The position numbers were made by a program, and so were the translations under genes. This document shows, in pieces, positions 1 to 64,000 of a stretch of DNA of 64,000 nucleotides. Position 1 is the first letter of the stretch; each line of letters begins with the position of its first letter. A model generated the notes under the pieces. That model was not told where the DNA came from and searched no databases. It saw only the letters and a program-made list of their open reading frames with translations. Origin of the DNA: Bradyrhizobium barranii subsp. barranii (lineage in GTDB: Bacteria; Pseudomonadota; Alphaproteobacteria; Rhizobiales; Xanthobacteraceae); the NCBI RefSeq assembly GCF_017565645.3, contig NZ_CP086136.1:10628810-10692809 (forward strand), read 5' to 3'.

Positions 1-378
1 GCCGATCGCGAGCCGGATCATGCTCATGATCATCAGCGACAGCAGAAACTCGATCGGCTTCAGGGGGCTCATCATGAGGTTGCCGATGTTGCGCGCCCAC
101 ATCTCCTCCAGAAACGAGATCGAGAAGCCGAGCTGGCCGCGGAACAGGATGTCCCAGAGGATGACGGCGCCGATCAGCGTGCCGCCGGCGCGCGCGAAGA
201 AATTGGCGTTCTCGGCGATGTAGAGCTGGAGAAAGCCCCAGGTGATGACCTGGAGCGCGGGCCAATAAAGCAGCTCGAGCAGCCGCGGCCAGGACGACAT
301 CAACAGATACCAGTAGCGCAGGATCATCGCGCCGATGCGATGGATGGAAATGCCGCGGTGGAGGGAGAGCTCGGTCAT
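1..378 (-). CDS. ABC-2 type transporter permease, N-terminal part (runs off window)
   Basis: Membrane subunit of an ABC-2 exporter. The first 126 residues are visible, starting at the ATG whose A is base 378; the gene continues past base 1. The reading frame has hydrophobic stretches (around LLELLYWPALQVITWGF and GTLIGAVILWDILF) and the conserved ABC-2 order in which an amphipathic segment is followed by NIGNLMMSPLKPIEFL. Its start overlaps the stop of the ATPase gene by four bases (ATGA), so the two form an operon with the ATPase first. The substrate cannot be told. Other ABC-2 roles (drug, polysaccharide or lipid export) remain possible. Confidence 0.8.
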   Translation of the reverse strand, partial: MTELSLHRGISIHRIGAMILRYWYLLMSSWPRLLELLYWPALQVITWGFLQLYIAENANFFARAGGTLIGAVILWDILFRGQLGFSISFLEEMWARNIGNLMMSPLKPIEFLLSLMIMSMIRLAIG

Positions 379-1178
379 CGCGCCGCCTCCTTCGCACCGT
401 TCACCCGCCCGCGCGCGACGTCCAGGAACACCTCCTCCAGCGTGGTGCGGTTGTAGCGCGCCATGATGGCCTCCGGCGTGTCGTCGTCCTCGATGCGGCC
501 GCGCTTCATGATGATGACGCGGTCGCACAGCCGCTCGACCTCGAGCATGTTGTGCGAGGCCAGAAGGATGGTCGCGTTGTTCTCCTTGCGATAGCGCTCC
601 ATATGCGCCCGCACCCAGTCGGCCGTATCCGGGTCGAGCGAGGCGGTGGGCTCGTCCAGCAGCAGCAGCGCGGGCTGGTTGATCAGCGCCTTCGCCAGCG
701 CGACGCGGGTCTTCTGCCCGGCGGAGAGCTTGCCGTTGGCGCGGTCGATGAACTCGGTGAGATCAAGCTCGTCGGCCAGCCTGGCGATGCGATCGGAGAC
801 GTTCTTCACCGCATAGAGCTTGCCGAACACGGTGAGGTTCTGCCGCACCGTGAGGCGCATCGGCATGTCGACATAGGGGCTCTCGAAATTCATCCGCCCC
901 AGCACCGCCGCGCTCTCCTCCGGCATCCGATGCCCGAGCACCCGCACGCGGCCGGAGGTCGGCAACACCAGGCCCATGATCATCGCGATGGTCGTGGTCT
1001 TGCCGGCGCCGTTGCCGCCCAGGAGCCCGGTGATGCTGCCACGCGGCAGCGAAAAGGAGATATCGTCGACGGCGCGGGTCTGCTTGTAGACCTTGACGAG
1101 GTGATCGACCGCGATGGCCGCAGAGGAGCCGCGCTCCGCGACAGTCGGCGGACTTGAAGCTTTGTCGTTCCCGGTCAT
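375..1178 (-). CDS. ABC transporter ATP-binding protein (ABC-2 exporter)
   Basis: Cytoplasmic ATPase, 267 aa, that powers the permease encoded next. Walker A GGNGAGKT lies at residues 54-61, the signature LSAGQ at 151-155 and Walker B LLLLDEP at 171-177. The start is the ATG at 1178 because homology to ABC ATPases begins just after it (AIAVDHLVKVYKQTRAV); the frame stays open far upstream but that part has no family resemblance and lies antisense to regS. It is divergent from regS with a gap of about 100 bases. The C-terminus (TTLEEVFLDVARGR) resembles the end of drug- or lipid-exporter ATPases. Substrate unknown. Confidence 0.9.
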   Translation of the reverse strand: MTGNDKASSPPTVAERGSSAAIAVDHLVKVYKQTRAVDDISFSLPRGSITGLLGGNGAGKTTTIAMIMGLVLPTSGRVRVLGHRMPEESAAVLGRMNFESPYVDMPMRLTVRQNLTVFGKLYAVKNVSDRIARLADELDLTEFIDRANGKLSAGQKTRVALAKALINQPALLLLDEPTASLDPDTADWVRAHMERYRKENNATILLASHNMLEVERLCDRVIIMKRGRIEDDDTPEAIMARYNRTTLEEVFLDVARGRVNGAKEAAR

Positions 1179-1275
1179 GCTAGCCGTTCTTCTGCTATTG
1201 CAGCGGATAGCGCAAGGCTTGTAATCCGGGTGGTTCCGCGAGCCCCGCGTTTGTGACCGAGAAGGCACCGCCACA

Positions 1276-2607
1276 TTGGCCGAGATGACTGAGACTGCCG
1301 ATACCGATTTCCGCCACGCACAGCGGCATATCCGCCTGGACACGATCTTGCGGCTGCGCTGGCTGGCGGTGCTCGGCCAGCTCGCGGCGATCTTCATCGT
1401 GGCGCAGGGGCTGGAGTTCAACGTCGAGATCGTCCCCTGCGTCAGCATCATCGCGCTGTCGGCGGCGCTCAACCTGGCGCTCCAGACCGTGTCCAATCCG
1501 CTGCAACGGCTGGAGCCGATGCAGGCGGCCGGACTGCTCGCGCTGAACATCGTGGAGCTGGCGGGGCTGCTGTTCTTCACCGGCGGACTGCAGAACCCGT
1601 TCTCGTTCCTGTTCCTCGCGCCCGTGCTGATCTCGGCCACGGCGCTGCCGGCCCGCCTCACCTTCGGCCTCGGCCTGCTCGCGGTGGCCTGTGCTTCGGT
1701 CCTGTTCTTCTTCCATCTGCCGCTGCCCTGGGATTCCGACGATCCCCTGGTGCTGCCGCCGATCTATCTCATCGGCATCTGGCTCTCGATCGTGCTCGCG
1801 ATCGGCGTCACCAGTCTCTACTCGTTCCAGGTGACGGAGGAGGCGCGCAAGCTCGCCGACGCGCTGGCTGCGACCGAGCTGGTGCTGACACGCGAGCAGC
1901 ATCTGACCCAGCTCGACGGCCTGGCTGCCGCAGCGGCGCACGAGCTCGGTACACCGCTCGCGACCATCTTCCTGATCTCGCGCGAGCTGGAAAAGACGGT
2001 GAAGGACCCAAGTTTCGCCGCCGACCTGAAAACCCTGCGCGAGCAGACCCAGCGCTGCCGCGACATCTTGAGCAAGATCACCCAGCTTTCCTCCGAAGGC
2101 GCGCCGTTCGACCGCATGAAAATGTCTGAGCTGATCGAGGAGGTGGTGGCGCCGCACCGCGATTTCGGCGTCGACATCAAGGTGCGGATCGCAGTGGCGG
2201 CCTTCGCCGAGCCGATCGGCTCGCGCAACCCCGCGATCCTCTACGGCGTCGGCAACATCGTCGAGAACGCGGTCGATTTCGCCCGCACCACCGTCGAGGT
2301 GAATGCATGGTGGAACAAGGACACGATCGAGCTCGTGATCTCCGACGACGGCCCGGGCATTCCGCCCGATATCCTTAACCGGATCGGCGAGCCCTATTTG
2401 TCGCGGCGGCGCAATCTGGATGACGGCGGCGGCGAGCGGCGTGGGCTCGGGCTTGGCGTGTTCATCGCGCGCACCTTGCTGGAACGCACCGGGGCCAAGG
2501 TCTCGTTTACCAACCGGACCTTTCCGGAACACGGTGCTGTGGTTCACATCAATTGGCCGAGAGAGCGTTTTGAGACTATCGAGACGCTCGAAGAAACAAT
2601 AGGATAG
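1276..2607 (+). CDS. regS: Sensor histidine kinase RegS (RegB/PrrB/ActS family)
   Basis: Membrane redox sensor that phosphorylates RegR. The N-terminal half (about residues 25-185) holds six hydrophobic helices with the GGLQNPF motif at 103-109, linked to quinone sensing in RegB. The H-box AHELGTPLATI puts the phospho-acceptor at His222. A cysteine at 261 in RCRDIL lies at about the position of the redox-active cysteine of RegB. The ATPase region shows GIPPDI and GLGLGVFIARTLL. The TTG at 1276 is chosen because a GAGAAGG ribosome site ends ten bases before it; ATG at 1285 is the alternative. regR follows after about 100 bases. Family knowledge: RegSR controls redox-dependent genes, including nitrogen fixation genes, in Bradyrhizobium. 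Confidence 0.92.
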   Translation: MAEMTETADTDFRHAQRHIRLDTILRLRWLAVLGQLAAIFIVAQGLEFNVEIVPCVSIIALSAALNLALQTVSNPLQRLEPMQAAGLLALNIVELAGLLFFTGGLQNPFSFLFLAPVLISATALPARLTFGLGLLAVACASVLFFFHLPLPWDSDDPLVLPPIYLIGIWLSIVLAIGVTSLYSFQVTEEARKLADALAATELVLTREQHLTQLDGLAAAAAHELGTPLATIFLISRELEKTVKDPSFAADLKTLREQTQRCRDILSKITQLSSEGAPFDRMKMSELIEEVVAPHRDFGVDIKVRIAVAAFAEPIGSRNPAILYGVGNIVENAVDFARTTVEVNAWWNKDTIELVISDDGPGIPPDILNRIGEPYLSRRRNLDDGGGERRGLGLGVFIARTLLERTGAKVSFTNRTFPEHGAVVHINWPRERFETIETLEETIG

Positions 2608-2709
2608 GCCGCGACCTTGCGTCGCACAGCAGGGCCGATCGACTATTTGCGGCCTTGGCACCGCCTGATTGCGACGCCATATGTAGATGTGCAGAGAGAG
2701 GACAACACC

Positions 2710-3264
2710 TTGAACGCCATCGCCGAACTGAATGAACAGACCGACCGCTCGCTTCTCATCGTGGAGGACGACAAGCCGTTCCTGGAGCGGTTGTCGCGCG
2801 CGATGGAGACCCGTGGCTTTGCGGTGACGTCGTGTGACACCGTCTCGGATGGCCTCGCGCAGATCGGCAAGGCCGCGCCCGCATTCGCCGTGGTGGATCT
2901 GCGGCTCGGCGACGGCAATGGTCTCGACGTCGTCTCCGCGCTGAAGAAGAAGCGCCCCGAAGCCCGCGCGATCGTGCTGACCGGCTATGGCAACATCGCC
3001 ACCGCCGTGACCGCCGTGAAGATGGGTGCGATCGATTATCTGTCGAAGCCCGCGGATGCCGACGACGTCGTCGCCGCCCTGCTCTCGACCAGCTCGGAGA
3101 AATCCGAGTTGCCGACCAACCCGATGTCCGCCGACCGCGTCCGCTGGGAGCACATCCAGCGCATCTACGAGATGTGCAACCGCAACGTCTCGGAGACGGC
3201 GCGCAGGCTGAATATGCACCGTCGTACGTTGCAGCGGATTCTGGCCAAGCGCGCGCCGAGGTAA
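2710..3264 (+). CDS. regR: Response regulator RegR (RegA/PrrA/ActR family)
   Basis: DNA-binding response regulator, 184 aa, partner of RegS. The receiver domain (about 13-125) has the acidic pair in IVEDD and a phosphorylatable Asp63 in VVDLRLGDG, followed by LTGYG and the lysine in YLSKPAD. The C-terminal Fis-type helix-turn-helix is NVSETARRLNMHRRTLQRIL. The start is taken as TTG at 2710, preceded by GAGAGAGGA; this gives the length and Asp63 numbering known for Bradyrhizobium RegR. An upstream TTG at 2617 would add 31 residues with no family counterpart. The short distance to regS suggests co-transcription, possibly with a promoter of its own. Confidence 0.93.
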   Translation: MNAIAELNEQTDRSLLIVEDDKPFLERLSRAMETRGFAVTSCDTVSDGLAQIGKAAPAFAVVDLRLGDGNGLDVVSALKKKRPEARAIVLTGYGNIATAVTAVKMGAIDYLSKPADADDVVAALLSTSSEKSELPTNPMSADRVRWEHIQRIYEMCNRNVSETARRLNMHRRTLQRILAKRAPR

Positions 3265-3270
3265 CGGTCT

Positions 3271-3369
3271 CGTAGGGTGGGCAAAGGCGCGTAGCGCCGT
3301 GCCCACCGCTTCTACTTCAATCCTGATCGGCTTGGATGGTGGGCACGCTTTCGCTTTGCCCACCCTACG
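3271..3369. repeat. Palindromic intergenic repeat, family A (CGTAGGGTGGGCAAA arms)
   Basis: Inverted repeat whose outer arms read CGTAGGGTGGGCAAAG and, at the other end, CTTTGCCCACCCTACG. An inner pair of arms contains GTGCCCACC/GGTGGGCAC. It lies between the convergent regR and mmcB genes. A second member of the family is at 52707-52838. Confidence 0.85.
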
Positions 3370-3390
3370 GCGTCCGCGTTCGCCGCGCCG

Positions 3391-3882
3391 CTATTCCCAA
3401 AAATCCGCGTGGCCCTGCGGGTCGACCACACGGTTGATCCGGAGCGCTGCCGCCATCGCGAAACGCACCGTCATCTGCTTGCGCGTGGCGGCGGCGATCT
3501 TGTGCTCGGGCGCCTCGCACTGCATGTGCGCGCCATAGGCGTCCGCGATGATCAGGCCAGTGTCTTGCGGAAAGATCTCGCACGGCAGATCCTGCGTGAA
3601 GGCGAAGAATAGCCGGTCGCAATGGGCGCGGTATTCGTGCCATTTCTGGTCGGCACGCAAATCCTCGACCGACGATTTGATCTCCACGATCCAGATCTCG
3701 CCGCGCTCGTTGAGCGCCACCAGATCGGCGCGCCGGCCCGACGGCAGCGGCAGTTCGCTGATGCAGGTAAAGCCGAGCGAGCGCAGCAGCCGCGCCGTGC
3801 CGCGCGCGATCGCCAGCGCCGTCTCGGACTGGCGGCGGTCGGGCGGCGGAACCAGGGCGATGTTGCGGGCGGTGCTGTCCAT
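3391..3882 (-). CDS. MmcB-family DNA repair protein (PD-(D/E)XK-like)
   Basis: 163-residue cytoplasmic protein of the MmcB/DUF2278-like family, whose Caulobacter member is an SOS-induced DNA repair factor. A nuclease-fold core is visible: a conserved arginine-rich helix (ARGTARLLRSLGF), then GRRADLVAL and IWIVEIKSS, giving the D...ExK arrangement, then DLRADQKWHEYRAHCDRLFFA. The start at 3882 precedes the conserved region by about 20 residues, a normal distance. It is a single gene, convergent to regR. Catalytic activity is inferred from the fold only. Confidence 0.82.
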   Translation of the reverse strand: MDSTARNIALVPPPDRRQSETALAIARGTARLLRSLGFTCISELPLPSGRRADLVALNERGEIWIVEIKSSVEDLRADQKWHEYRAHCDRLFFAFTQDLPCEIFPQDTGLIIADAYGAHMQCEAPEHKIAAATRKQMTVRFAMAAALRINRVVDPQGHADFWE

Positions 3883-3911
3883 GGGGGGAGCATAGCCGAT
3901 TCCGGTGGGCC

Positions 3912-4061
3912 CGTCATTCCGGGGCGCGACGCAGTCGCGAGCCCGGAATCCATGGCCACAGGGAGAAGTTGTCGGGTGAGCAGGTAACTCCGAGTTTTGG
4001 CCAAACTACTCCCTGTGGTTATGGGTCCCGGGCTCGCGACTACGTCGCGCCCCGGGACGAC
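3912..4061. repeat. Palindromic intergenic repeat, family B (CGTCATTCCGGGGCGCGACG)
   Basis: Large inverted repeat between divergent genes. The left arm (CGTC, then GGGGCGCGAC, GTCGCGAGCCC and CCACAGGG) is mirrored by the right arm (CCCTGTGG, then GGGCTCGCGAC, GTCGCGCCCC and GACGAC). Shorter relatives with CCCGGG and CGTCGTCC arms occur elsewhere in the window. Confidence 0.8.
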
Positions 4062-4143
4062 AGCGGAGTGCGGGAACCTCGCCTCCCCCACGCACTTATC
4101 ACGCAGCCGCCACACCTCGGCGGAGCATCGAGGCTGCTCGCGC

Positions 4144-5841
4144 ATGATCGACGATCTCTGGTACAAGAACGGCGTGATCTACTGCCTCTCCGTCGGCACC
4201 TATATGGATGCCAACAGCGACGGCGTCGGCGACTTCAAGGGCCTGCTGCGGCGGCTCGACTATTTGCACGGCCTCGGCATCACCACGATCTGGTTGATGC
4301 CGTTCCAGACCTCGCCGGGCCGCGACGACGGCTACGACATCGCCGACTATTACAGCGTCGATTCCCGCTACGGCACGCTCGGCGATTTCGTCGAGTTCAC
4401 CCACGGCTGCAAGCAGCGCGGCATCCGCATCATCATCGACCTCGTCGTCAACCACACCTCCGACCAGCATCACTGGTTCAAGGAGGCGCGGCGCGACAGG
4501 AATTCGCTCTATCGCGACTGGTATGTGTGGTCGGACAAGAAGCCGGCCGGCGCCAACAAGGGCATGGTGTTTCCCGGCGTGCAGAAGTCGACGTGGACGC
4601 GCGACAAGGAAGCCGGCGCCTGGTTCTTCCACCGCTTCTACGATTTCCAGCCCGATCTCAACACCTCAAATCCGCATGTGCAGGCCGAAATCCTGAAGAT
4701 CATGGGCTTCTGGATCCAGCTCGGCGTCTCCGGCTTCCGCATGGACGCCGTGCCGTTCGTGATCGCCACCAAGGGCGCGAAGGTGAAGAAGCCGGTCGAG
4801 CAGTACGACATGCTGCGCGCGTTCCGCGAATTCCTGCAATGGCGGCAGGGCGACGCCATCATCCTCGCCGAAGCCAACGTGCTGCCTGAGACGGACATGG
4901 AATATTTCGGCCGCGACGGCGACCGCATGCACATGATGTTCAACTTCCACGTCAACCAGCATCTGTTCTATGCGCTGGCATCCGGCGATTCGCGTCCGCT
5001 GGCGAAGGCGTTGAAGGCGACCAGGCCGCGGCCGGCCAGCGCGCAATGGGGTCTGTTCCTGCGCAATCACGACGAGCTCGATTTGGGACGCCTGACCAAG
5101 GCGCAGCGTGACATCGTGTTCAAGCGCTTCGGCCCCGACAAGGACATGCAGCTCTACGACCGCGGCATTCGCCGCCGCTTCGCGCCGATGGTCGGCGGCG
5201 ACCGAAGGCGGCTCGAGCTCGCCTACAGCCTGATGTGCACGTTGCCGGGAACGCCCGTCATCCGCTACGGCGACGAGATCGCGATGGGCGACGATCTCTC
5301 GCTCCCCGAGCGCAATTGCGCGCGCACGCCGATGCAATGGTCGACCGAGCCGCATGGCGGCTTCACCAAGGACGATAAGCCGGCATGCCCGGTCATCGAC
5401 ACGGGCCCCTACGGCTACGAGCACGTCAATGTCGCAAAACAGCGGCGCGATCCCAATTCCATGCTGAACTGGACCGAGCGCATCGTCCGCATGCGCAAGG
5501 AGGTGCCCGAGATCGGCTGGGGCGACTTCGTGATCATTCCGACGCGCGATCCCTCCGTGTTCATCATGCGTTACGACTGGCGCAACAATTCCGTGCTGTT
5601 CGTTCACAATCTGGATGAGAAGCCGCGCGAGATCGCATTCTCGGCGGGGCTGTCCGGCGAGGCCGGCGCGCACCTGATCAACCTGCTCGCGGAAGATCAC
5701 AGCCACGCCGACAAGCGCGGCCAGCATCGCGTCGTGCTGGAGCCCTATGGCTATCGCTGGTACCGCGTCGGAGGGCTGGATTATTTGCTGAAGCGGAGCG
5801 ACATCGACGGGAATGCCGCGGGTAACAAGCATCCGGGGTAG
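4144..5841 (+). CDS. GH13 family enzyme, trehalose synthase (TreS)-like
   Basis: 565-residue alpha-amylase-superfamily enzyme. The (beta/alpha)8 barrel opens with WYKNGVIYCLSVGTYMDANS and DDGYDIADYY. The catalytic triad is Asp201 (GFRMDAVPF), Glu243 (ILAEANV) and Asp310 (LRNHDELDLG). The LRNHDEL form, the GIRRRFAPMVGGDRRR segment and RTPMQWS match the TreS branch, which interconverts maltose and trehalose. The maltokinase domain seen in some TreS fusions is absent. ATG 4144 is chosen because homology begins six residues later; the open frame upstream runs through a repeat. The enzyme is probably cytoplasmic, with no signal peptide. It converges on an alpha-glucosidase. The exact reaction (isomerase or hydrolase) is not settled by sequence. 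Confidence 0.85.
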   Translation: MIDDLWYKNGVIYCLSVGTYMDANSDGVGDFKGLLRRLDYLHGLGITTIWLMPFQTSPGRDDGYDIADYYSVDSRYGTLGDFVEFTHGCKQRGIRIIIDLVVNHTSDQHHWFKEARRDRNSLYRDWYVWSDKKPAGANKGMVFPGVQKSTWTRDKEAGAWFFHRFYDFQPDLNTSNPHVQAEILKIMGFWIQLGVSGFRMDAVPFVIATKGAKVKKPVEQYDMLRAFREFLQWRQGDAIILAEANVLPETDMEYFGRDGDRMHMMFNFHVNQHLFYALASGDSRPLAKALKATRPRPASAQWGLFLRNHDELDLGRLTKAQRDIVFKRFGPDKDMQLYDRGIRRRFAPMVGGDRRRLELAYSLMCTLPGTPVIRYGDEIAMGDDLSLPERNCARTPMQWSTEPHGGFTKDDKPACPVIDTGPYGYEHVNVAKQRRDPNSMLNWTERIVRMRKEVPEIGWGDFVIIPTRDPSVFIMRYDWRNNSVLFVHNLDEKPREIAFSAGLSGEAGAHLINLLAEDHSHADKRGQHRVVLEPYGYRWYRVGGLDYLLKRSDIDGNAAGNKHPG

Positions 5842-5878
5842 GTGCATCTCCGCACACGGCCGTCGTCCCCGCGAACGG

Positions 5879-7501
5879 CTACATGTGTGGCGGCATCACC
5901 ACCACGCCCTCGTTGCCGCGCAGATCCAGCACGCCTTCCAGCCTCTCGCCCTCGCGATCCAGAAACGTCGACAGCAAGATCTCGCTGTTGAAACGGATCG
6001 CGCTGGTGGTCACGGCGATCGGGTCGGGCCCGAGATTGAGCACGACGATGATCGCGGTGCCCTCGGCCTCGCGGCGATAGACCAGCAGATCGCCTTGCGC
6101 GGCGATCGGATGGTAGTCGCCCTCGACCAGCGCCGGAGATGCCTTCCGCAAGGCAATCAGCCGCTTGTATAGACTGAGGATCGAACGCGAATCGGCTTCG
6201 AGATCGACGACGTTGTCGTGGATATGGTCCTCCGGCAGCGGCAGCCAGGGCCTTACGCCGGAGAAGCCGCTGGCCGGCGACGCATCCCACTGCATCGGCG
6301 TACGGCAGCCGTCGCGCCCCACTCCGATGCCGGGCACATTCTTCTCGAAGGGATCGCGCACGTCCTCGGGGGAGATCGCCAGCTGATGCATGCCGATCTC
6401 GTCGCCGTAATAGAGCGTCGGCGTACCGCGCAGCGTCAGCAGCAGCATCGCGGCAACGCGCGCCTGCTCCGGCCCGACACGACTCGCGACGCGCGGACGA
6501 TCGTGATTGCCGAGCACCCAGTTCGGCCAGGCGCCCTTCGGCAGCGCCTTCTCGTAATCCTCGACGATTGTCTCGATCGAGCGCGCGCTCCAGAACGTCG
6601 AGAGCAGCGCGAAGTTGAACGGCATCTGCGCGCCGGTGAGATCGTTGCCGTAGTAGGCCATCAGCCGGTGCAGCGGCAGATAGATTTCGCCGATCAGCAC
6701 GCGGTCGCGATACGCGTCCGTGACGCGCCGCATCTCGGCGATGACGTCATGCACCTCCGGCTGGTCGGTGGAGTATTGCGTCAGGATCCTCTCGTTCGGC
6801 GGCCGGCCCTCGACGTAATGCGGGTTCGGCGGGTTGTCGCGGAATTCGGCATCCTTGATCAGGTGCCAGATCACATCGACGCGGAAGCCGTCGACGCCCT
6901 TCTCCAGCCAGAACCGCATCGCGTCGTAGATCGCCGCGCGGACATCCGGATTGCGCCAGTTGAGGTCCGGCTGCTCGGCAAGGAAGGCGTGGTAGTAATA
7001 TTGACCTGTCGTCTCGTCGAACTGCCAGGCGCTGCCGCCAAATTCGGACAGCCAGTTGTTCGGGACACCGCCATCGGCGGCCGGATCGCGCCAGACGTAC
7101 CAGTCGCGTTTGGGATTGTCGCGCGAGGACCGGCTCTCGACGAACCAGGGATGCTGGCTTGATGTGTGGTTGGGCACGAGGTCGAGGATCAGCTTCACCC
7201 CGTTGTCATGCGCAGCCGCGAGCAGCGCATCGAAATCCGCCATCGTGCCGAACAGCGGATCAATGCCGGTATAGTCGGAGATGTCGTAGCCGAAATCGGC
7301 CATCGGCGAGGGAAAGATCGGCGACAGCCAGATCGCGTCGACGCCGAGCGATTTCACGTAAGGCAGCCGGCGCAAGATGCCGGCGAGATCGCCGACGCCG
7401 TCACCGTCTGAGTCCTGAAAGGAGCGCGGGTAGATCTGATAGAAGATGCCGTCGCGCCACCAATTGTCGCCGCCCTGAGCCATGGCCGGAATACCACTCA
7501 C
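5879..7501 (-). CDS. Alpha-glucosidase, GH13 (AglA / oligo-1,6-glucosidase type)
   Basis: 540-residue cytoplasmic glycoside hydrolase acting on alpha-glucosides such as maltose, sucrose or isomaltose. It opens with WWRDGIFYQIYPRSF. The catalytic residues are Asp209 (GFRVDVIWH), Glu272 (LIGEIYLP) and Asp334 (VLGNHDRPR). LVPNHTSSQHPWF and RTPMQWD are standard GH13 motifs. The C-terminal beta domain ends VVMPPHM. The start is a GTG at 7501 preceded by AGGG; ATG at 7483 is equally possible and would drop six residues. It faces the TreS-like gene with only 37 bases between stops, so the pair may work on related disaccharides, though they are not one operon. Confidence 0.88.
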   Translation of the reverse strand: MSGIPAMAQGGDNWWRDGIFYQIYPRSFQDSDGDGVGDLAGILRRLPYVKSLGVDAIWLSPIFPSPMADFGYDISDYTGIDPLFGTMADFDALLAAAHDNGVKLILDLVPNHTSSQHPWFVESRSSRDNPKRDWYVWRDPAADGGVPNNWLSEFGGSAWQFDETTGQYYYHAFLAEQPDLNWRNPDVRAAIYDAMRFWLEKGVDGFRVDVIWHLIKDAEFRDNPPNPHYVEGRPPNERILTQYSTDQPEVHDVIAEMRRVTDAYRDRVLIGEIYLPLHRLMAYYGNDLTGAQMPFNFALLSTFWSARSIETIVEDYEKALPKGAWPNWVLGNHDRPRVASRVGPEQARVAAMLLLTLRGTPTLYYGDEIGMHQLAISPEDVRDPFEKNVPGIGVGRDGCRTPMQWDASPASGFSGVRPWLPLPEDHIHDNVVDLEADSRSILSLYKRLIALRKASPALVEGDYHPIAAQGDLLVYRREAEGTAIIVVLNLGPDPIAVTTSAIRFNSEILLSTFLDREGERLEGVLDLRGNEGVVVMPPHM

Positions 7502-7650
7502 TAATCTACCCTGCGCGAGAAAACGCGAAAGGAACGCCCCGGTTCAAACCAGCAGGCCAATTGGGACGGCCGTGTGACGACCGGCTGTTCCCGGGTCTAC
7601 GACACGAATCTTTTGCTTGGCGGCATGGCAAAAATCGGCATTGTGAGGCC

Positions 7651-8331
7651 ATGACCGAGCAAAACGACACCCAAGAATCCCAACAAGCCAAGGCCGGCGC
7701 GATCATCGTCCCCGTGACGCTGTTCGAGCAGAACTGCACCATCATCTGGGACGAGCCCGGCAAGAAGGCCGTGGTGATCGACCCCGGCGGGGACGTGCCG
7801 AAGATTCTGGACGCGATCAAGCAGACCGGCGTCACCGTGGAGAAGATCTGGCTGACCCACGGCCATATCGACCATGTCGGCGGCGCGGCCGAATTGCGCG
7901 ATGCGCTGAAGGTGCCGATCGAGGGGCCGCATGTCGCGGATAAATTCCTGCTCGACAACGTGGTCGAGAGCGGCGCGCGCTTCGGCATGACGGAGGTGCG
8001 CAATTTCGAGCCGGACCGCTGGCTCGACGAGGGCGACAGCGTGTCGATCGGCGGCCTGCAGTTCGACATTTTGCACTGCCCGGGCCACTCGCCCGGCAGC
8101 GTGGTGTTCTTCAACAAGGACTTGCGCTTTGCCCATGTCGGCGACGTGCTGTTCGCGGGCTCGGTCGGGCGCACCGACCTGCCCGGCGGCAGTCACGCCA
8201 CGCTGATCAACTCGATCAAGACCAAGCTTTTGCCGCTCGGCGACGACGTCGGCTTCATCTGCGGCCACGGCGCCGGCTCGAGCATCGGCCAGGAACGGAT
8301 GACCAATCCGTTCATCACCGGCGAGATGTGA
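7651..8331 (+). CDS. MBL-fold hydrolase, YcbL / glyoxalase II-like
   Basis: 226-residue cytoplasmic metallo-hydrolase. The metal site THGHIDH supplies His70, His72, Asp74 and His75; further ligands come from HCPGHSPGS, HVGDVLFAGSVGRTDLPGG and ICGHGAGSS. The short length, without the C-terminal helical glutathione domain of GloB, fits the YcbL class of glyoxalase II-like thioesterases. The start at 7651 is the first ATG after the divergent alpha-glucosidase promoter region. The natural substrate is not evident. Confidence 0.87.
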   Translation: MTEQNDTQESQQAKAGAIIVPVTLFEQNCTIIWDEPGKKAVVIDPGGDVPKILDAIKQTGVTVEKIWLTHGHIDHVGGAAELRDALKVPIEGPHVADKFLLDNVVESGARFGMTEVRNFEPDRWLDEGDSVSIGGLQFDILHCPGHSPGSVVFFNKDLRFAHVGDVLFAGSVGRTDLPGGSHATLINSIKTKLLPLGDDVGFICGHGAGSSIGQERMTNPFITGEM

Positions 8332-8334
8332 GCG

Positions 8335-8823
8335 CTACTCGGCGGCCTCTGCCAACGCCGCCGTCTCACTGAGGTTGCGCTCGCCCCAGTCGCGGATCGC
8401 GGCGACGACCGGCACGAAACTCTTGCCCTTGCGGGTCAGGCGATACTCGACCTTGGGCGGCACCTCGCCAAAATCCTTGCGGTCGATCAGGCCGCTTTGC
8501 GTCAGCGCCTTCAATTCGCGGCTGAGCACGCGCGGGGTGATCTCGGCGCTGCCGGCCATGCCGCGCAACAGGCCGCTCCTGATCTCGCCATAGCGGCGCG
8601 TACCGTCCCTGAGGTCCCAGACGATGCGGAGCTTGTACTTGCCGCTGATCATCTTCTGAAACGCAGCGACCGGGCAGGCGCGAGCCGGAATTGCCTTTGC
8701 CCTGTTGTCTCCTCCATGCGCAGCCAGCTTGCGGGAGGATAGGAGCGACGTCGAAAAAGTCCATACTATCAATTTTGTCCATACTTGCAGGATCGCCCGC
8801 AAGGCGCAGATGATGGCGCACAT
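8335..8823 (-). CDS. HxlR-family transcriptional regulator (start uncertain)
   Basis: Winged-helix regulator. The HxlR core begins CPVAAFQKMISGKYKLRIVWDL and continues through RYGEIR, ITPRVLSRELKALTQSGLIDR and PKVEYRLTRKGKSFVPVVAAIRDWG, typical of the family. HxlR proteins normally start 5-15 residues before CPV, yet no ATG, GTG or TTG lies in frame there (the region around 8700-8720), although a GGAGGA stands just upstream. The coordinates given run to the next in-frame ATG; TTG at 8772 is another choice. The extra N-terminus would cross the operator-like repeats and is probably not protein. It is divergent from the small protein at 8843, a usual arrangement for autoregulated HxlR genes. Confidence 0.75.
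   Translation of the reverse strand: MCAIICALRAILQVWTKLIVWTFSTSLLSSRKLAAHGGDNRAKAIPARACPVAAFQKMISGKYKLRIVWDLRDGTRRYGEIRSGLLRGMAGSAEITPRVLSRELKALTQSGLIDRKDFGEVPPKVEYRLTRKGKSFVPVVAAIRDWGERNLSETAALAEAAE
8759..8785. promoter_or_regulatory. Direct repeat, likely HxlR-type operator
   Basis: The nine-base word GTCCATACT occurs twice, 18 bases start to start, separated by ATCAATTTT. The AT-rich block lies between the divergent HxlR gene and the gene at 8843, where a shared operator and promoter are expected. Two turns of helix between copies suits a dimeric regulator. The binding role is inferred. Confidence 0.5.
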
Positions 8824-8842
8824 GACGAACAGGGAGCGTCAC

Positions 8843-9145
8843 ATGAAGCACTTCATGATCAGGTACGAATTCAGGAACGGCACGACGGAAGCCTGGCACC
8901 AGGAGATCGGCCGCTTCATCAAGGCGATCGAGGGCGATCCGGAGTTGAAGGGGCGGATCGGCTATCGGGTCCTGAAGAACCGCGACGACGCCAGCTACTT
9001 CCACCTCGCCAGCGTCACCGACGAGGCCGCGCAAAAAGCGCTGCAATCGCGCGACTTCTTCAAGGCCTATCAGGAGATGACGCGGAAGGTCGCCGGCGGC
9101 GAGGTGACGGTGGCGCCGATCGAATGGATCGATCAGACGGCGTAG
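8843..9145 (+). CDS. Small conserved protein of unknown function (ABM-like)
   Basis: 100 residues, no signal peptide or membrane segment. The pattern of a beta strand (HFMIRYEFRNG), amphipathic helices (EAWHQEIGRFIKAIEGDPELKG), a second strand (IGYRVLKNRDDASYFHLASV) and QSRDFFKAYQEMTRKVAGGEVTV resembles the dimeric ferredoxin-like ABM fold. ATG 8843 is chosen because AGGGA precedes it by seven bases. It is divergently transcribed from an HxlR regulator, which often controls small stress or redox proteins. Function not known. Confidence 0.75.
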   Translation: MKHFMIRYEFRNGTTEAWHQEIGRFIKAIEGDPELKGRIGYRVLKNRDDASYFHLASVTDEAAQKALQSRDFFKAYQEMTRKVAGGEVTVAPIEWIDQTA

Positions 9146-9167
9146 CCGTCGCTTATCGAGCGACGAA

Positions 9168-10340
9168 CTACTTCATCAATCCCGCGGCGGTCAGTGCGCG
9201 GGTGATGATCTGGCCGAGATCGAAGCCGCGAGCCGCCTCGCGCTTCGGCTCGGCCGGCTCTTCGGCGACGGCGGCGCGGATCGAGCGGGCGAGATGCGGC
9301 GCGGGTGAAAGCGCCGGCTTCAACGTCCCGGGCCCGGCCTTCTTCCCGGCCGCGTCCGGAATCCAGCCGGTGAGGCCGAAGAACTTTGCGATGTGGTACG
9401 ACGAGGAGATACCGGCCTCGATCAGGAACGCGCCTTCGATGCCGTAACGCTGATCATTGTCGGCGAGGCCGAGCGGCGTGCCGTGTGCCATGTCGGTGAT
9501 GGCGTAGGACTCGACCAACGTCTCGCCGTCCTTGTTCCACCAGGCCTGGCGCGGATAGCCGTCGACAATGGTCTCCGCCATCGGCACGGCCGGCAGGTCG
9601 TGCAAATCGAGCCACTGCTTGACGATCTCGCTGGCATTGCCGGGATTGACGGTGCGGTCGGCGCTGCCGTGCCACACTGACATCTTCGGCCACGGCCCGC
9701 GATGGTTCGAGGCCCGCCGCACGAAATCGCCGAGCTCGCGCTCCGGCCGCTGCGGCGAATGAAACATGCCGTCGAGCGCCTCGCGCAAATTCGACGCGAT
9801 GCCGTAGGGAAGTCCAGCGATGATCGCACCGGCCGCAAAAACTTCCGGATAGGTCGCGAGCATCACCGACGTCATGCCGCCGCCGGCGGAGAGACCGGTG
9901 ATGAAGACGCGCTTGGGATCGATGCGGTGTGCTTCCGCCATATGCGCAATCATCTCGCGGATCGACCGCGCCTCGCCGCCGTCCCGCGCAGTGTCTTCCG
10001 GATTGAACCAGTTGAAGCAGGTGTTGCCATTGTTGACGCGTTGCTGCTCGGGCATCACCAGCGCGAAGCCGTAATGCTTCGCGAGCGTCGACCATCCCGC
10101 GCCGAGATCGTAAGCAGCGGCGGTCTGGCCGCAGCCATGCAGCACGACGACGAGCGCGCGCGGCTTCTGGAGCTGCGCCGGCACGAACGCGAACATGCGC
10201 AAGTTTCCGGGATTGTCGCCGAAGCCCGTGACTTCTTCCAACGGGCTGGACACGTCCGCGCTCCGGCCGAATTCGGCAAGGCGCAGACCATCCACCTTTG
10301 GCAGATGTCTCAAGAGAGCGAGATTTTTGGCAAGCGACAC
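9168..10340 (-). CDS. PHB depolymerase-family esterase (LpqC-like)
   Basis: 390-residue alpha/beta hydrolase of the esterase PHB depolymerase family. The core begins LVVVLHGCGQTAAAYD (oxyanion region), the nucleophile is Ser151 in GLSAGGGM, the acid lies near WHGSADRTVNPGN and the histidine in DMAHGTPLG. The start is a GTG at 10340 with AGGAG six bases upstream; an ATG at 10400 has no ribosome site. No clear signal peptide is seen, so an intracellular short-chain polyester or ester substrate is possible. The C-terminal tail (EEPAEPKREAARGFDLGQIITRAL) is charged and probably flexible. Single gene. The true substrate is unknown; polyhydroxybutyrate is only the family name. Confidence 0.83.
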   Translation of the reverse strand: MSLAKNLALLRHLPKVDGLRLAEFGRSADVSSPLEEVTGFGDNPGNLRMFAFVPAQLQKPRALVVVLHGCGQTAAAYDLGAGWSTLAKHYGFALVMPEQQRVNNGNTCFNWFNPEDTARDGGEARSIREMIAHMAEAHRIDPKRVFITGLSAGGGMTSVMLATYPEVFAAGAIIAGLPYGIASNLREALDGMFHSPQRPERELGDFVRRASNHRGPWPKMSVWHGSADRTVNPGNASEIVKQWLDLHDLPAVPMAETIVDGYPRQAWWNKDGETLVESYAITDMAHGTPLGLADNDQRYGIEGAFLIEAGISSSYHIAKFFGLTGWIPDAAGKKAGPGTLKPALSPAPHLARSIRAAVAEEPAEPKREAARGFDLGQIITRALTAAGLMK

Positions 10341-10479
10341 GGCAACTCCTGGCAGGCGACGTTCAACGTTCACCCAAACCAAATAGTTGCTGCGGTGCAA
10401 AATAAAAAGCCCGTGTGCTGTCTATCACCCGAAATCACGCAAAAATCCGCAGGAATACGCATGAATTAACCGCAATGCC

Positions 10480-11892
10480 TCAACTTCGTGCAGAGACGCG
10501 GCGCATCCACGCCAGAAATGCGGCGCAGATCGTGATTAACGCCGCAAACGCGGCGAGCGAAACGAAGAAGCCTGCGCGCGCCGATTGCAACGCTTCAACC
10601 GCAAAGAACGCCGCGCCGATTGCGGCCACTCCGGCCGCATTTCCGATCTGCGCTGTCGTGCCGTACATGCCGGACGCCGAGCCTGCCGCGACAGGCTTCA
10701 CCGTCGAGAGCACCGCACCGGATAGCGGCGCCATCACCAGCCCCTGCCCGTAGCCGAAGATGATAATGACGAGTGCGAGCAGGATCGGCGCCGGCGCATC
10801 GATATAGCCCGTGACCAGCGCGAGTGCGGCGAGGCCTGCGATCTGCAACATGCAGCCTTCGATCAACACCTTGGTCCCGCGATGGCGCGCCCGCGCGCCG
10901 CTGTGACGCGACGCGACCACGAAAGCCAGTGCCAGCGGAATGAAGGCCATGCCGGCCGCGAGCGGCGGGATCTTCAGGCCGCGCTGCATGAACAGCGTCA
11001 TGACGAGATAGAACGAGAGATTGGCGACGAAGAAAAAGAACGCCGCGCCGAGCCCACGCAGGAAGGCTGCGTCGGACAGCAGCGTCAGATCGATCAGCGG
11101 CATGCCGCCGGCGCGCGCCACTGCATGCTCGAGCTTCAGGAACGCGACAAGGATCGCGCCGCCGCTTGCCATCACGGCCCATAGCCACGGCGCCCAGCCG
11201 ACATCGTGACCGAACAGCAGCGGTCCGATCAGGCACAACAGCCCCGCGAACAGCACCATGCTCCCCTTGATGTCGAGCCGCGTGCCGGCCCGGCGCGGCA
11301 CCGACGGCATGATGCGCCAGGCGGCGGCCGCAATGACGAGGCCGCAGGGCACGTTGACGAAGAACACCGAGCGCCAGCCGGTCCCGGCGAGGTCGATCGT
11401 GACCAGGAGACCCCCGAGCAGGAAGCCTGCGGCGCCCGCAAGCCCCAGCACGATGCCGTAGATGGCGAAAGCGCGGCTGCGCTGCTCGTCAGTGAACAGC
11501 AGATGCAGCGTCGCCAGCACCTGCGGCACCATCAGCGCCGCAGTCGCGCCCTGCGCCAGCCGCGCGATGATCAGCTCCGCGCCCGATTGCGCCAACCCGC
11601 ACCACAGCGAGGTCACCGTGAAGCCGAGCACGCCGGCCAGGAAGACATTCTTCGTGCCGTGGATGTCGCCGAGGCGGCCGCCGGTGACGACCAGCGTGGC
11701 GTAGGCGATCAGATAGATCGCGATGACGGATTCGATCTGCGCCGGCGTCGCATGCAGATCGACCGCGATGGTCGGGATGGCGACGTTCACGATGAAGGCG
11801 TCGACGCCGAACATGAATTGAGCAGCGACGACGATCGCCAGCACGCCCCAGCGGCGCGACGAATCGACCTGTTTTGTGACGGTTTGATGCAT
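10480..11892 (-). CDS. MFS transporter, DHA2-type drug exporter
   Basis: 470-residue inner-membrane protein with about 13-14 hydrophobic helices. Helix 1 reads VLAIVVAAQFMFGVDAFIVNVAIP, followed by the DHA2 motif around LIAYATLVVTGGRLGDIHG (motif A) and the motif C-like GIVLGLAGAAGFLLGG. The start is ATG 11892; the frame is open upstream but that part overlaps the sthA leader. It is divergent from sthA with about 150 bases between starts. No linked regulator or membrane fusion protein is seen, so the substrate is open. Confidence 0.85.
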   Translation of the reverse strand: MHQTVTKQVDSSRRWGVLAIVVAAQFMFGVDAFIVNVAIPTIAVDLHATPAQIESVIAIYLIAYATLVVTGGRLGDIHGTKNVFLAGVLGFTVTSLWCGLAQSGAELIIARLAQGATAALMVPQVLATLHLLFTDEQRSRAFAIYGIVLGLAGAAGFLLGGLLVTIDLAGTGWRSVFFVNVPCGLVIAAAAWRIMPSVPRRAGTRLDIKGSMVLFAGLLCLIGPLLFGHDVGWAPWLWAVMASGGAILVAFLKLEHAVARAGGMPLIDLTLLSDAAFLRGLGAAFFFFVANLSFYLVMTLFMQRGLKIPPLAAGMAFIPLALAFVVASRHSGARARHRGTKVLIEGCMLQIAGLAALALVTGYIDAPAPILLALVIIIFGYGQGLVMAPLSGAVLSTVKPVAAGSASGMYGTTAQIGNAAGVAAIGAAFFAVEALQSARAGFFVSLAAFAALITICAAFLAWMRRVSARS

Positions 11893-12040
11893 TTTCGCGC
11901 GAGCCTTCGGCGATTTATTTGCGCGCAAAACTCGCAGATCGGCGTCATTGGCGCGATTACCTCCGAGGTAGGACTTGCCGCTTTGGCCCGATTGCTGCAT
12001 GGCAATTCCCGCTGGTTTTGCGGGCTCGGAAGTCTTCCGG

Positions 12041-13432
12041 ATGTACGACTACGACATGGTGGTGATCGGCTCGGGCCCGTCGGGGCGCCGGGCTGCGGTA
12101 CAATGTGCCAAGCTCGGCAAGGCCGTGCTGGTGGTGGAGAAGGGCCGGCGGGTCGGCGGCGTCTCGGTCCATACCGGGACGATTCCTTCAAAGACCCTGC
12201 GCGAGACCGTGCTCAATCTCTCCGGCTGGCGCGAGCGCGGCTTTTACGGCCGCTCCTACAAGGTGAAGCAGGACATCGCGGCGAGCGACCTGATGATCCG
12301 TCTTCAGAAGACGCTCGACCACGAGGTCGAGGTACTCGAGCATCAGTTCAGCCGCAACCTGGTGCGCACCGCCAATGGCGAGGCGCGGCTGGTCTCACCG
12401 CACGAGGTCGAGATCACGAGCTCAATTGGCGAGGTAAAGGTGGTGTCGGCCGCCTTCATCCTGATCGCCTGCGGCACGCGCCCGTTTCGCCCCGACTACG
12501 TGCCATTCGACGGCACCACCGTGCTCGACAGCGACGAGATCATCGAGCTGCCAAAGCTGCCGCGCAGCCTGGCTGTGATCGGTGCCGGCGTGATCGGCGT
12601 CGAATACGCCACCATCTTCAGCGCGCTCGACGTGCCGGTGACCCTGATCGAACCGCGGCCGACCTTCCTCGATTTCATCGACAAGGAATTGATCGACGAA
12701 TTCGTGCACGAGCTGCGCGATCGCAACGTCGCGCTGCGGCTCGGCGCCAAGGTCAACTCGATCGAGAAGACCGCGCAGGGTGGCATCATCACGCATTTGT
12801 CGGACGGGCGGCACGTCACCACGGAAATGCTGCTGTTCGCGGCCGGTCGCGTCGGCGCCACCGACCGGCTCAACTTAGAGGCCGCCGGTATCGTCGTCGA
12901 CCATCGCGGCCGCATCTCGGTCGATCCCGTGACCTTGCAGACCAGCGTGCCGCACATCTACGCCGCCGGTGACGTGATCGGCTTTCCGAGCCTTGCTTCC
13001 ACCTCGATGGAGCAGGGACGCGTCGCCGCCTGCCACGCGCTCGGCATGGAGCCGCTCGCACCGCCGGAGTTCTTCCCTTACGGCATCTATTCGGTGCCGG
13101 AGATATCGACCACAGGGCTCACCGAAGAAGAGGTGCGCACACGCGGCATTCCCTACGAGGTCGGCATCGCACGCTTCCGCGAGACTTCCCGCGGCCACAT
13201 CATGGGGCTGAACAGCGGCATGATGAAGATGATCTTCTCGACCAAGACGCGCCGGCTGCTCGGCGTGCACATCCTCGGCGAAGGCGCCACCGAGCTGATC
13301 CATATCGGCCAGGCCGTGCTGAATCTCAAAGGCACCATCGACTATTTCATCCAGAACACGTTCAACTATCCGACGCTGGCAGAGGCGTACAAGATCGCCG
13401 GGCTGGATGCGTGGAACAGGATGACGCGGTAG
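12041..13432 (+). CDS. sthA: Soluble pyridine nucleotide transhydrogenase
   Basis: 463-residue flavoprotein that transfers hydride between NAD(H) and NADP(H). It has an N-terminal FAD-binding GSGPSG at 10-15, a second dinucleotide fold VIGAGVIGVEYATIF, the FAD-phosphate motif IYAAGDVIG and a C-terminal dimerisation domain ending in FNYPTLAEAYKIAGLDAWNR. In place of the redox-active CxxxxC of lipoamide dehydrogenases it has SVHTGTIPSK, the mark of SthA. ATG 12041 follows GGAAG by about eight bases; ATG 11999 would add 14 residues not typical of the family. It probably balances NADPH against NADH in central metabolism. Confidence 0.92.
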   Translation: MYDYDMVVIGSGPSGRRAAVQCAKLGKAVLVVEKGRRVGGVSVHTGTIPSKTLRETVLNLSGWRERGFYGRSYKVKQDIAASDLMIRLQKTLDHEVEVLEHQFSRNLVRTANGEARLVSPHEVEITSSIGEVKVVSAAFILIACGTRPFRPDYVPFDGTTVLDSDEIIELPKLPRSLAVIGAGVIGVEYATIFSALDVPVTLIEPRPTFLDFIDKELIDEFVHELRDRNVALRLGAKVNSIEKTAQGGIITHLSDGRHVTTEMLLFAAGRVGATDRLNLEAAGIVVDHRGRISVDPVTLQTSVPHIYAAGDVIGFPSLASTSMEQGRVAACHALGMEPLAPPEFFPYGIYSVPEISTTGLTEEEVRTRGIPYEVGIARFRETSRGHIMGLNSGMMKMIFSTKTRRLLGVHILGEGATELIHIGQAVLNLKGTIDYFIQNTFNYPTLAEAYKIAGLDAWNRMTR

Positions 13433-13478
13433 CGGCGTTCTTCGCGGCGAATTTGGCGAACAGTCCCATTGCGGCCAG

Positions 13479-13586
13479 CCTTCGAGACGACCGCTGCGCG
13501 GTCTCCTCAGGATGAGGTCTCGCTTCGCGGCGAGGTATTAGACCCTCATGGTGAGGAGCCCGCGAAGCGGGCGTCTCGAACCATGC
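13479..13586. repeat. Palindromic intergenic repeat, family C (TTCGAGACG...CTCCTCAGGATGAGG)
   Basis: Mirror-image arms: CGAGACG, then CTCCTCAGGATGAGG on the left and CCTCATGGTGAGGAG, then CGTCTCG on the right. It fills most of the gap between sthA and the monooxygenase gene. A close relative lies at 58581-58699. Confidence 0.8.
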
Positions 13587-13722
13587 AGGCCAAGCAGGTC
13601 GTTGCAGCGTCTCAACGCATGCCTGCATTCCGCCGCGCGGGACACCACGCGATTGCCATCGCTATCGCCAGCACGTAGCCTCGCCACCTCAACAAGCAGA
13701 AGATTCAGCCGGAGAGAACGCC

Positions 13723-14958
13723 ATGGCGCGCCTGAAGTTCGGAGCCTTCCTTGCCCCGCATCACCCGATCGGGGAGCATCCGATGCTCCAGTTCCGGCGC
13801 GATCTCGACCTGGTCGAGCAGCTCGACGCGCTCGGCTATGACGAGTTCTGGTGCGGCGAGCACCATTCCTCCGGCTGGGAGATGATCGCCTCGCCCGAGA
13901 TGTTTCTGGCCGCGGCCGGCGAGCGCACCAAGCGGATCAAGCTCGGCACTGGCGTGGTGTCGCTGCCCTATCATCATCCCTTCAACGTCGCCCAGCGCAT
14001 GGTGCAGCTCGACCACATGACCGGCGGCCGCGCCATTTTCGGCTCCGGTCCCGGCGCGCTGGCGTCGGACGCGCACACGCTCGGCATCGACCCGATGACG
14101 CAGCGCGACCGCCAGGACGAGGCCATCGGCGTGATCCGCCGCCTGTTCAACGGCGAGCGCGTCACCGCGAAGAGCGACTGGTTCACCATGAACGACGCCG
14201 CGCTCCAGATCCTGCCCTTGCAGGAGGAGATGCCGTTCGTGGTGGCCTCGCAGATCTCGCCCTCGGGCATGACGCTCGCCGGCAAATACGGCATCGGCAT
14301 CATCTCGCTGGGCTCGATGACGACGCAGGGGTTGATGTCCCTGCAACAGCAATGGCAGTTCGCCGAGGACGCCGCCAAGAAGCATGGCACCAAGGTCGAT
14401 CGCGCGAACTGGCGCGTGCTGCTGACCTGGCATGTTGCCGAAACGCGCGAACAGGCCCGCCGCGAAGCCGGCGCCGGCCTGATGCGCTGGCACAACGAAT
14501 ATAATGTCGGCACGCTGCAGCGGCCGGGCCTGACGGCGTTCGCCTCGCCCGACGAGGCCGTGGACAAGACCGCTTTCGTCGACGGTGCGGCCTCCGTGAT
14601 CGGTACGCCCGACGACCTCGTCAAGATGATCAAGAACGTGATGCAGGTGTCGGGCGGCGTCGGCGCCGTGATCGGCTTCGTGCACGATTGGGCCAATCCC
14701 GAAAATACCCGCCGAAGCTGGGACCTGGTGGCGCGTTACGTCGTGCCGGAGATCAACGGCTATATCGACGGACTGCGCAAGTCGCAAAAGTTCGTGATTG
14801 AGAACCGCGCGATCTTCGAACGCGCCGGGCAGGCCGTGATGGCGAAGATCATGGAGAACGAGAAGGCCGCAGAGGCCTTGAAGGTGACCGGCGCCGGCCG
14901 CGTCGCCATTCCCGCCGTCAACGCCCCGGATTTGCAGAAGGAAGCGGCGAAGCGGTAG
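13723..14958 (+). CDS. Luciferase-like (LLM class) flavin-dependent monooxygenase
   Basis: 411-residue cytoplasmic enzyme of the bacterial luciferase superfamily, which oxidises substrates with FMNH2 and O2. It opens LKFGAFLAPHHPIGEHP, followed by YDEFWCGEHHSSGWE and LGTGVVSLPYHHPFNVAQRMVQLD, the TIM-barrel segments that form the flavin pocket; the C-terminal region has IGTPDDLVKMI. ATG 13723 is preceded by GGAGA. No flavin reductase is linked. Length and motifs resemble the limonene or alkane monooxygenase branches, but the substrate is not determined. The cytochrome P450 gene follows on the same strand after about 140 bases and may share its regulation. Confidence 0.85.
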   Translation: MARLKFGAFLAPHHPIGEHPMLQFRRDLDLVEQLDALGYDEFWCGEHHSSGWEMIASPEMFLAAAGERTKRIKLGTGVVSLPYHHPFNVAQRMVQLDHMTGGRAIFGSGPGALASDAHTLGIDPMTQRDRQDEAIGVIRRLFNGERVTAKSDWFTMNDAALQILPLQEEMPFVVASQISPSGMTLAGKYGIGIISLGSMTTQGLMSLQQQWQFAEDAAKKHGTKVDRANWRVLLTWHVAETREQARREAGAGLMRWHNEYNVGTLQRPGLTAFASPDEAVDKTAFVDGAASVIGTPDDLVKMIKNVMQVSGGVGAVIGFVHDWANPENTRRSWDLVARYVVPEINGYIDGLRKSQKFVIENRAIFERAGQAVMAKIMENEKAAEALKVTGAGRVAIPAVNAPDLQKEAAKR

Positions 14959-15096
14959 GCCCGTCGGAACTACGCTTGTAACGACGTTCACAAGAAAGAC
15001 ATACCGGCCTGTGCTATGCTGACCCCGGTCAGCTGGCGCGGGTCGTAGTCATCTGTATTCGCGCGCCTGTTCGGTCGGTCAACCGGAGCAATCGTC

Positions 15097-16470
15097 ATGT
15101 CGATGCAGAATGTCGCCCCTGCGCTTCCGTTCACCGCACCCAGGCGCAACGAGCTGACGCACATCCCCGGCGACGAGGGCTGGCCGATCATCGGCAAGAC
15201 CTTTCAGGTGCTCGCCGATCCCAAGGGACATATCGAAGCGAACGGCGCCAAATACGGCCCGGTCTACCGCACCCATATTTTCGGCGAGACCAATGTCGTG
15301 CTGCTCGGGCCCGAGGCCAACGAGCTCGTGCTGTTCGACCAGCAAAAGCTGTTCTCGTCGACACACGGCTGGAACAAGGTGCTGGGCCTGTTGTTTCCGC
15401 GCGGCCTGATGCTGCTCGATTTCGACGAGCACCGGCTGCATCGCAAGGCGCTGTCGGTCGCGTTCAAGTCGGGGCCGATGAAGTCGTATCTGAGCGATCT
15501 CGACCACGGCATCGCCGCGCGCGTCGCGCAGTGGAAGGCGAAGCCCGGCGAGATGAAGCTCTATCCGGCGATGAAGCAGCTCACGCTCGACCTCGCGGCG
15601 GCGTCGTTCCTCGGTGCCGATATCGGGCCGGAGGTCGACGAGATCAACCGTGCGTTCGTCGACATGGTCGCGGCCGCCGTCGCCCCGATCCGCCGGCCGC
15701 TGCCGGGCACGCAGATGGCCGCCGGCGTGAAGGGACGCAAGCGCATCGTCGCCTATTTCCGCGAGCAGATCCCGCTGCGACGCGGCAATCACGGCGGCGA
15801 CGATCTGTTCTCGCAGCTCTGTCGCGCCACCCACGAGGATGGCGCCCTGCTCTCCGAGCAGGACATCATCGACCATATGAGCTTCCTGATGATGGCGGCG
15901 CACGACACGCTGACCTCGTCGCTGACCTCCTTCATCGGCGAGCTCGCCGCCAATCCGGACTGGCAGGATAGATTGCGCGCGGAGATTCTTGCGCTGGGGC
16001 TCGCACCGGGTTCGCCGAGCAGCTTCGACGACCTCGAAAAAATGCCGCTGTCGGAGATGGCGTTCAAGGAGGCCCTGCGGATCAAGCCGCCGGTGCCGTC
16101 GATGCCGCGCCGTGCGATGCGCGATTTCACCTTCAAGGGTTTTACGATTCCGGCCGGTACCGCCGTCGGCGTCAATCCGCTCTACACCCACCACATGAAG
16201 GACATCTGGCCGGAGCCCGATCGCTTCGATCCCTTGCGCTTCACCGAGGAAGCCCAGCGCAACCGGCATCGCTTCGCCTGGGTGCCGTTCGGCGGCGGCG
16301 CGCATATGTGCCTCGGCCTGCACTTCGCCTACATGCAGGCAAAATGCTTCGCGCGGCACTTCCTGCAGAACATCGAGGTGTCGCTGGAGCCGGGCTACAA
16401 GCCGGACTGGCAGATGTGGCCGATCCCGAAGCCGCGGGATGGCTTGCGGGTGCGGGTGAAGGCGGTGTAG
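15097..16470 (+). CDS. Cytochrome P450 (CYP120/CYP26-like)
   Basis: 457-residue soluble haem monooxygenase. The haem ligand is Cys405 in FGGGAHMCLG. The I-helix oxygen-activation region is MMAAHDTLTSSLTS (an AHDT form of A/G-G-x-E/D-T). The K-helix ExxR is EALRIKPP, followed by PRRAMRDFTFKGFTIPAGT. The N-terminus begins IPGDEGWPIIGKTFQVL with no membrane anchor. Overall it looks like P450s of the CYP120/CYP26 kind that act on isoprenoid or fatty substrates; that is family resemblance only. No ferredoxin or reductase is encoded nearby. The luciferase-like monooxygenase gene is upstream. Confidence 0.88.
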   Translation: MSMQNVAPALPFTAPRRNELTHIPGDEGWPIIGKTFQVLADPKGHIEANGAKYGPVYRTHIFGETNVVLLGPEANELVLFDQQKLFSSTHGWNKVLGLLFPRGLMLLDFDEHRLHRKALSVAFKSGPMKSYLSDLDHGIAARVAQWKAKPGEMKLYPAMKQLTLDLAAASFLGADIGPEVDEINRAFVDMVAAAVAPIRRPLPGTQMAAGVKGRKRIVAYFREQIPLRRGNHGGDDLFSQLCRATHEDGALLSEQDIIDHMSFLMMAAHDTLTSSLTSFIGELAANPDWQDRLRAEILALGLAPGSPSSFDDLEKMPLSEMAFKEALRIKPPVPSMPRRAMRDFTFKGFTIPAGTAVGVNPLYTHHMKDIWPEPDRFDPLRFTEEAQRNRHRFAWVPFGGGAHMCLGLHFAYMQAKCFARHFLQNIEVSLEPGYKPDWQMWPIPKPRDGLRVRVKAV

Positions 16471-16480
16471 GCGCCCTCGC

Positions 16481-16566
16481 CGTCATTGCGAGCGAAGCGA
16501 AGCAATCCAGGCTGTTTTTGCGGAAACAGCCTGGATTGCTTCGTCGCTTCGCTCCTCGCAATGACG
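16481..16566. repeat. Palindromic intergenic repeat, family D (CGTCATTGCGAGCGAAGC)
   Basis: Inverted repeat with arms CGTCATTGCGAG, GAAGCAATCCAGGCTGTTT and, mirrored, AAACAGCCTGGATTGCTTC, CTCGCAATGACG. It lies directly after the P450 stop. A second member is at 50897-50983. Confidence 0.88.
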
Positions 16567-16741
16567 CAAGTTGCAGAGATATCGCGGGCTCAACTCTCGT
16601 GCCCCGGACGCGCTGCAGCGCTTGCGCCCCTGCGCAGAGCCGGGACCCAGCAAGCCAGAGGGTAAGCTGCGGATAGATGGGCCCCGGCTCTGCGGAGCGG
16701 CACTTCACGCCGCACCGCATCCGGGGCTCGAGACCTATCCG

Positions 16742-17578
16742 CTACGCCTCATCAAACGCCTTGCGCAACGCTGACAATCCCTGCTGCTGCTGGCTCCAGT
16801 TGCGACCGCCGGTGATGGCGCCGTCGATGACGAGGTCGTGGCCGTTGATGAAGCTCGACTCGTCGCTCGCCAGGAACACCGCAGCAAGGGCGATGTCATC
16901 AGGAATGCCGGCGCGCGGGATCGGCTGCGCGGTCTTGTAGACATCGCGCATCACCGCCGGCGTCTTCTCGGCGGCCTCTGTCGACAGCCCCAGCGCCTTG
17001 CCGAAAATGCCGGTCGCGATCGCGCCGGGCGAGATCGAGTTGACCCGCACGTTGGACTCGCCGAGCTCCATCGCCACGCATTTGGTGAGATGGATCACCG
17101 CCGCCTTGGCTGCGCCATAGACGACCGAGGAGGAAAAGCCGGCGAGACGGCCTGCAATGCTGCCATTGTTGATGATGCTGCCAGACCCCTGCTTCTTCAT
17201 GACGGGCGCGGCATGCTTCATGCCGAGCATGACGCTGCGCACCAAGGTCGCCATCGCCGCGTCGAACCGCTCGACATCGAGGCCTTCGATGCCCCCGGTC
17301 TGCGCCGGGCCGCCGGCATTGTTGAACAGGCAGTCGATCCGGCCGAATTTCTCCACCGCGAGCGCGATTAGCGCCTGCATCTGCGCTTCGACCGTCACGT
17401 CGGTCTGGCGAAAGATGCAGGCGGCCCCGAGCTGCTTCGCCAGCGCCTCGCCTTCCGGTATGCGCCGCCCCGCGATCACAATTTTGGCACCTTCAGCAAC
17501 GAAGACTTCCGCGGTACGCAGGCCGATCCCGCTCGTCGCGCCCGTAATCACCGCAACCTTGCCATCCAGCCTACCCAT
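16742..17578 (-). CDS. SDR-family oxidoreductase
   Basis: 278-residue short-chain dehydrogenase/reductase. The nucleotide site is GATSGIG at 13-19, the structural motif is CLFNNAGG, and the catalytic Ser/Tyr/Lys are in INNGSIAGRLAGFSSSVVYGAAKAAVI. PGAIATGIFGK and the C-terminal INGHDLVIDGAITGG are classical SDR elements. Glycine-rich motif with an arginine after the second strand (VIAGRR) suggests NADP(H). It faces the P450 gene across a repeat and is divergent from the HWE kinase. Substrate unknown. Confidence 0.88.
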   Translation of the reverse strand: MGRLDGKVAVITGATSGIGLRTAEVFVAEGAKIVIAGRRIPEGEALAKQLGAACIFRQTDVTVEAQMQALIALAVEKFGRIDCLFNNAGGPAQTGGIEGLDVERFDAAMATLVRSVMLGMKHAAPVMKKQGSGSIINNGSIAGRLAGFSSSVVYGAAKAAVIHLTKCVAMELGESNVRVNSISPGAIATGIFGKALGLSTEAAEKTPAVMRDVYKTAQPIPRAGIPDDIALAAVFLASDESSFINGHDLVIDGAITGGRNWSQQQQGLSALRKAFDEA

Positions 17579-17757
17579 GGAATGTTCCTGTTTTCGAATG
17601 ATTTGATGTCAAATGCCGGACGCCGATCGATCTCGGCGCCGCGACAGTCACTATTCCTGCCGGTCTGCGACAAGGCAAGCTTTGCTTGTGCATGCGACAT
17701 GCGTAACATTCCCGCTCCTTTCTCGATTTACGCGCGCATAGCGCAACCGGGCCGGGC

Positions 17758-18723
17758 ATGGAGAAGCTGATCGACGAATTCCGCAAGGGCTGGCAGGGCG
17801 TGGCAGCGCCATCGCTCGCTCTGAGCCTCGGCTTCGCGGTCGCCTGCCTGCTGGTTGCGACGGTGGCGCGCTGGGGTCTCGCGCATGTGCGGCCGGACGT
17901 CTACTTCACCCCGTACTTTCCGGCCGTGTTCTTCGCCGCCGCATTCGGCGGGTTGCGGATCGGCATCATCACCGCGCTGGTCGGCGGCGTGCTCGGCGTC
18001 GTCGTCAATTTCAGCGACGCTCTTGCCGATCGCTCCAGGTTCACCTTGCTGACCCTTTATTGGGGCGTCTCCGCACTCACGATCTGGGGCGTCGAGCATT
18101 ATCGCGGGATGCTGGCGGAGCAGCGCCGGATTTCCAAACGCCTGATCGAGGAAGAAGACTATCGAAAGCTGCTGGTCGACGAGCTCCAGCACCGGCTGAA
18201 GAACAAGCTGTCGACCGCGCACGCCGTGCTGCACCAGGTGCTGCACGACCAGCCGCAGGTCTGGGCCCGGATCGACCCGCGGCTACGGTCGCTGGCTGCA
18301 ACCGACGATCTGATCTCGCGGATCGACAAGGGCGGCTGCGACATCCGCGATCTCCTGATCGCGGAGCTCGGACCTTACGGCCATGTCCGCTTCACGCTCA
18401 ACGGCGACCGGCTGTTCCTGCCGCCGAAGCTCGCGGTCACGCTGTCGCTGATGTTTCACGAGCTCGCCACCAACGCGGGCAAATATGGTGCGTTCTCCGC
18501 GCCGCGCGGATTATTGCAGGTGTCGTGGACCGTCAGCGGCGACCGTCTGACCGTCACCTGGGACGAAACCGAGGGCCCGAGCATCGACAAGGTCTCCGAG
18601 CCCGGCTTCGGCACCAAGCTACTGAAGTCAGCGCTGTCGGCTTTCGACGGCAAGTCCGAGGTCTCGTATCTCAAGACCGGCCTGCATTGCATCATGCAAT
18701 GCCGCATCCCGCAGAACGGTTAG
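17758..18723 (+). CDS. HWE-family sensor histidine kinase with N-terminal membrane domain
   Basis: 321 residues. The N-terminal third has four hydrophobic segments (LALSLGFAVACLLVATVA, FTPYFPAVFFAAAFGG, IGIITALVGGVLGVVV and LLTLYWGVSALTIWG), a DUF4118/KdpD-like membrane module. The kinase core has His145 in DELQHRLKNKL, the N-box MFHELATNAGKYGAFS and the WDE triad (VTWDETEGP) that names the HWE family. The C-terminal G-box is FGTKLLKSAL. HWE kinases often feed the general stress response through PhyR-like regulators, but no response regulator is adjacent. The signal is unknown. Confidence 0.88.
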   Translation: MEKLIDEFRKGWQGVAAPSLALSLGFAVACLLVATVARWGLAHVRPDVYFTPYFPAVFFAAAFGGLRIGIITALVGGVLGVVVNFSDALADRSRFTLLTLYWGVSALTIWGVEHYRGMLAEQRRISKRLIEEEDYRKLLVDELQHRLKNKLSTAHAVLHQVLHDQPQVWARIDPRLRSLAATDDLISRIDKGGCDIRDLLIAELGPYGHVRFTLNGDRLFLPPKLAVTLSLMFHELATNAGKYGAFSAPRGLLQVSWTVSGDRLTVTWDETEGPSIDKVSEPGFGTKLLKSALSAFDGKSEVSYLKTGLHCIMQCRIPQNG

Positions 18724-18920
18724 ACGCGTTACGAGCGCAAGAGACGCGCGCTCCGCTCGCAGTTTCGCTGCGCGCGTTGACGCTCCGTTAATGACGATGG
18801 GTCGGGCGCGTCGCATCGCCGCAAAACACCCCCGTATTTCTCCGTACCCCTTAACCAAACCTAAGAGGGAACTGCGCAAGATCGCGTCCATTGCAAAGGC
18901 GCGTTGAAACAACAAGATTC

Positions 18921-20664
18921 ATGACTTCTATGAACGACAACAGATATTCCGGCGCGAGTGAAGCCGAACTCGGATTTCTCAAGGAAATCGTTAGAATGCT
19001 GCCTGCCGGTCTGACCGTGCAGGATGCGCAGGGCGAGCTTCTGCTGGTTAACGATGTCGCGGCCGCCCAGCTCGGCATGGACGGCAGCCGTCCGTCGCCC
19101 GATCTGACGCCGCGCCGGGAAGCCTGCCAGCGGGCACTGAGGTCCGGCGAGGCGGTCATCTCCGAGGAAGCGCTCCAGGACGGAGCCGCACGCCAGGTGC
19201 TGCTGACCACCCATCGCCCCGTCCGCGTTGCCGGACGCGAGCTGCTGATCTCGGCGTCCTCCGACATCACCGAACAGAAGAACTTCGAGGACCAGCTGTT
19301 CCGCTCGGCCTATTTCGACGAGCTGACCGGCCTGCCCTCGCGGCGCGTGATCGAGCATCGCGCCGGCAGCCTGCTCGCGCGCGACGGCAAAGGCGAGCGG
19401 TTCGCGCTCGCCTTTCTCGACGTCGACAATTTCAAGCACATCAACGACTATTACGGCCACGCCGTCGGCGACGCGCTGCTGGTCGAGCTGTCGAAGCGGC
19501 TCGGGCGCGACTTGCGCGATTCCGACATGCTGTCGCGCATCTCCGGCGACGAATTCCTGCTGCTGCTCTCCCCGATCCAGAGCCAGGAGGAAGTCGCCGA
19601 ATTCATGCAAGCGACGCTGGAGCGGCTGACCGCACCGTTCTTCATCGACAATTCGGAAGTCTTCGCCTCCACCTCCGTCGGCGTCAGCCTCTATCCCGAC
19701 CACGGCCGCAGCTTCGAGACGCTGCGCCAGAACGCCGACATCGCGATGTACCGCATCAAGAACAGCGGCAAGGGATCGGCGGCCTTCTTCGACGCCAGCA
19801 TGGAGCGCGAGGCGCTGGCGCGGATGAAGATCGAGCAGTCGCTGCGGCTCGCCATCCTCGAAAAGCGCTTCTGCTGCGCGTTCCAGTCCAAGGTCGACAT
19901 CCGCACCCAGGCCGTGACCGGCATCGAGGCATTGGTGCGCCTGCGCGACGACGAGGGCGTGATCCAGGCGCCGGGCTCGTTCATCAACCTTGCCGGCGAA
20001 TTGGGACTGATCGACGAGCTCACCCATCTCGTACTCGCCGAGATCGTCAAGTCGATCGACCTGATCAACGACAGCTTCGGCGCGGAAGCGACCATCAGCA
20101 TCAACGTCGCCGCCAAGCAGGCCGGCAACCCCGAATTCATGCGCAGTTTCGCGCGGGCGCTGGACGACCGGCTTTCCACAGCGCTTCATGATCGAGGTGA
20201 CGGAAGATGCCTTCGTCGCCAAGAATCATTTCCAGACCGAGATCCTGCCGATGTTCCGCAAGCTCGGCGTCGGCATCTCCATCGACGATTTCGGCACCGG
20301 CTATTCCTCGCTCTCGGCGCTCGCCGACATCACCGCCGACGAGATCAAGATCGACCGCTCGTTCATCACCGACATCCATAAGCGCCCGCGCAGCCAGGGT
20401 ATCTTGCGCGCGATCGAATCCCTGAGCGAAGCGCTCGGGATGACCGTGATCGCCGAAGGCCTCGAATCCTACGAGGAGCTGGCCTATCTCCAGGCCGCGA
20501 CCAAGATCCGCTACGCGCAAGGCTATTATTTCGCCCGGCCGATCTTCCTGGAGGAGCTCAAGCTCGCCACGCCCACCTCCAGCGAATCCCGTCCCGGCGT
20601 GTCCAACCGCCCGACGCAGCAGAACCGCCAGGGCTATTCGCGGGCGAGCGGGTATCGGCGGTAA
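18921..20664 (+). pseudogene. PAS-GGDEF-EAL c-di-GMP enzyme, frameshifted in the EAL domain
   Basis: Read in two frames, this gene encodes an N-terminal PAS domain (about 10-115), a diguanylate cyclase domain whose signature is SGDEF instead of GGDEF (RISGDEFLLL), and an EAL phosphodiesterase domain (ALVRLRDDEG, IEVTEDAFVAKNHFQ, IDDFGTGYSSL, AEGLESYEELAYLQ). The frame changes near 20166-20172: upstream ends ARALDD and the EAL sequence resumes as FPQRFMIEV in another frame, consistent with about two missing bases. Both halves are well conserved, so the break is recent or a sequencing error. ATG 18921 is the chosen start; ATG 18930 is an alternative. It follows the HWE kinase by about 200 bases. 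Confidence 0.8.
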
Positions 20665-20688
20665 GGCGACAACGGCGCAACGAGTACC

Positions 20689-20729
20689 GCCGTCGTCCCG
20701 GGTTCGCTTCGCGCCCCCGGGACGACGGC
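20689..20729. repeat. Palindromic repeat, short family B-like hairpin
   Basis: Perfectly paired arms GCCGTCGTCCCGGG and CCCGGGACGACGGC around a loop of about 13 bases. It lies between the GGDEF-EAL gene and the enhancer-binding protein gene and could also end transcription, but no T-run follows. Confidence 0.75.
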
Positions 20730-20815
20730 AATTGCTGAGCTGCTTACGTGCCATTTCCCCCTTTGAAATTACTGCCCTTTTGCTAATACACAGGCGGACT
20801 TCCCTGAGGTACGCC

Positions 20816-22255
<1,440 letters not shown>

Positions 22256-22270
22256 CTTTCGAGACGGCAC

Positions 22271-22297
22271 GTGTCCGGAGTCTCGGACTCCTGACAC
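22271..22297. promoter_or_regulatory. Inverted repeat, candidate enhancer site for the sigma-54 activator
   Basis: Arms GTGTCCGGAGT and ACTCCTGACAC (11 bases, one mismatch) around CTCGG. It begins 16 bases after the activator's stop and its centre is about 105 bases before the -12 element at 22387-22390, the usual distance for an upstream activating sequence. No T-run follows, so a terminator role is less likely. Confidence 0.55.
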
Positions 22298-22375
22298 CGT
22301 CATATCGGCGCTCGCCTGTGGCATTCGCGCGTGATCCGCCGCAATTTCAGGCATTCCCGCGCAAAGCTCCGGATC

Positions 22376-22390
22376 TGGCGCAGGGCTTGC
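22376..22390 (+). promoter_or_regulatory. Candidate sigma-54 (-24/-12) promoter of the ABC importer operon
   Basis: TGGCGCA-GGGC-TTGC fits the consensus TGGCACG-N4-TTGC with two mismatches and exact spacing. Transcription would start near 22402, leaving a leader of about 200 bases before the GTG at 22601. That leader also contains a small palindrome, TGCACA-CT-TGTGCA (22545-22558). The assignment rests on motif and context. Confidence 0.6.
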
Positions 22391-22600
22391 TCTAAGGCGG
22401 CCTGAGGAAACGCAAGGGCTGATGTGAAGCCAGGGGATCGTTAACGCGAACTCGTCGCGGCCTGCGACGATCCGGCACGCGCACGTCAAGAGACTGTCAC
22501 ATGCGCCTCGTGCAAGCTCCGCCGGAAGGTGGAATTGCAATGTATGCACACTTGTGCAAATCGCTGTGATCAAGGCAGTTCATTCAAGGAGGAAATCATC

Positions 22601-23785
22601 GTGCGTCGATCGCTCATTCTCACGGCAGCCATCCTCGGCCTGGCCGCGAACACCTCCGCGCAGGCCGACGACCTCAAGGTCGCGCTGATCTACGGCAAGA
22701 CCGGCCCGCTCGAAGCCTATGCCAAGCAGACCGAAACCGGCCTGCAGATGGGTTTTGAATACGCCACCAAGGGCACCATGACGCTCGACGGCCGCAAGAT
22801 CGTCGTCATCACCAAGGACGACCAGGGCAAGCCCGACCTGTCGAAGGCCGCGCTCGCGGAAGCCTATCAGGACGACAAGGCCGACATCGCGATCGGCACG
22901 ACCTCTTCGGCCGCGGCGCTGGCCATTCTTCCCGTCGCCGAAGAGAACAAGAAGATCCTGATCGTCGAGCCGGCGGTTGCGGACCAGATTACCGGCGAGA
23001 AGTGGAATCGCTACGTCTTCCGCACCGGGCGCAACTCCTCGCAGGACGCGATCTCGAACGCGGTCGCGATCGGCAAGCAGGGCGTCACCGTTGCGACGCT
23101 GGCGCAGGACTACGCTTTCGGCCGCGACGGCGTCGCCGCCTTCAAGGAAGCGCTCGCCAAGACCGGCGCGACGCTCGCCGCGGAAGAATACGCCCCGACC
23201 AACACCACCGACTTCACCGCGGTCGGCCAGCGCCTGTTCGACGCGCTGAAGGACAAGCCCGGCCGCAAGGTGATCTGGGTGATCTGGGCCGGCGCCGGCA
23301 ATCCGCTGGCCAAGCTGCAGGACATGGACCCGAAGCGCTACGGCATCGAGCTCTCGACCGGCGGCAACATCCTGCCGGCGCTCGCCGCGTATAAGGGCCT
23401 GCCCGGTATGGAAGGCGCGACCTATTACTACTACGAGATCCCGAAGAACCCGGTGAACGACTGGCTCGTCGCCGAGCACCAGAAGCGCTTCGACGCGCCG
23501 CCGGACTTCTTCACCGCGGGTGGTTTTGCCGCCGCGATGTCCGTCGTCGCCGCCGTCACCAAGGCGAAGTCGACCGACACCGAGAAGCTGATCACGGCGA
23601 TGGAAGGCCTGGAGTTCGACACGCCGAAGGGCAAGATGGTGTTCCGCAAAGAGGACCATCAGGCGCTGCAGAGCATGTATCACTTCAAGGTCAAGGTCGA
23701 TCCGAACGTCGCCTGGGCCGTGCTCGAGCCGGTGCGCGAGCTGAAGATCGAGGACATGGACGTTCCGGTCCGCAACAAGCGTTGA
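22601..23785 (+). CDS. ABC transporter substrate-binding protein (Leu/Ile/Val-type)
   Basis: 394-residue periplasmic binding protein of the type I (LivJ/LivK, Peripla_BP_6) fold. The signal peptide is RRSLILTAAILGLAANTSAQA, cut before DDLKVALIYGKTGPLEAYAKQ. The start is a GTG at 22601 with AAGGAGGA seven bases upstream, a strong site. Domain hallmarks include DDQGKPDLSKAALAEAYQ, IGTTSSAAALAILPVAEENK and VFRTGRNSSQDA. It leads the operon livG-F-H-M-type genes. Family members bind amino acids, aromatic acids, amides or urea; the sequence alone does not tell which. Control by the upstream sigma-54 activator suggests an induced nutrient. Confidence 0.88.
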   Translation: MRRSLILTAAILGLAANTSAQADDLKVALIYGKTGPLEAYAKQTETGLQMGFEYATKGTMTLDGRKIVVITKDDQGKPDLSKAALAEAYQDDKADIAIGTTSSAAALAILPVAEENKKILIVEPAVADQITGEKWNRYVFRTGRNSSQDAISNAVAIGKQGVTVATLAQDYAFGRDGVAAFKEALAKTGATLAAEEYAPTNTTDFTAVGQRLFDALKDKPGRKVIWVIWAGAGNPLAKLQDMDPKRYGIELSTGGNILPALAAYKGLPGMEGATYYYYEIPKNPVNDWLVAEHQKRFDAPPDFFTAGGFAAAMSVVAAVTKAKSTDTEKLITAMEGLEFDTPKGKMVFRKEDHQALQSMYHFKVKVDPNVAWAVLEPVRELKIEDMDVPVRNKR

Positions 23786-23795
23786 GATCAAATTC

Positions 23796-23821
23796 CCTCT
23801 CCCCGCATCGGCGGGGAGAGG
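23796..23821 (+). promoter_or_regulatory. Intercistronic hairpin after the binding-protein gene
   Basis: Perfect stem CCTCTCCCCGC / GCGGGGAGAGG with loop ATCG, ten bases after the stop. Such stems between a binding-protein gene and its ABC genes commonly protect the upstream message or lower read-through. There is no U-tract, so full termination is unlikely. It also resembles a dispersed palindromic repeat. Confidence 0.6.
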
Positions 23822-23849
23822 CTTCTTCCACATTCCCAGAGTTCTCCCG

Positions 23850-24614
23850 ATGGCCCTGACGTTAGAGACGCGCGACCTCACCATCCGCTTCGGCGGTCAT
23901 GTCGCGGTCAACAACGTCACCTGCACGTTCCGCCCCGGCGAGCTCACCGCCATCGTCGGGCCGAACGGCGCCGGCAAGACCACCTATTTCAACCTGATCT
24001 CGGGCCAGCTGCGCGCTTCACACGGCAGCATCCTGTTCGACGGCACCGACATCACGCAGCATTCCGCGCCGCTGCGCACCCGCGCCGGCCTCGGCCGCGC
24101 CTTCCAGCTCACCAACCTCTTTCCGAACCTCACCGTGGAAGAGAACGTCCGCCTCGCGGTGCAGGCCGCCAGCGGCACCCATTACGACATGCTGCGGCCC
24201 TGGATGGTCCGCCGCGACCTGATCGCCCGCGCCGATGCCATCCTCGACCAGGTCGCACTCGGTAATCGCCGCGGCGTCGCGGCGACTGCGCTGTCGCATG
24301 GCGACCAGCGCAAGCTCGAGGTGGCGCTGATGATCGCGCTCGAGCCCAAAGTGTTCATGTTCGACGAGCCGACCGCGGGCATGAGCATCGACGAGGTGCC
24401 GGTCGTGCTGAACCTGATCGCCCAGCTCAAGCAGGACAAGAGCAAGATCATCCTCCTCGTCGAGCACAAGATGGACGTGGTGCGCTCGCTCGCCGACCGC
24501 ATCATCGTGCTGCACAACGGACAACTTGTCGCCGACGGTCCACCGGCCGAGGTGATCGCCTCGCCGATCGTGCAGGAAGCCTATCTCGGCGTTGCTCCAA
24601 AGAGTGCCGCATGA
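23850..24614 (+). CDS. Branched-chain-amino-acid-type ABC transporter ATPase (LivG-like)
   Basis: 254-residue ATPase of the HAAT transporter class. Walker A GPNGAGKT at 37-44, Q-loop near FQLTNLFPNLTVEENV, the LivG-specific insertion between them (RLAVQAASGTHYDML), the weakly conserved signature ALSHGDQRKLEVA and Walker B PKVFMFDEPTAGM. The C-terminal EAYLGV end is typical of LivG. It starts 65 bases after the binding-protein gene, past the hairpin, and its stop overlaps the next start by four bases. Confidence 0.9.
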   Translation: MALTLETRDLTIRFGGHVAVNNVTCTFRPGELTAIVGPNGAGKTTYFNLISGQLRASHGSILFDGTDITQHSAPLRTRAGLGRAFQLTNLFPNLTVEENVRLAVQAASGTHYDMLRPWMVRRDLIARADAILDQVALGNRRGVAATALSHGDQRKLEVALMIALEPKVFMFDEPTAGMSIDEVPVVLNLIAQLKQDKSKIILLVEHKMDVVRSLADRIIVLHNGQLVADGPPAEVIASPIVQEAYLGVAPKSAA

Positions 24615-25333
24615 CCGATCTGCTCAAACTCTCCGGCGTGCACACGCATATCGGCCGCTACCACATCCTCCAGGGCATCGACCTCGCGGTCCCGCAGGGC
24701 CAGACCACCATGCTGCTCGGCCGCAACGGCGCCGGCAAGACCACGACGCTGCGCACCGTCATGGGCCTGTGGCAGGCCTCCAGCGGCGAAATCACGCTCG
24801 CAGGCGAGCGCATCGAGAGCCGCGCCACGCCCGACATCGCGCGGCTCGGCGTCGGCTACGTGCCGGAGAGCATGGCGGTGTTTTCCGACCTCACGGTGAA
24901 GGAAAACCTGGTGCTGGCGGCGCGCGACGGGCCGCTCGACGACACCCAGCTCGACTGGATCTTCGGCTTCTTCCCCGCGCTGCGCCGGTTCTGGCTGTCG
25001 CGCGCGGGAAGCCTCTCGGGCGGACAGAAGCAGATGTTGTCGATCGCGCGCGCCATCGTCGAGCCGCGCAAGCTGCTGCTGATCGACGAGCCGACCAAGG
25101 GATTGGCGCCCGCGATCGTCATGGCCCTGATCGAGTGCCTGAAGGAGATCAAGCGCAAGGGCGCGACGATCCTGCTGGTCGAACAGAATTTCTTTGCCGC
25201 CCGCGAGCTCGGCGACAACGTGCTGGTCATGGACAACGGCACCATCGTTCATCGCGGCGAGATGGCGGCGCTCGCCGCCGACGTGGCGCTGCAGGAGCGG
25301 CTGCTCGGCCTGAGCCTGGAGGCGCATCAGTGA
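24611..25333 (+). CDS. Branched-chain-amino-acid-type ABC transporter ATPase (LivF-like)
   Basis: 240-residue second ATPase of the importer. Walker A GRNGAGKT at 37-44, the LivF-type VGYVPESMAVFSDLTVKENL, signature LSGGQKQMLSIARAI and Walker B KLLLIDEPTKGLAP. ATGA overlap with livG-like upstream and GTGA overlap with livH-like downstream show tight translational coupling. With LivG it forms the ATPase pair. Confidence 0.9.
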   Translation: MTDLLKLSGVHTHIGRYHILQGIDLAVPQGQTTMLLGRNGAGKTTTLRTVMGLWQASSGEITLAGERIESRATPDIARLGVGYVPESMAVFSDLTVKENLVLAARDGPLDDTQLDWIFGFFPALRRFWLSRAGSLSGGQKQMLSIARAIVEPRKLLLIDEPTKGLAPAIVMALIECLKEIKRKGATILLVEQNFFAARELGDNVLVMDNGTIVHRGEMAALAADVALQERLLGLSLEAHQ

Positions 25334-26340
25334 CTGAACTCGCCGCAAATGATCCGCTGCCGAAGCCGAAGCGCGATCTCGCGCCGATCCTGCTGCCGAT
25401 CGCGCTGGCGCTTGCGATGATTCCTCTGGTGGGATCACCCAGCACCTGGCTGACGCTGACCGCCGCGAGTCTTGCCATGGGCATGATGATCTTCATCATG
25501 GCCTCGGGGCTGACGCTGGTGTTCGGCCTGATGGACGTGCTCAATTTCGGCCACGGCGCCTTCATCGCCGTCGGCGCCTATGTGGCAACCCTCGTGCTGG
25601 CGCCGTTCGCGGCCTCGATGCAGGCGGATTCACTCTGGATCAACCTCGCGGTGCTGGCGCCGGCGGCACTGCTGTCGATGGCGGTGTCCGGCGCGCTCGG
25701 CCTGGTCGTCGAGCGCGTGCTGATCCTGCCCGTCTATGGCCAGCATCTGAAGCAGATCCTGATGACGACGGGCGGCCTGATCGTCGCCGAGCAGACGCTC
25801 TATGCGCTGTGGGGACCGCAGATCATCCCGACGCCCCTGCCGACATCGCTGCGCGGCTCCTTCATCCTCGGCGACGTCGCGATCGCCAAATACCGCGTGC
25901 TGGCGATGCTGATCGGCCTCGCGGTGTTCATCGCGATCCAGCTCGTGCTCAACCGCACCAAGCTCGGCCTGCTGATCCGCGCCGGCGTCGAGAACCGCGA
26001 GATGGTCGAGGCGCTCGGCTATCGCATCCGCCGCCTGTTCCTCGGCGTGTTCATGACGGGATCGGCGCTCGCCGGCCTCGGCGGCGTGATGTGGGCGCTC
26101 TATCGCGAGCAGGTTCACGCCTCCATGAGCGACGACCTCACCGTCCTGATTTTCATCGTCGTCATCATCGGTGGCCTCGGCTCGATCGGCGGCTGCTTCA
26201 TCGGCGCCATCCTGGTCGCGATGGTCGCCAATTACGGCGGCTTCCTGGTGCCGAAACTCGCCCTCGTCTCCAACATCCTGCTGATGGTCGCCATTCTGAT
26301 GTGGCGGCCACGCGGCCTCTATGCGGTGACCAGCCGATGA
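25330..26340 (+). CDS. Branched-chain-amino-acid-type ABC transporter permease (LivH-like)
   Basis: 336-residue inner-membrane permease. GTG start at 25330 overlaps the previous stop. The LivH hallmarks are GLTLVFGLMDVLNFGHGAF, VERVLILPVYGQHLKQIL, GLLIRAGVENREMVEALGY and the C-terminal IGGLGSIGGCFIGAILV. It has about eight hydrophobic helices, after a short charged N-terminal tail (LAANDPLPKPKRD). It pairs with the LivM-like permease encoded next (ATGA overlap). Confidence 0.9.
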   Translation: MTELAANDPLPKPKRDLAPILLPIALALAMIPLVGSPSTWLTLTAASLAMGMMIFIMASGLTLVFGLMDVLNFGHGAFIAVGAYVATLVLAPFAASMQADSLWINLAVLAPAALLSMAVSGALGLVVERVLILPVYGQHLKQILMTTGGLIVAEQTLYALWGPQIIPTPLPTSLRGSFILGDVAIAKYRVLAMLIGLAVFIAIQLVLNRTKLGLLIRAGVENREMVEALGYRIRRLFLGVFMTGSALAGLGGVMWALYREQVHASMSDDLTVLIFIVVIIGGLGSIGGCFIGAILVAMVANYGGFLVPKLALVSNILLMVAILMWRPRGLYAVTSR

Positions 26341-27417
26341 TGCTCCTGTCGGGCGATCCGCCGAAGAGCCGCGTGCTCACGCTTCTCCTCATCGTCATCA
26401 TCCTGGCGCTGGCGGCGACGCCGTTCCTGTTCCCGGGTGCCAAGGCGCTGAACGTCGCGGCCAAGATCTGCGTCTTCGCCGCGCTCGTCGCCTCCTACGA
26501 TCTGCTGCTCGGCTATACCGGCTCGGTGTCGTTCGCCCACACCATGTTCTACGGCATCGGCAGCTACGCCATCGCGATCGCGCTGTACGGGATGGGCCCG
26601 AACTGGGCCGCGGTCGCAACCGGCATCGTCGTCGGCCTGCCGCTCGCGGCACTGCTCGCGCTCGCGATCGGCCTGTTCTCGCTGCGGGTCGCCGCGATCT
26701 TCTTTGCCATGATCACGCTCGCGGTCGCCTCCGCCTTCCAGGTCTTCGCAGCTCTCCTGGCTGACCGGTGGCGAGGACGGGCGCAGCTTCCAGCTGCCGG
26801 AATTGCTGCGGCCCGGCACGGTGCTGATCTCCAAGAACCTGTTCGGATTCGAGATCAACGGCCGCATCCTCACCTTCTACCTGGTGTTCGCCGTCTCGGC
26901 CCTGATGATCCTCGCTTTGTTGCGTGTCGTGAACTCGCCGTTCGGACGCGTGCTCCAGGCGATCCGCGAGAACCGCTTTCGCGCCGAGGCGCTCGGCTTT
27001 CGCACCGTCTTCCACCTGACCTACGCCAACTGCCTCGCCGCGCTGGTCGCCGCCAGCGCCGGCATTTTGAACGCGCTGTGGCTGCGCTATGCCGGCCCCG
27101 ACACCTCGCTCAGCTTCTCGATCATGCTGGACATTCTGTTGATGGTGGTGATCGGCGGCATGGGCACGATCTACGGCGCGATCATCGGCGCCACCATCTT
27201 CATCCTCGCCCAGAACTACCTGCAATCGCTGATGGGCGTCGCCTCCAAGGCGGCGAGCGAAGCCGGCCTGCCGTTGCTGCCGGGGCTGTTGCATCCCGAT
27301 CGCTGGCTGCTGTGGCTCGGGCTGCTGTTCATCGCCAGCGTCTACTTCTTCCCGACCGGCGTCGTCGGACGTTTGCGCAATGCCGGCCGCGACAAGAGCG
27401 CGGGCGCTTCGCATTAA
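26337..27417 (+). pseudogene. Branched-chain-amino-acid-type ABC permease (LivM-like), frameshifted
   Basis: The second permease of the importer. The first part (MMLLSGDPPKSRVLT to AFQVFA) has LVASYDLLLGYTGSVSFAH, the LivM signature. After about 26746-26752 the protein continues in another frame as QLSWLTGGEDGRSFQLPELL, FEINGRILTFYLVF, LQAIRENRFRAEALGFRT and the C-terminal IGGMGTIYGAIIGA. The total length of 1081 bases is not a multiple of three, so one base is extra or two are missing. Both halves keep all family motifs, which argues for a recent change or an assembly error. If real, the importer would lack a permease. Confidence 0.82.
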
Positions 27418-27591
27418 GCTGCGGTTAATGATGCAGCGCAGCGGTTGTGATGGGCGCGGCACAACCGCGACGTGATTCACGCCCCACTGCATACGGGCGC
27501 GACTGCACAACCGGATTAATGCTTAGGTAACTGGCTTTCCTAAGGTTTGCGCCATTTGTGCGGTGTATTCCTGTCCTTCCAGGGAGGGGGA

Positions 27592-30500
27592 ATGCGTCAG
27601 GTCTTTTCCACGGTGACAGCCGGAATGTCATCAGCCGCGACCAACGGCTGGGCGGCCTTGGCGCGGCGTGGTCCTGTCCTCTGGCTGACCCTGTGCGGCG
27701 TGTTGCTGGTCGCCGGGATCTTCGCCGTGACCGCCATGGCCGTCGGCGAATTCCGCGAGCGGACCCTGGCCAACCGCGAGCGCGAGCTGGAAAACACGGT
27801 GCAGCTGATCGCGCGGCACTTCGATCAGCAATTCCAGGATTCCGACGTCGTCGCCGCCGACCTGATCGGGCAGATGAACCTGCCGGAGATCACCTCGCCG
27901 GCGATGTTCCGCGAGCGCATGTCCGGGCTCGCGACGAACCAGATGCTGCGGAGCAAGATCAGCTCCGTCTCCTATCTCGGCGACATCGCGATCTACGATG
28001 CCGACGGCGAGCTGATCAACTGGTCGCGGGCCGAGCCGCTGCCCAAGATCAACGTCTCCTCGCGCGCCTATTTCCAGACGTTCAAAACCGATCCGATGGC
28101 CGAATCGGTCATCCTGGAATCCGTCCGCAGCTTCATCATCGGCAAATGGACCACGATCGTCGCGCGGCGGCTGAGCGGCGCGGACGGCACCTTCCTCGGC
28201 GCCATGGTCCGGCGGATCGATCCGGACAGCTACCGGCAGTATTTCGCTTCTGTCGCACTTGCCGAGGGTACGGCGATCTCGCTATTCGATCGCGAAGGCA
28301 AGATGCTGGCGCGCTATCCACATGTCGAGGAGCTGATCGGCAGGAATTTCAAGGACGCGCCGCTGATGCGCAAGATGCTGGCCGAGGGCGGCCGGCACAC
28401 GCTGCGCGTCAAGGGACCGATCGACGGCGAGGACCGCCTCGGCTCGGGGGCCTCGCTGTCGCATTTCCCGCTGGTCATCGTCGCGACCAACACCACGAGC
28501 GCCGCGCTGGCCGACTGGCGTCAGCAGACCGGCTTCATGGTCACCACGGCAACGCTTTCGGCGATCGTGATCGCATTGATCCTCTTCCTGATCATCCGCC
28601 AGATCAGCCGGCAGAACCGGGAAGCCCAGGAGCGGATCGAAGCGGAACGGCTGCGGCTCGACACCGCCCTGAACAACATGTCGCAAGGGCTGATCCTGTA
28701 CGACGCCGCCGGATTTATCGTCACCTGCAACCGCCGCTACTCCGAGATGTTCGGCCTGTCCGACGACGTCATCAAGCCCGGCTGTCACATCCGCGAGGCG
28801 ATGCAGCATCGCAAGGAGCGTGGCTCGTTCGGCGGCGACGTCGAGACGTTTTGCACCGATGTGATGCGGGTCGTCGCCGAGGGCAAGGTCTCCAGCAGGA
28901 TCCACGAACTGCCCAACGGCCGCGCCTTCCAGGTCATCAACACCCCGCTGGCGCAGGGCGGATGGGTCGCCACGATCGAGGAAATCACCGAGCGGCGCAA
29001 TCTGGAGCAGGAGCGCGACCGCAACTACATGTTCCTGCGCGAGATCATCGATCACATCCCCTCGCAGATCACGGTGAAGGATGCCCTGACGCGGCAATAT
29101 CTGCTGGTCAACCGGACCGCCGAGGAGCAGTTCGGCCAGTCGGGTGACGTCATCGTCGGCAAGACTCCTTTCGACATGTATCCGGAGGCCGCCGCCAGGA
29201 TCGTCAACGACGACGACAGCAAGGCGCTGCAGGCGCCCGGGGGATTGTTCAAGGACGAGCACGCCTGGCAGAGCCAGACCAAGGGACCGCGCTACATCAC
29301 CTCGACCCGGATCGGCATTCGCGACAAGTCCGGCGAGCCGCGCTACCTCATCAGCGTCGTCGAGGATGTCACCGAGCGGCGGCGCGCCCACGAGAAGATC
29401 GCGCATATGGCGCATTACGATGCGCTGACCGACCTGCCGAACCGCACGCTGTTCCGCGAACAGATCGAGCGCGAGCTGGCGAAGGTCGCCGGCGGCGAGC
29501 AGTTCGCGCTGCTCTATATCGACGTCGACGAATTCAAGGGCATCAACGATTCGCTCGGCCATCACGTCGGCGACGAGCTGCTGAAGGCGATCGCGACCCG
29601 GCTGCGCGGCTGCCTCAAGAAGAGCGACCTGATCGCGCGGCTCGGCGGCGACGAATTCGCCGTGATCCAGAGCGGAATCCAGTCCTCTGCGGACGTGCTG
29701 TCGTTCGTGACGCGGATCTACGAGGCGATCCGCCAGCCCTATCACTGCCTCGGCCATCAGCTCTCCACCGACGCCAGCATCGGCATCGCGCTGGCGCCGC
29801 AGGACGGGACCGATCTCGACCAGCTCATCAAGCACGCCGATCTTGCGATGTACGGCGCCAAGGCCGAAGGACGCCGCACCCATCGCTTCTTCGAGCCGGA
29901 GATGGATGCGAGCGCCAAGGCGCGCCTGACCATGGAGCAGGATTTGCGCCAGGCGCTGGTGAACGGCGGCTTCGAGATCCACTACCAGCCGCTGGTCGAC
30001 CTGCGCACCAACGACGTGTCGGGCTGCGAGGCGCTGCTGCGCTGGCGGCATCCCGAACGCGGCTGGGGTCGCCGGCAGAGTTCATTCCGATCGCCGAGGA
30101 TACCGGCCTGATCAACGAGCTCGGCGACTGGGTGCTGCGCATGGCCTGCAACGAGGCCGCGACCTGGCCGGCGCATGTGCGGATTGCGGTCAACGTCTCG
30201 CCGGTGCAGCTCAAATGCGACACGCTGGCGCTGCGGATTGCGGGCGCACTCGCCGCCTCCGGGCTCTCTCCCTCCCGGCTCGAGCTCGAAATCACCGAGG
30301 CCGTGCTGATCCGCGACGACGAGGCCGCGCTCTCGATCCTGCACCAGCTCCGGTCCATCGGCGTGCGCATCGCGCTCGACGATTTCGGCACCGGCTATTC
30401 CTCGCTGAGCTATCTGAAGCGCTTCCCGTTCGACAAGATCAAGATCGACCGCTGCTTCGTCGCCGACATCGCGGAGACCAGTGGCGCGCCCGTGATCGTG

Positions 30501-30701
30501 CAGGCGGTGGTGAACATCGCCGCGGCGAGCCACATGACCACCGTCGCCGAGGGCGTCGAGACCGAGGCGCAGCGCGAGATGCTGCGCGCGCTCGGCTGCA
30601 CGGAGATGCAGGGTTATCTGTTCAGCAAACCGAAGCCCGCCGCCGAGGTGCGAAAGCTGTTCGGTCCGAACGATGCCGCGCCGGTGGCGGCGGTGGCCTG
30701 A
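27592..30701 (+). pseudogene. Membrane sensor PAS-GGDEF-EAL protein, frameshifted in the EAL domain
   Basis: About 1036 residues if the frames are joined. TM helix 1 (VLWLTLCGVLLVAGIFAVTAMAV), a periplasmic Cache-like sensor region (about 60-320; FFARRLS-type segments such as KWTTIVARRLSG), TM helix 2 (ATLSAIVIALILFLII), two PAS domains, a GGDEF domain with an intact LGGDEF motif, and an EAL domain (SGCEALLRWRHPERG, EITEAVLIRDDEAA, LDDFGTGYSSLSYLKRF, EGVETEAQREML). The frame breaks near 30062-30072, where one missing base turns the expected SPAEFIPIAEDTGLI into another frame. ATG 27592 follows AGGGAGGGGGA. The next gene begins one base after its stop. Confidence 0.82.
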
Positions 30702-30702
30702 G

Positions 30703-31764
30703 ATGGCGAAGCCGCGGAAAACGTCAGCGAAAGGCGTCGACGTCGCGGATTCCTATGCCGTGCGGCTGATGCAGCATCTGGTGGTGCCGACCTTCGTGAT
30801 CGACCCCAAGCGCCGCGTCGTGATCTGGAACAGAGCCTGCGAGCGGCTGACCGGCGTCCCCGCCGCGGAGGTGATCGGCACGACGAAACACTGGCAGGCC
30901 TTCTACGAGACCCGGCGCCCCTGCCTCGCCGACCTGGTCGCGCTCGACCGTCCCGAGCAGCTGCCGGAGTTTTATTCGGAATATGCCGCACGCGGCCACA
31001 ACGGGCTCGGCTTTTCCGCGGAGAACTGGTGCGTGATGCCCAAGCTCGGCAGCCAGCTCTATCTCGCGATCGACGCCGGTCCTATCCACGACGAGGCCGG
31101 CCATCTGATCGCCGTGGTGGAGACGCTGCGCGACCTCACCGATCAGAAGCGCGCCGAGATGGCGCTGAAGGAGCTCGCCACCAAGGACGGGCTGACCGGC
31201 CTGTCGAACCGGCGCGCCTTCGACCAGATGCTGATGAGCGAATGGGCTCGCGCCCAGCGGACGCAGAAGCCGATGGCGCTGCTGTTCGTCGACGTCGATC
31301 ATTTCAAGCTGTTCAACGACCGGCACGGCCACCAGAGCGGCGACGAATGCCTGCGCGCGGTCGCTGATGTCGTCAGCCGCCATGCCGTACGCCCGCTCGA
31401 CCTCGCCAGCCGCTATGGCGGGGAAGAGTTCGCGCTGATCCTGCCCGACATGGAGTGCGATGCCGCCTGCGCCATCGCCGAGGAGATCCGCGGTGCCGTC
31501 ATGGCCTTGCGGATCGCTCATGGCGCTGCTGGCGCCGGCAACCACGTCACCCTCAGCGTCGGCGTCGCCAGTCATATTCCCACTGAGGCCGACGGCAGCC
31601 CCGACCGGCTGCTGGGTGCGGCCGACGAGGCGCTCTATGCGGCAAAACGGCTCGGCCGCAACCGCGTCATCTGCTCCGAGCGGGTGCTGGCGGAGTTTGC
31701 GCGCGCCGATCGCGACGCGCCCGCCATTCCCATCGTCGCCAATCGCCGGTCCGGCCGCGGCTGA
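30703..31764 (+). CDS. PAS-GGDEF diguanylate cyclase
   Basis: 353-residue cytoplasmic protein that would make c-di-GMP. PAS domain at about 20-155 (VVPTFVIDPKRRVVIWNRACERLTG), then a GGDEF domain with DGLTGLSNRRAFDQML, FVDVDHFKLFNDRHGH and the active-site YGGEEF. An RxxD inhibitory site is not evident five residues before the motif. ATG 30703 lies directly behind the stop of the upstream GGDEF-EAL gene, so they are co-transcribed and may act on the same local c-di-GMP pool. Confidence 0.88.
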   Translation: MAKPRKTSAKGVDVADSYAVRLMQHLVVPTFVIDPKRRVVIWNRACERLTGVPAAEVIGTTKHWQAFYETRRPCLADLVALDRPEQLPEFYSEYAARGHNGLGFSAENWCVMPKLGSQLYLAIDAGPIHDEAGHLIAVVETLRDLTDQKRAEMALKELATKDGLTGLSNRRAFDQMLMSEWARAQRTQKPMALLFVDVDHFKLFNDRHGHQSGDECLRAVADVVSRHAVRPLDLASRYGGEEFALILPDMECDAACAIAEEIRGAVMALRIAHGAAGAGNHVTLSVGVASHIPTEADGSPDRLLGAADEALYAAKRLGRNRVICSERVLAEFARADRDAPAIPIVANRRSGRG

Positions 31765-32021
31765 CGTTCATCCCACCGAAGGTTCTATTGCGTTCGGCCT
31801 CACCAGCAGGTGATGTTGCGCCGGAACAACACGGACATTTTCTTCTCGAAAAGCCGCAATTTCTCGGGCGCTCGTTTGAATATAGATAAGTCGTTGCCTG
31901 GAGCCGTATTCGCTTTGAAATTTCCCCGCCCATCTCGCAGTGCCCTCCCCTCCGCCAAAAACGCCATCGCCTGGTCGCGAGTGACGGCCGAACCCGGCTC
32001 GGCCGCCAAGACCAACCGCTG

Positions 32022-33284
32022 ATGACCGAAGCAGCCGGTTCGTTTCGCGGACGTGTCCACCGCGGAACGCAGCAAATTGGTGGCACCTGCATCGAGCTCG
32101 AGGCCGCGGGCGAGCGAATCCTGCTCGACCTTGGCCTTCCGCTGGATGCCGACGGCGCGTCCGACGATCTTCTCCCGCCGGTGGCCGGGCTTCGCGTCGA
32201 AGATCCAACCCTGCGTGCGGTTGTCCTGTCGCACGGACACGGCGATCATTGGGGTTTGCTTCCCCTGTGCAGACCCAATGTCCCCCTCGCCATGGGCGCT
32301 GCGACCGCGCGCATCATGTGTGCGGCAGCTCCTTTCGTGCCCAACGCCTTCGTGCCCAATGCTTCATTCGAGCTGAACGATCGCAGAACCTTCCAGATCG
32401 GCCCGTTCAGCATCACGCCCTATCTTGTCGATCACTCGGCCTATGATGCCTATGCGCTGCTGATCCAGGCTGCCGGCCGGCGTCTGTTCTACAGTGGCGA
32501 CATTCGTGCGCACGGTCGCAAGGGCGGTCTGTTCGAGCGATTGGTGAGCCATCCGCCCCGCGGTATCGACACGATGCTGATGGAGGGGTCGAGCCTCGGC
32601 CGTCTCGACGAGCACACGCAATTCCCGACGGAGGACGACATCGAGGCGCGGCTGACCCAGAGTTTTAAACAGCCAGGCTTCGTCATCCTCTCGGCGTCCG
32701 CGCAGAACATCGATCGCATCGTCAGTATCTATCGCGCCTGCAAGCGTAGCGGCCGGACGCTGCTGCTGGATCTCTACGCAATGGAGATATTGCGGGCCAC
32801 CGGCAACGAGCGCCTGCCGAACGTCGACTGGCCCAATTTATCGGTCTATGTGCCGGAATATCAACGGCGGCAGATCGCAAGGAACAAGCGCTTCGACCTG
32901 CTGGATCCGTACAAATCCGCACGGATCTACCGCGAGCGCATCACCGAGATCGCCGATCGCACCGTGATGCTGTTTCGCCCGGCGATGGCCGACGACGTGG
33001 AGACCGCAAATCTCTGGCCCGGCACCAGAGCGATCTGGTCGCAATGGGACGGATATCTGAAGGACGGTCCTGGCGCCAGACTGAAGGCGGATCTCGCGAC
33101 ACGCGGCGTTCCCATCGAGATCATCCACACCTCGGGCCGCGCCAGCATCCTGGATCTCAAGCGGCTCGCGAACGCAATACAGCCGGACAGGCTGGTGCCC
33201 GTTCACACATTCGAAGGCGAGAGTTTCTCCAGATATTTTGACAACGTCACGCGACGCAGCGATGGCGAATGGTGGGAGGTATGA
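32022..33284 (+). CDS. MBL-fold beta-CASP-type hydrolase (RNase J-like)
   Basis: 420 residues. MBL metal motif SHGHGDH in LRAVVLSHGHGDHWGL, a second site DHSAYDAY, YSGDIRAHG (motif 4), then an inserted region of about 180 residues (FVILSASAQNIDRIVSIYRACKRSGRTLLLDLYAMEIL) typical of beta-CASP nucleases. The C-terminal RMMBL-like part reads IIHTSGRASILDLKRLANAIQPDRLVPVH; the histidine usual in the SGHA motif of RNase J is replaced by arginine. No KH or J-specific C-terminal domain is present. It begins an operon whose next ATG is two bases after its stop. The 257 bases before it show no convincing gene and hold an AT-richer stretch suited to a promoter. A nuclease role is inferred. Confidence 0.8.
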   Translation: MTEAAGSFRGRVHRGTQQIGGTCIELEAAGERILLDLGLPLDADGASDDLLPPVAGLRVEDPTLRAVVLSHGHGDHWGLLPLCRPNVPLAMGAATARIMCAAAPFVPNAFVPNASFELNDRRTFQIGPFSITPYLVDHSAYDAYALLIQAAGRRLFYSGDIRAHGRKGGLFERLVSHPPRGIDTMLMEGSSLGRLDEHTQFPTEDDIEARLTQSFKQPGFVILSASAQNIDRIVSIYRACKRSGRTLLLDLYAMEILRATGNERLPNVDWPNLSVYVPEYQRRQIARNKRFDLLDPYKSARIYRERITEIADRTVMLFRPAMADDVETANLWPGTRAIWSQWDGYLKDGPGARLKADLATRGVPIEIIHTSGRASILDLKRLANAIQPDRLVPVHTFEGESFSRYFDNVTRRSDGEWWEV

Positions 33285-33285
33285 G

Positions 33286-34198
33286 ATGCACTTCAGACGC
33301 GGAATCCGGGGCGACGACTTTCGCAAGGCACTCGAGACACTCGCCCAGCAGGATGGGTGGTGGAAAGACGTTCTCGCCGATCCCACACTCATCATCGGCA
33401 TTCGGGACGAGTACCTGAACGTCTATTGGCAGGGACAATCCATCTTCAAAGTGTCATTCAAGGGCGGGAAGGTGACCGCCTCGACGCACGAAAAGTATCT
33501 GCTGAATCCGGACTTGAAGGATCAGGTTTCGCTCGTCGAGGGGAAGTTCGCCTTCGGCAAGGCCGAGCAAAGGATGCTGACGCGCGACTACGAAGGCGCA
33601 GAGACGCTGGCGAAGCTCAAAAGGGCCGCATCGCCCTATTCCGGACAGGAGAAGGAAGGCGTCCACGAGATCGCGACGTCCAATCTCTCCGTCGTCGACG
33701 TCGAGATTGCGATCAACGCATCCGGCGTCCCCGGCATCAAGCGGAACCTCCCCCGCACGGACCTGGCGAACTTCGAAACGACGGCGACCGGCGTGGATCT
33801 AGTGTTCTGGGAGGCCAAGACGTTCAGCAACCCCGAGCTGGAGAACGGCGACATTGTTCGGTCAGCTCGGGGACTATCAGAAGGTGATCGACCTTCACAA
33901 GACGGAGTTCGATGACAGCTATCGATGGATTGCGAAGAATCTGGCCGAGATGGCGGAATGGAGCAACGGACACCGCAATGTGGCTGCGGCGATCAGCGCC
34001 GTTGCGGACGGGGCCAAGCTCAACGTGAGCAGCGCCAATGTCGGGCTGCTCGTGTATGATTTCACCGCGGTTCAACGCGATCGCAAGGACAAGGAAGGCA
34101 AGACGCTGAACGACAGAGTGATTGAATCGCTCGCGAAGGTGGGCGTGGGTCCGGAGCGGATCAGGTTCAAAGGCACGACAAAGGGTCTCACCATCTAA
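33286..34198 (+). pseudogene. Uncharacterised PD-(D/E)XK-like protein, frameshifted
   Basis: About 303 residues when two frames are joined near 33856-33860, where deleting one C restores DIVGQLGDYQKV. I do not recognise a named family. A possible nuclease core is visible: a strand with an acidic residue (NLSVVDVEIAIN), then VDLVFWEAKTF giving an ExK, then GQLGDYQKVI resembling the QxxxY motif that follows ExK in Cas4/RecB-like nucleases. The N-terminal part (LIIGIRDEYLNVYWQGQSIFKVSFKGG) is beta-rich. It sits between the beta-CASP protein (two-base gap) and a PPP phosphatase (start within about 25 bases), so all three probably act together. ATG 33286 follows GGGAGG. Confidence 0.65.
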
Positions 34199-34223
34199 GT
34201 TGGCACGCGGGAGAAACCTGGCT

Positions 34224-34943
34224 TTGCATCTTCCCGAGCACGAAGAGCTCACCTTCGCGATCGGCGACATCCACGGCTGCTTTGAGAAGCTGACGTCGCT
34301 TCTCGCCGCGTGCGACCAGATTCGCGGCCAGCGGAGCGCCCAGTTCGTCCTTGTCGGAGACTACATCGACAGGGGGCCCCAAAGCCGCGAGGTGATGGAT
34401 TTTCTCGTCGGCAGCGAGGGGAAGCAGGACCGCCCCTTCGTCTGTCTGCGGGGCAACCATGAGGAGATGCTGCTTCGCGCGGCCGACATGGAGCGCACCG
34501 ACCGCGACCTGATGAATTGGTGGGGAAACGGCGGCGAGCAGACGCTCGACAGTTACGGGATCGACGATCCGGCCGATCTGCCGCGCGAGCATCTCGACTG
34601 GATCCGCGCGCTTCCGCTGATGAAAATGGAGCATGGACGAATTTTCGTCCACGCAGGACTACGGCCGGACGTACCGGTGGCGTCGCAGTCCGAGCGAGAC
34701 TTGCTCTGGATCCGGGAACCCTTCCTGTCGTCGGATCATGACCACGGGCTTTTCGTTGTCCATGGCCATACGCCGGTCCGGTCCGGGACAGCTGATCTGC
34801 GAGCCAACCGGTTGAATCTGGATACCGGCGCCTGCTTTGGCGGCCCGCTCACCGCGGCCGTGTTCGCCACCTCGGAGACGGGCCCGTTGATGTTCGTGAC
34901 CGATTCCGGCGAGATCTCGGCACCGGCCGCCCTCCGGGATTGA
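34224..34943 (+). CDS. PPP-family metallophosphatase (ApaH/PrpE-like)
   Basis: About 239 residues. The three PPP metal motifs are intact: FAIGDIHGC, LVGDYIDRGP and LRGNHEEML, with later histidines in IFVHAGLRPD and FVVHGHTPV. Length and spacing fit small bacterial PPP enzymes, which include serine/threonine phosphatases and Np4N hydrolases that also remove nucleoside caps from RNA. The start is uncertain: TTG 34224 has GGGAGA about nine bases upstream; TTG 34200 is the first in-frame start after the previous stop. It ends the three-gene operon and is followed by tRNA-Arg. Confidence 0.82.
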   Translation: MHLPEHEELTFAIGDIHGCFEKLTSLLAACDQIRGQRSAQFVLVGDYIDRGPQSREVMDFLVGSEGKQDRPFVCLRGNHEEMLLRAADMERTDRDLMNWWGNGGEQTLDSYGIDDPADLPREHLDWIRALPLMKMEHGRIFVHAGLRPDVPVASQSERDLLWIREPFLSSDHDHGLFVVHGHTPVRSGTADLRANRLNLDTGACFGGPLTAAVFATSETGPLMFVTDSGEISAPAALRD

Positions 34944-35046
34944 AGAGCGAAGCATAAGACCAGGAATTGGGCGATGCCGGGCGTCCGGGCCCGGGCAAAG
35001 CGGAGGTTGCCCACCCCCCGCCAATCGGCTAAATGAACCTCGACTA

Positions 35047-35123
35047 GCACCCGTAGCTCAGCTGGATAGAGCGTTGCCCTCCGAAGGCAAAGGTCACACG
35101 TTCGAATCGTGTCGGGTGCGCCA
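35047..35123 (+). tRNA. tRNA-Arg (anticodon CCG)
   Basis: 77 bases form a full cloverleaf. Acceptor stem GCACCCG pairs with CGGGTGC; D arm GCTC/GAGC; anticodon stem TTGCC/GGCAA around loop CTCCGAA with anticodon CCG (reads CGG); T arm ACACG-TTCGAAT-CGTGT; the discriminator G and CCA are encoded. It lies alone between the phosphatase gene and a long gene-free stretch. Confidence 0.96.
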
Positions 35124-35576
35124 GTCTCCTTACTCTTTACCGAGACTGTGTGCCGGACCGAGACTGTGCGCCGGCTTTTGACGCTGTGACGGCACCATCC
35201 ATCAAATGTTGCGGCTCGCAATCTGGCCTTCGCGACGTCGCGCGCGCGTCCGGCCGCTAAGCACGTCGAATGGAAAAGCGGTCACAAATCTCTGACCAGC
35301 CGCGCAATTGATTGCACCCTTAAATTGTACTATTGTTCCTGGGTTGCGGAAAATGAGCCTGATCGCAGCATGTTTCTGGTCGCGATCATCGGGGCGGGTC
35401 CGATTGTAGGCGTGATGTCGCAGACCGATATCCGGCTATTGTCGGATTGAATCACCCTGGGAGCGCGCTCGTCCCGCAAGCAATGAGCCAACACGGGACC
35501 TGCTTGACGACGTCGGTCCAGTGGCGGCGCCAGGAACAGGGCTTCGCAATCAAGCGAGTCGGGAGAGGTGCTTCAG
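35124..35576. other. Gene-free stretch after tRNA-Arg with an 18-bp tandem repeat
   Basis: No convincing gene on either strand. At 35139-35174 two 18-base units (ACCGAGACTGTGTGCCGG with one T/C difference) stand head to tail right after the tRNA. The rest is less GC-rich than the neighbourhood (for example CCTTAAATTGTACTATTG). I find no copy of the tRNA 3' end within the window that would mark an integrated element. Confidence 0.6.
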
Positions 35577-36509
35577 ATGAAAACCATCGCCCAGTTCGTC
35601 GAGGATCGCATTACGACGCTGTCCGACCTGAAAGACGCACTCCAGACCGCGATGCAATTGGAGTTCTCCACCATCCCGCCTTATCTTTGCGCGCAATGGT
35701 CGATCAACAGCGACCCGGGCGGCGTCGGCGGTATGATTGAGGACATTGTGGTGCAAGAGATGTATCACTTTGCCCTGGCAGGCAACATGCTGACCGCGAT
35801 CGGCGGCGTGCCATCCATCGCCAATGCGGCCTTCATTCCGAGCTACCCGACCAACGTCCTGCCCGGAGGAATTCTGCAAAAGTTGCCCGTTGATCTGAAG
35901 CCGCTTACGCCAGATCAAGTTCAGGTCTTCATGCAGATCGAGTATCCGGAATTTCCACCGGTCGCGCTCACCGCAAGAACGGGACCCGCGACGATCGGTG
36001 ATTTCTACGATGCGATCGCCGAGGGTTTCACCACAGTCAATCCCACGATCAATGCCAGCGCTTTCGCGGTCAATTCGGGGGAAGCAACGCCGATCAAGAG
36101 CATCGACAATGCGCAGGCGGCGATCCTGCTGATCAAGGGCGAAGGTGAAGGTACGGAAGGCTCTCCTGACCAACCCCCAACCGGCAATGCAACATTCGCC
36201 CACTATTATGTCTTCAAGGAAATCTACACCGAGAAAACGCTGGTGCAGGATGCGGCTGGCCATTGGAGCTTTACGGGAGCACCAATCCCGTTTCCGACCT
36301 GGTTCGATTTTCAGCAATCGACCGTCACACCGAGTCCGTCACTTGCGTTCAACCAGGCCCTGTCGCAGCTCTTGATCGGGCTTCAAACGTGCTGGACAAG
36401 CGGTACAAGACCCGGCATCGGCGCCATGTTCACACTTCAGTCGCTTGGCACGGACCTCATCCAGCAAGGCATTCGTCCTGAGTTCCTATGGGCGCCTCCG
36501 TCGGCATGA
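35577..36509 (+). CDS. Ferritin-like domain protein (VioB/RebD N-terminal type)
   Basis: 310 residues. The N-terminus (about 10-230) matches the ferritin-like iminophenyl-pyruvate dimer synthase domain found in VioB and RebD: LKDALQTAMQLEFSTIPPYLCAQWSI carries the first Glu, and DIVVQEMYHFALAGNMLTAIGG supplies the ExxH metal ligands. VioB and RebD are about 1000 residues, so this is a stand-alone ferritin-like unit, and no other violacein-type genes are nearby. ATG 35577 is used; GTG 35568 is possible. Base composition is less GC-rich than flanking genes and it lies behind a tRNA, so transfer is possible. The reaction is unknown. Confidence 0.75.
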   Translation: MKTIAQFVEDRITTLSDLKDALQTAMQLEFSTIPPYLCAQWSINSDPGGVGGMIEDIVVQEMYHFALAGNMLTAIGGVPSIANAAFIPSYPTNVLPGGILQKLPVDLKPLTPDQVQVFMQIEYPEFPPVALTARTGPATIGDFYDAIAEGFTTVNPTINASAFAVNSGEATPIKSIDNAQAAILLIKGEGEGTEGSPDQPPTGNATFAHYYVFKEIYTEKTLVQDAAGHWSFTGAPIPFPTWFDFQQSTVTPSPSLAFNQALSQLLIGLQTCWTSGTRPGIGAMFTLQSLGTDLIQQGIRPEFLWAPPSA

Positions 36510-36545
36510 ACTCCGGATCTACCGCCTGCCTCCCAGAGCAAGCAC

Positions 36546-36755
36546 TCACGTCAGCATCGAGATGATCGACTGGATCTGATCGGAGGCGGACGTCACCAGG
36601 GCGTCATACGACGTATGACCGTGCGCGGCAGCCTTCAAAATGCATTCGGCGACAGCGGCTTTCAGACCGAACACCGACTGATCGGCCGGTACGCTCGCCA
36701 TCACGGTCTCGAGGGCCTGGCGCATGGTCTGAATGAGCTCGGAGCTGTATTGCAT
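36546..36755 (-). CDS. Small conserved-looking helical protein
   Basis: 69 residues, no signal peptide. Largely helical with a regular pattern (ELIQTMRQALETVMASVPADQS, then FGLKAAVAECILKAAAHG). The ATG at 36755 has a strong GGAGG seven bases upstream, which supports translation. It converges with the ferritin-like gene, with 36 bases between stops. Function not known. Confidence 0.65.
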   Translation of the reverse strand: MQYSSELIQTMRQALETVMASVPADQSVFGLKAAVAECILKAAAHGHTSYDALVTSASDQIQSIISMLT

Positions 36756-36849
36756 TGGCTGTCCTCCGCGCTCCCATATAGGAACGCGTGCCTAGGCTCG
36801 CCACTCACAAGCCTGAGATTTCTCTTTGATGAACCTTGGACAGATCGCC

Positions 36850-37293
36850 TCAATTCAAGCGCCAGATGGCCGCATTGAGCAGGCCGGCAAAGGCGACCCA
36901 GGCTGCGTAAGGCACGAACAACGCGGCGGCCAGCCTGTCCCGTGATGTCTCGAGGCTGACGTAGGTCACGATCGCGACGAACAGACAGATGAGGATGACG
37001 AGCGCGGCGCCGATCTGGTGCATCGTGAACATCACCGGCGACCAGACGATATTGAGCGCCAGTTGCGCGACCCAGACCTGCATGGCTCGACCCGACGGCT
37101 CACGGCGAAAAGTCCGCCAGCCCGCAACCGCGATCATAATGTAAAGGATAGTCCACGCCACCGGGAACGCCCAGTTCGGCGGCACAAAACCCGGCTTGGC
37201 AAGGGCCGCATACCATTCTCCCGGAAGATTGGTCGCACCGATCAGCCAGCCGATGCCGACCACACCGACGACGAAGGCCAATAGCTGAAGCAT
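36850..37293 (-). CDS. TspO/MBR family tryptophan-rich sensory protein
   Basis: 147-residue membrane protein with five helices. Family marks include WYAALAKPGFVPPNWAFPVAWTILYIMIAVAGW, NIVWSPVMFTMHQIG and the C-terminal PYAAWVAFAGLLNAAIWRLN. Members bind porphyrins and related tetrapyrroles and affect redox-dependent regulation in Rhodobacter. The neighbour dinB is divergent, starting 43 bases away, so the two share a promoter region. Confidence 0.92.
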   Translation of the reverse strand: MLQLLAFVVGVVGIGWLIGATNLPGEWYAALAKPGFVPPNWAFPVAWTILYIMIAVAGWRTFRREPSGRAMQVWVAQLALNIVWSPVMFTMHQIGAALVILICLFVAIVTYVSLETSRDRLAAALFVPYAAWVAFAGLLNAAIWRLN

Positions 37294-37336
37294 CCATCAC
37301 CTCGCGCTTCTCTTCGGGCAATTGTATCATCGACCC

Positions 37337-38437
37337 ATGAGCGAATCCGGCACGGCGACTGGCGAGGCCTCGCCCGTCCGCAAGATCATCCATATCGACA
37401 TGGATGCCTTCTATGCGTCCGTGGAGCAACGCGACAATCCGGAGCTGCGCGGCAAGCCGGTCGCGGTCGGCGGCTCCGCGGAACGCGGCGTCGTCGCGGC
37501 CGCGAGCTACGAGGCCCGCAATTTCGGCGTTCGCTCCGCGATGCCGTCGGTGACCGCGAAGCGGCAATGTCCCGACCTGATCTTCGTCAGGCCGCGGTTC
37601 GAGGTCTACAAGGCGATCTCCAGGCAGATCCGCGACATCTTCGCCGAGCACACGCCTGTTATCGAGCCGCTGTCGCTCGACGAGGCCTATCTCGACGTGA
37701 CGGAGAATTTGCAAGGCATCCCGCTGGCGCGGGACGTCGCCTTGCTGACCCGTGAGAAGATCAAGGCCGAGACCGGCCTCAATGCTTCGGCGGGCATCTC
37801 CTACAACAAGTTTCTGGCAAAGCTCGCCTCCGATCATCGCAAGCCCAACGGTCAGTTCGTGATCTCGCCGGAAATGGGGCCCGCCTTCGTCGAGACGCTG
37901 CCCGTCGGCAAGTTCCACGGGATAGGCCCCGCGACCAGTGCGAAGATGAATGCGCTCGGCCTGTTCACCGGCCTCGACATCCGCAACCAGACGCTGGAGT
38001 TCATGAACGCGAATTTCGGCAAGTCGGGCGCCTATTACTACTGGATCTCACGCGGCGTCGACGAGCGGCCGGTCCGGGCCAACCGGATTCGCAAGTCGAT
38101 CGGCGCGGAGACGACGTTCTCGACCGACCTCGACGAATACGGCGCGCTGGCCGCCGAGCTCGAGCCGCTCGTCGACAAGGTCTGGCGCCATTGCGAGACG
38201 ACCGGCAACCGCGGCCGCACCGTCACCCTGAAGATCAAATTCGCCGACTTCGAGATCATCACGCGCAGCAGGTCCGTCACGGCGCCGGTTGCAGGCCGGG
38301 ACGATCTGGGGCGGCTGGCCTGCGGCTTGCTCGAAGCCGAGATACCGCTACCCAAGCGCGTCAGGCTGCTGGGGGTGTCGCTTTCTTCCCTCCAGGACAG
38401 CGACGATGCGGAGCCGCAGCTGACTTTCGGTATTTGA
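37337..38437 (+). CDS. dinB: DNA polymerase IV
   Basis: 366-residue Y-family translesion polymerase. The active site is formed by Asp21 in IHIDMDAFYASVE and Asp115-Glu116 in PLSLDEAYLD. FRSAMPSV-type steric region reads FGVRSAMPS; the thumb helix-hairpin-helix is FHGIGPATSAKMNALGL; the little-finger domain follows ANRIRKSIGAETTF. The C-terminus QLTFGI matches a beta-clamp-binding tail. The ATG at 37337 is taken; a TTG at 37322 would add five residues. No LexA box was identified. Confidence 0.93.
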   Translation: MSESGTATGEASPVRKIIHIDMDAFYASVEQRDNPELRGKPVAVGGSAERGVVAAASYEARNFGVRSAMPSVTAKRQCPDLIFVRPRFEVYKAISRQIRDIFAEHTPVIEPLSLDEAYLDVTENLQGIPLARDVALLTREKIKAETGLNASAGISYNKFLAKLASDHRKPNGQFVISPEMGPAFVETLPVGKFHGIGPATSAKMNALGLFTGLDIRNQTLEFMNANFGKSGAYYYWISRGVDERPVRANRIRKSIGAETTFSTDLDEYGALAAELEPLVDKVWRHCETTGNRGRTVTLKIKFADFEIITRSRSVTAPVAGRDDLGRLACGLLEAEIPLPKRVRLLGVSLSSLQDSDDAEPQLTFGI

Positions 38438-38560
38438 ACCAGACTGGAAAGACCCTCCGCGAACACGACATCTTTGTCCGCGGCGCGGCTCCAAACCAGC
38501 CATGGAAGGTGGCGGGATTTTCAGACCCGCCACCCGTAGAAGCCGATCCGCTCGGGCCAA

Positions 38561-38854
38561 TCAATGCCTCACGTGCTCGAACACGACGATCACACCCGTC
38601 GGCTCCGGCTCGTGGGCCATCAGGCGCGTAAGGTCGGCATCGCTCCAGTTGGCGAGGCTGACGACTTCGCCGGTCTGGCGCTCGGCGCCGACCGACGGGG
38701 TCGGCTCGAGCACCTTCAGGCCCGTTTCGTCGACGAAGAAAGTGTGTTCGCCGAACATGCTGTTGAGTTGCGGCATGGCGGGATGTTCGTCGGGCAGCAC
38801 CTGGGCGCCGAGTTGGTTGACGGTCTGCTTCACCTGTTCGGATGTGAGCTTCAT
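38561..38854 (-). CDS. Hypothetical protein, 97 aa
   Basis: Acidic, soluble, without recognised domain. It begins LTSEQVKQTVNQLGAQVLPDEHP and has FFVDETGLKVLEP in the middle. GGAG lies seven bases before the ATG at 38854. It lies on the strand opposite dinB, 123 bases from its stop. Function unknown. Confidence 0.65.
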   Translation of the reverse strand: MKLTSEQVKQTVNQLGAQVLPDEHPAMPQLNSMFGEHTFFVDETGLKVLEPTPSVGAERQTGEVVSLANWSDADLTRLMAHEPEPTGVIVVFEHVRH

Positions 38855-39059
38855 GAGCTGCTCCGTTTCTGTCGTGCCGGGTTTCAGTGAGTTGAGCCAA
38901 AACGGGCGTTCCCTGCGCCTGTGTCGCCTGGCTCAAATTCCCGAACGGGTGTTGCGCACGAATGTTCCGGAAAAATGCATTTCGTGGTCGCGAGTTTCAT
39001 CCGCCGCGCTCACGGCACGGGATCGCCACACGATGCACACGATCCGCCTGTCGATGGCG

Positions 39060-39353
39060 CTATTCGGCGGCTTCGACGATCCGGATGTCGCGGTCGGCAC
39101 CGTCGCCGAGCAGGTCGTGAGCGGCCTTGTAGGCGGGACTTTCATACGCCGACTTGGCTCGCTCGACGCTGTCGAACTCGATGAGAACGACGCGTTCCAT
39201 CAGGCCGTGCTCGTAGGCCGCAACCGGCATCCCGCGCGCGAGCACGCGTCCACCGGCGGCCTCGATGGCCGGACGCGACAGCTTGGCGTAGGCCGCCATG
39301 GCGTCGCGGCTCTTGATCGCGCGGTAGGTGGCAACCCAATAAGCTTTTGCCAT
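39060..39353 (-). CDS. DUF1330 family protein
   Basis: 97 residues forming a ferredoxin-like ABM/dimeric alpha-beta barrel fold. AKAYWVATYRAIKSRDAMAAYAKLSRPAIEAAGGRVLARG and VVLIEFDSVERAKSAYESPAYKAA are the typical DUF1330 segments. It follows the Tag glycosylase gene on the same strand after 24 bases and is probably co-transcribed. The biochemical role of the family is not established. Confidence 0.88.
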   Translation of the reverse strand: MAKAYWVATYRAIKSRDAMAAYAKLSRPAIEAAGGRVLARGMPVAAYEHGLMERVVLIEFDSVERAKSAYESPAYKAAHDLLGDGADRDIRIVEAAE

Positions 39354-39377
39354 TTTGTTTCTCCTTGTTCTCGTGAA

Positions 39378-40067
39378 CTAGTGCTCGCCTCGGTTCTCGC
39401 CAACCGAGAGCGCGCAGATGCGTGACAGATATGTGTAGGGCAGACCGGTCTCCTCGGCCCAGGCGTTGAACTGTGCCTGCACCTTTGCGAGATCGCCCTT
39501 GGACTTCACCTCTTCGGCGATGTCGAGGCCGGCATCGCGCAGGCAGGCGACGACATCCCTGGAGGTGACAAAACCATCCCAGCCGACGAAGCGCAGCAGC
39601 ATCTGCCCTGTATTGCCGCCGAGCCGGCTGCCGCGCTTGGTGAGGAGATCGAGCAGGCCGACCTCGTTGGATGGCGGCCACTTCGCCAGAAACTTGCCGA
39701 AGCTGCCGTGCTCTTTTGCGATCTCCTGGACGAAGCTGGCGTTGTCGCGCACCGACATGATCTTGGCGCCGTTGCGCACGATGCGCGCGTCGCGCACGAG
39801 GCCCTCCCAATAGTCCTCCGGTTGGAAGGTGAGCTTGGCCGGCTGGAAATGCAAAAACGCCGCTTCAAAGCCGTCCCATTTCGAATCGATCACGCTCCAG
39901 GCAAAGCCCGCGCAAAACACCCGCCTGGTCATCTCGGCGAGGATGCGATCGTCGCCGAGCTTGGCCAGCCCCTTCAGGTCGGGCTTTTCGGGCATCAGCT
40001 TGTCCAGCGCCTTGGGGCCGCCCTTGCGTTTCTCGGCGCGGGCACGAATGGTCTTGAAGGAGGTCAT
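39378..40067 (-). CDS. DNA-3-methyladenine glycosylase I-like protein
   Basis: 229-residue base-excision repair enzyme of the Tag/HhH-GPD superfamily. DDRILAEMTRRVFCAGFAWSVIDSKWDGFEAAF resembles the Tag core, and LWEGL-like DYWEGLVRDARIVRNGAKI and FVGWDGFVTSRDVVACLRDAGL follow. The usual zinc-binding C-terminal CxH of E. coli Tag is not seen, so this is a divergent Tag-like member. Upstream of the DUF1330 gene in one operon. Substrate preference is inferred from the family. Confidence 0.8.
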   Translation of the reverse strand: MTSFKTIRARAEKRKGGPKALDKLMPEKPDLKGLAKLGDDRILAEMTRRVFCAGFAWSVIDSKWDGFEAAFLHFQPAKLTFQPEDYWEGLVRDARIVRNGAKIMSVRDNASFVQEIAKEHGSFGKFLAKWPPSNEVGLLDLLTKRGSRLGGNTGQMLLRFVGWDGFVTSRDVVACLRDAGLDIAEEVKSKGDLAKVQAQFNAWAEETGLPYTYLSRICALSVGENRGEH

Positions 40068-40279
40068 GCGGATACGGGCGGTTGAGGATGCGCCACGACA
40101 TCAGAATTCGATGACACGGTCCAGCCCTGCGGTGCTCGGCCACCTGCGCACGCCAATGCACCGCAGCATGCGGCCGGCCATTGGCCTGACGAAGACAGCG
40201 GCCATTCTGGTCTGCTTCTTGCTTTATAAATAACGTTTTGGAATTCCCAGACCTTTTCAAACCCGCCCATGGATTTTCA

Positions 40280-41107
40280 ATGCGTTGCCTGGTCGTGGCC
40301 GATTTGCACTACTCGCTGCCGCAGCTCGACTGGCTGGTCAGCGCGGCGCCGCAGTTCGACCTCGTGATCTTCGCCGGCGATGCGCTCGACATCGGCTCGA
40401 TGGTGGATTTTCGCGCGCAGATCGTGGTGGTGAAGAAATACCTCGCGCTGCTCGCGGCGCAGACGCGCGTGATCCTCTGCTCCGGCAATCACGATCTCGA
40501 CGAGCGCAATGCGGAGGGCGAAAAGATCTCGCGCTGGATCTCGGAGGTGCGGGAGCTCGGGATCATTTGCGACGGCGACAGCCTCACCATCGGCGACACA
40601 CTGTTCACGGTGTGCCCGTGGTGGGATGGCCCGCTGGTCAAGCAGCGCATCGTCGAGCAGCTGCGCGACGCCGCCGCCAATCGCCCGCAGCGCTGGATCT
40701 GGGCGCATCATGCGCCGCCGGCGAATTCACCGACGAGCTGGGGCGGCAAGCGCTTCTTCGGCGATGTCGATCTGGTGCAGTGGATCATGCAGTATCAGCC
40801 GTCGATGGTGATCTCGGGCCATGTTCACCAGTCACCCTTCATCGCCGACGGCTCGTGGTTCGACCGGCTCGGGCAAACATGGGTCTTCAACGCCGGCCTG
40901 CAACCGGGACGGCCGCCGACGCATGTCGTGCTGGATCTCGCTGCGGACAAGGCGTTCTGGCTGGCAGCGGGCGAAGCGCAGTGGATCGACCTCGGCGCGC
41001 CGCTGAAGCGGCCCGCAAACACCATCGAGGAGCCGCCGGACTGGCTCACATCCTTGGATCGGATTGCCGATCCGAGCCTGGCGAGACCTCGAGCGGCGGC
41101 AGGTTGA
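40280..41107 (+). CDS. Calcineurin-like metallophosphoesterase
   Basis: 275 residues. The metal motifs are VVADLHYSL, FAGDALDIG, CSGNHDLD, WAHHAPP and SGHVHQSP, a complete class-III phosphoesterase set. ATG 40280 is chosen since homology starts with the next residues; an upstream ATG at 40238 would add 14 residues. The coding end overlaps the convergent cyclic-nucleotide-binding gene by 62 bases. Substrate unknown. Confidence 0.85.
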   Translation: MRCLVVADLHYSLPQLDWLVSAAPQFDLVIFAGDALDIGSMVDFRAQIVVVKKYLALLAAQTRVILCSGNHDLDERNAEGEKISRWISEVRELGIICDGDSLTIGDTLFTVCPWWDGPLVKQRIVEQLRDAAANRPQRWIWAHHAPPANSPTSWGGKRFFGDVDLVQWIMQYQPSMVISGHVHQSPFIADGSWFDRLGQTWVFNAGLQPGRPPTHVVLDLAADKAFWLAAGEAQWIDLGAPLKRPANTIEEPPDWLTSLDRIADPSLARPRAAAG

Positions 41108-41534
41108 TCATGCTCTGGAGCACCTCGCCGACCATGGCGAGATGCGTGCCGTGGCCGGCATATTGCCGCTTGAGATCGGCGAGATAGGTGTTGGCGACGT
41201 TGAGCCGCTGCGCCAGCGTGCGCGCGAGCAGCAGCGCGACCTCGGGCCGCTGGATGAGGAATGACGCCGCGTCCTCGAACTCATAGATGACCGAATCCGA
41301 GCTGGCCCGCACCGTTGCCGTATGTGGCAACCCGAGCAGCACGGACATCTCGCCGAACACGGCGCCGGGCTCGGTGATGGTCGCGACCACCGTGTCGCTC
41401 TTGAGCACCTCGAGCTTGCCCTCGACGAGGACGTAGAGATGGCCGCTGCTGGTGCCGCCCTCGGTAACGACCGACGTGCCGGCCTTGACCTGCCGCTCCG
41501 TTCCGCCGGTGCAATGATCCAGAACTGCGCGCAT
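41046..41534 (-). CDS. Cyclic nucleotide-binding domain protein
   Basis: 162-residue protein with a cNMP-binding fold: VVTEGGTSSGHLYVLVEGKLEVLKSDTVVATITEPGAVFGEMSVLLGLPHTATVRA, where FGEMSVLLGLPHTATVRA is the phosphate-binding cassette, though the usual RxA-type arginine sits in TATVRAS. No DNA-binding helix-turn-helix follows, so it is not a Crp-type regulator; the C-terminal half is helical. ATG 41534 follows GGGAG by eight bases. It may be a small signalling module whose partner is not evident. Confidence 0.8.
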   Translation of the reverse strand: MRAVLDHCTGGTERQVKAGTSVVTEGGTSSGHLYVLVEGKLEVLKSDTVVATITEPGAVFGEMSVLLGLPHTATVRASSDSVIYEFEDAASFLIQRPEVALLLARTLAQRLNVANTYLADLKRQYAGHGTHLAMVGEVLQSMINLPPLEVSPGSDRQSDPRM

Positions 41535-41610
41535 CGCCGAAGCTCCCATCGCTGGGGAAATCCAGGCGATACTAGAGCACGATCCGTGCCAGGCGGCAAC
41601 GCGCGGACGG

Positions 41611-42147
41611 CTATCGCGACAGGCGCTTTGCGAGATGAACCGACTGCCAGTCTCCGAGGCCGGTATCCCGGAAGCCTGCCTTCTTCGCCAGACCGCGCAT
41701 CTCGGCATTTGTCCGCGCAGTCTCGGCGGCTATCATCTCATGGCCAAGATCGGTCGCCCGCGTCTCCATCGCCGTCATCAACTGCAAGCCGAGGCCCAGG
41801 CGCTGGAACGCATCGGCGACCGAGATGGCAAACTCGCCATGCCGTGCAGTGGCATCATAGGCGTAGTTCGCTTCGCCGATGATGGTGTGCTGCCCTCCCT
41901 GCCTGACTTCGGCAAGCAGGGTGAAATGATCGGGACGGCCCGTCCTCGCCACGCATTCGGCCGCGACCAGGGCGAAGTAGGTACGCGCGCCCATGAAGCG
42001 CTTGTTGCGTGACGCCGTGGACAGGCCGGTGAAATAGACCGACAGGTTCTCGACGTCGGATACGCTGGCGGTCCTGATGCAGACCATGCCCCTCGCTTCG
42101 GCCAGTTCGAGCGCCTCGACGACGGCTCCCGGAAACAACAGTGACAT
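41611..42147 (-). CDS. GNAT family N-acetyltransferase
   Basis: 178 residues. The acetyl-CoA-binding signature is FAISVADAFQRLGLGLQLMTAMETRATDLG (the Q/R-x-x-G-x-G/A loop reads QRLGLG). Strand 4 is TIIGEANYAYD. ATG 42147 is preferred with GAGAG eight bases upstream; the frame is open to 42183. The N-terminus (MSLLFPGAVVEALELAEARGMV) may be a short extension. Acceptor substrate unknown. Confidence 0.8.
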   Translation of the reverse strand: MSLLFPGAVVEALELAEARGMVCIRTASVSDVENLSVYFTGLSTASRNKRFMGARTYFALVAAECVARTGRPDHFTLLAEVRQGGQHTIIGEANYAYDATARHGEFAISVADAFQRLGLGLQLMTAMETRATDLGHEMIAAETARTNAEMRGLAKKAGFRDTGLGDWQSVHLAKRLSR

Positions 42148-42268
42148 GCGTGATGCTCTCGGCAGGTTGCGTGGCTCGCACACCTAACCGAGGCCGCGCT
42201 TCCGCGACTTGGACACCACTGCCAATCATGCGGCTGAAAACGAACAGCTCGTTGTCCCGTGCCGTACA

Positions 42269-43009
42269 TCACACACGGGAGAGTGACGGCACCTCGTCGG
42301 GCATGATCGCCTGGAGGCCGCCGAAGCGGCGCTCGCGGCCGTGGAAGGACGCCAGAGCCGCGGAGAGATCGCCCGCGTCGAATTCGGGCCACATCCGCTC
42401 GGTGAAGTGCAGCTCGGCATAGGCGCCTTCCCAGAGCAGGAAGTCCGACAGCCGCTTCTCGCCGGAGGTGCGGATGATGAGATCGACGTCGCGAAGGCCG
42501 GCTTCGCCGGTGACGAGCTGCGAGAAGGCTTCGCGGGTGAGGCTCGTCAGTGCCGCCGCCTTCGCTGCGGCGTTGAGGATGGCGTCGCGCGCGGAATAGT
42601 CGACCGCGATGCGCAGGTGAAGCGCGCTGCCGTGCGCCGTGGCGTCCTCCGCGCGCGCGATCGCATTGGCGATGCCGTCGGGCAGACGGTCGCGTCGACC
42701 GATCACGGTGAGGCGCACGCCGTTCCTGGCGAGGCTCTGCACCTCGTTGGCGAGATAGAAGCGCAGCAGCGTCATCAGCGCGGCGACTTCGGTCTTCGGC
42801 CTGCGCCAATTGTCGGTGGAAAAGGCGTAGAGCGTCAGCGTCCCGATGCCCTGCTTGGGTGCGGCCTCGACGATGCGGCGGATCGCCTCCACGCCGGCCT
42901 CGTGGCCGCGCAGGCGCGACAGGCCGCGGCGCGTCGCCCACCGGCCGTTGCCGTCCATGATGATGCCGACGTGAAGCTTCTCGTTGCGAGAGGTCATGTC
43001 GCTTTGCAT
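42269..43009 (-). CDS. Polyprenyl diphosphate synthase (UppS-like cis-prenyltransferase)
   Basis: 246-residue cis-prenyltransferase that elongates farnesyl diphosphate with isopentenyl diphosphate. The catalytic Asp19 is in GIIMDGNGRWA; LYAFSTDNWRRP, VDYSARDAILNA and DLIIRTSGEKRLSDFLLWEGAYAELHF are the substrate-binding signatures. The housekeeping uppS normally lies in the frr-cdsA-bamA cluster, so this copy, next to a regulator and a membrane protein, is probably a paralogue. ATG 43009 has GGAG eight bases upstream and is at the centre of a perfect palindrome (43002-43016). An earlier ATG at 43027 is possible. Confidence 0.88.
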   Translation of the reverse strand: MQSDMTSRNEKLHVGIIMDGNGRWATRRGLSRLRGHEAGVEAIRRIVEAAPKQGIGTLTLYAFSTDNWRRPKTEVAALMTLLRFYLANEVQSLARNGVRLTVIGRRDRLPDGIANAIARAEDATAHGSALHLRIAVDYSARDAILNAAAKAAALTSLTREAFSQLVTGEAGLRDVDLIIRTSGEKRLSDFLLWEGAYAELHFTERMWPEFDAGDLSAALASFHGRERRFGGLQAIMPDEVPSLSRV

Positions 43010-43016
43010 TGCAAAG
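43002..43016. promoter_or_regulatory. Palindrome over the cis-prenyltransferase start codon
   Basis: CTTTGCA-T-TGCAAAG, seven-base arms around one base, centred on the first base of the start codon. Its half-site (CTTTGC) recurs at 44070-44104 before the first gene of the operon, which suggests one regulator binds both. Confidence 0.5.
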
Positions 43017-43037
43017 TCTCCGGTCAAAAAAGGGGGA

Positions 43038-43415
43038 TCAGGTCGAGATGATGCCGAGACGGCCGAGCGGCGGCGCGTCGCGGCCGGCGGCCTTGGCGGC
43101 GTCGCGCACCAGCCGCTCGAGCACGGCGAGATAGTCGAGGAAGCGGCGGCGACCGGCCTTGGTCAGGCGGCAGGTGGTGTGCGGGCGGTTGCCCTCATAG
43201 CCTTTGGTCACCTCGACGAGGCCGGCCTCCTGGAGCACGGCGAGATGCCGGCTGAGATTGCCGTCGGTGAGGCCGCAGAGCTGCTTGAGGTCGGCGAACG
43301 CCAGACCCTTCGGATGCGCCATCAGCGAGGTCAGAAGCCCGAGCCTCGCCTTCTCGTGGATGACGCGGTCGAGCCCTTCATAGGAGAAGGGTGCGCTGTC
43401 AGTCTTCGACATCAT
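43038..43415 (-). CDS. Winged-helix transcriptional regulator (ArsR/MarR-like)
   Basis: 125 residues. Winged-helix core: VIHEKARLGLLTSLMAHPKGLAFADLKQLCGLTDGNLSRHLAVLQEAGLVEVTKGYEGNRPHTTCRLTKAGRRRFLDYL, in which GLTDGNLSRHLAVLQEAGLV is the recognition helix region. No metal-binding cysteines of the ArsR type. Its start overlaps the end of the upstream membrane-protein gene and its stop is 28 bases before the prenyltransferase start, so all three are one operon. It is the likely binder of the ACTTTG palindromes. Confidence 0.85.
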   Translation of the reverse strand: MMSKTDSAPFSYEGLDRVIHEKARLGLLTSLMAHPKGLAFADLKQLCGLTDGNLSRHLAVLQEAGLVEVTKGYEGNRPHTTCRLTKAGRRRFLDYLAVLERLVRDAAKAAGRDAPPLGRLGIIST

Positions 43416-44016
43416 GGTCTCCGGACGCGAAATACAGAATGCCCGCCATCACCGACTGCCCGATCACGAAGGGCAGCCCCATGGTCCACGGCGATAGCGT
43501 GTGAGTCCGGCTCGCGAGCACCACGACCGCGAAGCCGGAAATAAAATACCAGGCGCCGGCGAGCGCGACGGTGCGCGGCAGCGAGCGGACGGAAGCGAAA
43601 ATGCCGAGCGACACGAGGATCTGCCACAGGCCGGGCAACAGCCACAGCGTCTCGCTCGCGAACTTCCACATCACCACCGCGAGCAGCACGCCGGCGACGC
43701 CTGCGGGCAGGAACTGCTCGACCGCTTGATGGATCATGGCATCGGCCAGGCCCGAGTGATGGCGGCGCGAGCGCGCGCGCATCTCGATGCCGATCATCAG
43801 AACGGAGAGCACCGCGGCCATGAACCAGCCGAAGAAGAAGCCGACCGGCTCGCTTGTGGGATCGCCGAGCAGCCAGAATTGGAGGATTGCGGTAAGAAGC
43901 GCGACGGCGCCCGTCGCAGCGATCGTCGCCGGGCCATAGCCGCGGAACGCCGTGCCCGCCGCAATCTGGTTGCGGATCGCCACGATGTCGGCCAGTGCCT
44001 TGTCGAGATCGCGCAT
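43399..44016 (-). CDS. Polytopic membrane protein of unknown function
   Basis: 205 residues with five to six hydrophobic helices (ATIAATGAVALLTAILQFWLLG, GFFFGWFMAAVLSVLMIGI, LPAGVAGVLLAVVMWKF, LLPGLWQILVSLGIFASV, TVALAGAWYFISGFAVVVLAS, MGLPFVIGQSVMAGILYFA). The N-terminus MRDLDKALADIVAIRNQIAAGTAFRGYGP is a soluble helix. First gene of the operon with the regulator and prenyltransferase, and it overlaps the regulator's start by 17 bases. TTG at 44028 is an alternative start. Function unknown. Confidence 0.75.
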   Translation of the reverse strand: MRDLDKALADIVAIRNQIAAGTAFRGYGPATIAATGAVALLTAILQFWLLGDPTSEPVGFFFGWFMAAVLSVLMIGIEMRARSRRHHSGLADAMIHQAVEQFLPAGVAGVLLAVVMWKFASETLWLLPGLWQILVSLGIFASVRSLPRTVALAGAWYFISGFAVVVLASRTHTLSPWTMGLPFVIGQSVMAGILYFASGDHDVED

Positions 44017-44069
44017 TGGCAACGCCAAAACCCCGCTCCGCCCAATTAACCGGGACCGCCCGTCCCGTC

Positions 44070-44104
44070 ACTTTGTACCGCAAAGTATATCGCACCGCAA
44101 AGTA
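44070..44104. promoter_or_regulatory. Operator-like repeats before the membrane protein/regulator operon
   Basis: ACTTTG-TACCG-CAAAGT (44070-44086) is a perfect palindrome with a five-base spacer. ACCGCAAAGTA occurs twice, at 44077-44087 and 44094-44104. The site lies 54 bases before the operon's start codon, where an autoregulator would bind. Confidence 0.55.
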
Positions 44105-44220
44105 AAGGCAAGCCCGGAAGTCGCAGCCGGATGGTTCGATCCGCATAAACAACTGCCGGTTGCGCCGCACGACCTCGGCCGGATAAGATGGCTTCAAAAG
44201 CATTCCGGGGGGAAGGAAGT

Positions 44221-45465
44221 ATGTGGCTTAAGTCATTTGTCGTTGCGTCTCTGTTGCAGGTGAGCGTCGCCGGCATCGCGCATGCGAAGGGACCATTCGG
44301 CAGCGTCAATGTCGGCAACTGGATCGGCGGCGCCTTCAGCAATGACGAGACGGGCGCTTTCTCCCATTGCGCCGCGACGACGCCTTATGCGAACGGCGTC
44401 ATCCTCGTCGTGAGCCAAAATGCCGCCGGCACATGGTCGCTCGCCTTTGCGAGTCCCAGCTACCGCTTCAACAAGGGCGAGAACGCCGCGATCGACGTGA
44501 CCTTTGACGGGCAGGAGCAAGCCAGGCTGTTCGCCACGGCGTACCAGCCCAACATGCTCACGGCCATCATGCCGGTCAATGTTGTGCGCACGTTTCAGAA
44601 GGCGAGCCTGATGGTGGCGACAGCCGGCCGCGCCGTTCTGAATTTCGATCTGACATCGACCGGGCCGGTGATCGCCGCATTGGCCAATTGCGTGACCAAG
44701 GTGAAAGCCGACGGGCTCGACAAGGCCGGCGACTTCACCAAGATGGCCGCCAAGCCGCAGCCTGCGCCGGACAAGCAGGCGCCGCCGGCCGGCAGCAAAG
44801 TTGCCAGGGCCAAGACCGGCACCGGCTTCGTGGTCAGTGCGAACGGCCATGTCGTCACCAACAACCATGTGATCGACGGCTGCGTCGGCGACATCAAGGG
44901 CAACCTCACCGGTGAGGCCGCGATGGTGCTGCGCGTCGTATCGAGCGACGTCAACAACGATCTCGCTTTGTTGCAGGCGCCGTCGACGACGACATTCAAG
45001 GACTTTGCGCGGATCCGCGATCGCTCGATACGCTCCGGCGATTCCGTCATCGTAATCGGCTTTCCCTTCCATGGTTTGCTCACGTCGGACTTCACCGTGA
45101 CGACCGGTATCGCGAGCTCGCTCAGCGGCATGCGCAACGACACGCGTTTCCTGCAAATCAGCGCGCCGGTGCAGCCCGGCAATAGCGGCGGCCCGCTGTT
45201 CGACACCACCGGTCAGATCGTGGGCGTGGTCACCGCAAAGATCCCCGCGCTGCGCATCGTCGCTGCGACCGGCAACATTCCGGAGAACATCAACTTCGCC
45301 ATCAAGACCGGGATGCTGCGCGACTTCCTCGACAATTCCGTGGTGCCCTACCAGACCGCCGAACCGAAGGGCGAGCTCAAGACCACCGACATCGCCGGCA
45401 ACGCGAGGCCGTACACGATGCTGATCTCGTGCAACGGCACGGAGCAGGCCGACGCGAAGCGGTAG
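44221..45465 (+). CDS. Secreted trypsin-like serine protease (DegP/S1C-like)
   Basis: 414 residues. Signal peptide WLKSFVVASLLQVSVAGIAHA, a mature N-terminal domain of about 170 residues of unknown role, a flexible linker (KPQPAPDKQAPPAGSK), then a protease domain with the triad His in VTNNHVIDGC, Asp in NNDLALL and Ser in QPGNSGGPLFD. No PDZ domain follows, unlike DegP. The ATG at 44221 has GGAAGGAAG just upstream. It is probably periplasmic. An IS lies 37 bases after its stop. Substrate unknown. Confidence 0.87.
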   Translation: MWLKSFVVASLLQVSVAGIAHAKGPFGSVNVGNWIGGAFSNDETGAFSHCAATTPYANGVILVVSQNAAGTWSLAFASPSYRFNKGENAAIDVTFDGQEQARLFATAYQPNMLTAIMPVNVVRTFQKASLMVATAGRAVLNFDLTSTGPVIAALANCVTKVKADGLDKAGDFTKMAAKPQPAPDKQAPPAGSKVARAKTGTGFVVSANGHVVTNNHVIDGCVGDIKGNLTGEAAMVLRVVSSDVNNDLALLQAPSTTTFKDFARIRDRSIRSGDSVIVIGFPFHGLLTSDFTVTTGIASSLSGMRNDTRFLQISAPVQPGNSGGPLFDTTGQIVGVVTAKIPALRIVAATGNIPENINFAIKTGMLRDFLDNSVVPYQTAEPKGELKTTDIAGNARPYTMLISCNGTEQADAKR

Positions 45466-45501
45466 ACTGCGCTTCAGCCTCCGCTGTCATGCCCCGCGCA
45501 G

Positions 45502-46770
45502 TGTTTAGCCCGGACAGATCACTGACGGGTGTTCGGAGACATAGCTGACACATCAACATTGGCTGGATTGGTCCGATTCGGGAGGCCGTCCATGCCTTGG
45601 AGCGAGGTGTCAGTGATGGATCAGCGTCACGAGTTTGTGCGGCTGGCTTTGCAGGAGGGCGCCAACCGGCGCGAACTGTGCCGTCGGTTCAACATCAGTC
45701 CTGACGTCGGCTACAAGTGGCTGGCGCGCTGGCAGGCCGGCGATCGGGAGCTGGCCGACCGCTCCCGGCGCCCGCATGCGATGCCCAAGCGGAGTGAGGC
45801 TGCGGTCGAAGTAGAAGTCCTGGCTGTACGCGACAAGCATCCGGCTTGGGGAGCACGGAAGATTGCCCATTGCCTGAAGCGGGGCGGGCAGACGGTGCCT
45901 GTGCCATCAACGGTGCACCAGATCCTGTGTCGGAACGGCCGGGTCAAACCGAGTGAGAATGCGCCGCCCAATCCGGGCCACCGGTTCGAGAAGGAAGCTC
46001 CCAATCTGCTGTGGCAGATGGACTTCAAGGGCCACCTGCCGCTGGCCGACGGGACACGATGCCATCCGCTGACCATCGTCGACGATCACTCGCGCTACGT
46101 GCTGTGCCTGAAGGCATGTGCCGACGAGCAGCGTCTCACCGTGCAGAATCACCTGTCGACGACGTTCCGCTGCTATGGCCTGCCAGAGGCCTTCTACACC
46201 GACAATGGCTCACCCTGGGGCGATACGTCCGGCATTCGTTGGACCGGACTGAAGGTGTGGCTGCTCAAGCTTGGCGTCAGGGTGGTGCACGCCAGGCCAT
46301 GCCACCCACAGGCCCGCGGCAAGAACGAGCGCTTCCATCGCACCCTGAAGGCCGAGGTGTTTGCAATGCGCCGCTTCCGAACTCTCCCGGAAGTCCAGCG
46401 CGCCTTCGACGCCTGGCGGCCGGTCTACAATCTGGAGCGGCCTCACCAAGGCCTCGATATGCAGGTCCCTGCCGATCGCTTCCGGCCAAGTGCTCGCCCC
46501 ATGCCGGCCCGCGTTCCGAACGTCGAATACGACAGCGGCGAGATCGTGCGCAGGGTCTCATCGACAAGACCCTACATCTCCTTCAAGGGACGCTTCTGGA
46601 AAGTTCCCCAGGCCTTCGCCCGCGAACGCCTTGCCATCCGGCCACTGGTTCGTGACGGCCACTACGGAATCTTCTTCGCCAGCTGGCAGGTCGCATCGAT
46701 CGACTTGACCAATGGCCAACCTGTCAGTGATGTGTCCGAACAGGTGTCAGCCATGTCTCCGGACTAAACA
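45502..46770 (+). mobile_element. Complete IS481-family insertion sequence, 1269 bp
   Basis: Bounded by inverted repeats TGTTTAGCCCGGACA (left) and, read inward from the right end, TGTTTAGTCCGGAGA. Each end carries about 50 related bases built from two internal copies of CGGA(g/c)ACAT-n2-CTGACA. It encodes one transposase with an intact DDE domain. No obvious target duplication flanks it. The flanks (GCCCCGCG left, GGCGGGGC right) are the two arms of a palindromic repeat, so the IS went into the repeat's hairpin loop. Confidence 0.88.
45592..46767 (+). CDS. IS481-family transposase
   Basis: 391 residues. N-terminal helix-turn-helix (ANRRELCRRFNISPDVGYKWLARW), a second DNA-binding region (WGARKIAHCLKR), then an rve integrase core with the DDE residues in QMDFKGH, YTDNGSPWG and GKNERFHRTLKAEV. 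RPHQGLDMQVPADR is typical of IS481. The ATG at 45592 follows GGGAGG by six bases. The stop codon (TAA) lies inside the right terminal repeat. The frame is intact, so the element may be active. Confidence 0.92.
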   Translation: MPWSEVSVMDQRHEFVRLALQEGANRRELCRRFNISPDVGYKWLARWQAGDRELADRSRRPHAMPKRSEAAVEVEVLAVRDKHPAWGARKIAHCLKRGGQTVPVPSTVHQILCRNGRVKPSENAPPNPGHRFEKEAPNLLWQMDFKGHLPLADGTRCHPLTIVDDHSRYVLCLKACADEQRLTVQNHLSTTFRCYGLPEAFYTDNGSPWGDTSGIRWTGLKVWLLKLGVRVVHARPCHPQARGKNERFHRTLKAEVFAMRRFRTLPEVQRAFDAWRPVYNLERPHQGLDMQVPADRFRPSARPMPARVPNVEYDSGEIVRRVSSTRPYISFKGRFWKVPQAFARERLAIRPLVRDGHYGIFFASWQVASIDLTNGQPVSDVSEQVSAMSPD

Positions 46771-46861
46771 GAAGGCGGGGCATCCAGTACGCCGCGGCTT
46801 CTAGATTCGACACGACCGTCTCGGAGTACTGGATCGCCCGGTCAAGCCGGGCGATGACACC
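46771..46861. repeat. Right part of palindromic repeat family E, split by the IS
   Basis: GGCGGGGCATCCAGTACGCC, then AGTACTGGATCGCCCGGTC and the hairpin GCCCGGTCAAGCCGGGC. The missing left arm (GCTGTCATGCCCCGCG) lies at 45483-45498 on the other side of the IS. Together they rebuild the element seen intact at 54165-54271. Confidence 0.82.
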
Positions 46862-46890
46862 TTTGATGAGGATCCGGCGCACCCGCCCCC

Positions 46891-47625
46891 TCACCCGTGG
46901 CAGCACGCTCCCTTCGCCTGCGGCTCGTACTGGTCGCGCAGGCGGACCCAGTCCATCGGATAGGGCAGGCCGTCCTCGTGACGACCGAGCGGGGTGAGGT
47001 CGAGATACTGATAGGCCGCGTTCATCATGTCGAGACCGCGCGCGAAGCATGAATAGGTATGGAAGATCTCGCCGGCCTCGTTGCGGTAGAACACGCTGAT
47101 ACCGGGCAGCTCCGGACCGTAGAACGGCGTGGTGCCGAAATTGTATTTCGGCACGCCCTTGTCGATCTGCTCGCGCGTGAACGAGACCTCGTAGTCGTAG
47201 TTGAAGTCGTTGCTCCCTGACGAGACCCAGTCGAAGGTCCAGCCCATCCGCTTCTTGAAGGCCTCGAGCTTGGCGACCGGCGCCAGCGAGATCGCAACCG
47301 TGGAGGTGTCGCGCGCGGCGAGGTGCGGCACGATGCGATCGAGACCGTCGGCCCAGAACGAGCAGCTCTTGCACGCGGCCTCCCAGTTGGGTGCAAACAT
47401 CACATGCTGCACCACGAGCTGCGGGCGGCCCCCGAAGAGATCGCCGAGCGTCACCTTGCCGTTCGGTCCGTCGAACACATAGTTCTTGTCGACCTTCACC
47501 CAGGGCAATGCGCGGCGCTGCTCGGCGAGACGCTCACGGGCCTGGCTGAGCTCCTTCTCATGTGCCAGGTGGGCCTTGCGGGCCGCGATCCATTGCTCGC
47601 GCGAGACGATCTGATGTTGCTGCAT
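46891..47625 (-). CDS. DUF899 thioredoxin-like protein
   Basis: 244 residues. A thioredoxin fold is suggested by LVVQHVMFAPNWEAACKSCSFWADGLD, in which CKSC stands where thioredoxins have CxxC. FDWVSSGSNDFNYDYEVSF and ISVFYRNEAGEIFHTYSCFARGLDMMNAAYQYLDLTPLGR are DUF899 hallmarks. ATG 47625 has GGAGG five bases upstream. Third gene of the operon with an ArsR regulator and an AHSA1 protein, 16 bases behind the latter. The family function is not established. Confidence 0.85.
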   Translation of the reverse strand: MQQHQIVSREQWIAARKAHLAHEKELSQARERLAEQRRALPWVKVDKNYVFDGPNGKVTLGDLFGGRPQLVVQHVMFAPNWEAACKSCSFWADGLDRIVPHLAARDTSTVAISLAPVAKLEAFKKRMGWTFDWVSSGSNDFNYDYEVSFTREQIDKGVPKYNFGTTPFYGPELPGISVFYRNEAGEIFHTYSCFARGLDMMNAAYQYLDLTPLGRHEDGLPYPMDWVRLRDQYEPQAKGACCHG

Positions 47626-47641
47626 GGTATCCTCCATGGTG

Positions 47642-48121
47642 TCAGGCGACGAAGGCGTCGAGCTTGTCGAGGGACGAGCTCCAGCCGCGCTGGTGATTGT
47701 CGCGTGCGGTTTCGTCGAAGAACTGGGCGTGATGGAAGATCATCAGCGTGCCGGCGCTATCCGGCTTCAGCGTGATCGTCACCAGCGATTCGCGCTCCGG
47801 CGTCGAATGCCAGGCCCAGGTGAACACCAGCCGCTCGTTCAGCACGACCTCGCGATAGATGCCGCCGGCCTCGAAATATTCGCCGTCGTCACCGGTGAAA
47901 CTGATGCGGTAGCGGCCACCGGTACGGACATCGAGCTCGGCGTCCAGCGTCGCCGGCTTCATGTTCGGCGGCCCGAACCACTGGACTAGCTGCGCGGCTT
48001 GCGTCCAGGCGGCGTAGACTTTCTCCGGCCGTGCGCGGAGCCGGCGCGTGAGCGTGAGGCTTGGACGTTCGTTTGGACGTTCGGCTGTGCGGGGATCGGC
48101 GTTGACGGCTGCGTTGGCCAT
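47642..48121 (-). CDS. AHSA1/SRPBCC domain protein
   Basis: 159 residues. The START-like fold begins LTLTRRLRARPEKVYAAWTQAAQLVQWFGPP and ends HHAQFFDETARDNHQRGWSSSLDKLDAFVA, as in activator-of-Hsp90-like ligand-binding proteins commonly paired with ArsR regulators. The proposed N-terminus overlaps the ArsR coding end by 136 bases; a later start (in-frame sites near the conserved SLTLTRR) cannot be excluded. Operon with ArsR and DUF899. Confidence 0.85.
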   Translation of the reverse strand: MANAAVNADPRTAERPNERPSLTLTRRLRARPEKVYAAWTQAAQLVQWFGPPNMKPATLDAELDVRTGGRYRISFTGDDGEYFEAGGIYREVVLNERLVFTWAWHSTPERESLVTITLKPDSAGTLMIFHHAQFFDETARDNHQRGWSSSLDKLDAFVA

Positions 48122-48450
48122 GTCTCTTCCTCCACGAAGGCGGCGAGGCGGTCGAACTTCTCGGACCAGAACTGCGCGTAGCGATTGAGCCAGTTCATCG
48201 CCTGCTCCATCGGCTGCGCGGTGAGCCGGCAGGACACCGTGCGTCCGGTCTTCTGCCGCACGATCAGGCCCGCATCCGTGAGCACGTCGAGATGCTTCAT
48301 GATCGCCGGCAGCGAGACCGGAAACGGCGCGGCCAGCTCGCTCACCGACAGGCCGTCCCGCTGGCCGAGCCGCGCGAGAAGGGCACGCCGCGTCGGATCG
48401 GACAGTGCCGCAAAGGTCCGGTCGAGCGTCTCGTCTCTATACTTAACCAT
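47986..48450 (-). CDS. ArsR-family transcriptional regulator
   Basis: 154 residues. Winged-helix core TFAALSDPTRRALLARLGQRDGLSVSELAAPFPVSLPAIMKHLDVLTDAGLIVRQKTGRTVSCRL, typical of ArsR-SRPBCC pairs. The tail after FVEEETW is low-complexity (TPIPAQPNVQTNVQASRSRAG) and overlaps the AHSA1 gene in another frame. The ATG at 48450 has no ribosome site and sits in the middle of a 28-base imperfect palindrome, so translation may be leaderless or the true promoter lies very close. It probably represses its own operon. Confidence 0.85.
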   Translation of the reverse strand: MVKYRDETLDRTFAALSDPTRRALLARLGQRDGLSVSELAAPFPVSLPAIMKHLDVLTDAGLIVRQKTGRTVSCRLTAQPMEQAMNWLNRYAQFWSEKFDRLAAFVEEETWPTQPSTPIPAQPNVQTNVQASRSRAGSAHGRRKSTPPGRKPRS

Positions 48451-48464
48451 TTGGTTTAGTATAG
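48437..48464. promoter_or_regulatory. ArsR-type operator over the start codon
   Basis: CTATACTTAACCA and, mirrored, TGGTTTAGTATAG: 24 of 28 positions are symmetric, around two central T bases. The regulator's start codon is at 48448-48450 inside it. Position and symmetry suit autorepression by ArsR. Confidence 0.65.
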
Positions 48465-48550
48465 ATGTGAACGAGAAGGCGTCAAGCAGGAACCCGCGCG
48501 TCCGGATCTGCACGACTGCGTGATCAGGCAGTGCTCAGTGTGAGGCGCGA

Positions 48551-48814
48551 CTAGTACGGACGAACGTACCGACCGCGTAGTGACGGCTGAAGCGGAGGCC
48601 GTACGGCCACCTGGGCAGGATTTTGCGCGCAATAGCCCTTGCGGCCCGACGCGCTCATCTGACACTGCTCGCGGGTCTGATAGGAGCAGTCGCCGGGATA
48701 GCCGTATTCCGAGTTCTGAATGCACCACGCGTAATCATAGTCCGCGCGCGCCGGGCTCCCGCCAGCGAGCCACACAAGGACTATGGTGCCCAGCACAAAT
48801 TGCGCCTTGCCCAT
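48551..48814 (-). CDS. DUF3551 small secreted protein
   Basis: 87 residues with signal peptide GKAQFVLGTIVLVWLAGGSPARA. The mature part WCIQNSEYGYPGDCSYQTREQCQMSASGRKGYCAQNP has the four-cysteine DUF3551 pattern, common in Bradyrhizobium. The start is ATG 48814. A paralogue is encoded just upstream on the same strand. Function unknown. Confidence 0.85.
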   Translation of the reverse strand: MGKAQFVLGTIVLVWLAGGSPARADYDYAWCIQNSEYGYPGDCSYQTREQCQMSASGRKGYCAQNPAQVAVRPPLQPSLRGRYVRPY

Positions 48815-48929
48815 GACCGACCTCCCATTTCGCCGCGCGACATGCGACCTCACAGAGTGAAAGGCTCGCGGAGCCGGTTTATTCCGGAGCGATCGCGCAA
48901 AAATACGCGGCCGCGCAATGCGCGCGCGG

Positions 48930-49208
48930 CTAGTACGGTGCAACGGGCCGCGCGCGACGGTGCGGCCGAGGTTGCGGCTGCGGCGCCTGGCCATAGGCCA
49001 CCATTGGATTGGGCCCGCAGTACAGCAAGCGGCCGGAGACGCTGGCCTGGCATTGCTCATAGGTGCTGTAGGCACATTCGCCGGGATAGTCATACTCGCC
49101 GCCCTGGGCGCACCAGGGATAGTCGCGAGCCGCCGCGGGCGTGATGGTGACGAAGCCGGCAAGGACCGTCGCGCCCAGCGTCAGCAGCGCGAATTGCGTC
49201 TTGCGCAT
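48930..49208 (-). CDS. DUF3551 small secreted protein
   Basis: 92 residues. Signal peptide RKTQFALLTLGATVLAGFVTITPAAA, then DYPWCAQGGEYDYPGECAYSTYEQCQASVSGRLLYCGPNP, the DUF3551 core with four cysteines. A proline- and arginine-rich tail follows. GAGGAG lies eight bases before ATG 49208. It is clearly a tandem duplicate of the next gene (48551-48814). Function unknown. Confidence 0.87.
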   Translation of the reverse strand: MRKTQFALLTLGATVLAGFVTITPAAARDYPWCAQGGEYDYPGECAYSTYEQCQASVSGRLLYCGPNPMVAYGQAPQPQPRPHRRARPVAPY

Positions 49209-49357
49209 GATCCAGACTCCTCTCTTCACAGGGCGAGATACGCGCCATGTATCATCAGGTTTCGCCGCGCCGTTTTATTCCAGATCAACGGAACGAAGTA
49301 CGCAAGAAAAAAGCCCTGCCAGGCGGCAGGGCTCCAATCTCAGGGATCACAAGATCG

Positions 49358-50332
49358 CTACTCGACCTTCAGGCCGGCGAACTCGACGACCTTCTTCCAC
49401 TTCTCGGTCTCGGCCTTGATCTCCTCGCCGAACGCCTCCGGCGTCTGCACCCGCGGCTCGCCGCCGAGTTCGACCAGGCGCTTGGTCATGTCGGGCTCCT
49501 TCATGAGCGTATTGATCTCATTGTTGAGCTTGGCGATGATCTCCTTGGGCGTGTTCTTCGGCGCGCCCATGCCGAACAGCGCGCTGGCCTCGTAATCCTT
49601 CACGGTCTCGGCAATCGCCTGCACGTCGGGCAGCTGCGGCGAGCGCTCCGTGGTGGTGACACCGATCGCGCGAAGCGAGCCGGAGCGGATGTGCTGGATG
49701 ATCGAGGGCATGTTGTCGAAGATCACCTGCACCTGGCCGCCGAGCATGTCGGTGATCGCCGGCGCCGCGCCGCGATAGGGCACGTGCTGCATCTTGCAGC
49801 CGGTCAGCGCCATGAACATCTCGCCGGACAGATGCACCGAGGTGCCATTGCCGGACGAAGCCATGTTCACCTTGCCGGGATTGGCCTTCACATATTCGAT
49901 GAACTCGGCGACGTTCTTGGCCGGAACGTCCTTGTTGACGGTCATCACGTTCGGCACCCGCTGGAACGAGGCCACCGGCGCGATATCGCGCACGAAGTTG
50001 AATTTGAGGTTGGTGTAGAGCGACGCGTTGATGAAGTTGGCCGGATTGACCAGTTGCAGCGTGTAGCCGTCGGGCTCGGCATTGACGACCGATTCGGTGC
50101 CGATATTGTTGCCGGCGCCGGGCTTGTTCTCGATCACGAATTGCTGGCCGAGCCGTTCCGACAGCCGCTGACCGATCAGCCGCGCCAGGATGTCGGTGGC
50201 TCCGCCCGGCGGATAGCCGACCACCCATTTCACGGGCCGGGCCGGATAGTCGGCGGCAAGGGCCTTCGACAGCGGGGTGGCTGCAAGCGGACTGGCTGCG
50301 AGCAGGCCCAGCGCGGTACGGCGAGTGATCAT
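49358..50332 (-). CDS. Bug-family tricarboxylate-transport-type binding protein
   Basis: 324-residue periplasmic solute receptor (TctC/Bug). A twin-arginine-like leader ITRRTALGLLAASPLAATPLSKALA precedes YPARPVKWVVGYPPGGATDILARL, the Bug start. VIENKPGAGNNIGTESVVNAEPDGYTL, PYRGAAPAITDMLGGQVQVIFDNMPS and the C-terminal EIKAETEKWKKVVEFAGLKVE are standard. No membrane TctAB genes are next to it, which is usual for Bug orphans. ATG 50332 is chosen. Ligand unknown; members bind carboxylates and similar small acids. Confidence 0.88.
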   Translation of the reverse strand: MITRRTALGLLAASPLAATPLSKALAADYPARPVKWVVGYPPGGATDILARLIGQRLSERLGQQFVIENKPGAGNNIGTESVVNAEPDGYTLQLVNPANFINASLYTNLKFNFVRDIAPVASFQRVPNVMTVNKDVPAKNVAEFIEYVKANPGKVNMASSGNGTSVHLSGEMFMALTGCKMQHVPYRGAAPAITDMLGGQVQVIFDNMPSIIQHIRSGSLRAIGVTTTERSPQLPDVQAIAETVKDYEASALFGMGAPKNTPKEIIAKLNNEINTLMKEPDMTKRLVELGGEPRVQTPEAFGEEIKAETEKWKKVVEFAGLKVE

Positions 50333-50453
50333 CTCAAGGGGTCTCCCAACGTGTTGTTCTTGAAAGCCAGATGGCTTCAAAGTCGACGCGGTTGTAACAA
50401 AGCTTGCCGCAGGCGGAAAGTGCGCCCGGCGCATCACGACGAAAGGATAAGGC

Positions 50454-50873
50454 ATGCCGGTCAAGGTCGAAGCCCTCGATCATCTCGTCATCAACGTCGC
50501 CGACGTCGCAGTGACCGCCGAGTGGTACCGCAAGATTCTCGGCATGGAAGTCAAGGTGTTCGACCCCGGCGGCGGCAAAGCGCCGCGGACTTCGTTGCAA
50601 TTCGGTAACCAGAAGATCAACGTCCGGCCGCGCGATGCCGACAAGGTGGAGTGGTTCACCGCGGACCATCAGACCGCCGGCAGCGAGGATCTGTGCTTCC
50701 TCACCTCTGCCGCGCCCGACGAGGTGGTGGCGCATTTGACGGCACATGGCGTCGCGATCGAGGAAGGCCCGGTTCCCAAGCAGGGCGCCCGCGGCATGCT
50801 GCGCTCGGTCTATTGCCGGGATCCGGATGGCAGCCTGATCGAGATTTCGTCGTACGAGGACGGTGGTCGATAG
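50454..50873 (+). CDS. VOC superfamily protein (glyoxalase/dioxygenase fold)
   Basis: 139 residues with two beta-alpha-beta-beta-beta units. Metal-site residues appear as the His in ALDHLVINVAD, the Glu near the end of VYCRDPDGSLIEISSY and one in SEDLCFLTS. WYRKILGMEV is typical. It could be a lyase, isomerase or resistance protein; the sequence does not decide. Divergent from the Bug-family gene with about 120 bases between. Confidence 0.83.
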   Translation: MPVKVEALDHLVINVADVAVTAEWYRKILGMEVKVFDPGGGKAPRTSLQFGNQKINVRPRDADKVEWFTADHQTAGSEDLCFLTSAAPDEVVAHLTAHGVAIEEGPVPKQGARGMLRSVYCRDPDGSLIEISSYEDGGR

Positions 50874-50896
50874 GGCCGCGCTGCCGGCCCAAGCGC

Positions 50897-50983
50897 CGTC
50901 ATTGCGAGGAGCCCTTGCGACGAAGCAATCCAGACTGCCCCCGGCGGAGACAGTCTGGATTGCTTCGCTGCGCTCGCAATGAC
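50897..50983. repeat. Palindromic intergenic repeat, family D
   Basis: Arms GTCATTGCGAG, GAAGCAATCCAGACTG and mirrored CAGTCTGGATTGCTTC, CTCGCAATGAC around a GC-rich loop. It lies just after the VOC gene and before the acyl-CoA synthetase gene. Confidence 0.88.
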
Positions 50984-51101
50984 AATGGAGAGAGCGGGCG
51001 CTACACCTCCCCCGATTTGCTCCCCGCGCCATCCGATGGCAGGAAGACGCAATAATCAAAAGGCAGCCGCCATCAAGATGCAGGCTGCACGGGGAGGATT
51101 C

Positions 51102-52682
51102 ATGCCTATCCAACAGACCGCAGCCGGACTCGTAGGACCGTTCGACGGGCTCGACGTGCCCTGGCTGCTGAAGCTGCGCGCAGAAGTGCGACGCGATCAT
51201 GCGTTCCTGATCTGGGCGCCGTTCGGCGCGCCGGCGCGGCGCTGGAGCTATGGCGAGTTTCACGAGCGCGTCGGCGCGCTCGCGGCGGGGCTGGCGAGGT
51301 GCGGCGTGAAGCCGGGCGAATATGTGCTCATTCATCTCGACAATTGCATCGAGGCGCTGCTGGCCTGGTTCGCCTGCGTCGAACTGGGCGCCATCGCGGT
51401 GACTACCAACACCCGCTCGGCACCGGCGGAGATGGAATATTTCGCCGATCATTGCGGCGCGGTCGCCGCGATCACGCAGCCGGCCTATGCCGAGCTCGTC
51501 GCGCGGAACTGCCGCAACATCCGCTGGATGGCGGTGACCTCGCACGATGCCGGGGCAGCACCTGCGCAAGCCGTCTCGCGCGGCGACAGTTTTGAAGCGC
51601 TGTTCGCCGATAGCGCTGACCGGCCGCTTCGCGCGACCGATCCGTTCGCGCCGTGCAGCGTGCAGTACACGTCAGGCACGACCTCGCGCCCGAAGGCGGT
51701 GCTGTGGACCCACGCCAACGCGCTGTGGGGCGCCAAGATCAACGCCGCGCATGAGGACCTTCATGCGAGCGACGTGCACCAGACCTATCTGCCGCTGTTC
51801 CATACGAATGCCCTCGCCTACTCCATGCTGGCAACACTGTGGGTAAGCGCCACCTGCGTGATCCAGCCGCGGTTCTCCGCAAGCCGCTTCTGGGGCGTCG
51901 CGCGCGAGCACGGCTCGACCTGGACCTCGACGATCCCGTTCTGCATGAAGGCCCTGCTCGAGCAGGAGGTCCCGAAAGACCACAAATTCCGCCTGTGGGG
52001 CACCGCCATCAACGAACCGCCGGCCTTCGCTGCGTTCGGCGTCAAGATGATCGGCTGGTGGGGCATGACCGAGACCATCACCCACGGCATCATCGGCGAA
52101 GTCGACCAGCCCAACATCCCGATGTCGATCGGGCGCGCGGCTCCCGAATATCAGATCCGCATCACCGACGATGACGGACGGCCGACCGAGGTCGGCGACA
52201 CCGGCAATCTCGCGATCAAGGGCATCGCCGGGCTGTCGCTGTTCGCCGAATATCTGCACAATGAAAAGGCGACGCGCGAAAGCTTCGACGAGCACGGCTT
52301 CTTCCTCACCGGCGACCGCGTCGAGCGGCTGGAGAACGGCTTCATCAGGTTCGGCGACCGCGCCAAGGACATGCTGAAGGTCGGTGGCGAGAACGTCGCG
52401 GCCTCCGAGATCGAGCAGGTGATCGCGGTGGTAGCAGGCGTGCGCGAGGCCGCGGTGGTGGCGAAGAAGCACCCGATGCTGGAAGAGGTGCCGGTTGTCT
52501 TCATCATCCCGCACGGCGGCGTCGCGGGCGCTGCGCCCAATCTGCATGATCGCGTGATGGCGGCCTGCGGCGCGGGACTCGCGGATTTCAAGGTGCCGCG
52601 CGAAATCAGGCTTGTCGACGACATGCCGCGCTCGACGCTGGAGAAGGTGGCGAAGGCGGAGTTGCGGAAGATGGTAGGGTGA
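51102..52682 (+). CDS. AMP-dependent acyl-CoA synthetase/ligase
   Basis: 526-residue adenylate-forming enzyme that activates a carboxylic acid with ATP and couples it to CoA. The P-loop is VQYTSGTTSRPKAVLWTHAN, the A5 motif WWGMTETI, the A7/A8 motifs FFLTGDRVERLENGFIRFGDRAKDMLKVGGENV, and the C-terminal lysine lies in STLEKVAKAEL. It resembles short-chain or crotonobetaine/carnitine-CoA ligase types (CaiC-like). ATG 51102 follows GGGGAGG closely. No partner gene is linked. Substrate unknown. Confidence 0.88.
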   Translation: MPIQQTAAGLVGPFDGLDVPWLLKLRAEVRRDHAFLIWAPFGAPARRWSYGEFHERVGALAAGLARCGVKPGEYVLIHLDNCIEALLAWFACVELGAIAVTTNTRSAPAEMEYFADHCGAVAAITQPAYAELVARNCRNIRWMAVTSHDAGAAPAQAVSRGDSFEALFADSADRPLRATDPFAPCSVQYTSGTTSRPKAVLWTHANALWGAKINAAHEDLHASDVHQTYLPLFHTNALAYSMLATLWVSATCVIQPRFSASRFWGVAREHGSTWTSTIPFCMKALLEQEVPKDHKFRLWGTAINEPPAFAAFGVKMIGWWGMTETITHGIIGEVDQPNIPMSIGRAAPEYQIRITDDDGRPTEVGDTGNLAIKGIAGLSLFAEYLHNEKATRESFDEHGFFLTGDRVERLENGFIRFGDRAKDMLKVGGENVAASEIEQVIAVVAGVREAAVVAKKHPMLEEVPVVFIIPHGGVAGAAPNLHDRVMAACGAGLADFKVPREIRLVDDMPRSTLEKVAKAELRKMVG

Positions 52683-52706
52683 GCGGCCGCGCCAAACGAC
52701 GACTCC

Positions 52707-52838
52707 CGTAGGGTGGGCAAAGCGGCTTGTCCGCCGTAGCTCGAAGAGCGAAGGCGGAAGCGTGCCCAACATTCGGGTCGCAATTGAGGAAGCATGGTGG
52801 GCACGGCGCGCGAAGGGCGCGCCTTTGCCCACCCTACG
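52707..52838. repeat. Palindromic intergenic repeat, family A
   Basis: CGTAGGGTGGGCAAAG at the left and CTTTGCCCACCCTACG-type arm (CCTTTGCCCACCCTACG) at the right, with an inner GTGCCCAAC/GGTGGGCAC pair. It lies between the convergent acyl-CoA synthetase and HD-GYP genes. Compare 3271-3369. Confidence 0.85.
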
Positions 52839-52847
52839 GCATCGTGC

Positions 52848-53942
52848 TCAAAACGATCCCAGCGCCACCGGCCGGAACGCCTGCAGCAGTTGCTGATCCA
52901 GCTTGCCGCCCATGCCTTCCATCATCGTGAAGGCGCGCGAGTGGGTGAAGGGCATGCGGTAGGCGCGCTTCTCCACCAGTGCCGCGTAGATGTCGACGAT
53001 CGTCGTGACCCGCACGATGTCGCTGATCTGGTTCGACGACAGGCCGTTCGGATAGCCAGAGCCGTCGAGGAATTCGTGGTGATGCAGCACGACGTCGAGC
53101 ATCTCCGGCGGGAAGCCGCCTTGCTCCGCGAGCGCGTCATAGCCGCGGCGCGGGTGCTGGCGCACCTCGGCCATCTCTTCGTCGGTGAGCTTGCCCGGCT
53201 TGTCGAGCAGCACGGAGGGAACGAAGGCCTTGCCGACGTCGTGCAACAGCGCGGCGCGGGTCAGGCGACGCTGGTCGTCCTCGCGCATACCGAGATGCTG
53301 CGCGAAGGCGACGGCGAAGCCGGTGACGAACAGGCAGTGGCGATAGCTGCCGACATGATGGCAGCCGACGGTGGTGAGCCATTCGCGCAGCGATGAATGC
53401 TTGATCGCCTTCAGGATCTTGCTCTCGGCGGCGATGACGTCGTCGAAGGTCAAGGGCACGCCGAGCGGCAGCTTCTCGAACATCTTCCTCAGCACCGCAT
53501 GCGCCGCCTCGACGCCACGGTTGAGCGTCTTGCCGCGGTCGGTCGCGTCATAGGTGGCGGTGTCGGGGAACGCGGCGCGGATGCGCTGAAGAATTGCATC
53601 GGGCTGCAGCGGCCGCGAGATCGTGTCGGTGGCGCCCAGTGCCCAGGCCTGCATGGTGCCGTGATGCAGGGCATCGGCGAGCACGAACAGCCGCGGCATC
53701 GTGCGATAGGCATCGCCGCGCAGCTTGTTGCGCACCCGCTGCACGCTCTCAGGCGAGCGCAGATTGATGTCGACCACGAGACCGGACAGATCGCGCGACG
53801 GCTGCTCGGGAATGTCCTGCGTCGTCACCGTCGAAACGTCGCCCACGGCCTTCAGGATGCTGGCAAGCTCGGTGCTCTCGTCGCTCCGGTCGGAAGCGAG
53901 CAAGAGCCGGCGTTTGGCGGCGGATTTGGCTGGCGCGTTCAT
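52848..53942 (-). CDS. HD-GYP domain protein with degenerate receiver domain
   Basis: 364 residues. The N-terminal 130 residues resemble a receiver (LLLASDRSDESTELASIL, GLVVDINLRSPESVQRV, ALGATDTISRPLQPDAILQRI), with VVDIN in place of the usual phosphorylation strand and RPL in place of KP, so it may not be phosphorylated normally. The HD-GYP domain has His234-Asp235 in LLHDVGKAF and GSGYP at 294-298, so it probably degrades c-di-GMP. It joins three GGDEF proteins in this window. Confidence 0.85.
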   Translation of the reverse strand: MNAPAKSAAKRRLLLASDRSDESTELASILKAVGDVSTVTTQDIPEQPSRDLSGLVVDINLRSPESVQRVRNKLRGDAYRTMPRLFVLADALHHGTMQAWALGATDTISRPLQPDAILQRIRAAFPDTATYDATDRGKTLNRGVEAAHAVLRKMFEKLPLGVPLTFDDVIAAESKILKAIKHSSLREWLTTVGCHHVGSYRHCLFVTGFAVAFAQHLGMREDDQRRLTRAALLHDVGKAFVPSVLLDKPGKLTDEEMAEVRQHPRRGYDALAEQGGFPPEMLDVVLHHHEFLDGSGYPNGLSSNQISDIVRVTTIVDIYAALVEKRAYRMPFTHSRAFTMMEGMGGKLDQQLLQAFRPVALGSF

Positions 53943-54354
53943 GGCTTCCCCAGAGCACGGGAGTGTATTTGGCGTCAGCCTAAGCCGGATCAGGTTCTCC
54001 GGCCCTTAAGAGGCGTGCTCAATGGAACCCTGCGGAATTGCGCGCAATTTTAGGGATTTTGGGCCCCCGCCCTGCTTCCAGTCAAAACGGCGAAAACAAC
54101 CCCATGCACAGTAGAACGGGCCTTGATGGGAAAGGGGAATTTGGGGTGCTCTCACCCACTCTCCGCTGTCGTCGCCCGGCTTGACCGGGCGACCCAGTAT
54201 TCCGAGGCGGCGCAGCCGGAGCTGAGAGGCCGCGGCGTACTGGATGCCCCGCTTTCGCGGGGCATGACAGCGAGATTGTGGAGACGCCTACCAAAACAAA
54301 TCCGCCGGAAGTTGCCCTCCGGCGGATCAGCTTACTTGGCAATTGCGCCTCGCC
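53943..54354. other. Gene-free stretch holding a palindromic repeat
   Basis: No convincing gene. 53943-54164 contains only short hairpins, such as CCGG pairs around 53990-54002. A large palindrome fills 54165-54271. A small hairpin at 54301-54327 (TCCGCCGGAAG/CTCCGGCGGAT) just before the molybdoenzyme stop may act as a terminator for that operon. Confidence 0.6.
54165..54271. repeat. Palindromic intergenic repeat, family E (intact copy)
   Basis: Two hairpins joined: GTCGCCCGG/CCGGGCGAC and ATGCCCCGC/GCGGGGCAT, with GTACTGG and CCAGTAT segments between. The same design at 45483-46861 is split by the IS. Confidence 0.85.
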
Positions 54355-56637
54355 TTACGCCTTCATCGCCTCCTTCACGGCCTCGGCCGTGATCGGCAGG
54401 GCCCGGATGCGGGCGCCTGAGGCGTTGAAGATGGCGTTGCCGATTGCCGGGGCGATGACCGTCACCGCGGGCTCGCCGACGCCGGTGGCCTTTTCGCCGT
54501 TGGCGATCACGGCGACGGCGACCTCGGGCATCTGGCTCATGCGCAAGGGCGTGTAGCTGTCGAAGTTTGTCTGCTCGATGCCACCGTCCTTGAGCGTCGC
54601 CTTCTCGTACATCGCCAGCGACAGGCCCCACAGCGCCGCACCCTCGACCTGGGCACGGATGTTGTCGGGATGCACCTGCGTGCCGACGTCGGTTGCGACC
54701 GTGAGCTTCTTCACGGTCACCTCGCCCGACGGCGCCACCGCGACATGGGCGACGCACGCCGTCCAGCTCGCGGTCGCGCGTTCCTGCGAGGAGACGCAGG
54801 CGACGCCCATGCCCTCGCCTTTCGGCAGTTGCTTGGTGCCGTAGCCGGACAGCCCCATCGCGGCGAGCAGCGTGTTGCGCAGCCGCTGCGCGCCGCCGTC
54901 GTTCTTGCCCTTGCCGTCGAGCAGCGCGATGCGGAATTGCGCCGGGTCCTTGCCAGTCGCAGCCGCGATCTCGTCGATCATGCTTTCGATCGCCCAGAAC
55001 GTCCAGCCGGGCGCCACCGAGCGAAGCTGCCCGGACGGCGTCGCATTGTGCGCGAGCTCGTTCTTGATCGCGCGCACATAATGGTTGGGCACGGTGTAGA
55101 AGAAGTCGGCCCCGTTCACCGTGAAGGAATCGAGCGGACCCTTCTTGTCGACCGAGGGCGTCAGGAAGTCAGGGATGCCCCAGCGCGCGGTCGGCCAGGC
55201 CGAGACGACGTCGTGGCTGAGCGCGACGAGCTTGCCGTCGCCGTCCACGCCGACCTTGACCTTCTGGTAGGTGAGCGGACGCGAGAAATCCATCGTCATG
55301 TCGTTCTCGCGCGTATAGATCACCTTCACCGGCTTGCCGATGGCCTTCGCCGCCTGCACCGCCGGCACCATCATGTCGGCATCGAGCCTGCGGCCAAAAC
55401 CGCCGCCGAGCCACATCTGGTGCATCACCACGAACTTCGGATCGATCCCGGCGGCGCCTGCCGCAATCGCGCCGGAGCGCGTCGCGAACTGGTTGCCGGA
55501 ATAGATGTGCAGGATGTCGCCCTTGAACTCCGCGGTGGCGTTCATCGGCTCCATCGGCGCGTGGATGTTGATGCTGGTGGTGTACTCCGCCTCCAGCACT
55601 TTTGCGGCCGAGCCGAACGCCGCGTTGGGATCGCCGTCCTTGACGAAGAACTGGCCGGAATCCTCGAGCTTCTGAAGCCGCTTGGCTTCGTCGAGCAGCG
55701 ACTCGCTCGAGACCTTCGCGTTCGGACCGCCGTCATAGGCGATCTTCAGCGCCGCGGCCGCCTTCTTGGCATTGGCGTAGGTGCTGGCGACCGCGACGAC
55801 CCAGCCGGATGTCGTGCCGGTCTTGTCGTCGAGGGTGATGGCCTTGATGAAGCCCGGCACCTTCTTCGCCGCCGAGTCGTCGACCGACTTCACCGTTGCG
55901 CCGAAGCGCACCGGCGGCGTCACCACCGCGCCATAGGCCATGCCCGGCAACATCACGTCGATGCCGTACTTGGCCGTGCCGTTGGTCTTGGAGGGGATGT
56001 CGAGCTGCGGCACCGACACGCCGATCATGGTGTACTGGTCCGGTGTCTTCAGCTTGATCGCCTTCAGCTCGTCCGGCGTGAAGGTCTTGGTCGCCTTGCC
56101 GCTCTTCACGACGTCGGCGAACGACATCTGCTTCTTCGACTTCGGATGCGAGATCACGGAATCGCGCACCACGAGCTCCGACGCCGGCACGCCCATCGCG
56201 GCAGCCGCGCCTTCCGTCAATGCCGTCCGGCCGGCTGCGCCGGCCCGGCTCATCGCGTCGAAGTTCATCATGGTCGACCAGCTGCCGCCGGTGATCTGCG
56301 CCCCCAGCACGGGGTCGTTGAACTTCAGATCGTTGGAGGCAAGCGCGACGCGCATGTCGCTCCACTTCGCGCCCAATTCCTCGCAGACGATCTGCGCCAT
56401 GGTGGAGGCGATGTGCTGGCCCATGTCGGCCTTGCCGCAGGTCACGGTGACCAGGCCATCGGGCGCGATCGCATACCAGACGCTCGGCTCGAAGTTCGAA
56501 GGCGCAGCGAGCGCCTCACCGATGCCGGGCACGCCGGCATAGCCGAGCACGAGGCCGGTCGCTGCCGTGCCGACCAGGAAGGAGCGGCGGCTGAGATCTG
56601 ATGTCTCGGGTGTGATGGTGTTCACGTGCTTATTCAT
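54355..56637 (-). CDS. Isoquinoline 1-oxidoreductase-type molybdopterin subunit (large)
   Basis: 760-residue molybdopterin-binding subunit of the xanthine dehydrogenase superfamily, IorB type. A Tat signal ([21 protein letters not shown]) sends it to the periplasm. The conserved core has [65 protein letters not shown] and [32 protein letters not shown] with the catalytic Glu in VGEPAV. It is translated directly from the small subunit gene (ATGA overlap). It hydroxylates N-heterocycles or aldehydes in known members; the substrate here is unknown. Confidence 0.9.
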
Positions 56638-57125
56638 GTGGGCCTCCGTTCGTTGCCGGAGACGGATGCGGTGCGCATCTCGGTAGCGGCGCGCATGATC
56701 GCCTTCTGGATCCGCGAATAGGTCATGCAACGGCAGAGATTGCCGTCCATATGCGCCACGACCTCCTCCTTGGTCGGATTGGCATTCTTGGCAAGCAGCG
56801 AGGCCGCCTGCATGATCTGACCCGACTGGCAGTAGCCGCATTGCGGCACCTGCTCGGCGATCCACGCCTTCTGCAGCGGATGATCGCCCTTGGCGGAGAG
56901 GCCTTCGATGGTGGTGATCTTCTTGCCGGCGACATCGCCGACCATGGTCTGGCACGAGCGCACGGCTTCGCCGTTGACGTGCACGGTGCAGGCACCGCAC
57001 AGCCCGGCACCGCAGCCGAACTTGGTGCCGGTCATCTGCAATTGCTCGCGGATCGCCCAGAGGAGCGGCGTGTCGTTCGCCGCATCCACGGACAGACTCC
57101 GCCCGTTGATGGTGAGAGTTGGCAT
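56634..57125 (-). CDS. Isoquinoline 1-oxidoreductase-type [2Fe-2S] subunit (small)
   Basis: 163 residues carrying two [2Fe-2S] clusters: Cys38, Cys43, Cys46 and Cys58 ([17 protein letters not shown]) and Cys96, Cys99, Cys131 and Cys133 ([25 protein letters not shown]). It shuttles electrons from the molybdopterin subunit. ATG 57125 starts the family sequence; the open frame upstream is unrelated. The large subunit gene follows with an ATGA overlap. No third (FAD) subunit is present, as is usual for this class, so a membrane cytochrome acceptor is likely. Confidence 0.92.
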
Positions 57126-57439
57126 AGGCGTCTTCCCCTGCCGGTGCATGAAGCCGCTTACGGCGGCAACTTGAACAGTGGACGCCCACCGGGCTGGCGC
57201 CCACCTTGATCGCAAGAATGATCGGGTTCGCAGCCAGAGGCAAATGCAATTTGGAATCGATCGAAACTATCGCGGCAGCTCAGTGTTGTGCGTTGCGACA
57301 ACGGCACCCGATGCAGCGACTGGACGCAACAGAGAATGCATCAGGCATGCGTGCCATCGCGTTCAGGCAGTTTCTTCCAGGTAACCCGTCGGGCTAGGAT
57401 CGACGCGAAAACAACAACCAGCATAAAGAGGCGGGAGAC
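57126..57439. other. Intergenic region between divergent genes
   Basis: 314 bases between the molybdoenzyme operon and the hydrolase gene, without a convincing gene. It should hold the promoters of both. AAAACAACAACC and GAGGCGGGAG just upstream of 57440 supply a ribosome site. No clear -35/-10 pair stands out to me. Confidence 0.5.
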
Positions 57440-58203
57440 ATGCCAAAAATCGATCGGGACGGCGTCGGGATCTACTACGAAGTTCACGGCGACGGTCCGC
57501 CGCTGTTGCTCACCCACGGCTATTCCTCGACCTCGGCGATGTGGCATGGCCAAGTCGACGCGCTCGCGAGGGACCACAAGCTCATCCTGTGGGACATGCG
57601 CGGCCACGGCCAGTCCGACTATCCCGACGATCCCCATGCCTATAGCGAAGCGCTCACCGTCGGCGACATGGCCGCGATCCTCGAGCGGTCGGCGCCGAGC
57701 GCGCCATCATCGGCGGGCTCTCGCTCGGCGGCTACATGTCGCTCGCGTTCTATCGCGCTTATCCGCAACGCGCTCGTGCCCTGCTGATCATCGACACCGG
57801 CCCCGGCTTCAAGAAGGACGACGCGCGCGAGGCCTGGAACGCACGGGCGCTTGCGACCGCCGACAAGCTCGACCATGAAGGTCTCGACATGCTGAAGTCG
57901 GCGACACGCGAGCGCGCCACCGCGAGCCATCGCAATGCCAGGGGATTGGCGCTCGCCGCACGCGGCATGCTGACCCAGCGCGACGCCCGCGTGATCGAGC
58001 TGCTCCCCGACATCAAGGTGCCCTGCCTCATCGTGGTCGGCGCCGACGACGCGCCGTTCCTCGCCGCGTCCGACTACATGGCCGCAAAGATCCCCGGCGC
58101 ACAAAAGGTCGTGATCCCCGCCGCCGGTCACGCCGTCAACATCGATCAGCCCAAGGCTTTTATTGACGCGGTGACGCCTTTCCTGAAGAACTTGCCGGGA
58201 TAG
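57440..58203 (+). pseudogene. Alpha/beta hydrolase, frameshifted
   Basis: About 254 residues if joined. The first frame gives IYYEVHGDGPPLLLTHGYSSTSAMW and LILWDMRGHGQSDYP; a missing base near 57686-57690 (CGGTCGG where CGGGTCGG is expected) shifts it, and the other frame continues GAERAIIGGLSLGGYMSLAFYRAYPQRARALLIIDTGPGF, VPCLIVVGADDAPFLAASDYM and PAAGHAVNIDQPKAF. Catalytic Ser (GLSLGG), Asp (VGADD) and His (AAGHAVN) are all present. It looks like a complete gene with one indel. Substrate unknown. Confidence 0.82.
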
Positions 58204-58225
58204 GACGGTCGGAAGGACACTGGCA

Positions 58226-58561
58226 ATGAAGCAAGCGATACTGGCTGCGAGCGCGGTGCTGCTATCGATGTCTGCGCAGGCAGAACCGTTCGGCGGCACG
58301 CAGCCGCGCCGGCCCTTCGTTGCGACCTTGTCGAACAACACGCCGCTCGCCTTCGGCATGGATGCCGAGCAGACCGCGCGGGCACTGGGTCAGCCTCTGC
58401 AATATGTGCGCGGGCGGCCCGGCAACGAGATCTATCTCGCGCTTCGCAACCTCGGCGGCAGCGGACTGATCCCCTACCGCCATCGCCTGTTCCTGCAGTT
58501 CCGTCACGGACGGCTGGCGGGATGGAAGGAAGACTACGGCGAGAACTGGATGTGGGAGTGA
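58226..58561 (+). CDS. Small exported protein of unknown function
   Basis: 111 residues. Signal peptide KQAILAASAVLLSMSAQA, cut before EPFGG. The mature part has FGMDAEQTARALGQPLQYVRGRPGNEIYLAL and RHRLFLQFRHGRLAGWKEDYGENW, beta-strand rich and somewhat like BamE/SmpA-type small lipoprotein folds but without a lipobox. ATG 58226 follows AAGGA. It lies 22 bases after the hydrolase stop. Function not known. Confidence 0.72.
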   Translation: MKQAILAASAVLLSMSAQAEPFGGTQPRRPFVATLSNNTPLAFGMDAEQTARALGQPLQYVRGRPGNEIYLALRNLGGSGLIPYRHRLFLQFRHGRLAGWKEDYGENWMWE

Positions 58562-58580
58562 GAGCGACGCACAGCCGCCT

Positions 58581-58699
58581 CCCCTCATCCTGAGGAGCTT
58601 GCGGAGCAAGCGTCTCGAAGGATGAAGGCCACGCTGATGTGTTCACGGGCCTCTATCCTTCGAGACGCGCTCCGTTGGAGCGCTCCTCAGGATGAGGGC
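58581..58699. repeat. Palindromic intergenic repeat, family C
   Basis: CCCTCATCCTGAGGAGC, then GCGTCTCGAAGGAT on the left; ATCCTTCGAGACGC, then GCTCCTCAGGATGAGGG on the right. The family name element is also at 13479-13586. Confidence 0.87.
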
Positions 58700-58743
58700 A
58701 GAGAGCTGAAATTTCGGATCGACAACAAAGAAGGACAACCCGC

Positions 58744-59418
58744 GTGGGACAAGACATCAAGCTGACGGCTTCCGACAATTTCCAGCTCGGCGCCTATCGC
58801 GCCGATCCCTCAGGCGCCCCGAAGGGCGCGGTGGTGGTGATCCAGGAGATCTTTGGGGTCAATCACCACATCCGCTCGGTCTGCGATCGCCTCGCCAGGG
58901 AAGGCTATGTCGCGATCGCGCCGTCGACCTTCGACCGGACCTCGCCGAACTTCCAGTCGGGCTACACGCCCGACGAGATCGCCGAGGCGCGCAAGTTCGT
59001 CGCCAGTCCCGACTGGGACGCGATGCTGCGCGACACCCAGGCCGCGATCGACGCGGTGAAGAGCGTCGGGCCGGTCGGCATCATCGGCTTTTGCCTGGGC
59101 GGCAGCGTCGCCTTTGTCGCGGCGACGCGGCTGTCGGGCCTGAAGGCCGCGATCGGCTATTACGGCGGCGCCGTGGTGCGCTTCGCCGACGAGAAACCGA
59201 AGGTGCCGACGCAACTGCATTTCGGCGAGAAGGATGCCGGCATTCCCCTGACCGACGTCGAGACCGTCAAGGCGAAGCGGCCGGATGTGGAAGTCTTCAT
59301 CTACCCGGGCGCCCAGCACGGCTTCCATTGCGACGAGCGGCCGAGCTACGACAAGGCGAGCTCGGATATCGCCTGGCCGCGCTCGATGGAATTTTTCGCG
59401 AAGCATCTGACGAAGTAG
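58744..59418 (+). CDS. Dienelactone hydrolase family protein
   Basis: 224-residue alpha/beta hydrolase. The triad is Cys117 (GFCLGG), Asp164 (GEKDAGIP) and His192 (QHGFHCDE), with the Glu36 of IQEIFGVN typical of DLH enzymes. GTG start at 58744 has AAGGA eight bases upstream. No catechol-degradation genes lie nearby, so carboxymethylenebutenolide is not a safe guess. Single gene. Confidence 0.88.
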   Translation: MGQDIKLTASDNFQLGAYRADPSGAPKGAVVVIQEIFGVNHHIRSVCDRLAREGYVAIAPSTFDRTSPNFQSGYTPDEIAEARKFVASPDWDAMLRDTQAAIDAVKSVGPVGIIGFCLGGSVAFVAATRLSGLKAAIGYYGGAVVRFADEKPKVPTQLHFGEKDAGIPLTDVETVKAKRPDVEVFIYPGAQHGFHCDERPSYDKASSDIAWPRSMEFFAKHLTK

Positions 59419-59510
59419 CGCGCGCCACTCAAAGCAGGAATCGGGTGGCTGCATCACGGCACCCGGCGATAGAGCTGGCCGATCAAGCCAACTCGCGCCG
59501 GGAGATCGCC

Positions 59511-59990
59511 ATGCAGCAAGCCATCACGCACCTCGTCATTCGCAACCCGTTCGGAACCATGGACGTCCCGGGCCCGGACGATTCTGAAGTCATGGACTAC
59601 GCGGCGACCGCCACGCTGGCCGGCGATGCGGCCGACATCAACGCGGCGGCATGGACATCCATTGCCGCCCTCTCCGATCCGCTCGAAGGCATCTGGGCTA
59701 GCAGATGGAATGGCGGCGCCGATCCGACCATTGCGGGCGATACGCCGGACAGATGGAAAGAGGGGCGCGCGGATATCCGCATCGCGGGGAGCCGGATCTA
59801 TCTGCGCTTCGACTGGGACCATGGCCGCCGGCACGGCCTGATCGATGCTGCGCGCGAGGGCGCGCGCCTGGTCGGAAAGTACATCAACCTGACCACGCCT
59901 GCGATCACGCGGCCATGGGTCGGGCTCGTGGTCGATGGCACGCGCATCGACGGATGCTTTCCGAACGGACGGCTGGATTTCAGGCGGTGA
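59511..59990 (+). CDS. Conserved-looking hypothetical protein, 159 aa
   Basis: Soluble, mostly beta: IEGIWASRWNG-like EGIWASRWNGGADPTIAGDTPDRWKEGRADIRIAGSRIYLRFDWDHGRRHGLIDAAREGARLVGKYINL and WVGLVVDGTRIDGCFPNGRLDFRR. The repeated W and R pattern suggests a beta-barrel small domain but I cannot name a family. GGGAGA lies six bases before ATG 59511. Its stop is three bases from the convergent export-protein stop. Function unknown. Confidence 0.65.
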   Translation: MQQAITHLVIRNPFGTMDVPGPDDSEVMDYAATATLAGDAADINAAAWTSIAALSDPLEGIWASRWNGGADPTIAGDTPDRWKEGRADIRIAGSRIYLRFDWDHGRRHGLIDAAREGARLVGKYINLTTPAITRPWVGLVVDGTRIDGCFPNGRLDFRR

Positions 59991-59991
59991 G

Positions 59992-60738
59992 CTAGAACCA
60001 GCGCTCGCCGACGAACACGGTGTCGCCGGGGCTCAAGGGAGTGCCGAGCGGGACGATGGCGCGCATCGCGCCGCCGGCTTCGGTGTGCGTGACGGTGACC
60101 ACGTCGCGCTTGGCGCGGGGTGAGAATCCGCCGGCGATCGCGACCGCGCTTTCGACCGTCATGTTCGGCACATAAGGATATTGGCCGGGTGCGGTGACTT
60201 CGCCGAGGATGAAGAACGGGCGGTAGGCTTCGATCTCGACCGCGACCGAGGGCTCGCGGATGTAACCGTTGCGCAGGCGCGCGGCGATTTCACCGGCGAG
60301 ACCCGCCGGGGTGCGGCCGCGGGCCGGCACCCCGCCGATCAACGGCATGGTGATCGAACCGCCAGCATCGATGGCGTAGCTGTTGGTGAGGCCTTCCTGG
60401 CCGTAGACCACGACGCGCAGCCTGTCGCCGGCGTCGAGATGATAGGAGGAGTCGTAGCGCACCGGCGCCGCCATCGGCGCGGCGTAGCCGACCGGCATGG
60501 GTGCAGGCGACGAGGCAAAGGAATTGCGCAACGCGCCGATGGCACCGCCACCGTCGGCGACGACGACCGGCTGCGGTGCGCCATAGGGCTGGCCATAGGC
60601 CATGGAATCGAGATCGGCACGGGGCTGCATGACCGCGACGGGACCGGCGGTCTGCATGCAGCCGCCGAGGGCAAGCGCGGCGGACGCTGCCAAGGAGGCT
60701 GTCAAGATCGACCATCGAAACGCGCGTGCAACCGGCAC
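59992..60738 (-). CDS. Polysaccharide export (Wza-like/OPX) lipoprotein
   Basis: 248 residues. Lipoprotein signal ending ALALGGC. The PES domain reads [39 protein letters not shown], followed by SLBB region [38 protein letters not shown]. The N-terminal section between is rich in P, A and G. GTG 60738 is chosen as it puts the signal at the N-terminus. It probably forms an outer-membrane secretion pore for an exopolysaccharide; no Wzc, Wzy or glycosyltransferase gene is adjacent. Confidence 0.85.
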
Positions 60739-60846
60739 AGGACCTATCCCTCGAAACGAGACGGCCCCAGTCTTGCACTGGTTATGGTTAACAAAGCGTT
60801 GAGGGGGGCAGCGCGGCAATGCGGATGCGATGACACCGCACACTCC

Positions 60847-60930
60847 GTCATGCCCGGGCTTGTCCCGGGCATCCACGTTCTTGGTGCCGCACGAAGATCG
60901 TGGATGGCCGGGACAAGCCCGGCCATGACG
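60847..60930. repeat. Palindromic repeat, family F (CATGCCCGGGCTTGTCCCGG)
   Basis: GTCATGCCCGGGCTTGTCCCGGGCATCCACG and mirrored CGTGGATGGCCGGGACAAGCCCGGCCATGAC, the arms reading through two hairpins. It lies between the export lipoprotein and msrA. Confidence 0.85.
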
Positions 60931-60947
60931 ACTTGTTCGTGGCGAAC

Positions 60948-61604
60948 TTACGCGCTCACGCCCACGCCGATCGGGCAGGACACGCCGGTGCCACCGAGGC
61001 CGCAATAGCCGGCGGGGTTCTTCGCCAGATATTGCTGATGGTAGTCCTCGGCGAAATAGAACGCGCCGGCGGGCGCGATCTCGGTGGTGATGGCGCCGAG
61101 ACCTTTTGCAGCAAGCGCCTTCTGATAGAGCGCCTTCGATTCATCGGCCGCTTTCTTCTGCGCATCTGAATAAGTGTAGATCGCGCTTCGGTACTGCGTG
61201 CCGACATCGTTGCCCTGACGCATGCCCTGCGTCGGGTTGTGGCTCTCCCAGAACGTCTTCAGGAGTTTCTCGTAAGAGATCTTCTTCGGATCGAACACGA
61301 CCAGCACCACTTCGGTGTGGCCGGTGCGCCCCGAACAGGTCTCTTCATAGGTCGGGTTCGGCGTGTGGCCGCCGGCATAGCCGACAGCGGTCGCGTAGAC
61401 ACCGTCGCCGAGCTGCCAGAATTTGCGCTCGGCACCCCAGAAGCAGCCGAGCCCGAACACGGCCTGCTCGAGGCCCGCGGGATAAGGCGGCTGTAACTTC
61501 GCGCCGTTGACGAAATGGGTGGTCGCGGTGGGAATGGCTTGCGCACGGCCCGGCAGCGCTTCCGCGGCGCTCGGCAATGCGGTGGTCTTGCGCATGAACA
61601 GCAT
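60948..61604 (-). CDS. msrA: Peptide-methionine (S)-S-oxide reductase
   Basis: 218-residue repair enzyme that reduces methionine sulfoxide. The catalytic Cys54 is in [38 protein letters not shown] and [23 protein letters not shown] are MsrA hallmarks, and the C-terminal [13 protein letters not shown] holds resolving cysteines. ATG 61604 is used; the open frame upstream lacks family similarity. No msrB is adjacent. Cytoplasmic, since no signal peptide is seen. Confidence 0.93.
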
Positions 61605-61772
61605 GATTGGCTCTCCGAGACGAGCTGTCCGTCGCTTGAGCCAATGCAACAAGCCAAGGGCTCAGGCGGCGCGCTCGCGATCAAGGTGGGAATATAGGTA
61701 TCTACGCAGGAGGGGGCAGCCCTGTTACGGCTGCCGTCAACGCGAGGGTCAGTCTCGGCGGGAATTGAAAGA

Positions 61773-62090
61773 TCAATCCCGGGAATAACCGATCAGCGGC
61801 TTCCGCGGGCGGAACAGGATCATCAGCAGGATGCCCAAAATGCCGAGCACGGCGAAAACCGGCTGATCCAGCACCAGGCGGATCACCGAGGTCCAGAGCC
61901 AGGGCGCCTTGGCCTCGACCCAGGTGCGGAATGCCGTCTGGCTGGCCTGGTTGATGTCGTTCCAGAACTGGCCGAACCGGGTGAACCGCAGGGTCTGGTC
62001 GGCCACCCAGCGGGCGCCGTCATAGACCATGAAGATGAACCCGCCGGCCAGCAGCAACAGCCCAATCAGTCGGAAAATGCCGCGGATCAT
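61773..62090 (-). CDS. Membrane protein of unknown function, 105 aa
   Basis: Two hydrophobic helices, LIGLLLLAGGFIFMVYDG near the N-terminus and VFAVLGILGILLMILF near the C-terminus, joined by a soluble helix-rich loop of about 50 residues (WVADQTLRFTRFGQFWNDINQASQTAF). A positively charged end (RPRKPLIGYSRD) follows the second helix. A perfect 20-base palindrome begins 14 bases upstream of its ATG. Function unknown. Confidence 0.72.
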   Translation of the reverse strand: MIRGIFRLIGLLLLAGGFIFMVYDGARWVADQTLRFTRFGQFWNDINQASQTAFRTWVEAKAPWLWTSVIRLVLDQPVFAVLGILGILLMILFRPRKPLIGYSRD

Positions 62091-62488
62091 GCCTCACCTA
62101 TATGGTCGTCCGATCGGACGACCTCTGCAATGCCGCCAGCCAATAGCCGGGCGACGGCAGAAATTCAACCTCTTCAGGGCGTTACGGCGCGCGCTGGAGC
62201 GCCCGAGGCCTGTTTTCCAGCCCCGGAAAGCGTTGACGGTGCCGCAGACCCCCTCTATAAGGGCGCCAACTGGCGGTGGGCGCAATCCTGCCGCCGCTGT
62301 TCTTTGAGCAGTTGCAGGCTCCCTGAGCTTTAAGGGCTTGGAGCCTCAGAGACGACCGCAAGGCCGTCGCTCATGTTCCGGGAACAGCCCAGCAACCGAA
62401 CACCCTAAATCCGAGCGTCGATTAAGCGGTCAAGCAGCCGGCGCTACCCGAACAAGACGCGACCGGTACCGCAAAGGATATTGAGACC
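62091..62488. other. Intergenic region between a membrane-protein gene and rpsT
   Basis: Contains a perfect 20-base palindrome at 62104-62123 and, from about 62330, the likely rpsT leader, in which GACCGCAAGGCCGTC (62353-62367) can form a hairpin. No convincing gene is seen in either direction, and no known riboswitch class is recognised. Confidence 0.6.
62104..62123. promoter_or_regulatory. Perfect 20-bp palindrome, possible operator
   Basis: Half-site GGTCGTCCGA followed by its exact reverse complement, with no spacer. It ends 14 bases from the start codon of the membrane protein gene (minus strand). Its symmetry suits a dimeric repressor; which one is unknown. Confidence 0.5.
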
Positions 62489-62755
62489 ATGGCCAATACC
62501 ACTTCCGCCAAGAAAGCGACGCGCAAGATCGCCCGCCGCACTGCCGTCAACAAGTCGCGCCGCACCCAGATGCGCGGTGCCGTGCGTACCGTCGAAGAAG
62601 CCATCGCCACCGGCGATCGCGCCGCCGCGCTGAAGGCGATGGCGAGCGCCGAGCCCGCGCTGATGCAGGCCGCGCAGCGCAACATCGTTCACAAGAACAA
62701 CGCGAGCCGCAAAGTCTCCCGGCTCACCGCGCAGATCGCCAAGCTCGCGAAGTAA
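62489..62755 (+). CDS. rpsT: 30S ribosomal protein S20
   Basis: 88 residues, strongly basic. The hallmark start [28 protein letters not shown] and the segment [31 protein letters not shown] are S20. It binds the 16S rRNA early in 30S assembly. It is monocistronic with its own terminator 52 bases after the stop. In related Hyphomicrobiales rpsT is often next to dnaA and the replication origin. Confidence 0.97.
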
Positions 62756-62807
62756 GCTCGTCGAGTCATCCGATCGACTGATCGGATCGACATCGCGCTC
62801 GTCAATC

Positions 62808-62832
62808 AGCCCGGCTCGCGCCGGGCTTTTTG
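62808..62832 (+). terminator. Rho-independent terminator of rpsT
   Basis: Stem AGCCCGGC / GCCGGGCT with a four-base loop TCGC, followed at once by TTTTT. A second stem, ATCCGATC-GACT-GATCGGAT (62768-62787), lies just before it. Confidence 0.92.
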
Positions 62833-63711
62833 TTGCCTGTCACAATTCACGCTTGCGGTCGTTGGGCGACCACTCTTCCGTTGGAAGACTCGTGTCGTCT
62901 TCGCTGCGCTGCGCCCGTAATTTCACTGGCGGATGTTTTTGCAACAGCGGAAACTTTCACTGCGCTGCGAAAAACCCCTGCGGGGCGGGCTTAAGTTGAA
63001 TCCGCGCGCGCGAGAGTTCTGCACACCGTAGTTTTCCCGGAACCGGTTCGCGATGGAGTTACCCTGCGAAACGAGACTCAAAAAGCGGTGTCTCAATAAT
63101 CACTTATCGACATAGCGTCGACAAGCATTTGGAAAAATTGCCCGCAAGGCGTGCGCGTGACGCTTTTGTAAAAAATTTTTGGCGGTGGCGGAGATTTGTC
63201 ACATGACGCGCGGCGCCTTCGAATCTGTGCACGGATTCAAACTCTTGCTCGCAAGCCTGTGCACAACTCCCGCGCGCCGTTAACGCTGGTCAAGTTTTTA
63301 GTCGCCTCAAGTGTGAATCAATTTCGTTGCGAGTCTTTCCGCATAGTGTATTCCTTAAGTCGTCCGCAGCGCCCACGATCTCAAGACCAGCGCGGTTTTA
63401 GAAACGGGGCGAGCGTGCAAATCGGCGGCGGTGTGCACGTAGGCGACGCTTCAACAAGCGATTGTCGGTTCAAAACCCATAGCAATATGGGAACGGTAGC
63501 TCTTTGTCTGAATGTCTCCAAGTGGGATCTTCGATCCCGCTCGCGCCAGACGCAAACGAGAGATGTCATGAAACTACCGCGACACACGTGATGGCGTAGC
63601 CGAGCGGACGAACAGTGCAGACGGGCGGGACATCGGCGACTTCAGTCGCAGTTGTCTTCAGGACACGCAGGACCTTGCCGTGAGCAATCACGGCAGGACG
63701 GGGAGGGTATC
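62833..63711. other. Gene-free, origin-like region between rpsT and the window end
   Basis: No convincing gene. It has an AT-rich block (CTTTTGTAAAAAATTTTTGG, 63163-63182), a DnaA-box-like word TTATCGACA at 63104-63112 (one mismatch to TTATCCACA), and weaker words TGTGCACAA (63258-63266) and TGTGCACGG. Seven GANTC sites (CcrM targets) occur at 62887, 62998, 63075, 63221, 63234, 63315 and 63331. From 63480 several hairpins follow, for example GGGATCTTCGATCCC and TTGCCGTGAGCAATCACGGCA. An oriC role is inferred. Confidence 0.5.
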
Positions 63712-63825
63712 ATGTCTTACGGACTCAACGCGGTATTGAAACAAGCCACCTACTCCAACGATGCCGGTTTAGATCAGCCCAACCTCCAGCCTCCCGCGTG
63801 TGACGGAGCGCCGAGTACGCGCTGA
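63712..63825 (+). CDS. Putative small open reading frame, 37 aa
   Basis: ATG 63712 has GGAGGG just six bases upstream, and the peptide reads SYGLNAVLKQATYSNDAGLD near its start, ending APSTR. Such a good ribosome site suggests real translation, perhaps of a leader peptide or of a longer gene cut by a frameshift, but no family is recognised. No other support. Confidence 0.3.
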   Translation: MSYGLNAVLKQATYSNDAGLDQPNLQPPACDGAPSTR

Positions 63826-64000
63826 CCTCGCGACCCCTCCATCTCTGACATCGCCAGTCCGACCCGCGGCGTTCGCGCCGAACGGCGGAGCTGTGTCCGA
63901 CGATGGAATCGCTCGAGGTCGTGCCCTTCGAAGGATCCTGGCGGGACCCCTTCATGGCACTCACAACGCAACTTTATCTCTCAATAGAAGTTTTTTGACG

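Follow-up and report, generated by a model that had tools for sequence, protein, structure and literature searches.

A compact beta-CASP metallo-beta-lactamase and its interchangeable PD-(D/E)XK-like partners: a gene unit of Bradyrhizobium and other bacteria

Nucleases of the metallo-beta-lactamase (MBL) fold are already known as companions of bacterial immune systems: in the HamM/trypsin-MBL modules, an MBL of the ComEC-like kind, to which a trypsin-like protease is fused, is recurrently attached to such systems (PMC12799240). Other described systems that come close to the genes considered here are RNase J and further beta-CASP nucleases (including Cas14 of type VII CRISPR), the PD-(D/E)XK defence nucleases Upx, Shedu SduA, Can2/Card1 and Hachiman HamA, and the phosphatases ApaH, PrpE and Pnkp. 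We analyzed a three-gene locus beside a tRNA-Arg gene in a 64,000-nucleotide stretch of the Bradyrhizobium barranii subsp. barranii genome (NZ_CP086136.1, positions 10,628,810 to 10,692,809; the whole stretch is referred to as the window). It encodes an MBL, a PD-(D/E)XK-like protein (MID) and a PPP-type phosphoesterase.

The three genes and their insertion site

Gene 1 (32022..33284, + strand) is a single open frame coding for a compact beta-CASP MBL of 420 aa, the constant component of the module. Its HGHGDH and beta-CASP-type motifs bear out the preliminary description, which had called them RNase J-like. The protein matches Pfam Lactamase_B_2 with 49 bits (cut-off 27), with RMMBL under its cut-off; its best similarity in NCBIfam is to RNase J, far under the curated cut-offs (48.9 of 400 bits for TIGR00649, 41.7 of 820 bits for NF047419), and its PDB relatives are EF2904 and RNase J. 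Residues H71, H73, D75, H76, D160, D250, H369 and H395 are invariant in an alignment of 22 diverse relatives, the first four making up the HxHxDH metal site (22/22 sequences), and we take D250, H369 and H395 to be beta-CASP motifs A, B and C. A histidine at the third motif (C) is the mark of RNA-type members, and the active-site motifs of this MBL are RNase J-like and probably of the RNA type. A separate, longer RNase J-like MBL is encoded in the same genome.

Gene 2 (MID; 33286..34198, +) follows after a gap of one base (33284/33286) and is frame-broken. It consists of two ORFs in different frames, 33238-33915 (with an in-frame ATG at 33286, so that the first piece of the gene is 33286-33915) and 33854-34198, and no complete PD-(D/E)XK frame for MID was found in this genome. 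Intact copies exist elsewhere: a genome of the same species (L090/G011) has one complete frame, and database relatives (e.g., P0001) are intact at 303 aa, with identity of up to 97%. MID belongs to no Pfam family. Among 72 aligned relatives, D159, E176 and K178 are invariant and Q193 is present in at least 90%, and the predicted model of an intact relative (pLDDT 95) has the alpha-beta-beta-beta-alpha-beta core order. The top VIA rows for the model are mainly of the PD-(D/E)XK fold; with Foldseek on its own, nothing reached E<=0.001. The invariant D-ExK site and the confident model support the assignment of MID as a PD-(D/E)XK-like protein. In the window, however, the EAK and QLGDY segments of the RecB/Cas4-like order noticed earlier are not in the same frame, since the gene is split into two ORFs of different frames.

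This break may be an assembly error or real decay. Frame-changing indels relative to L090/G011 are also found in two neighbouring genes, those of a LIV-type permease (25809-27417) and a GGDEF-EAL protein (27547-30701; both named by reading), which makes an assembly error plausible. One of these neighbouring indels spans several bases, and broken copies of the module occur in other strains (MBL and PPP in L045/G221, MID in L047/G042, and L085/G252), so real decay is possible as well. The genes of the window are best explained as a copy of the module whose middle gene is decayed or mis-assembled.

Gene 3 (34200..34943, +) is open in frame, with a TTG as the first in-frame start, and its true start codon is uncertain. 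It encodes a PPP-type calcineurin-like phosphoesterase with complete GDIHG, GDYIDRG and RGNHE motifs and a Pfam Metallophos score of 68.3 bits (cut-off 21.5), which confirms the earlier naming as a PPP phosphatase. In profile comparison it comes close to the phosphatase of bacterial Pnkp (TIGR04075, E 7.2e-16) and to enzymes of the ApaH type, at scores under the ApaH equivalog cut-offs (TIGR00668, 38.7 of 222.85 bits; NF001204, 76.3 of 176 bits).

The locus is bordered on the right by a tRNA-Arg gene (anticodon CCG; 35047..35123, +) and on the left by a GGDEF-domain gene outside the module (30673..31764, +; labelled by sequence reading), which is present in 15 of 30 chosen genomes. Eleven module-less Bradyrhizobium genomes match the window up to ~31700, continue with 71-178 bp, and match again from 35005, defining an inserted segment of 31701..35004 (no strand assigned); G076, in which the GGDEF match is split, was left out of this count. 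These empty sites bear out the earlier suggestion of an acquired insertion beside the tRNA. ARAGORN detected a tRNA at ten of them; at the eleventh (L130/G260) the match ends within tRNA-Arg(CCG). L084/G026 likewise matches this gene only in part, with a degraded module on the far side. In both cases the match breaks off inside the tRNA gene, which therefore appears to serve as an integration site. A second variable insert of ~1.4 kb adjoins the same tRNA (35124-36531; missing there in the relatives L104, L129, L133 and L136) and contains an ORF of 313 aa that is ferritin-like by reading (35568-36509).

Linkage, partner exchange and mobility

An alignment of MID was compared with one genome per species, so that loci were found without reference to the MBL. 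This revealed 28 MID loci in Bradyrhizobium, other Alphaproteobacteria, Acidobacteria, Bacteroidota, Myxococcota, Actinomycetota and others. In 24 of them an MBL gene lies within ~100 bp of MID; the DNA examined held none in the other four (L054, L059, L064, L066). The PPP gene accompanies MID in seven of the 28, all of them Bradyrhizobium. Hence, of the co-occurrence with both neighbours proposed for the middle protein, the MBL part holds broadly and the PPP part only inside Bradyrhizobium, where MID itself is present in 23 of 265 genomes.

Seen from the MBL, the partner varies. All 33 near-complete Bradyrhizobium MBL loci among the matches listed stand next to a PD-(D/E)XK-like protein, which belongs to one of five types; the 33 include G221 (MBL in two frames) and G230 (start missing), and the fragments G038:C4:6006254, G107, G026 and G264 were not counted as near-complete. 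A PD-(D/E)XK-like partner was recognised at 16 of 21 other distinct MBL loci as well (by a profile match at 12, by the motif alone at 4), after H2 (length and match coordinates identical to H1) and L187 (match scores identical to L186) had been dropped. The five loci with no recognised partner, all outside Bradyrhizobium, are L155 (where the fourth metal-site histidine of the MBL is replaced, by reading), L156, L178, L182 and L191. At L186 the motif-only partner is convergent, and at L179 MID lies ~0.65 kb downstream. Note that the D-ExK regular expression was written after the partners had been read, so its hits on the four motif-only partners are no independent evidence. Among 252 neighbour and control proteins it hit 4. 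Both c41 proteins escaped it, c5 of L072 was hit away from the site, and it also picked up a neighbour at L156, which was left uncounted.

Furthermore, the protein distances of MBL and MID covary, with a Mantel r of 0.44 for 19 non-redundant loci (no pairs closer than 30% MBL difference) and 0.80 for 40 loci (in which some strains stand twice, as genome-scan and G-handle copies); none of 2000 permutations was as high in either set. Of the three genes, those of MBL and MID make up the more widespread unit, in which the MBL is constant and the PD-(D/E)XK partner interchangeable.

Several further genes were seen beside the MBL. In two related Bradyrhizobium loci a gene of the ADP-ribosylglycohydrolase family overlaps the MBL start (L099:1961-3346, L108:4958-6244), with a short remnant in L091, and is possibly an extra component of the module. 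Small proteins that, by reading, all begin with a GIFW-type sequence adjoin or overlap the MBL gene at three loci from different genera or genomes (L178:4558-5001, which has no Pfam match; L183:7244-7618; L154:7800-8048). Another small-protein family (cluster 13) occurs near MBL-MID in Bacteroidota (L063:8789-9199, without a Pfam match; L065:3491-4084; L067:8791-9195), and an actinobacterial MAG has a tandem MID pair upstream of one MBL that is cut by the contig end (L062:7024-8903).

The close PPP subfamily of gene 3 (E<=1e-50) is present in 41 of 265 Bradyrhizobium genomes. A linked MBL was found in 28 of these 41; the stretch examined held none in the other 13, where some contigs end close by. 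Counted from the MBL, the subfamily lies at most 1.6 kb away in 29 of the 32 Bradyrhizobium loci examined and in the window (30 of 33, a few copies being fragmentary or split), either co-directional downstream or divergent. It is thus accessory and MBL-linked. That gene 3 belongs to the Bradyrhizobium core genome at this site was rejected, as only 41 of 265 genomes have the close subfamily and the empty sites are too short for it. Phosphoesterases matching Pfam Metallophos accompany the MBL on two plasmids from other genera: on Cereibacter pORIO1, genes for a MID-like protein, MBL and metallophosphoesterase follow in this order, each running into the next, and Tn3-family and TniB/TniQ genes are their neighbours, and on Prevotella pE2-28 the MBL and metallophosphatase genes overlap by 4 bp, with WYL and DUF262 genes alongside. 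The Bradyrhizobium subfamily profile gave no match at E<=0.001 to either enzyme or to the other non-Bradyrhizobium loci tested, which suggests that the phosphoesterases were recruited separately in Bradyrhizobium and in the Cereibacter and Prevotella modules.

The module is carried on plasmids and predicted viral contigs, and some of the distant loci (L053, L068) have a phage-type integrase close by. By reading, neighbours at other loci are terminase-like (L190), tail-tape-measure-like (L186) or a serine recombinase (L189). The MBL gave no match at E<=1e-10 in annotated phage records, and a pattern scan of viral contigs yielded no MID relative, although L189 and L190, found via the MBL, have distant MID-like partners. 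Among the first 25 of 154 Pfam families listed around the module in Bradyrhizobium are resolvase (3 members), recombinase (2), IS110 transposase (2) and RepB (2), none of which is among the first 25 of 186 control families listed; with the lists ending there, this contrast is weak.

Defence context and possible function

The preliminary description had considered a role in defence or repair and a location in defence islands. PADLOC-DB 2.0.0 lent support neither to defence nor to such a location. No module protein matched at E<=0.001 (best E 0.045), and 129 Bradyrhizobium neighbour proteins (of 137 chosen by script, 23 of 32 loci, with the site shared with the window, L080 and L082 left out) matched 83 PADLOC families, whereas 123 control proteins (of 138 from 20 control regions) matched 167. 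With fewer matches than in the controls, there is no defence-island signal in Bradyrhizobium, and the PADLOC neighbourhood was rejected as proof of defence. Outside Bradyrhizobium, defence neighbours are anecdotal: REase-ARP and PRTase-CE at two loci that have MID without the MBL (L059, L066), the candidate families PDC-S11 beside L058 and PDC-M72B beside L054 (three of ten neighbours matched anything, the PRTase of L066 included), restriction-modification genes at L177, and WYL and DUF262 at L182. The patchy distribution and the mobile carriage of the module speak for defence as well.

On balance, we favour a mobile accessory mix-and-match nuclease module that probably acts against phages or other foreign elements. 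This reading builds on what was observed: the protein families and their motifs, the predicted fold, the insertion at a tRNA-side site that is otherwise empty, the linkage of the genes, the exchange of partners, the covarying distances of MBL and MID, and the presence of copies on plasmids and on predicted viral contigs. Any catalytic activity, its substrate, the sequence of steps and a role in defence are inferred. Against the reading stand the negative PADLOC results, the several broken copies, the 4 of 28 MID loci with no MBL and the 5 of 21 MBL loci outside Bradyrhizobium with no recognised partner, the lack of matches in phage records and in the viral-contig scan, and the Foldseek result for MID. 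The variable part of the PD-(D/E)XK partner could recognise and cut foreign nucleic acid or an infection product, the beta-CASP enzyme would degrade RNA or the cleaved ends, and the phosphoesterase might strip end phosphates or a nucleotide signal. That labour is divided in exactly this way (recognition and cutting by PD-(D/E)XK, processing by the MBL, treatment of ends or signal by the phosphoesterase) we consider doubtful. A broader proposal is put forward tentatively, namely that the module represents an undescribed prokaryotic immune or inter-element conflict system crossing phyla, with a constant beta-CASP RNA/DNA nuclease, PD-(D/E)XK proteins as plug-in partners and phosphoesterases that joined on more than one occasion, on prophage-like elements, plasmids and tRNA-side islands.

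The same genes could instead serve as an accessory of repair or RNA turnover, the MBL trimming ends, the PD-(D/E)XK protein incising a damaged or structured substrate and the phosphoesterase cleaning ends in the manner of polynucleotide kinase-phosphatase. The resemblance of gene 3 to the Pnkp phosphatase and to ApaH-type enzymes and of the MBL to RNase J would fit, as would the mostly ordinary families around the Bradyrhizobium loci (first 25 of 154 listed), but one would not normally expect repair genes to be spread so patchily, to leave empty sites, to exchange partners or to travel on plasmids and predicted viral contigs, and we regard this role as unlikely. Tight packing, mobile carriage and several broken copies would also suit selfish stabilisation of a toxin-antidote type, in which a toxic PD-(D/E)XK protein is restrained, or its damage mended, by the MBL or the phosphoesterase, and the gene of the ADP-ribosylglycohydrolase family that overlaps the beginning of the MBL gene at two related loci could be read likewise. 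However, catalytic-type residues are kept in both MBL and MID, 4 of the 28 MID loci have no MBL and gene order varies; this appears the least probable of the readings considered.

For the phosphoesterase, the question is whether it belongs to the unit at all, as it might be an unrelated chromosomal neighbour of an MBL and PD-(D/E)XK pair. The failure of its subfamily profile at the non-Bradyrhizobium loci tested and the 13 of 41 genomes with no MBL in the stretch examined (some contigs ending close by) point in that direction. Its accessory distribution (41 of 265) and its linkage to the MBL in 28 of 41 genomes, in co-directional and divergent arrangement, argue for membership, as do the other calcineurin-type phosphoesterases whose genes overlap that of the MBL in Cereibacter and Prevotella, and mere neighbourhood seems improbable to us.

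Comparison with known systems

A search of the literature, with subscription papers and most preprints outside its scope, yielded no description of a beta-CASP and PD-(D/E)XK module, the accessible parts of PMC12799240, PMC11090510 and PMC13092281 included. With RNase J and other beta-CASP nucleases (including Cas14 of type VII CRISPR) the module MBL shares HxHxDH, motifs A-C and a partial match to RMMBL, the RNA-specificity domain; it differs in its length of only ~415 aa, its pairing with PD-(D/E)XK proteins, and its scores far under the NCBIfam cut-offs (48.9 of 400 bits for RNase J, 19.7 of 800 for Cas14). From Upx, SduA, Can2/Card1 and HamA, MID differs by its own N-terminal region and an MBL partner, and no sequence relation to these four was found. 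Gene 3 is similar to ApaH, PrpE and Pnkp phosphatase in its complete PPP motifs and by profile, but scores below every listed equivalog cut-off and represents a separate accessory subfamily. HamM (PMC12799240) is likewise an MBL nuclease; the module MBL differs from it as an RNase J-like beta-CASP enzyme with PD-(D/E)XK partners. In the window the genes that come after the MBL are MID and PPP, with no trypsin-like protease beside it, and no module protein there has a Pfam protease domain.

Both folds are thus well known, and so are MBL nucleases attached to immune systems; it is the pairing of a beta-CASP enzyme with exchangeable PD-(D/E)XK proteins that we did not find described in the literature and databases searched. 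What the present analysis defines is the repeated association of an RNase J-like beta-CASP protein with restriction-type nucleases that can replace one another. Should this association confer protection against phages, it would be a new immune system, open to direct tests in laboratory strains; if it does not, it would still be a new case of two nuclease folds evolving as one transferable unit.
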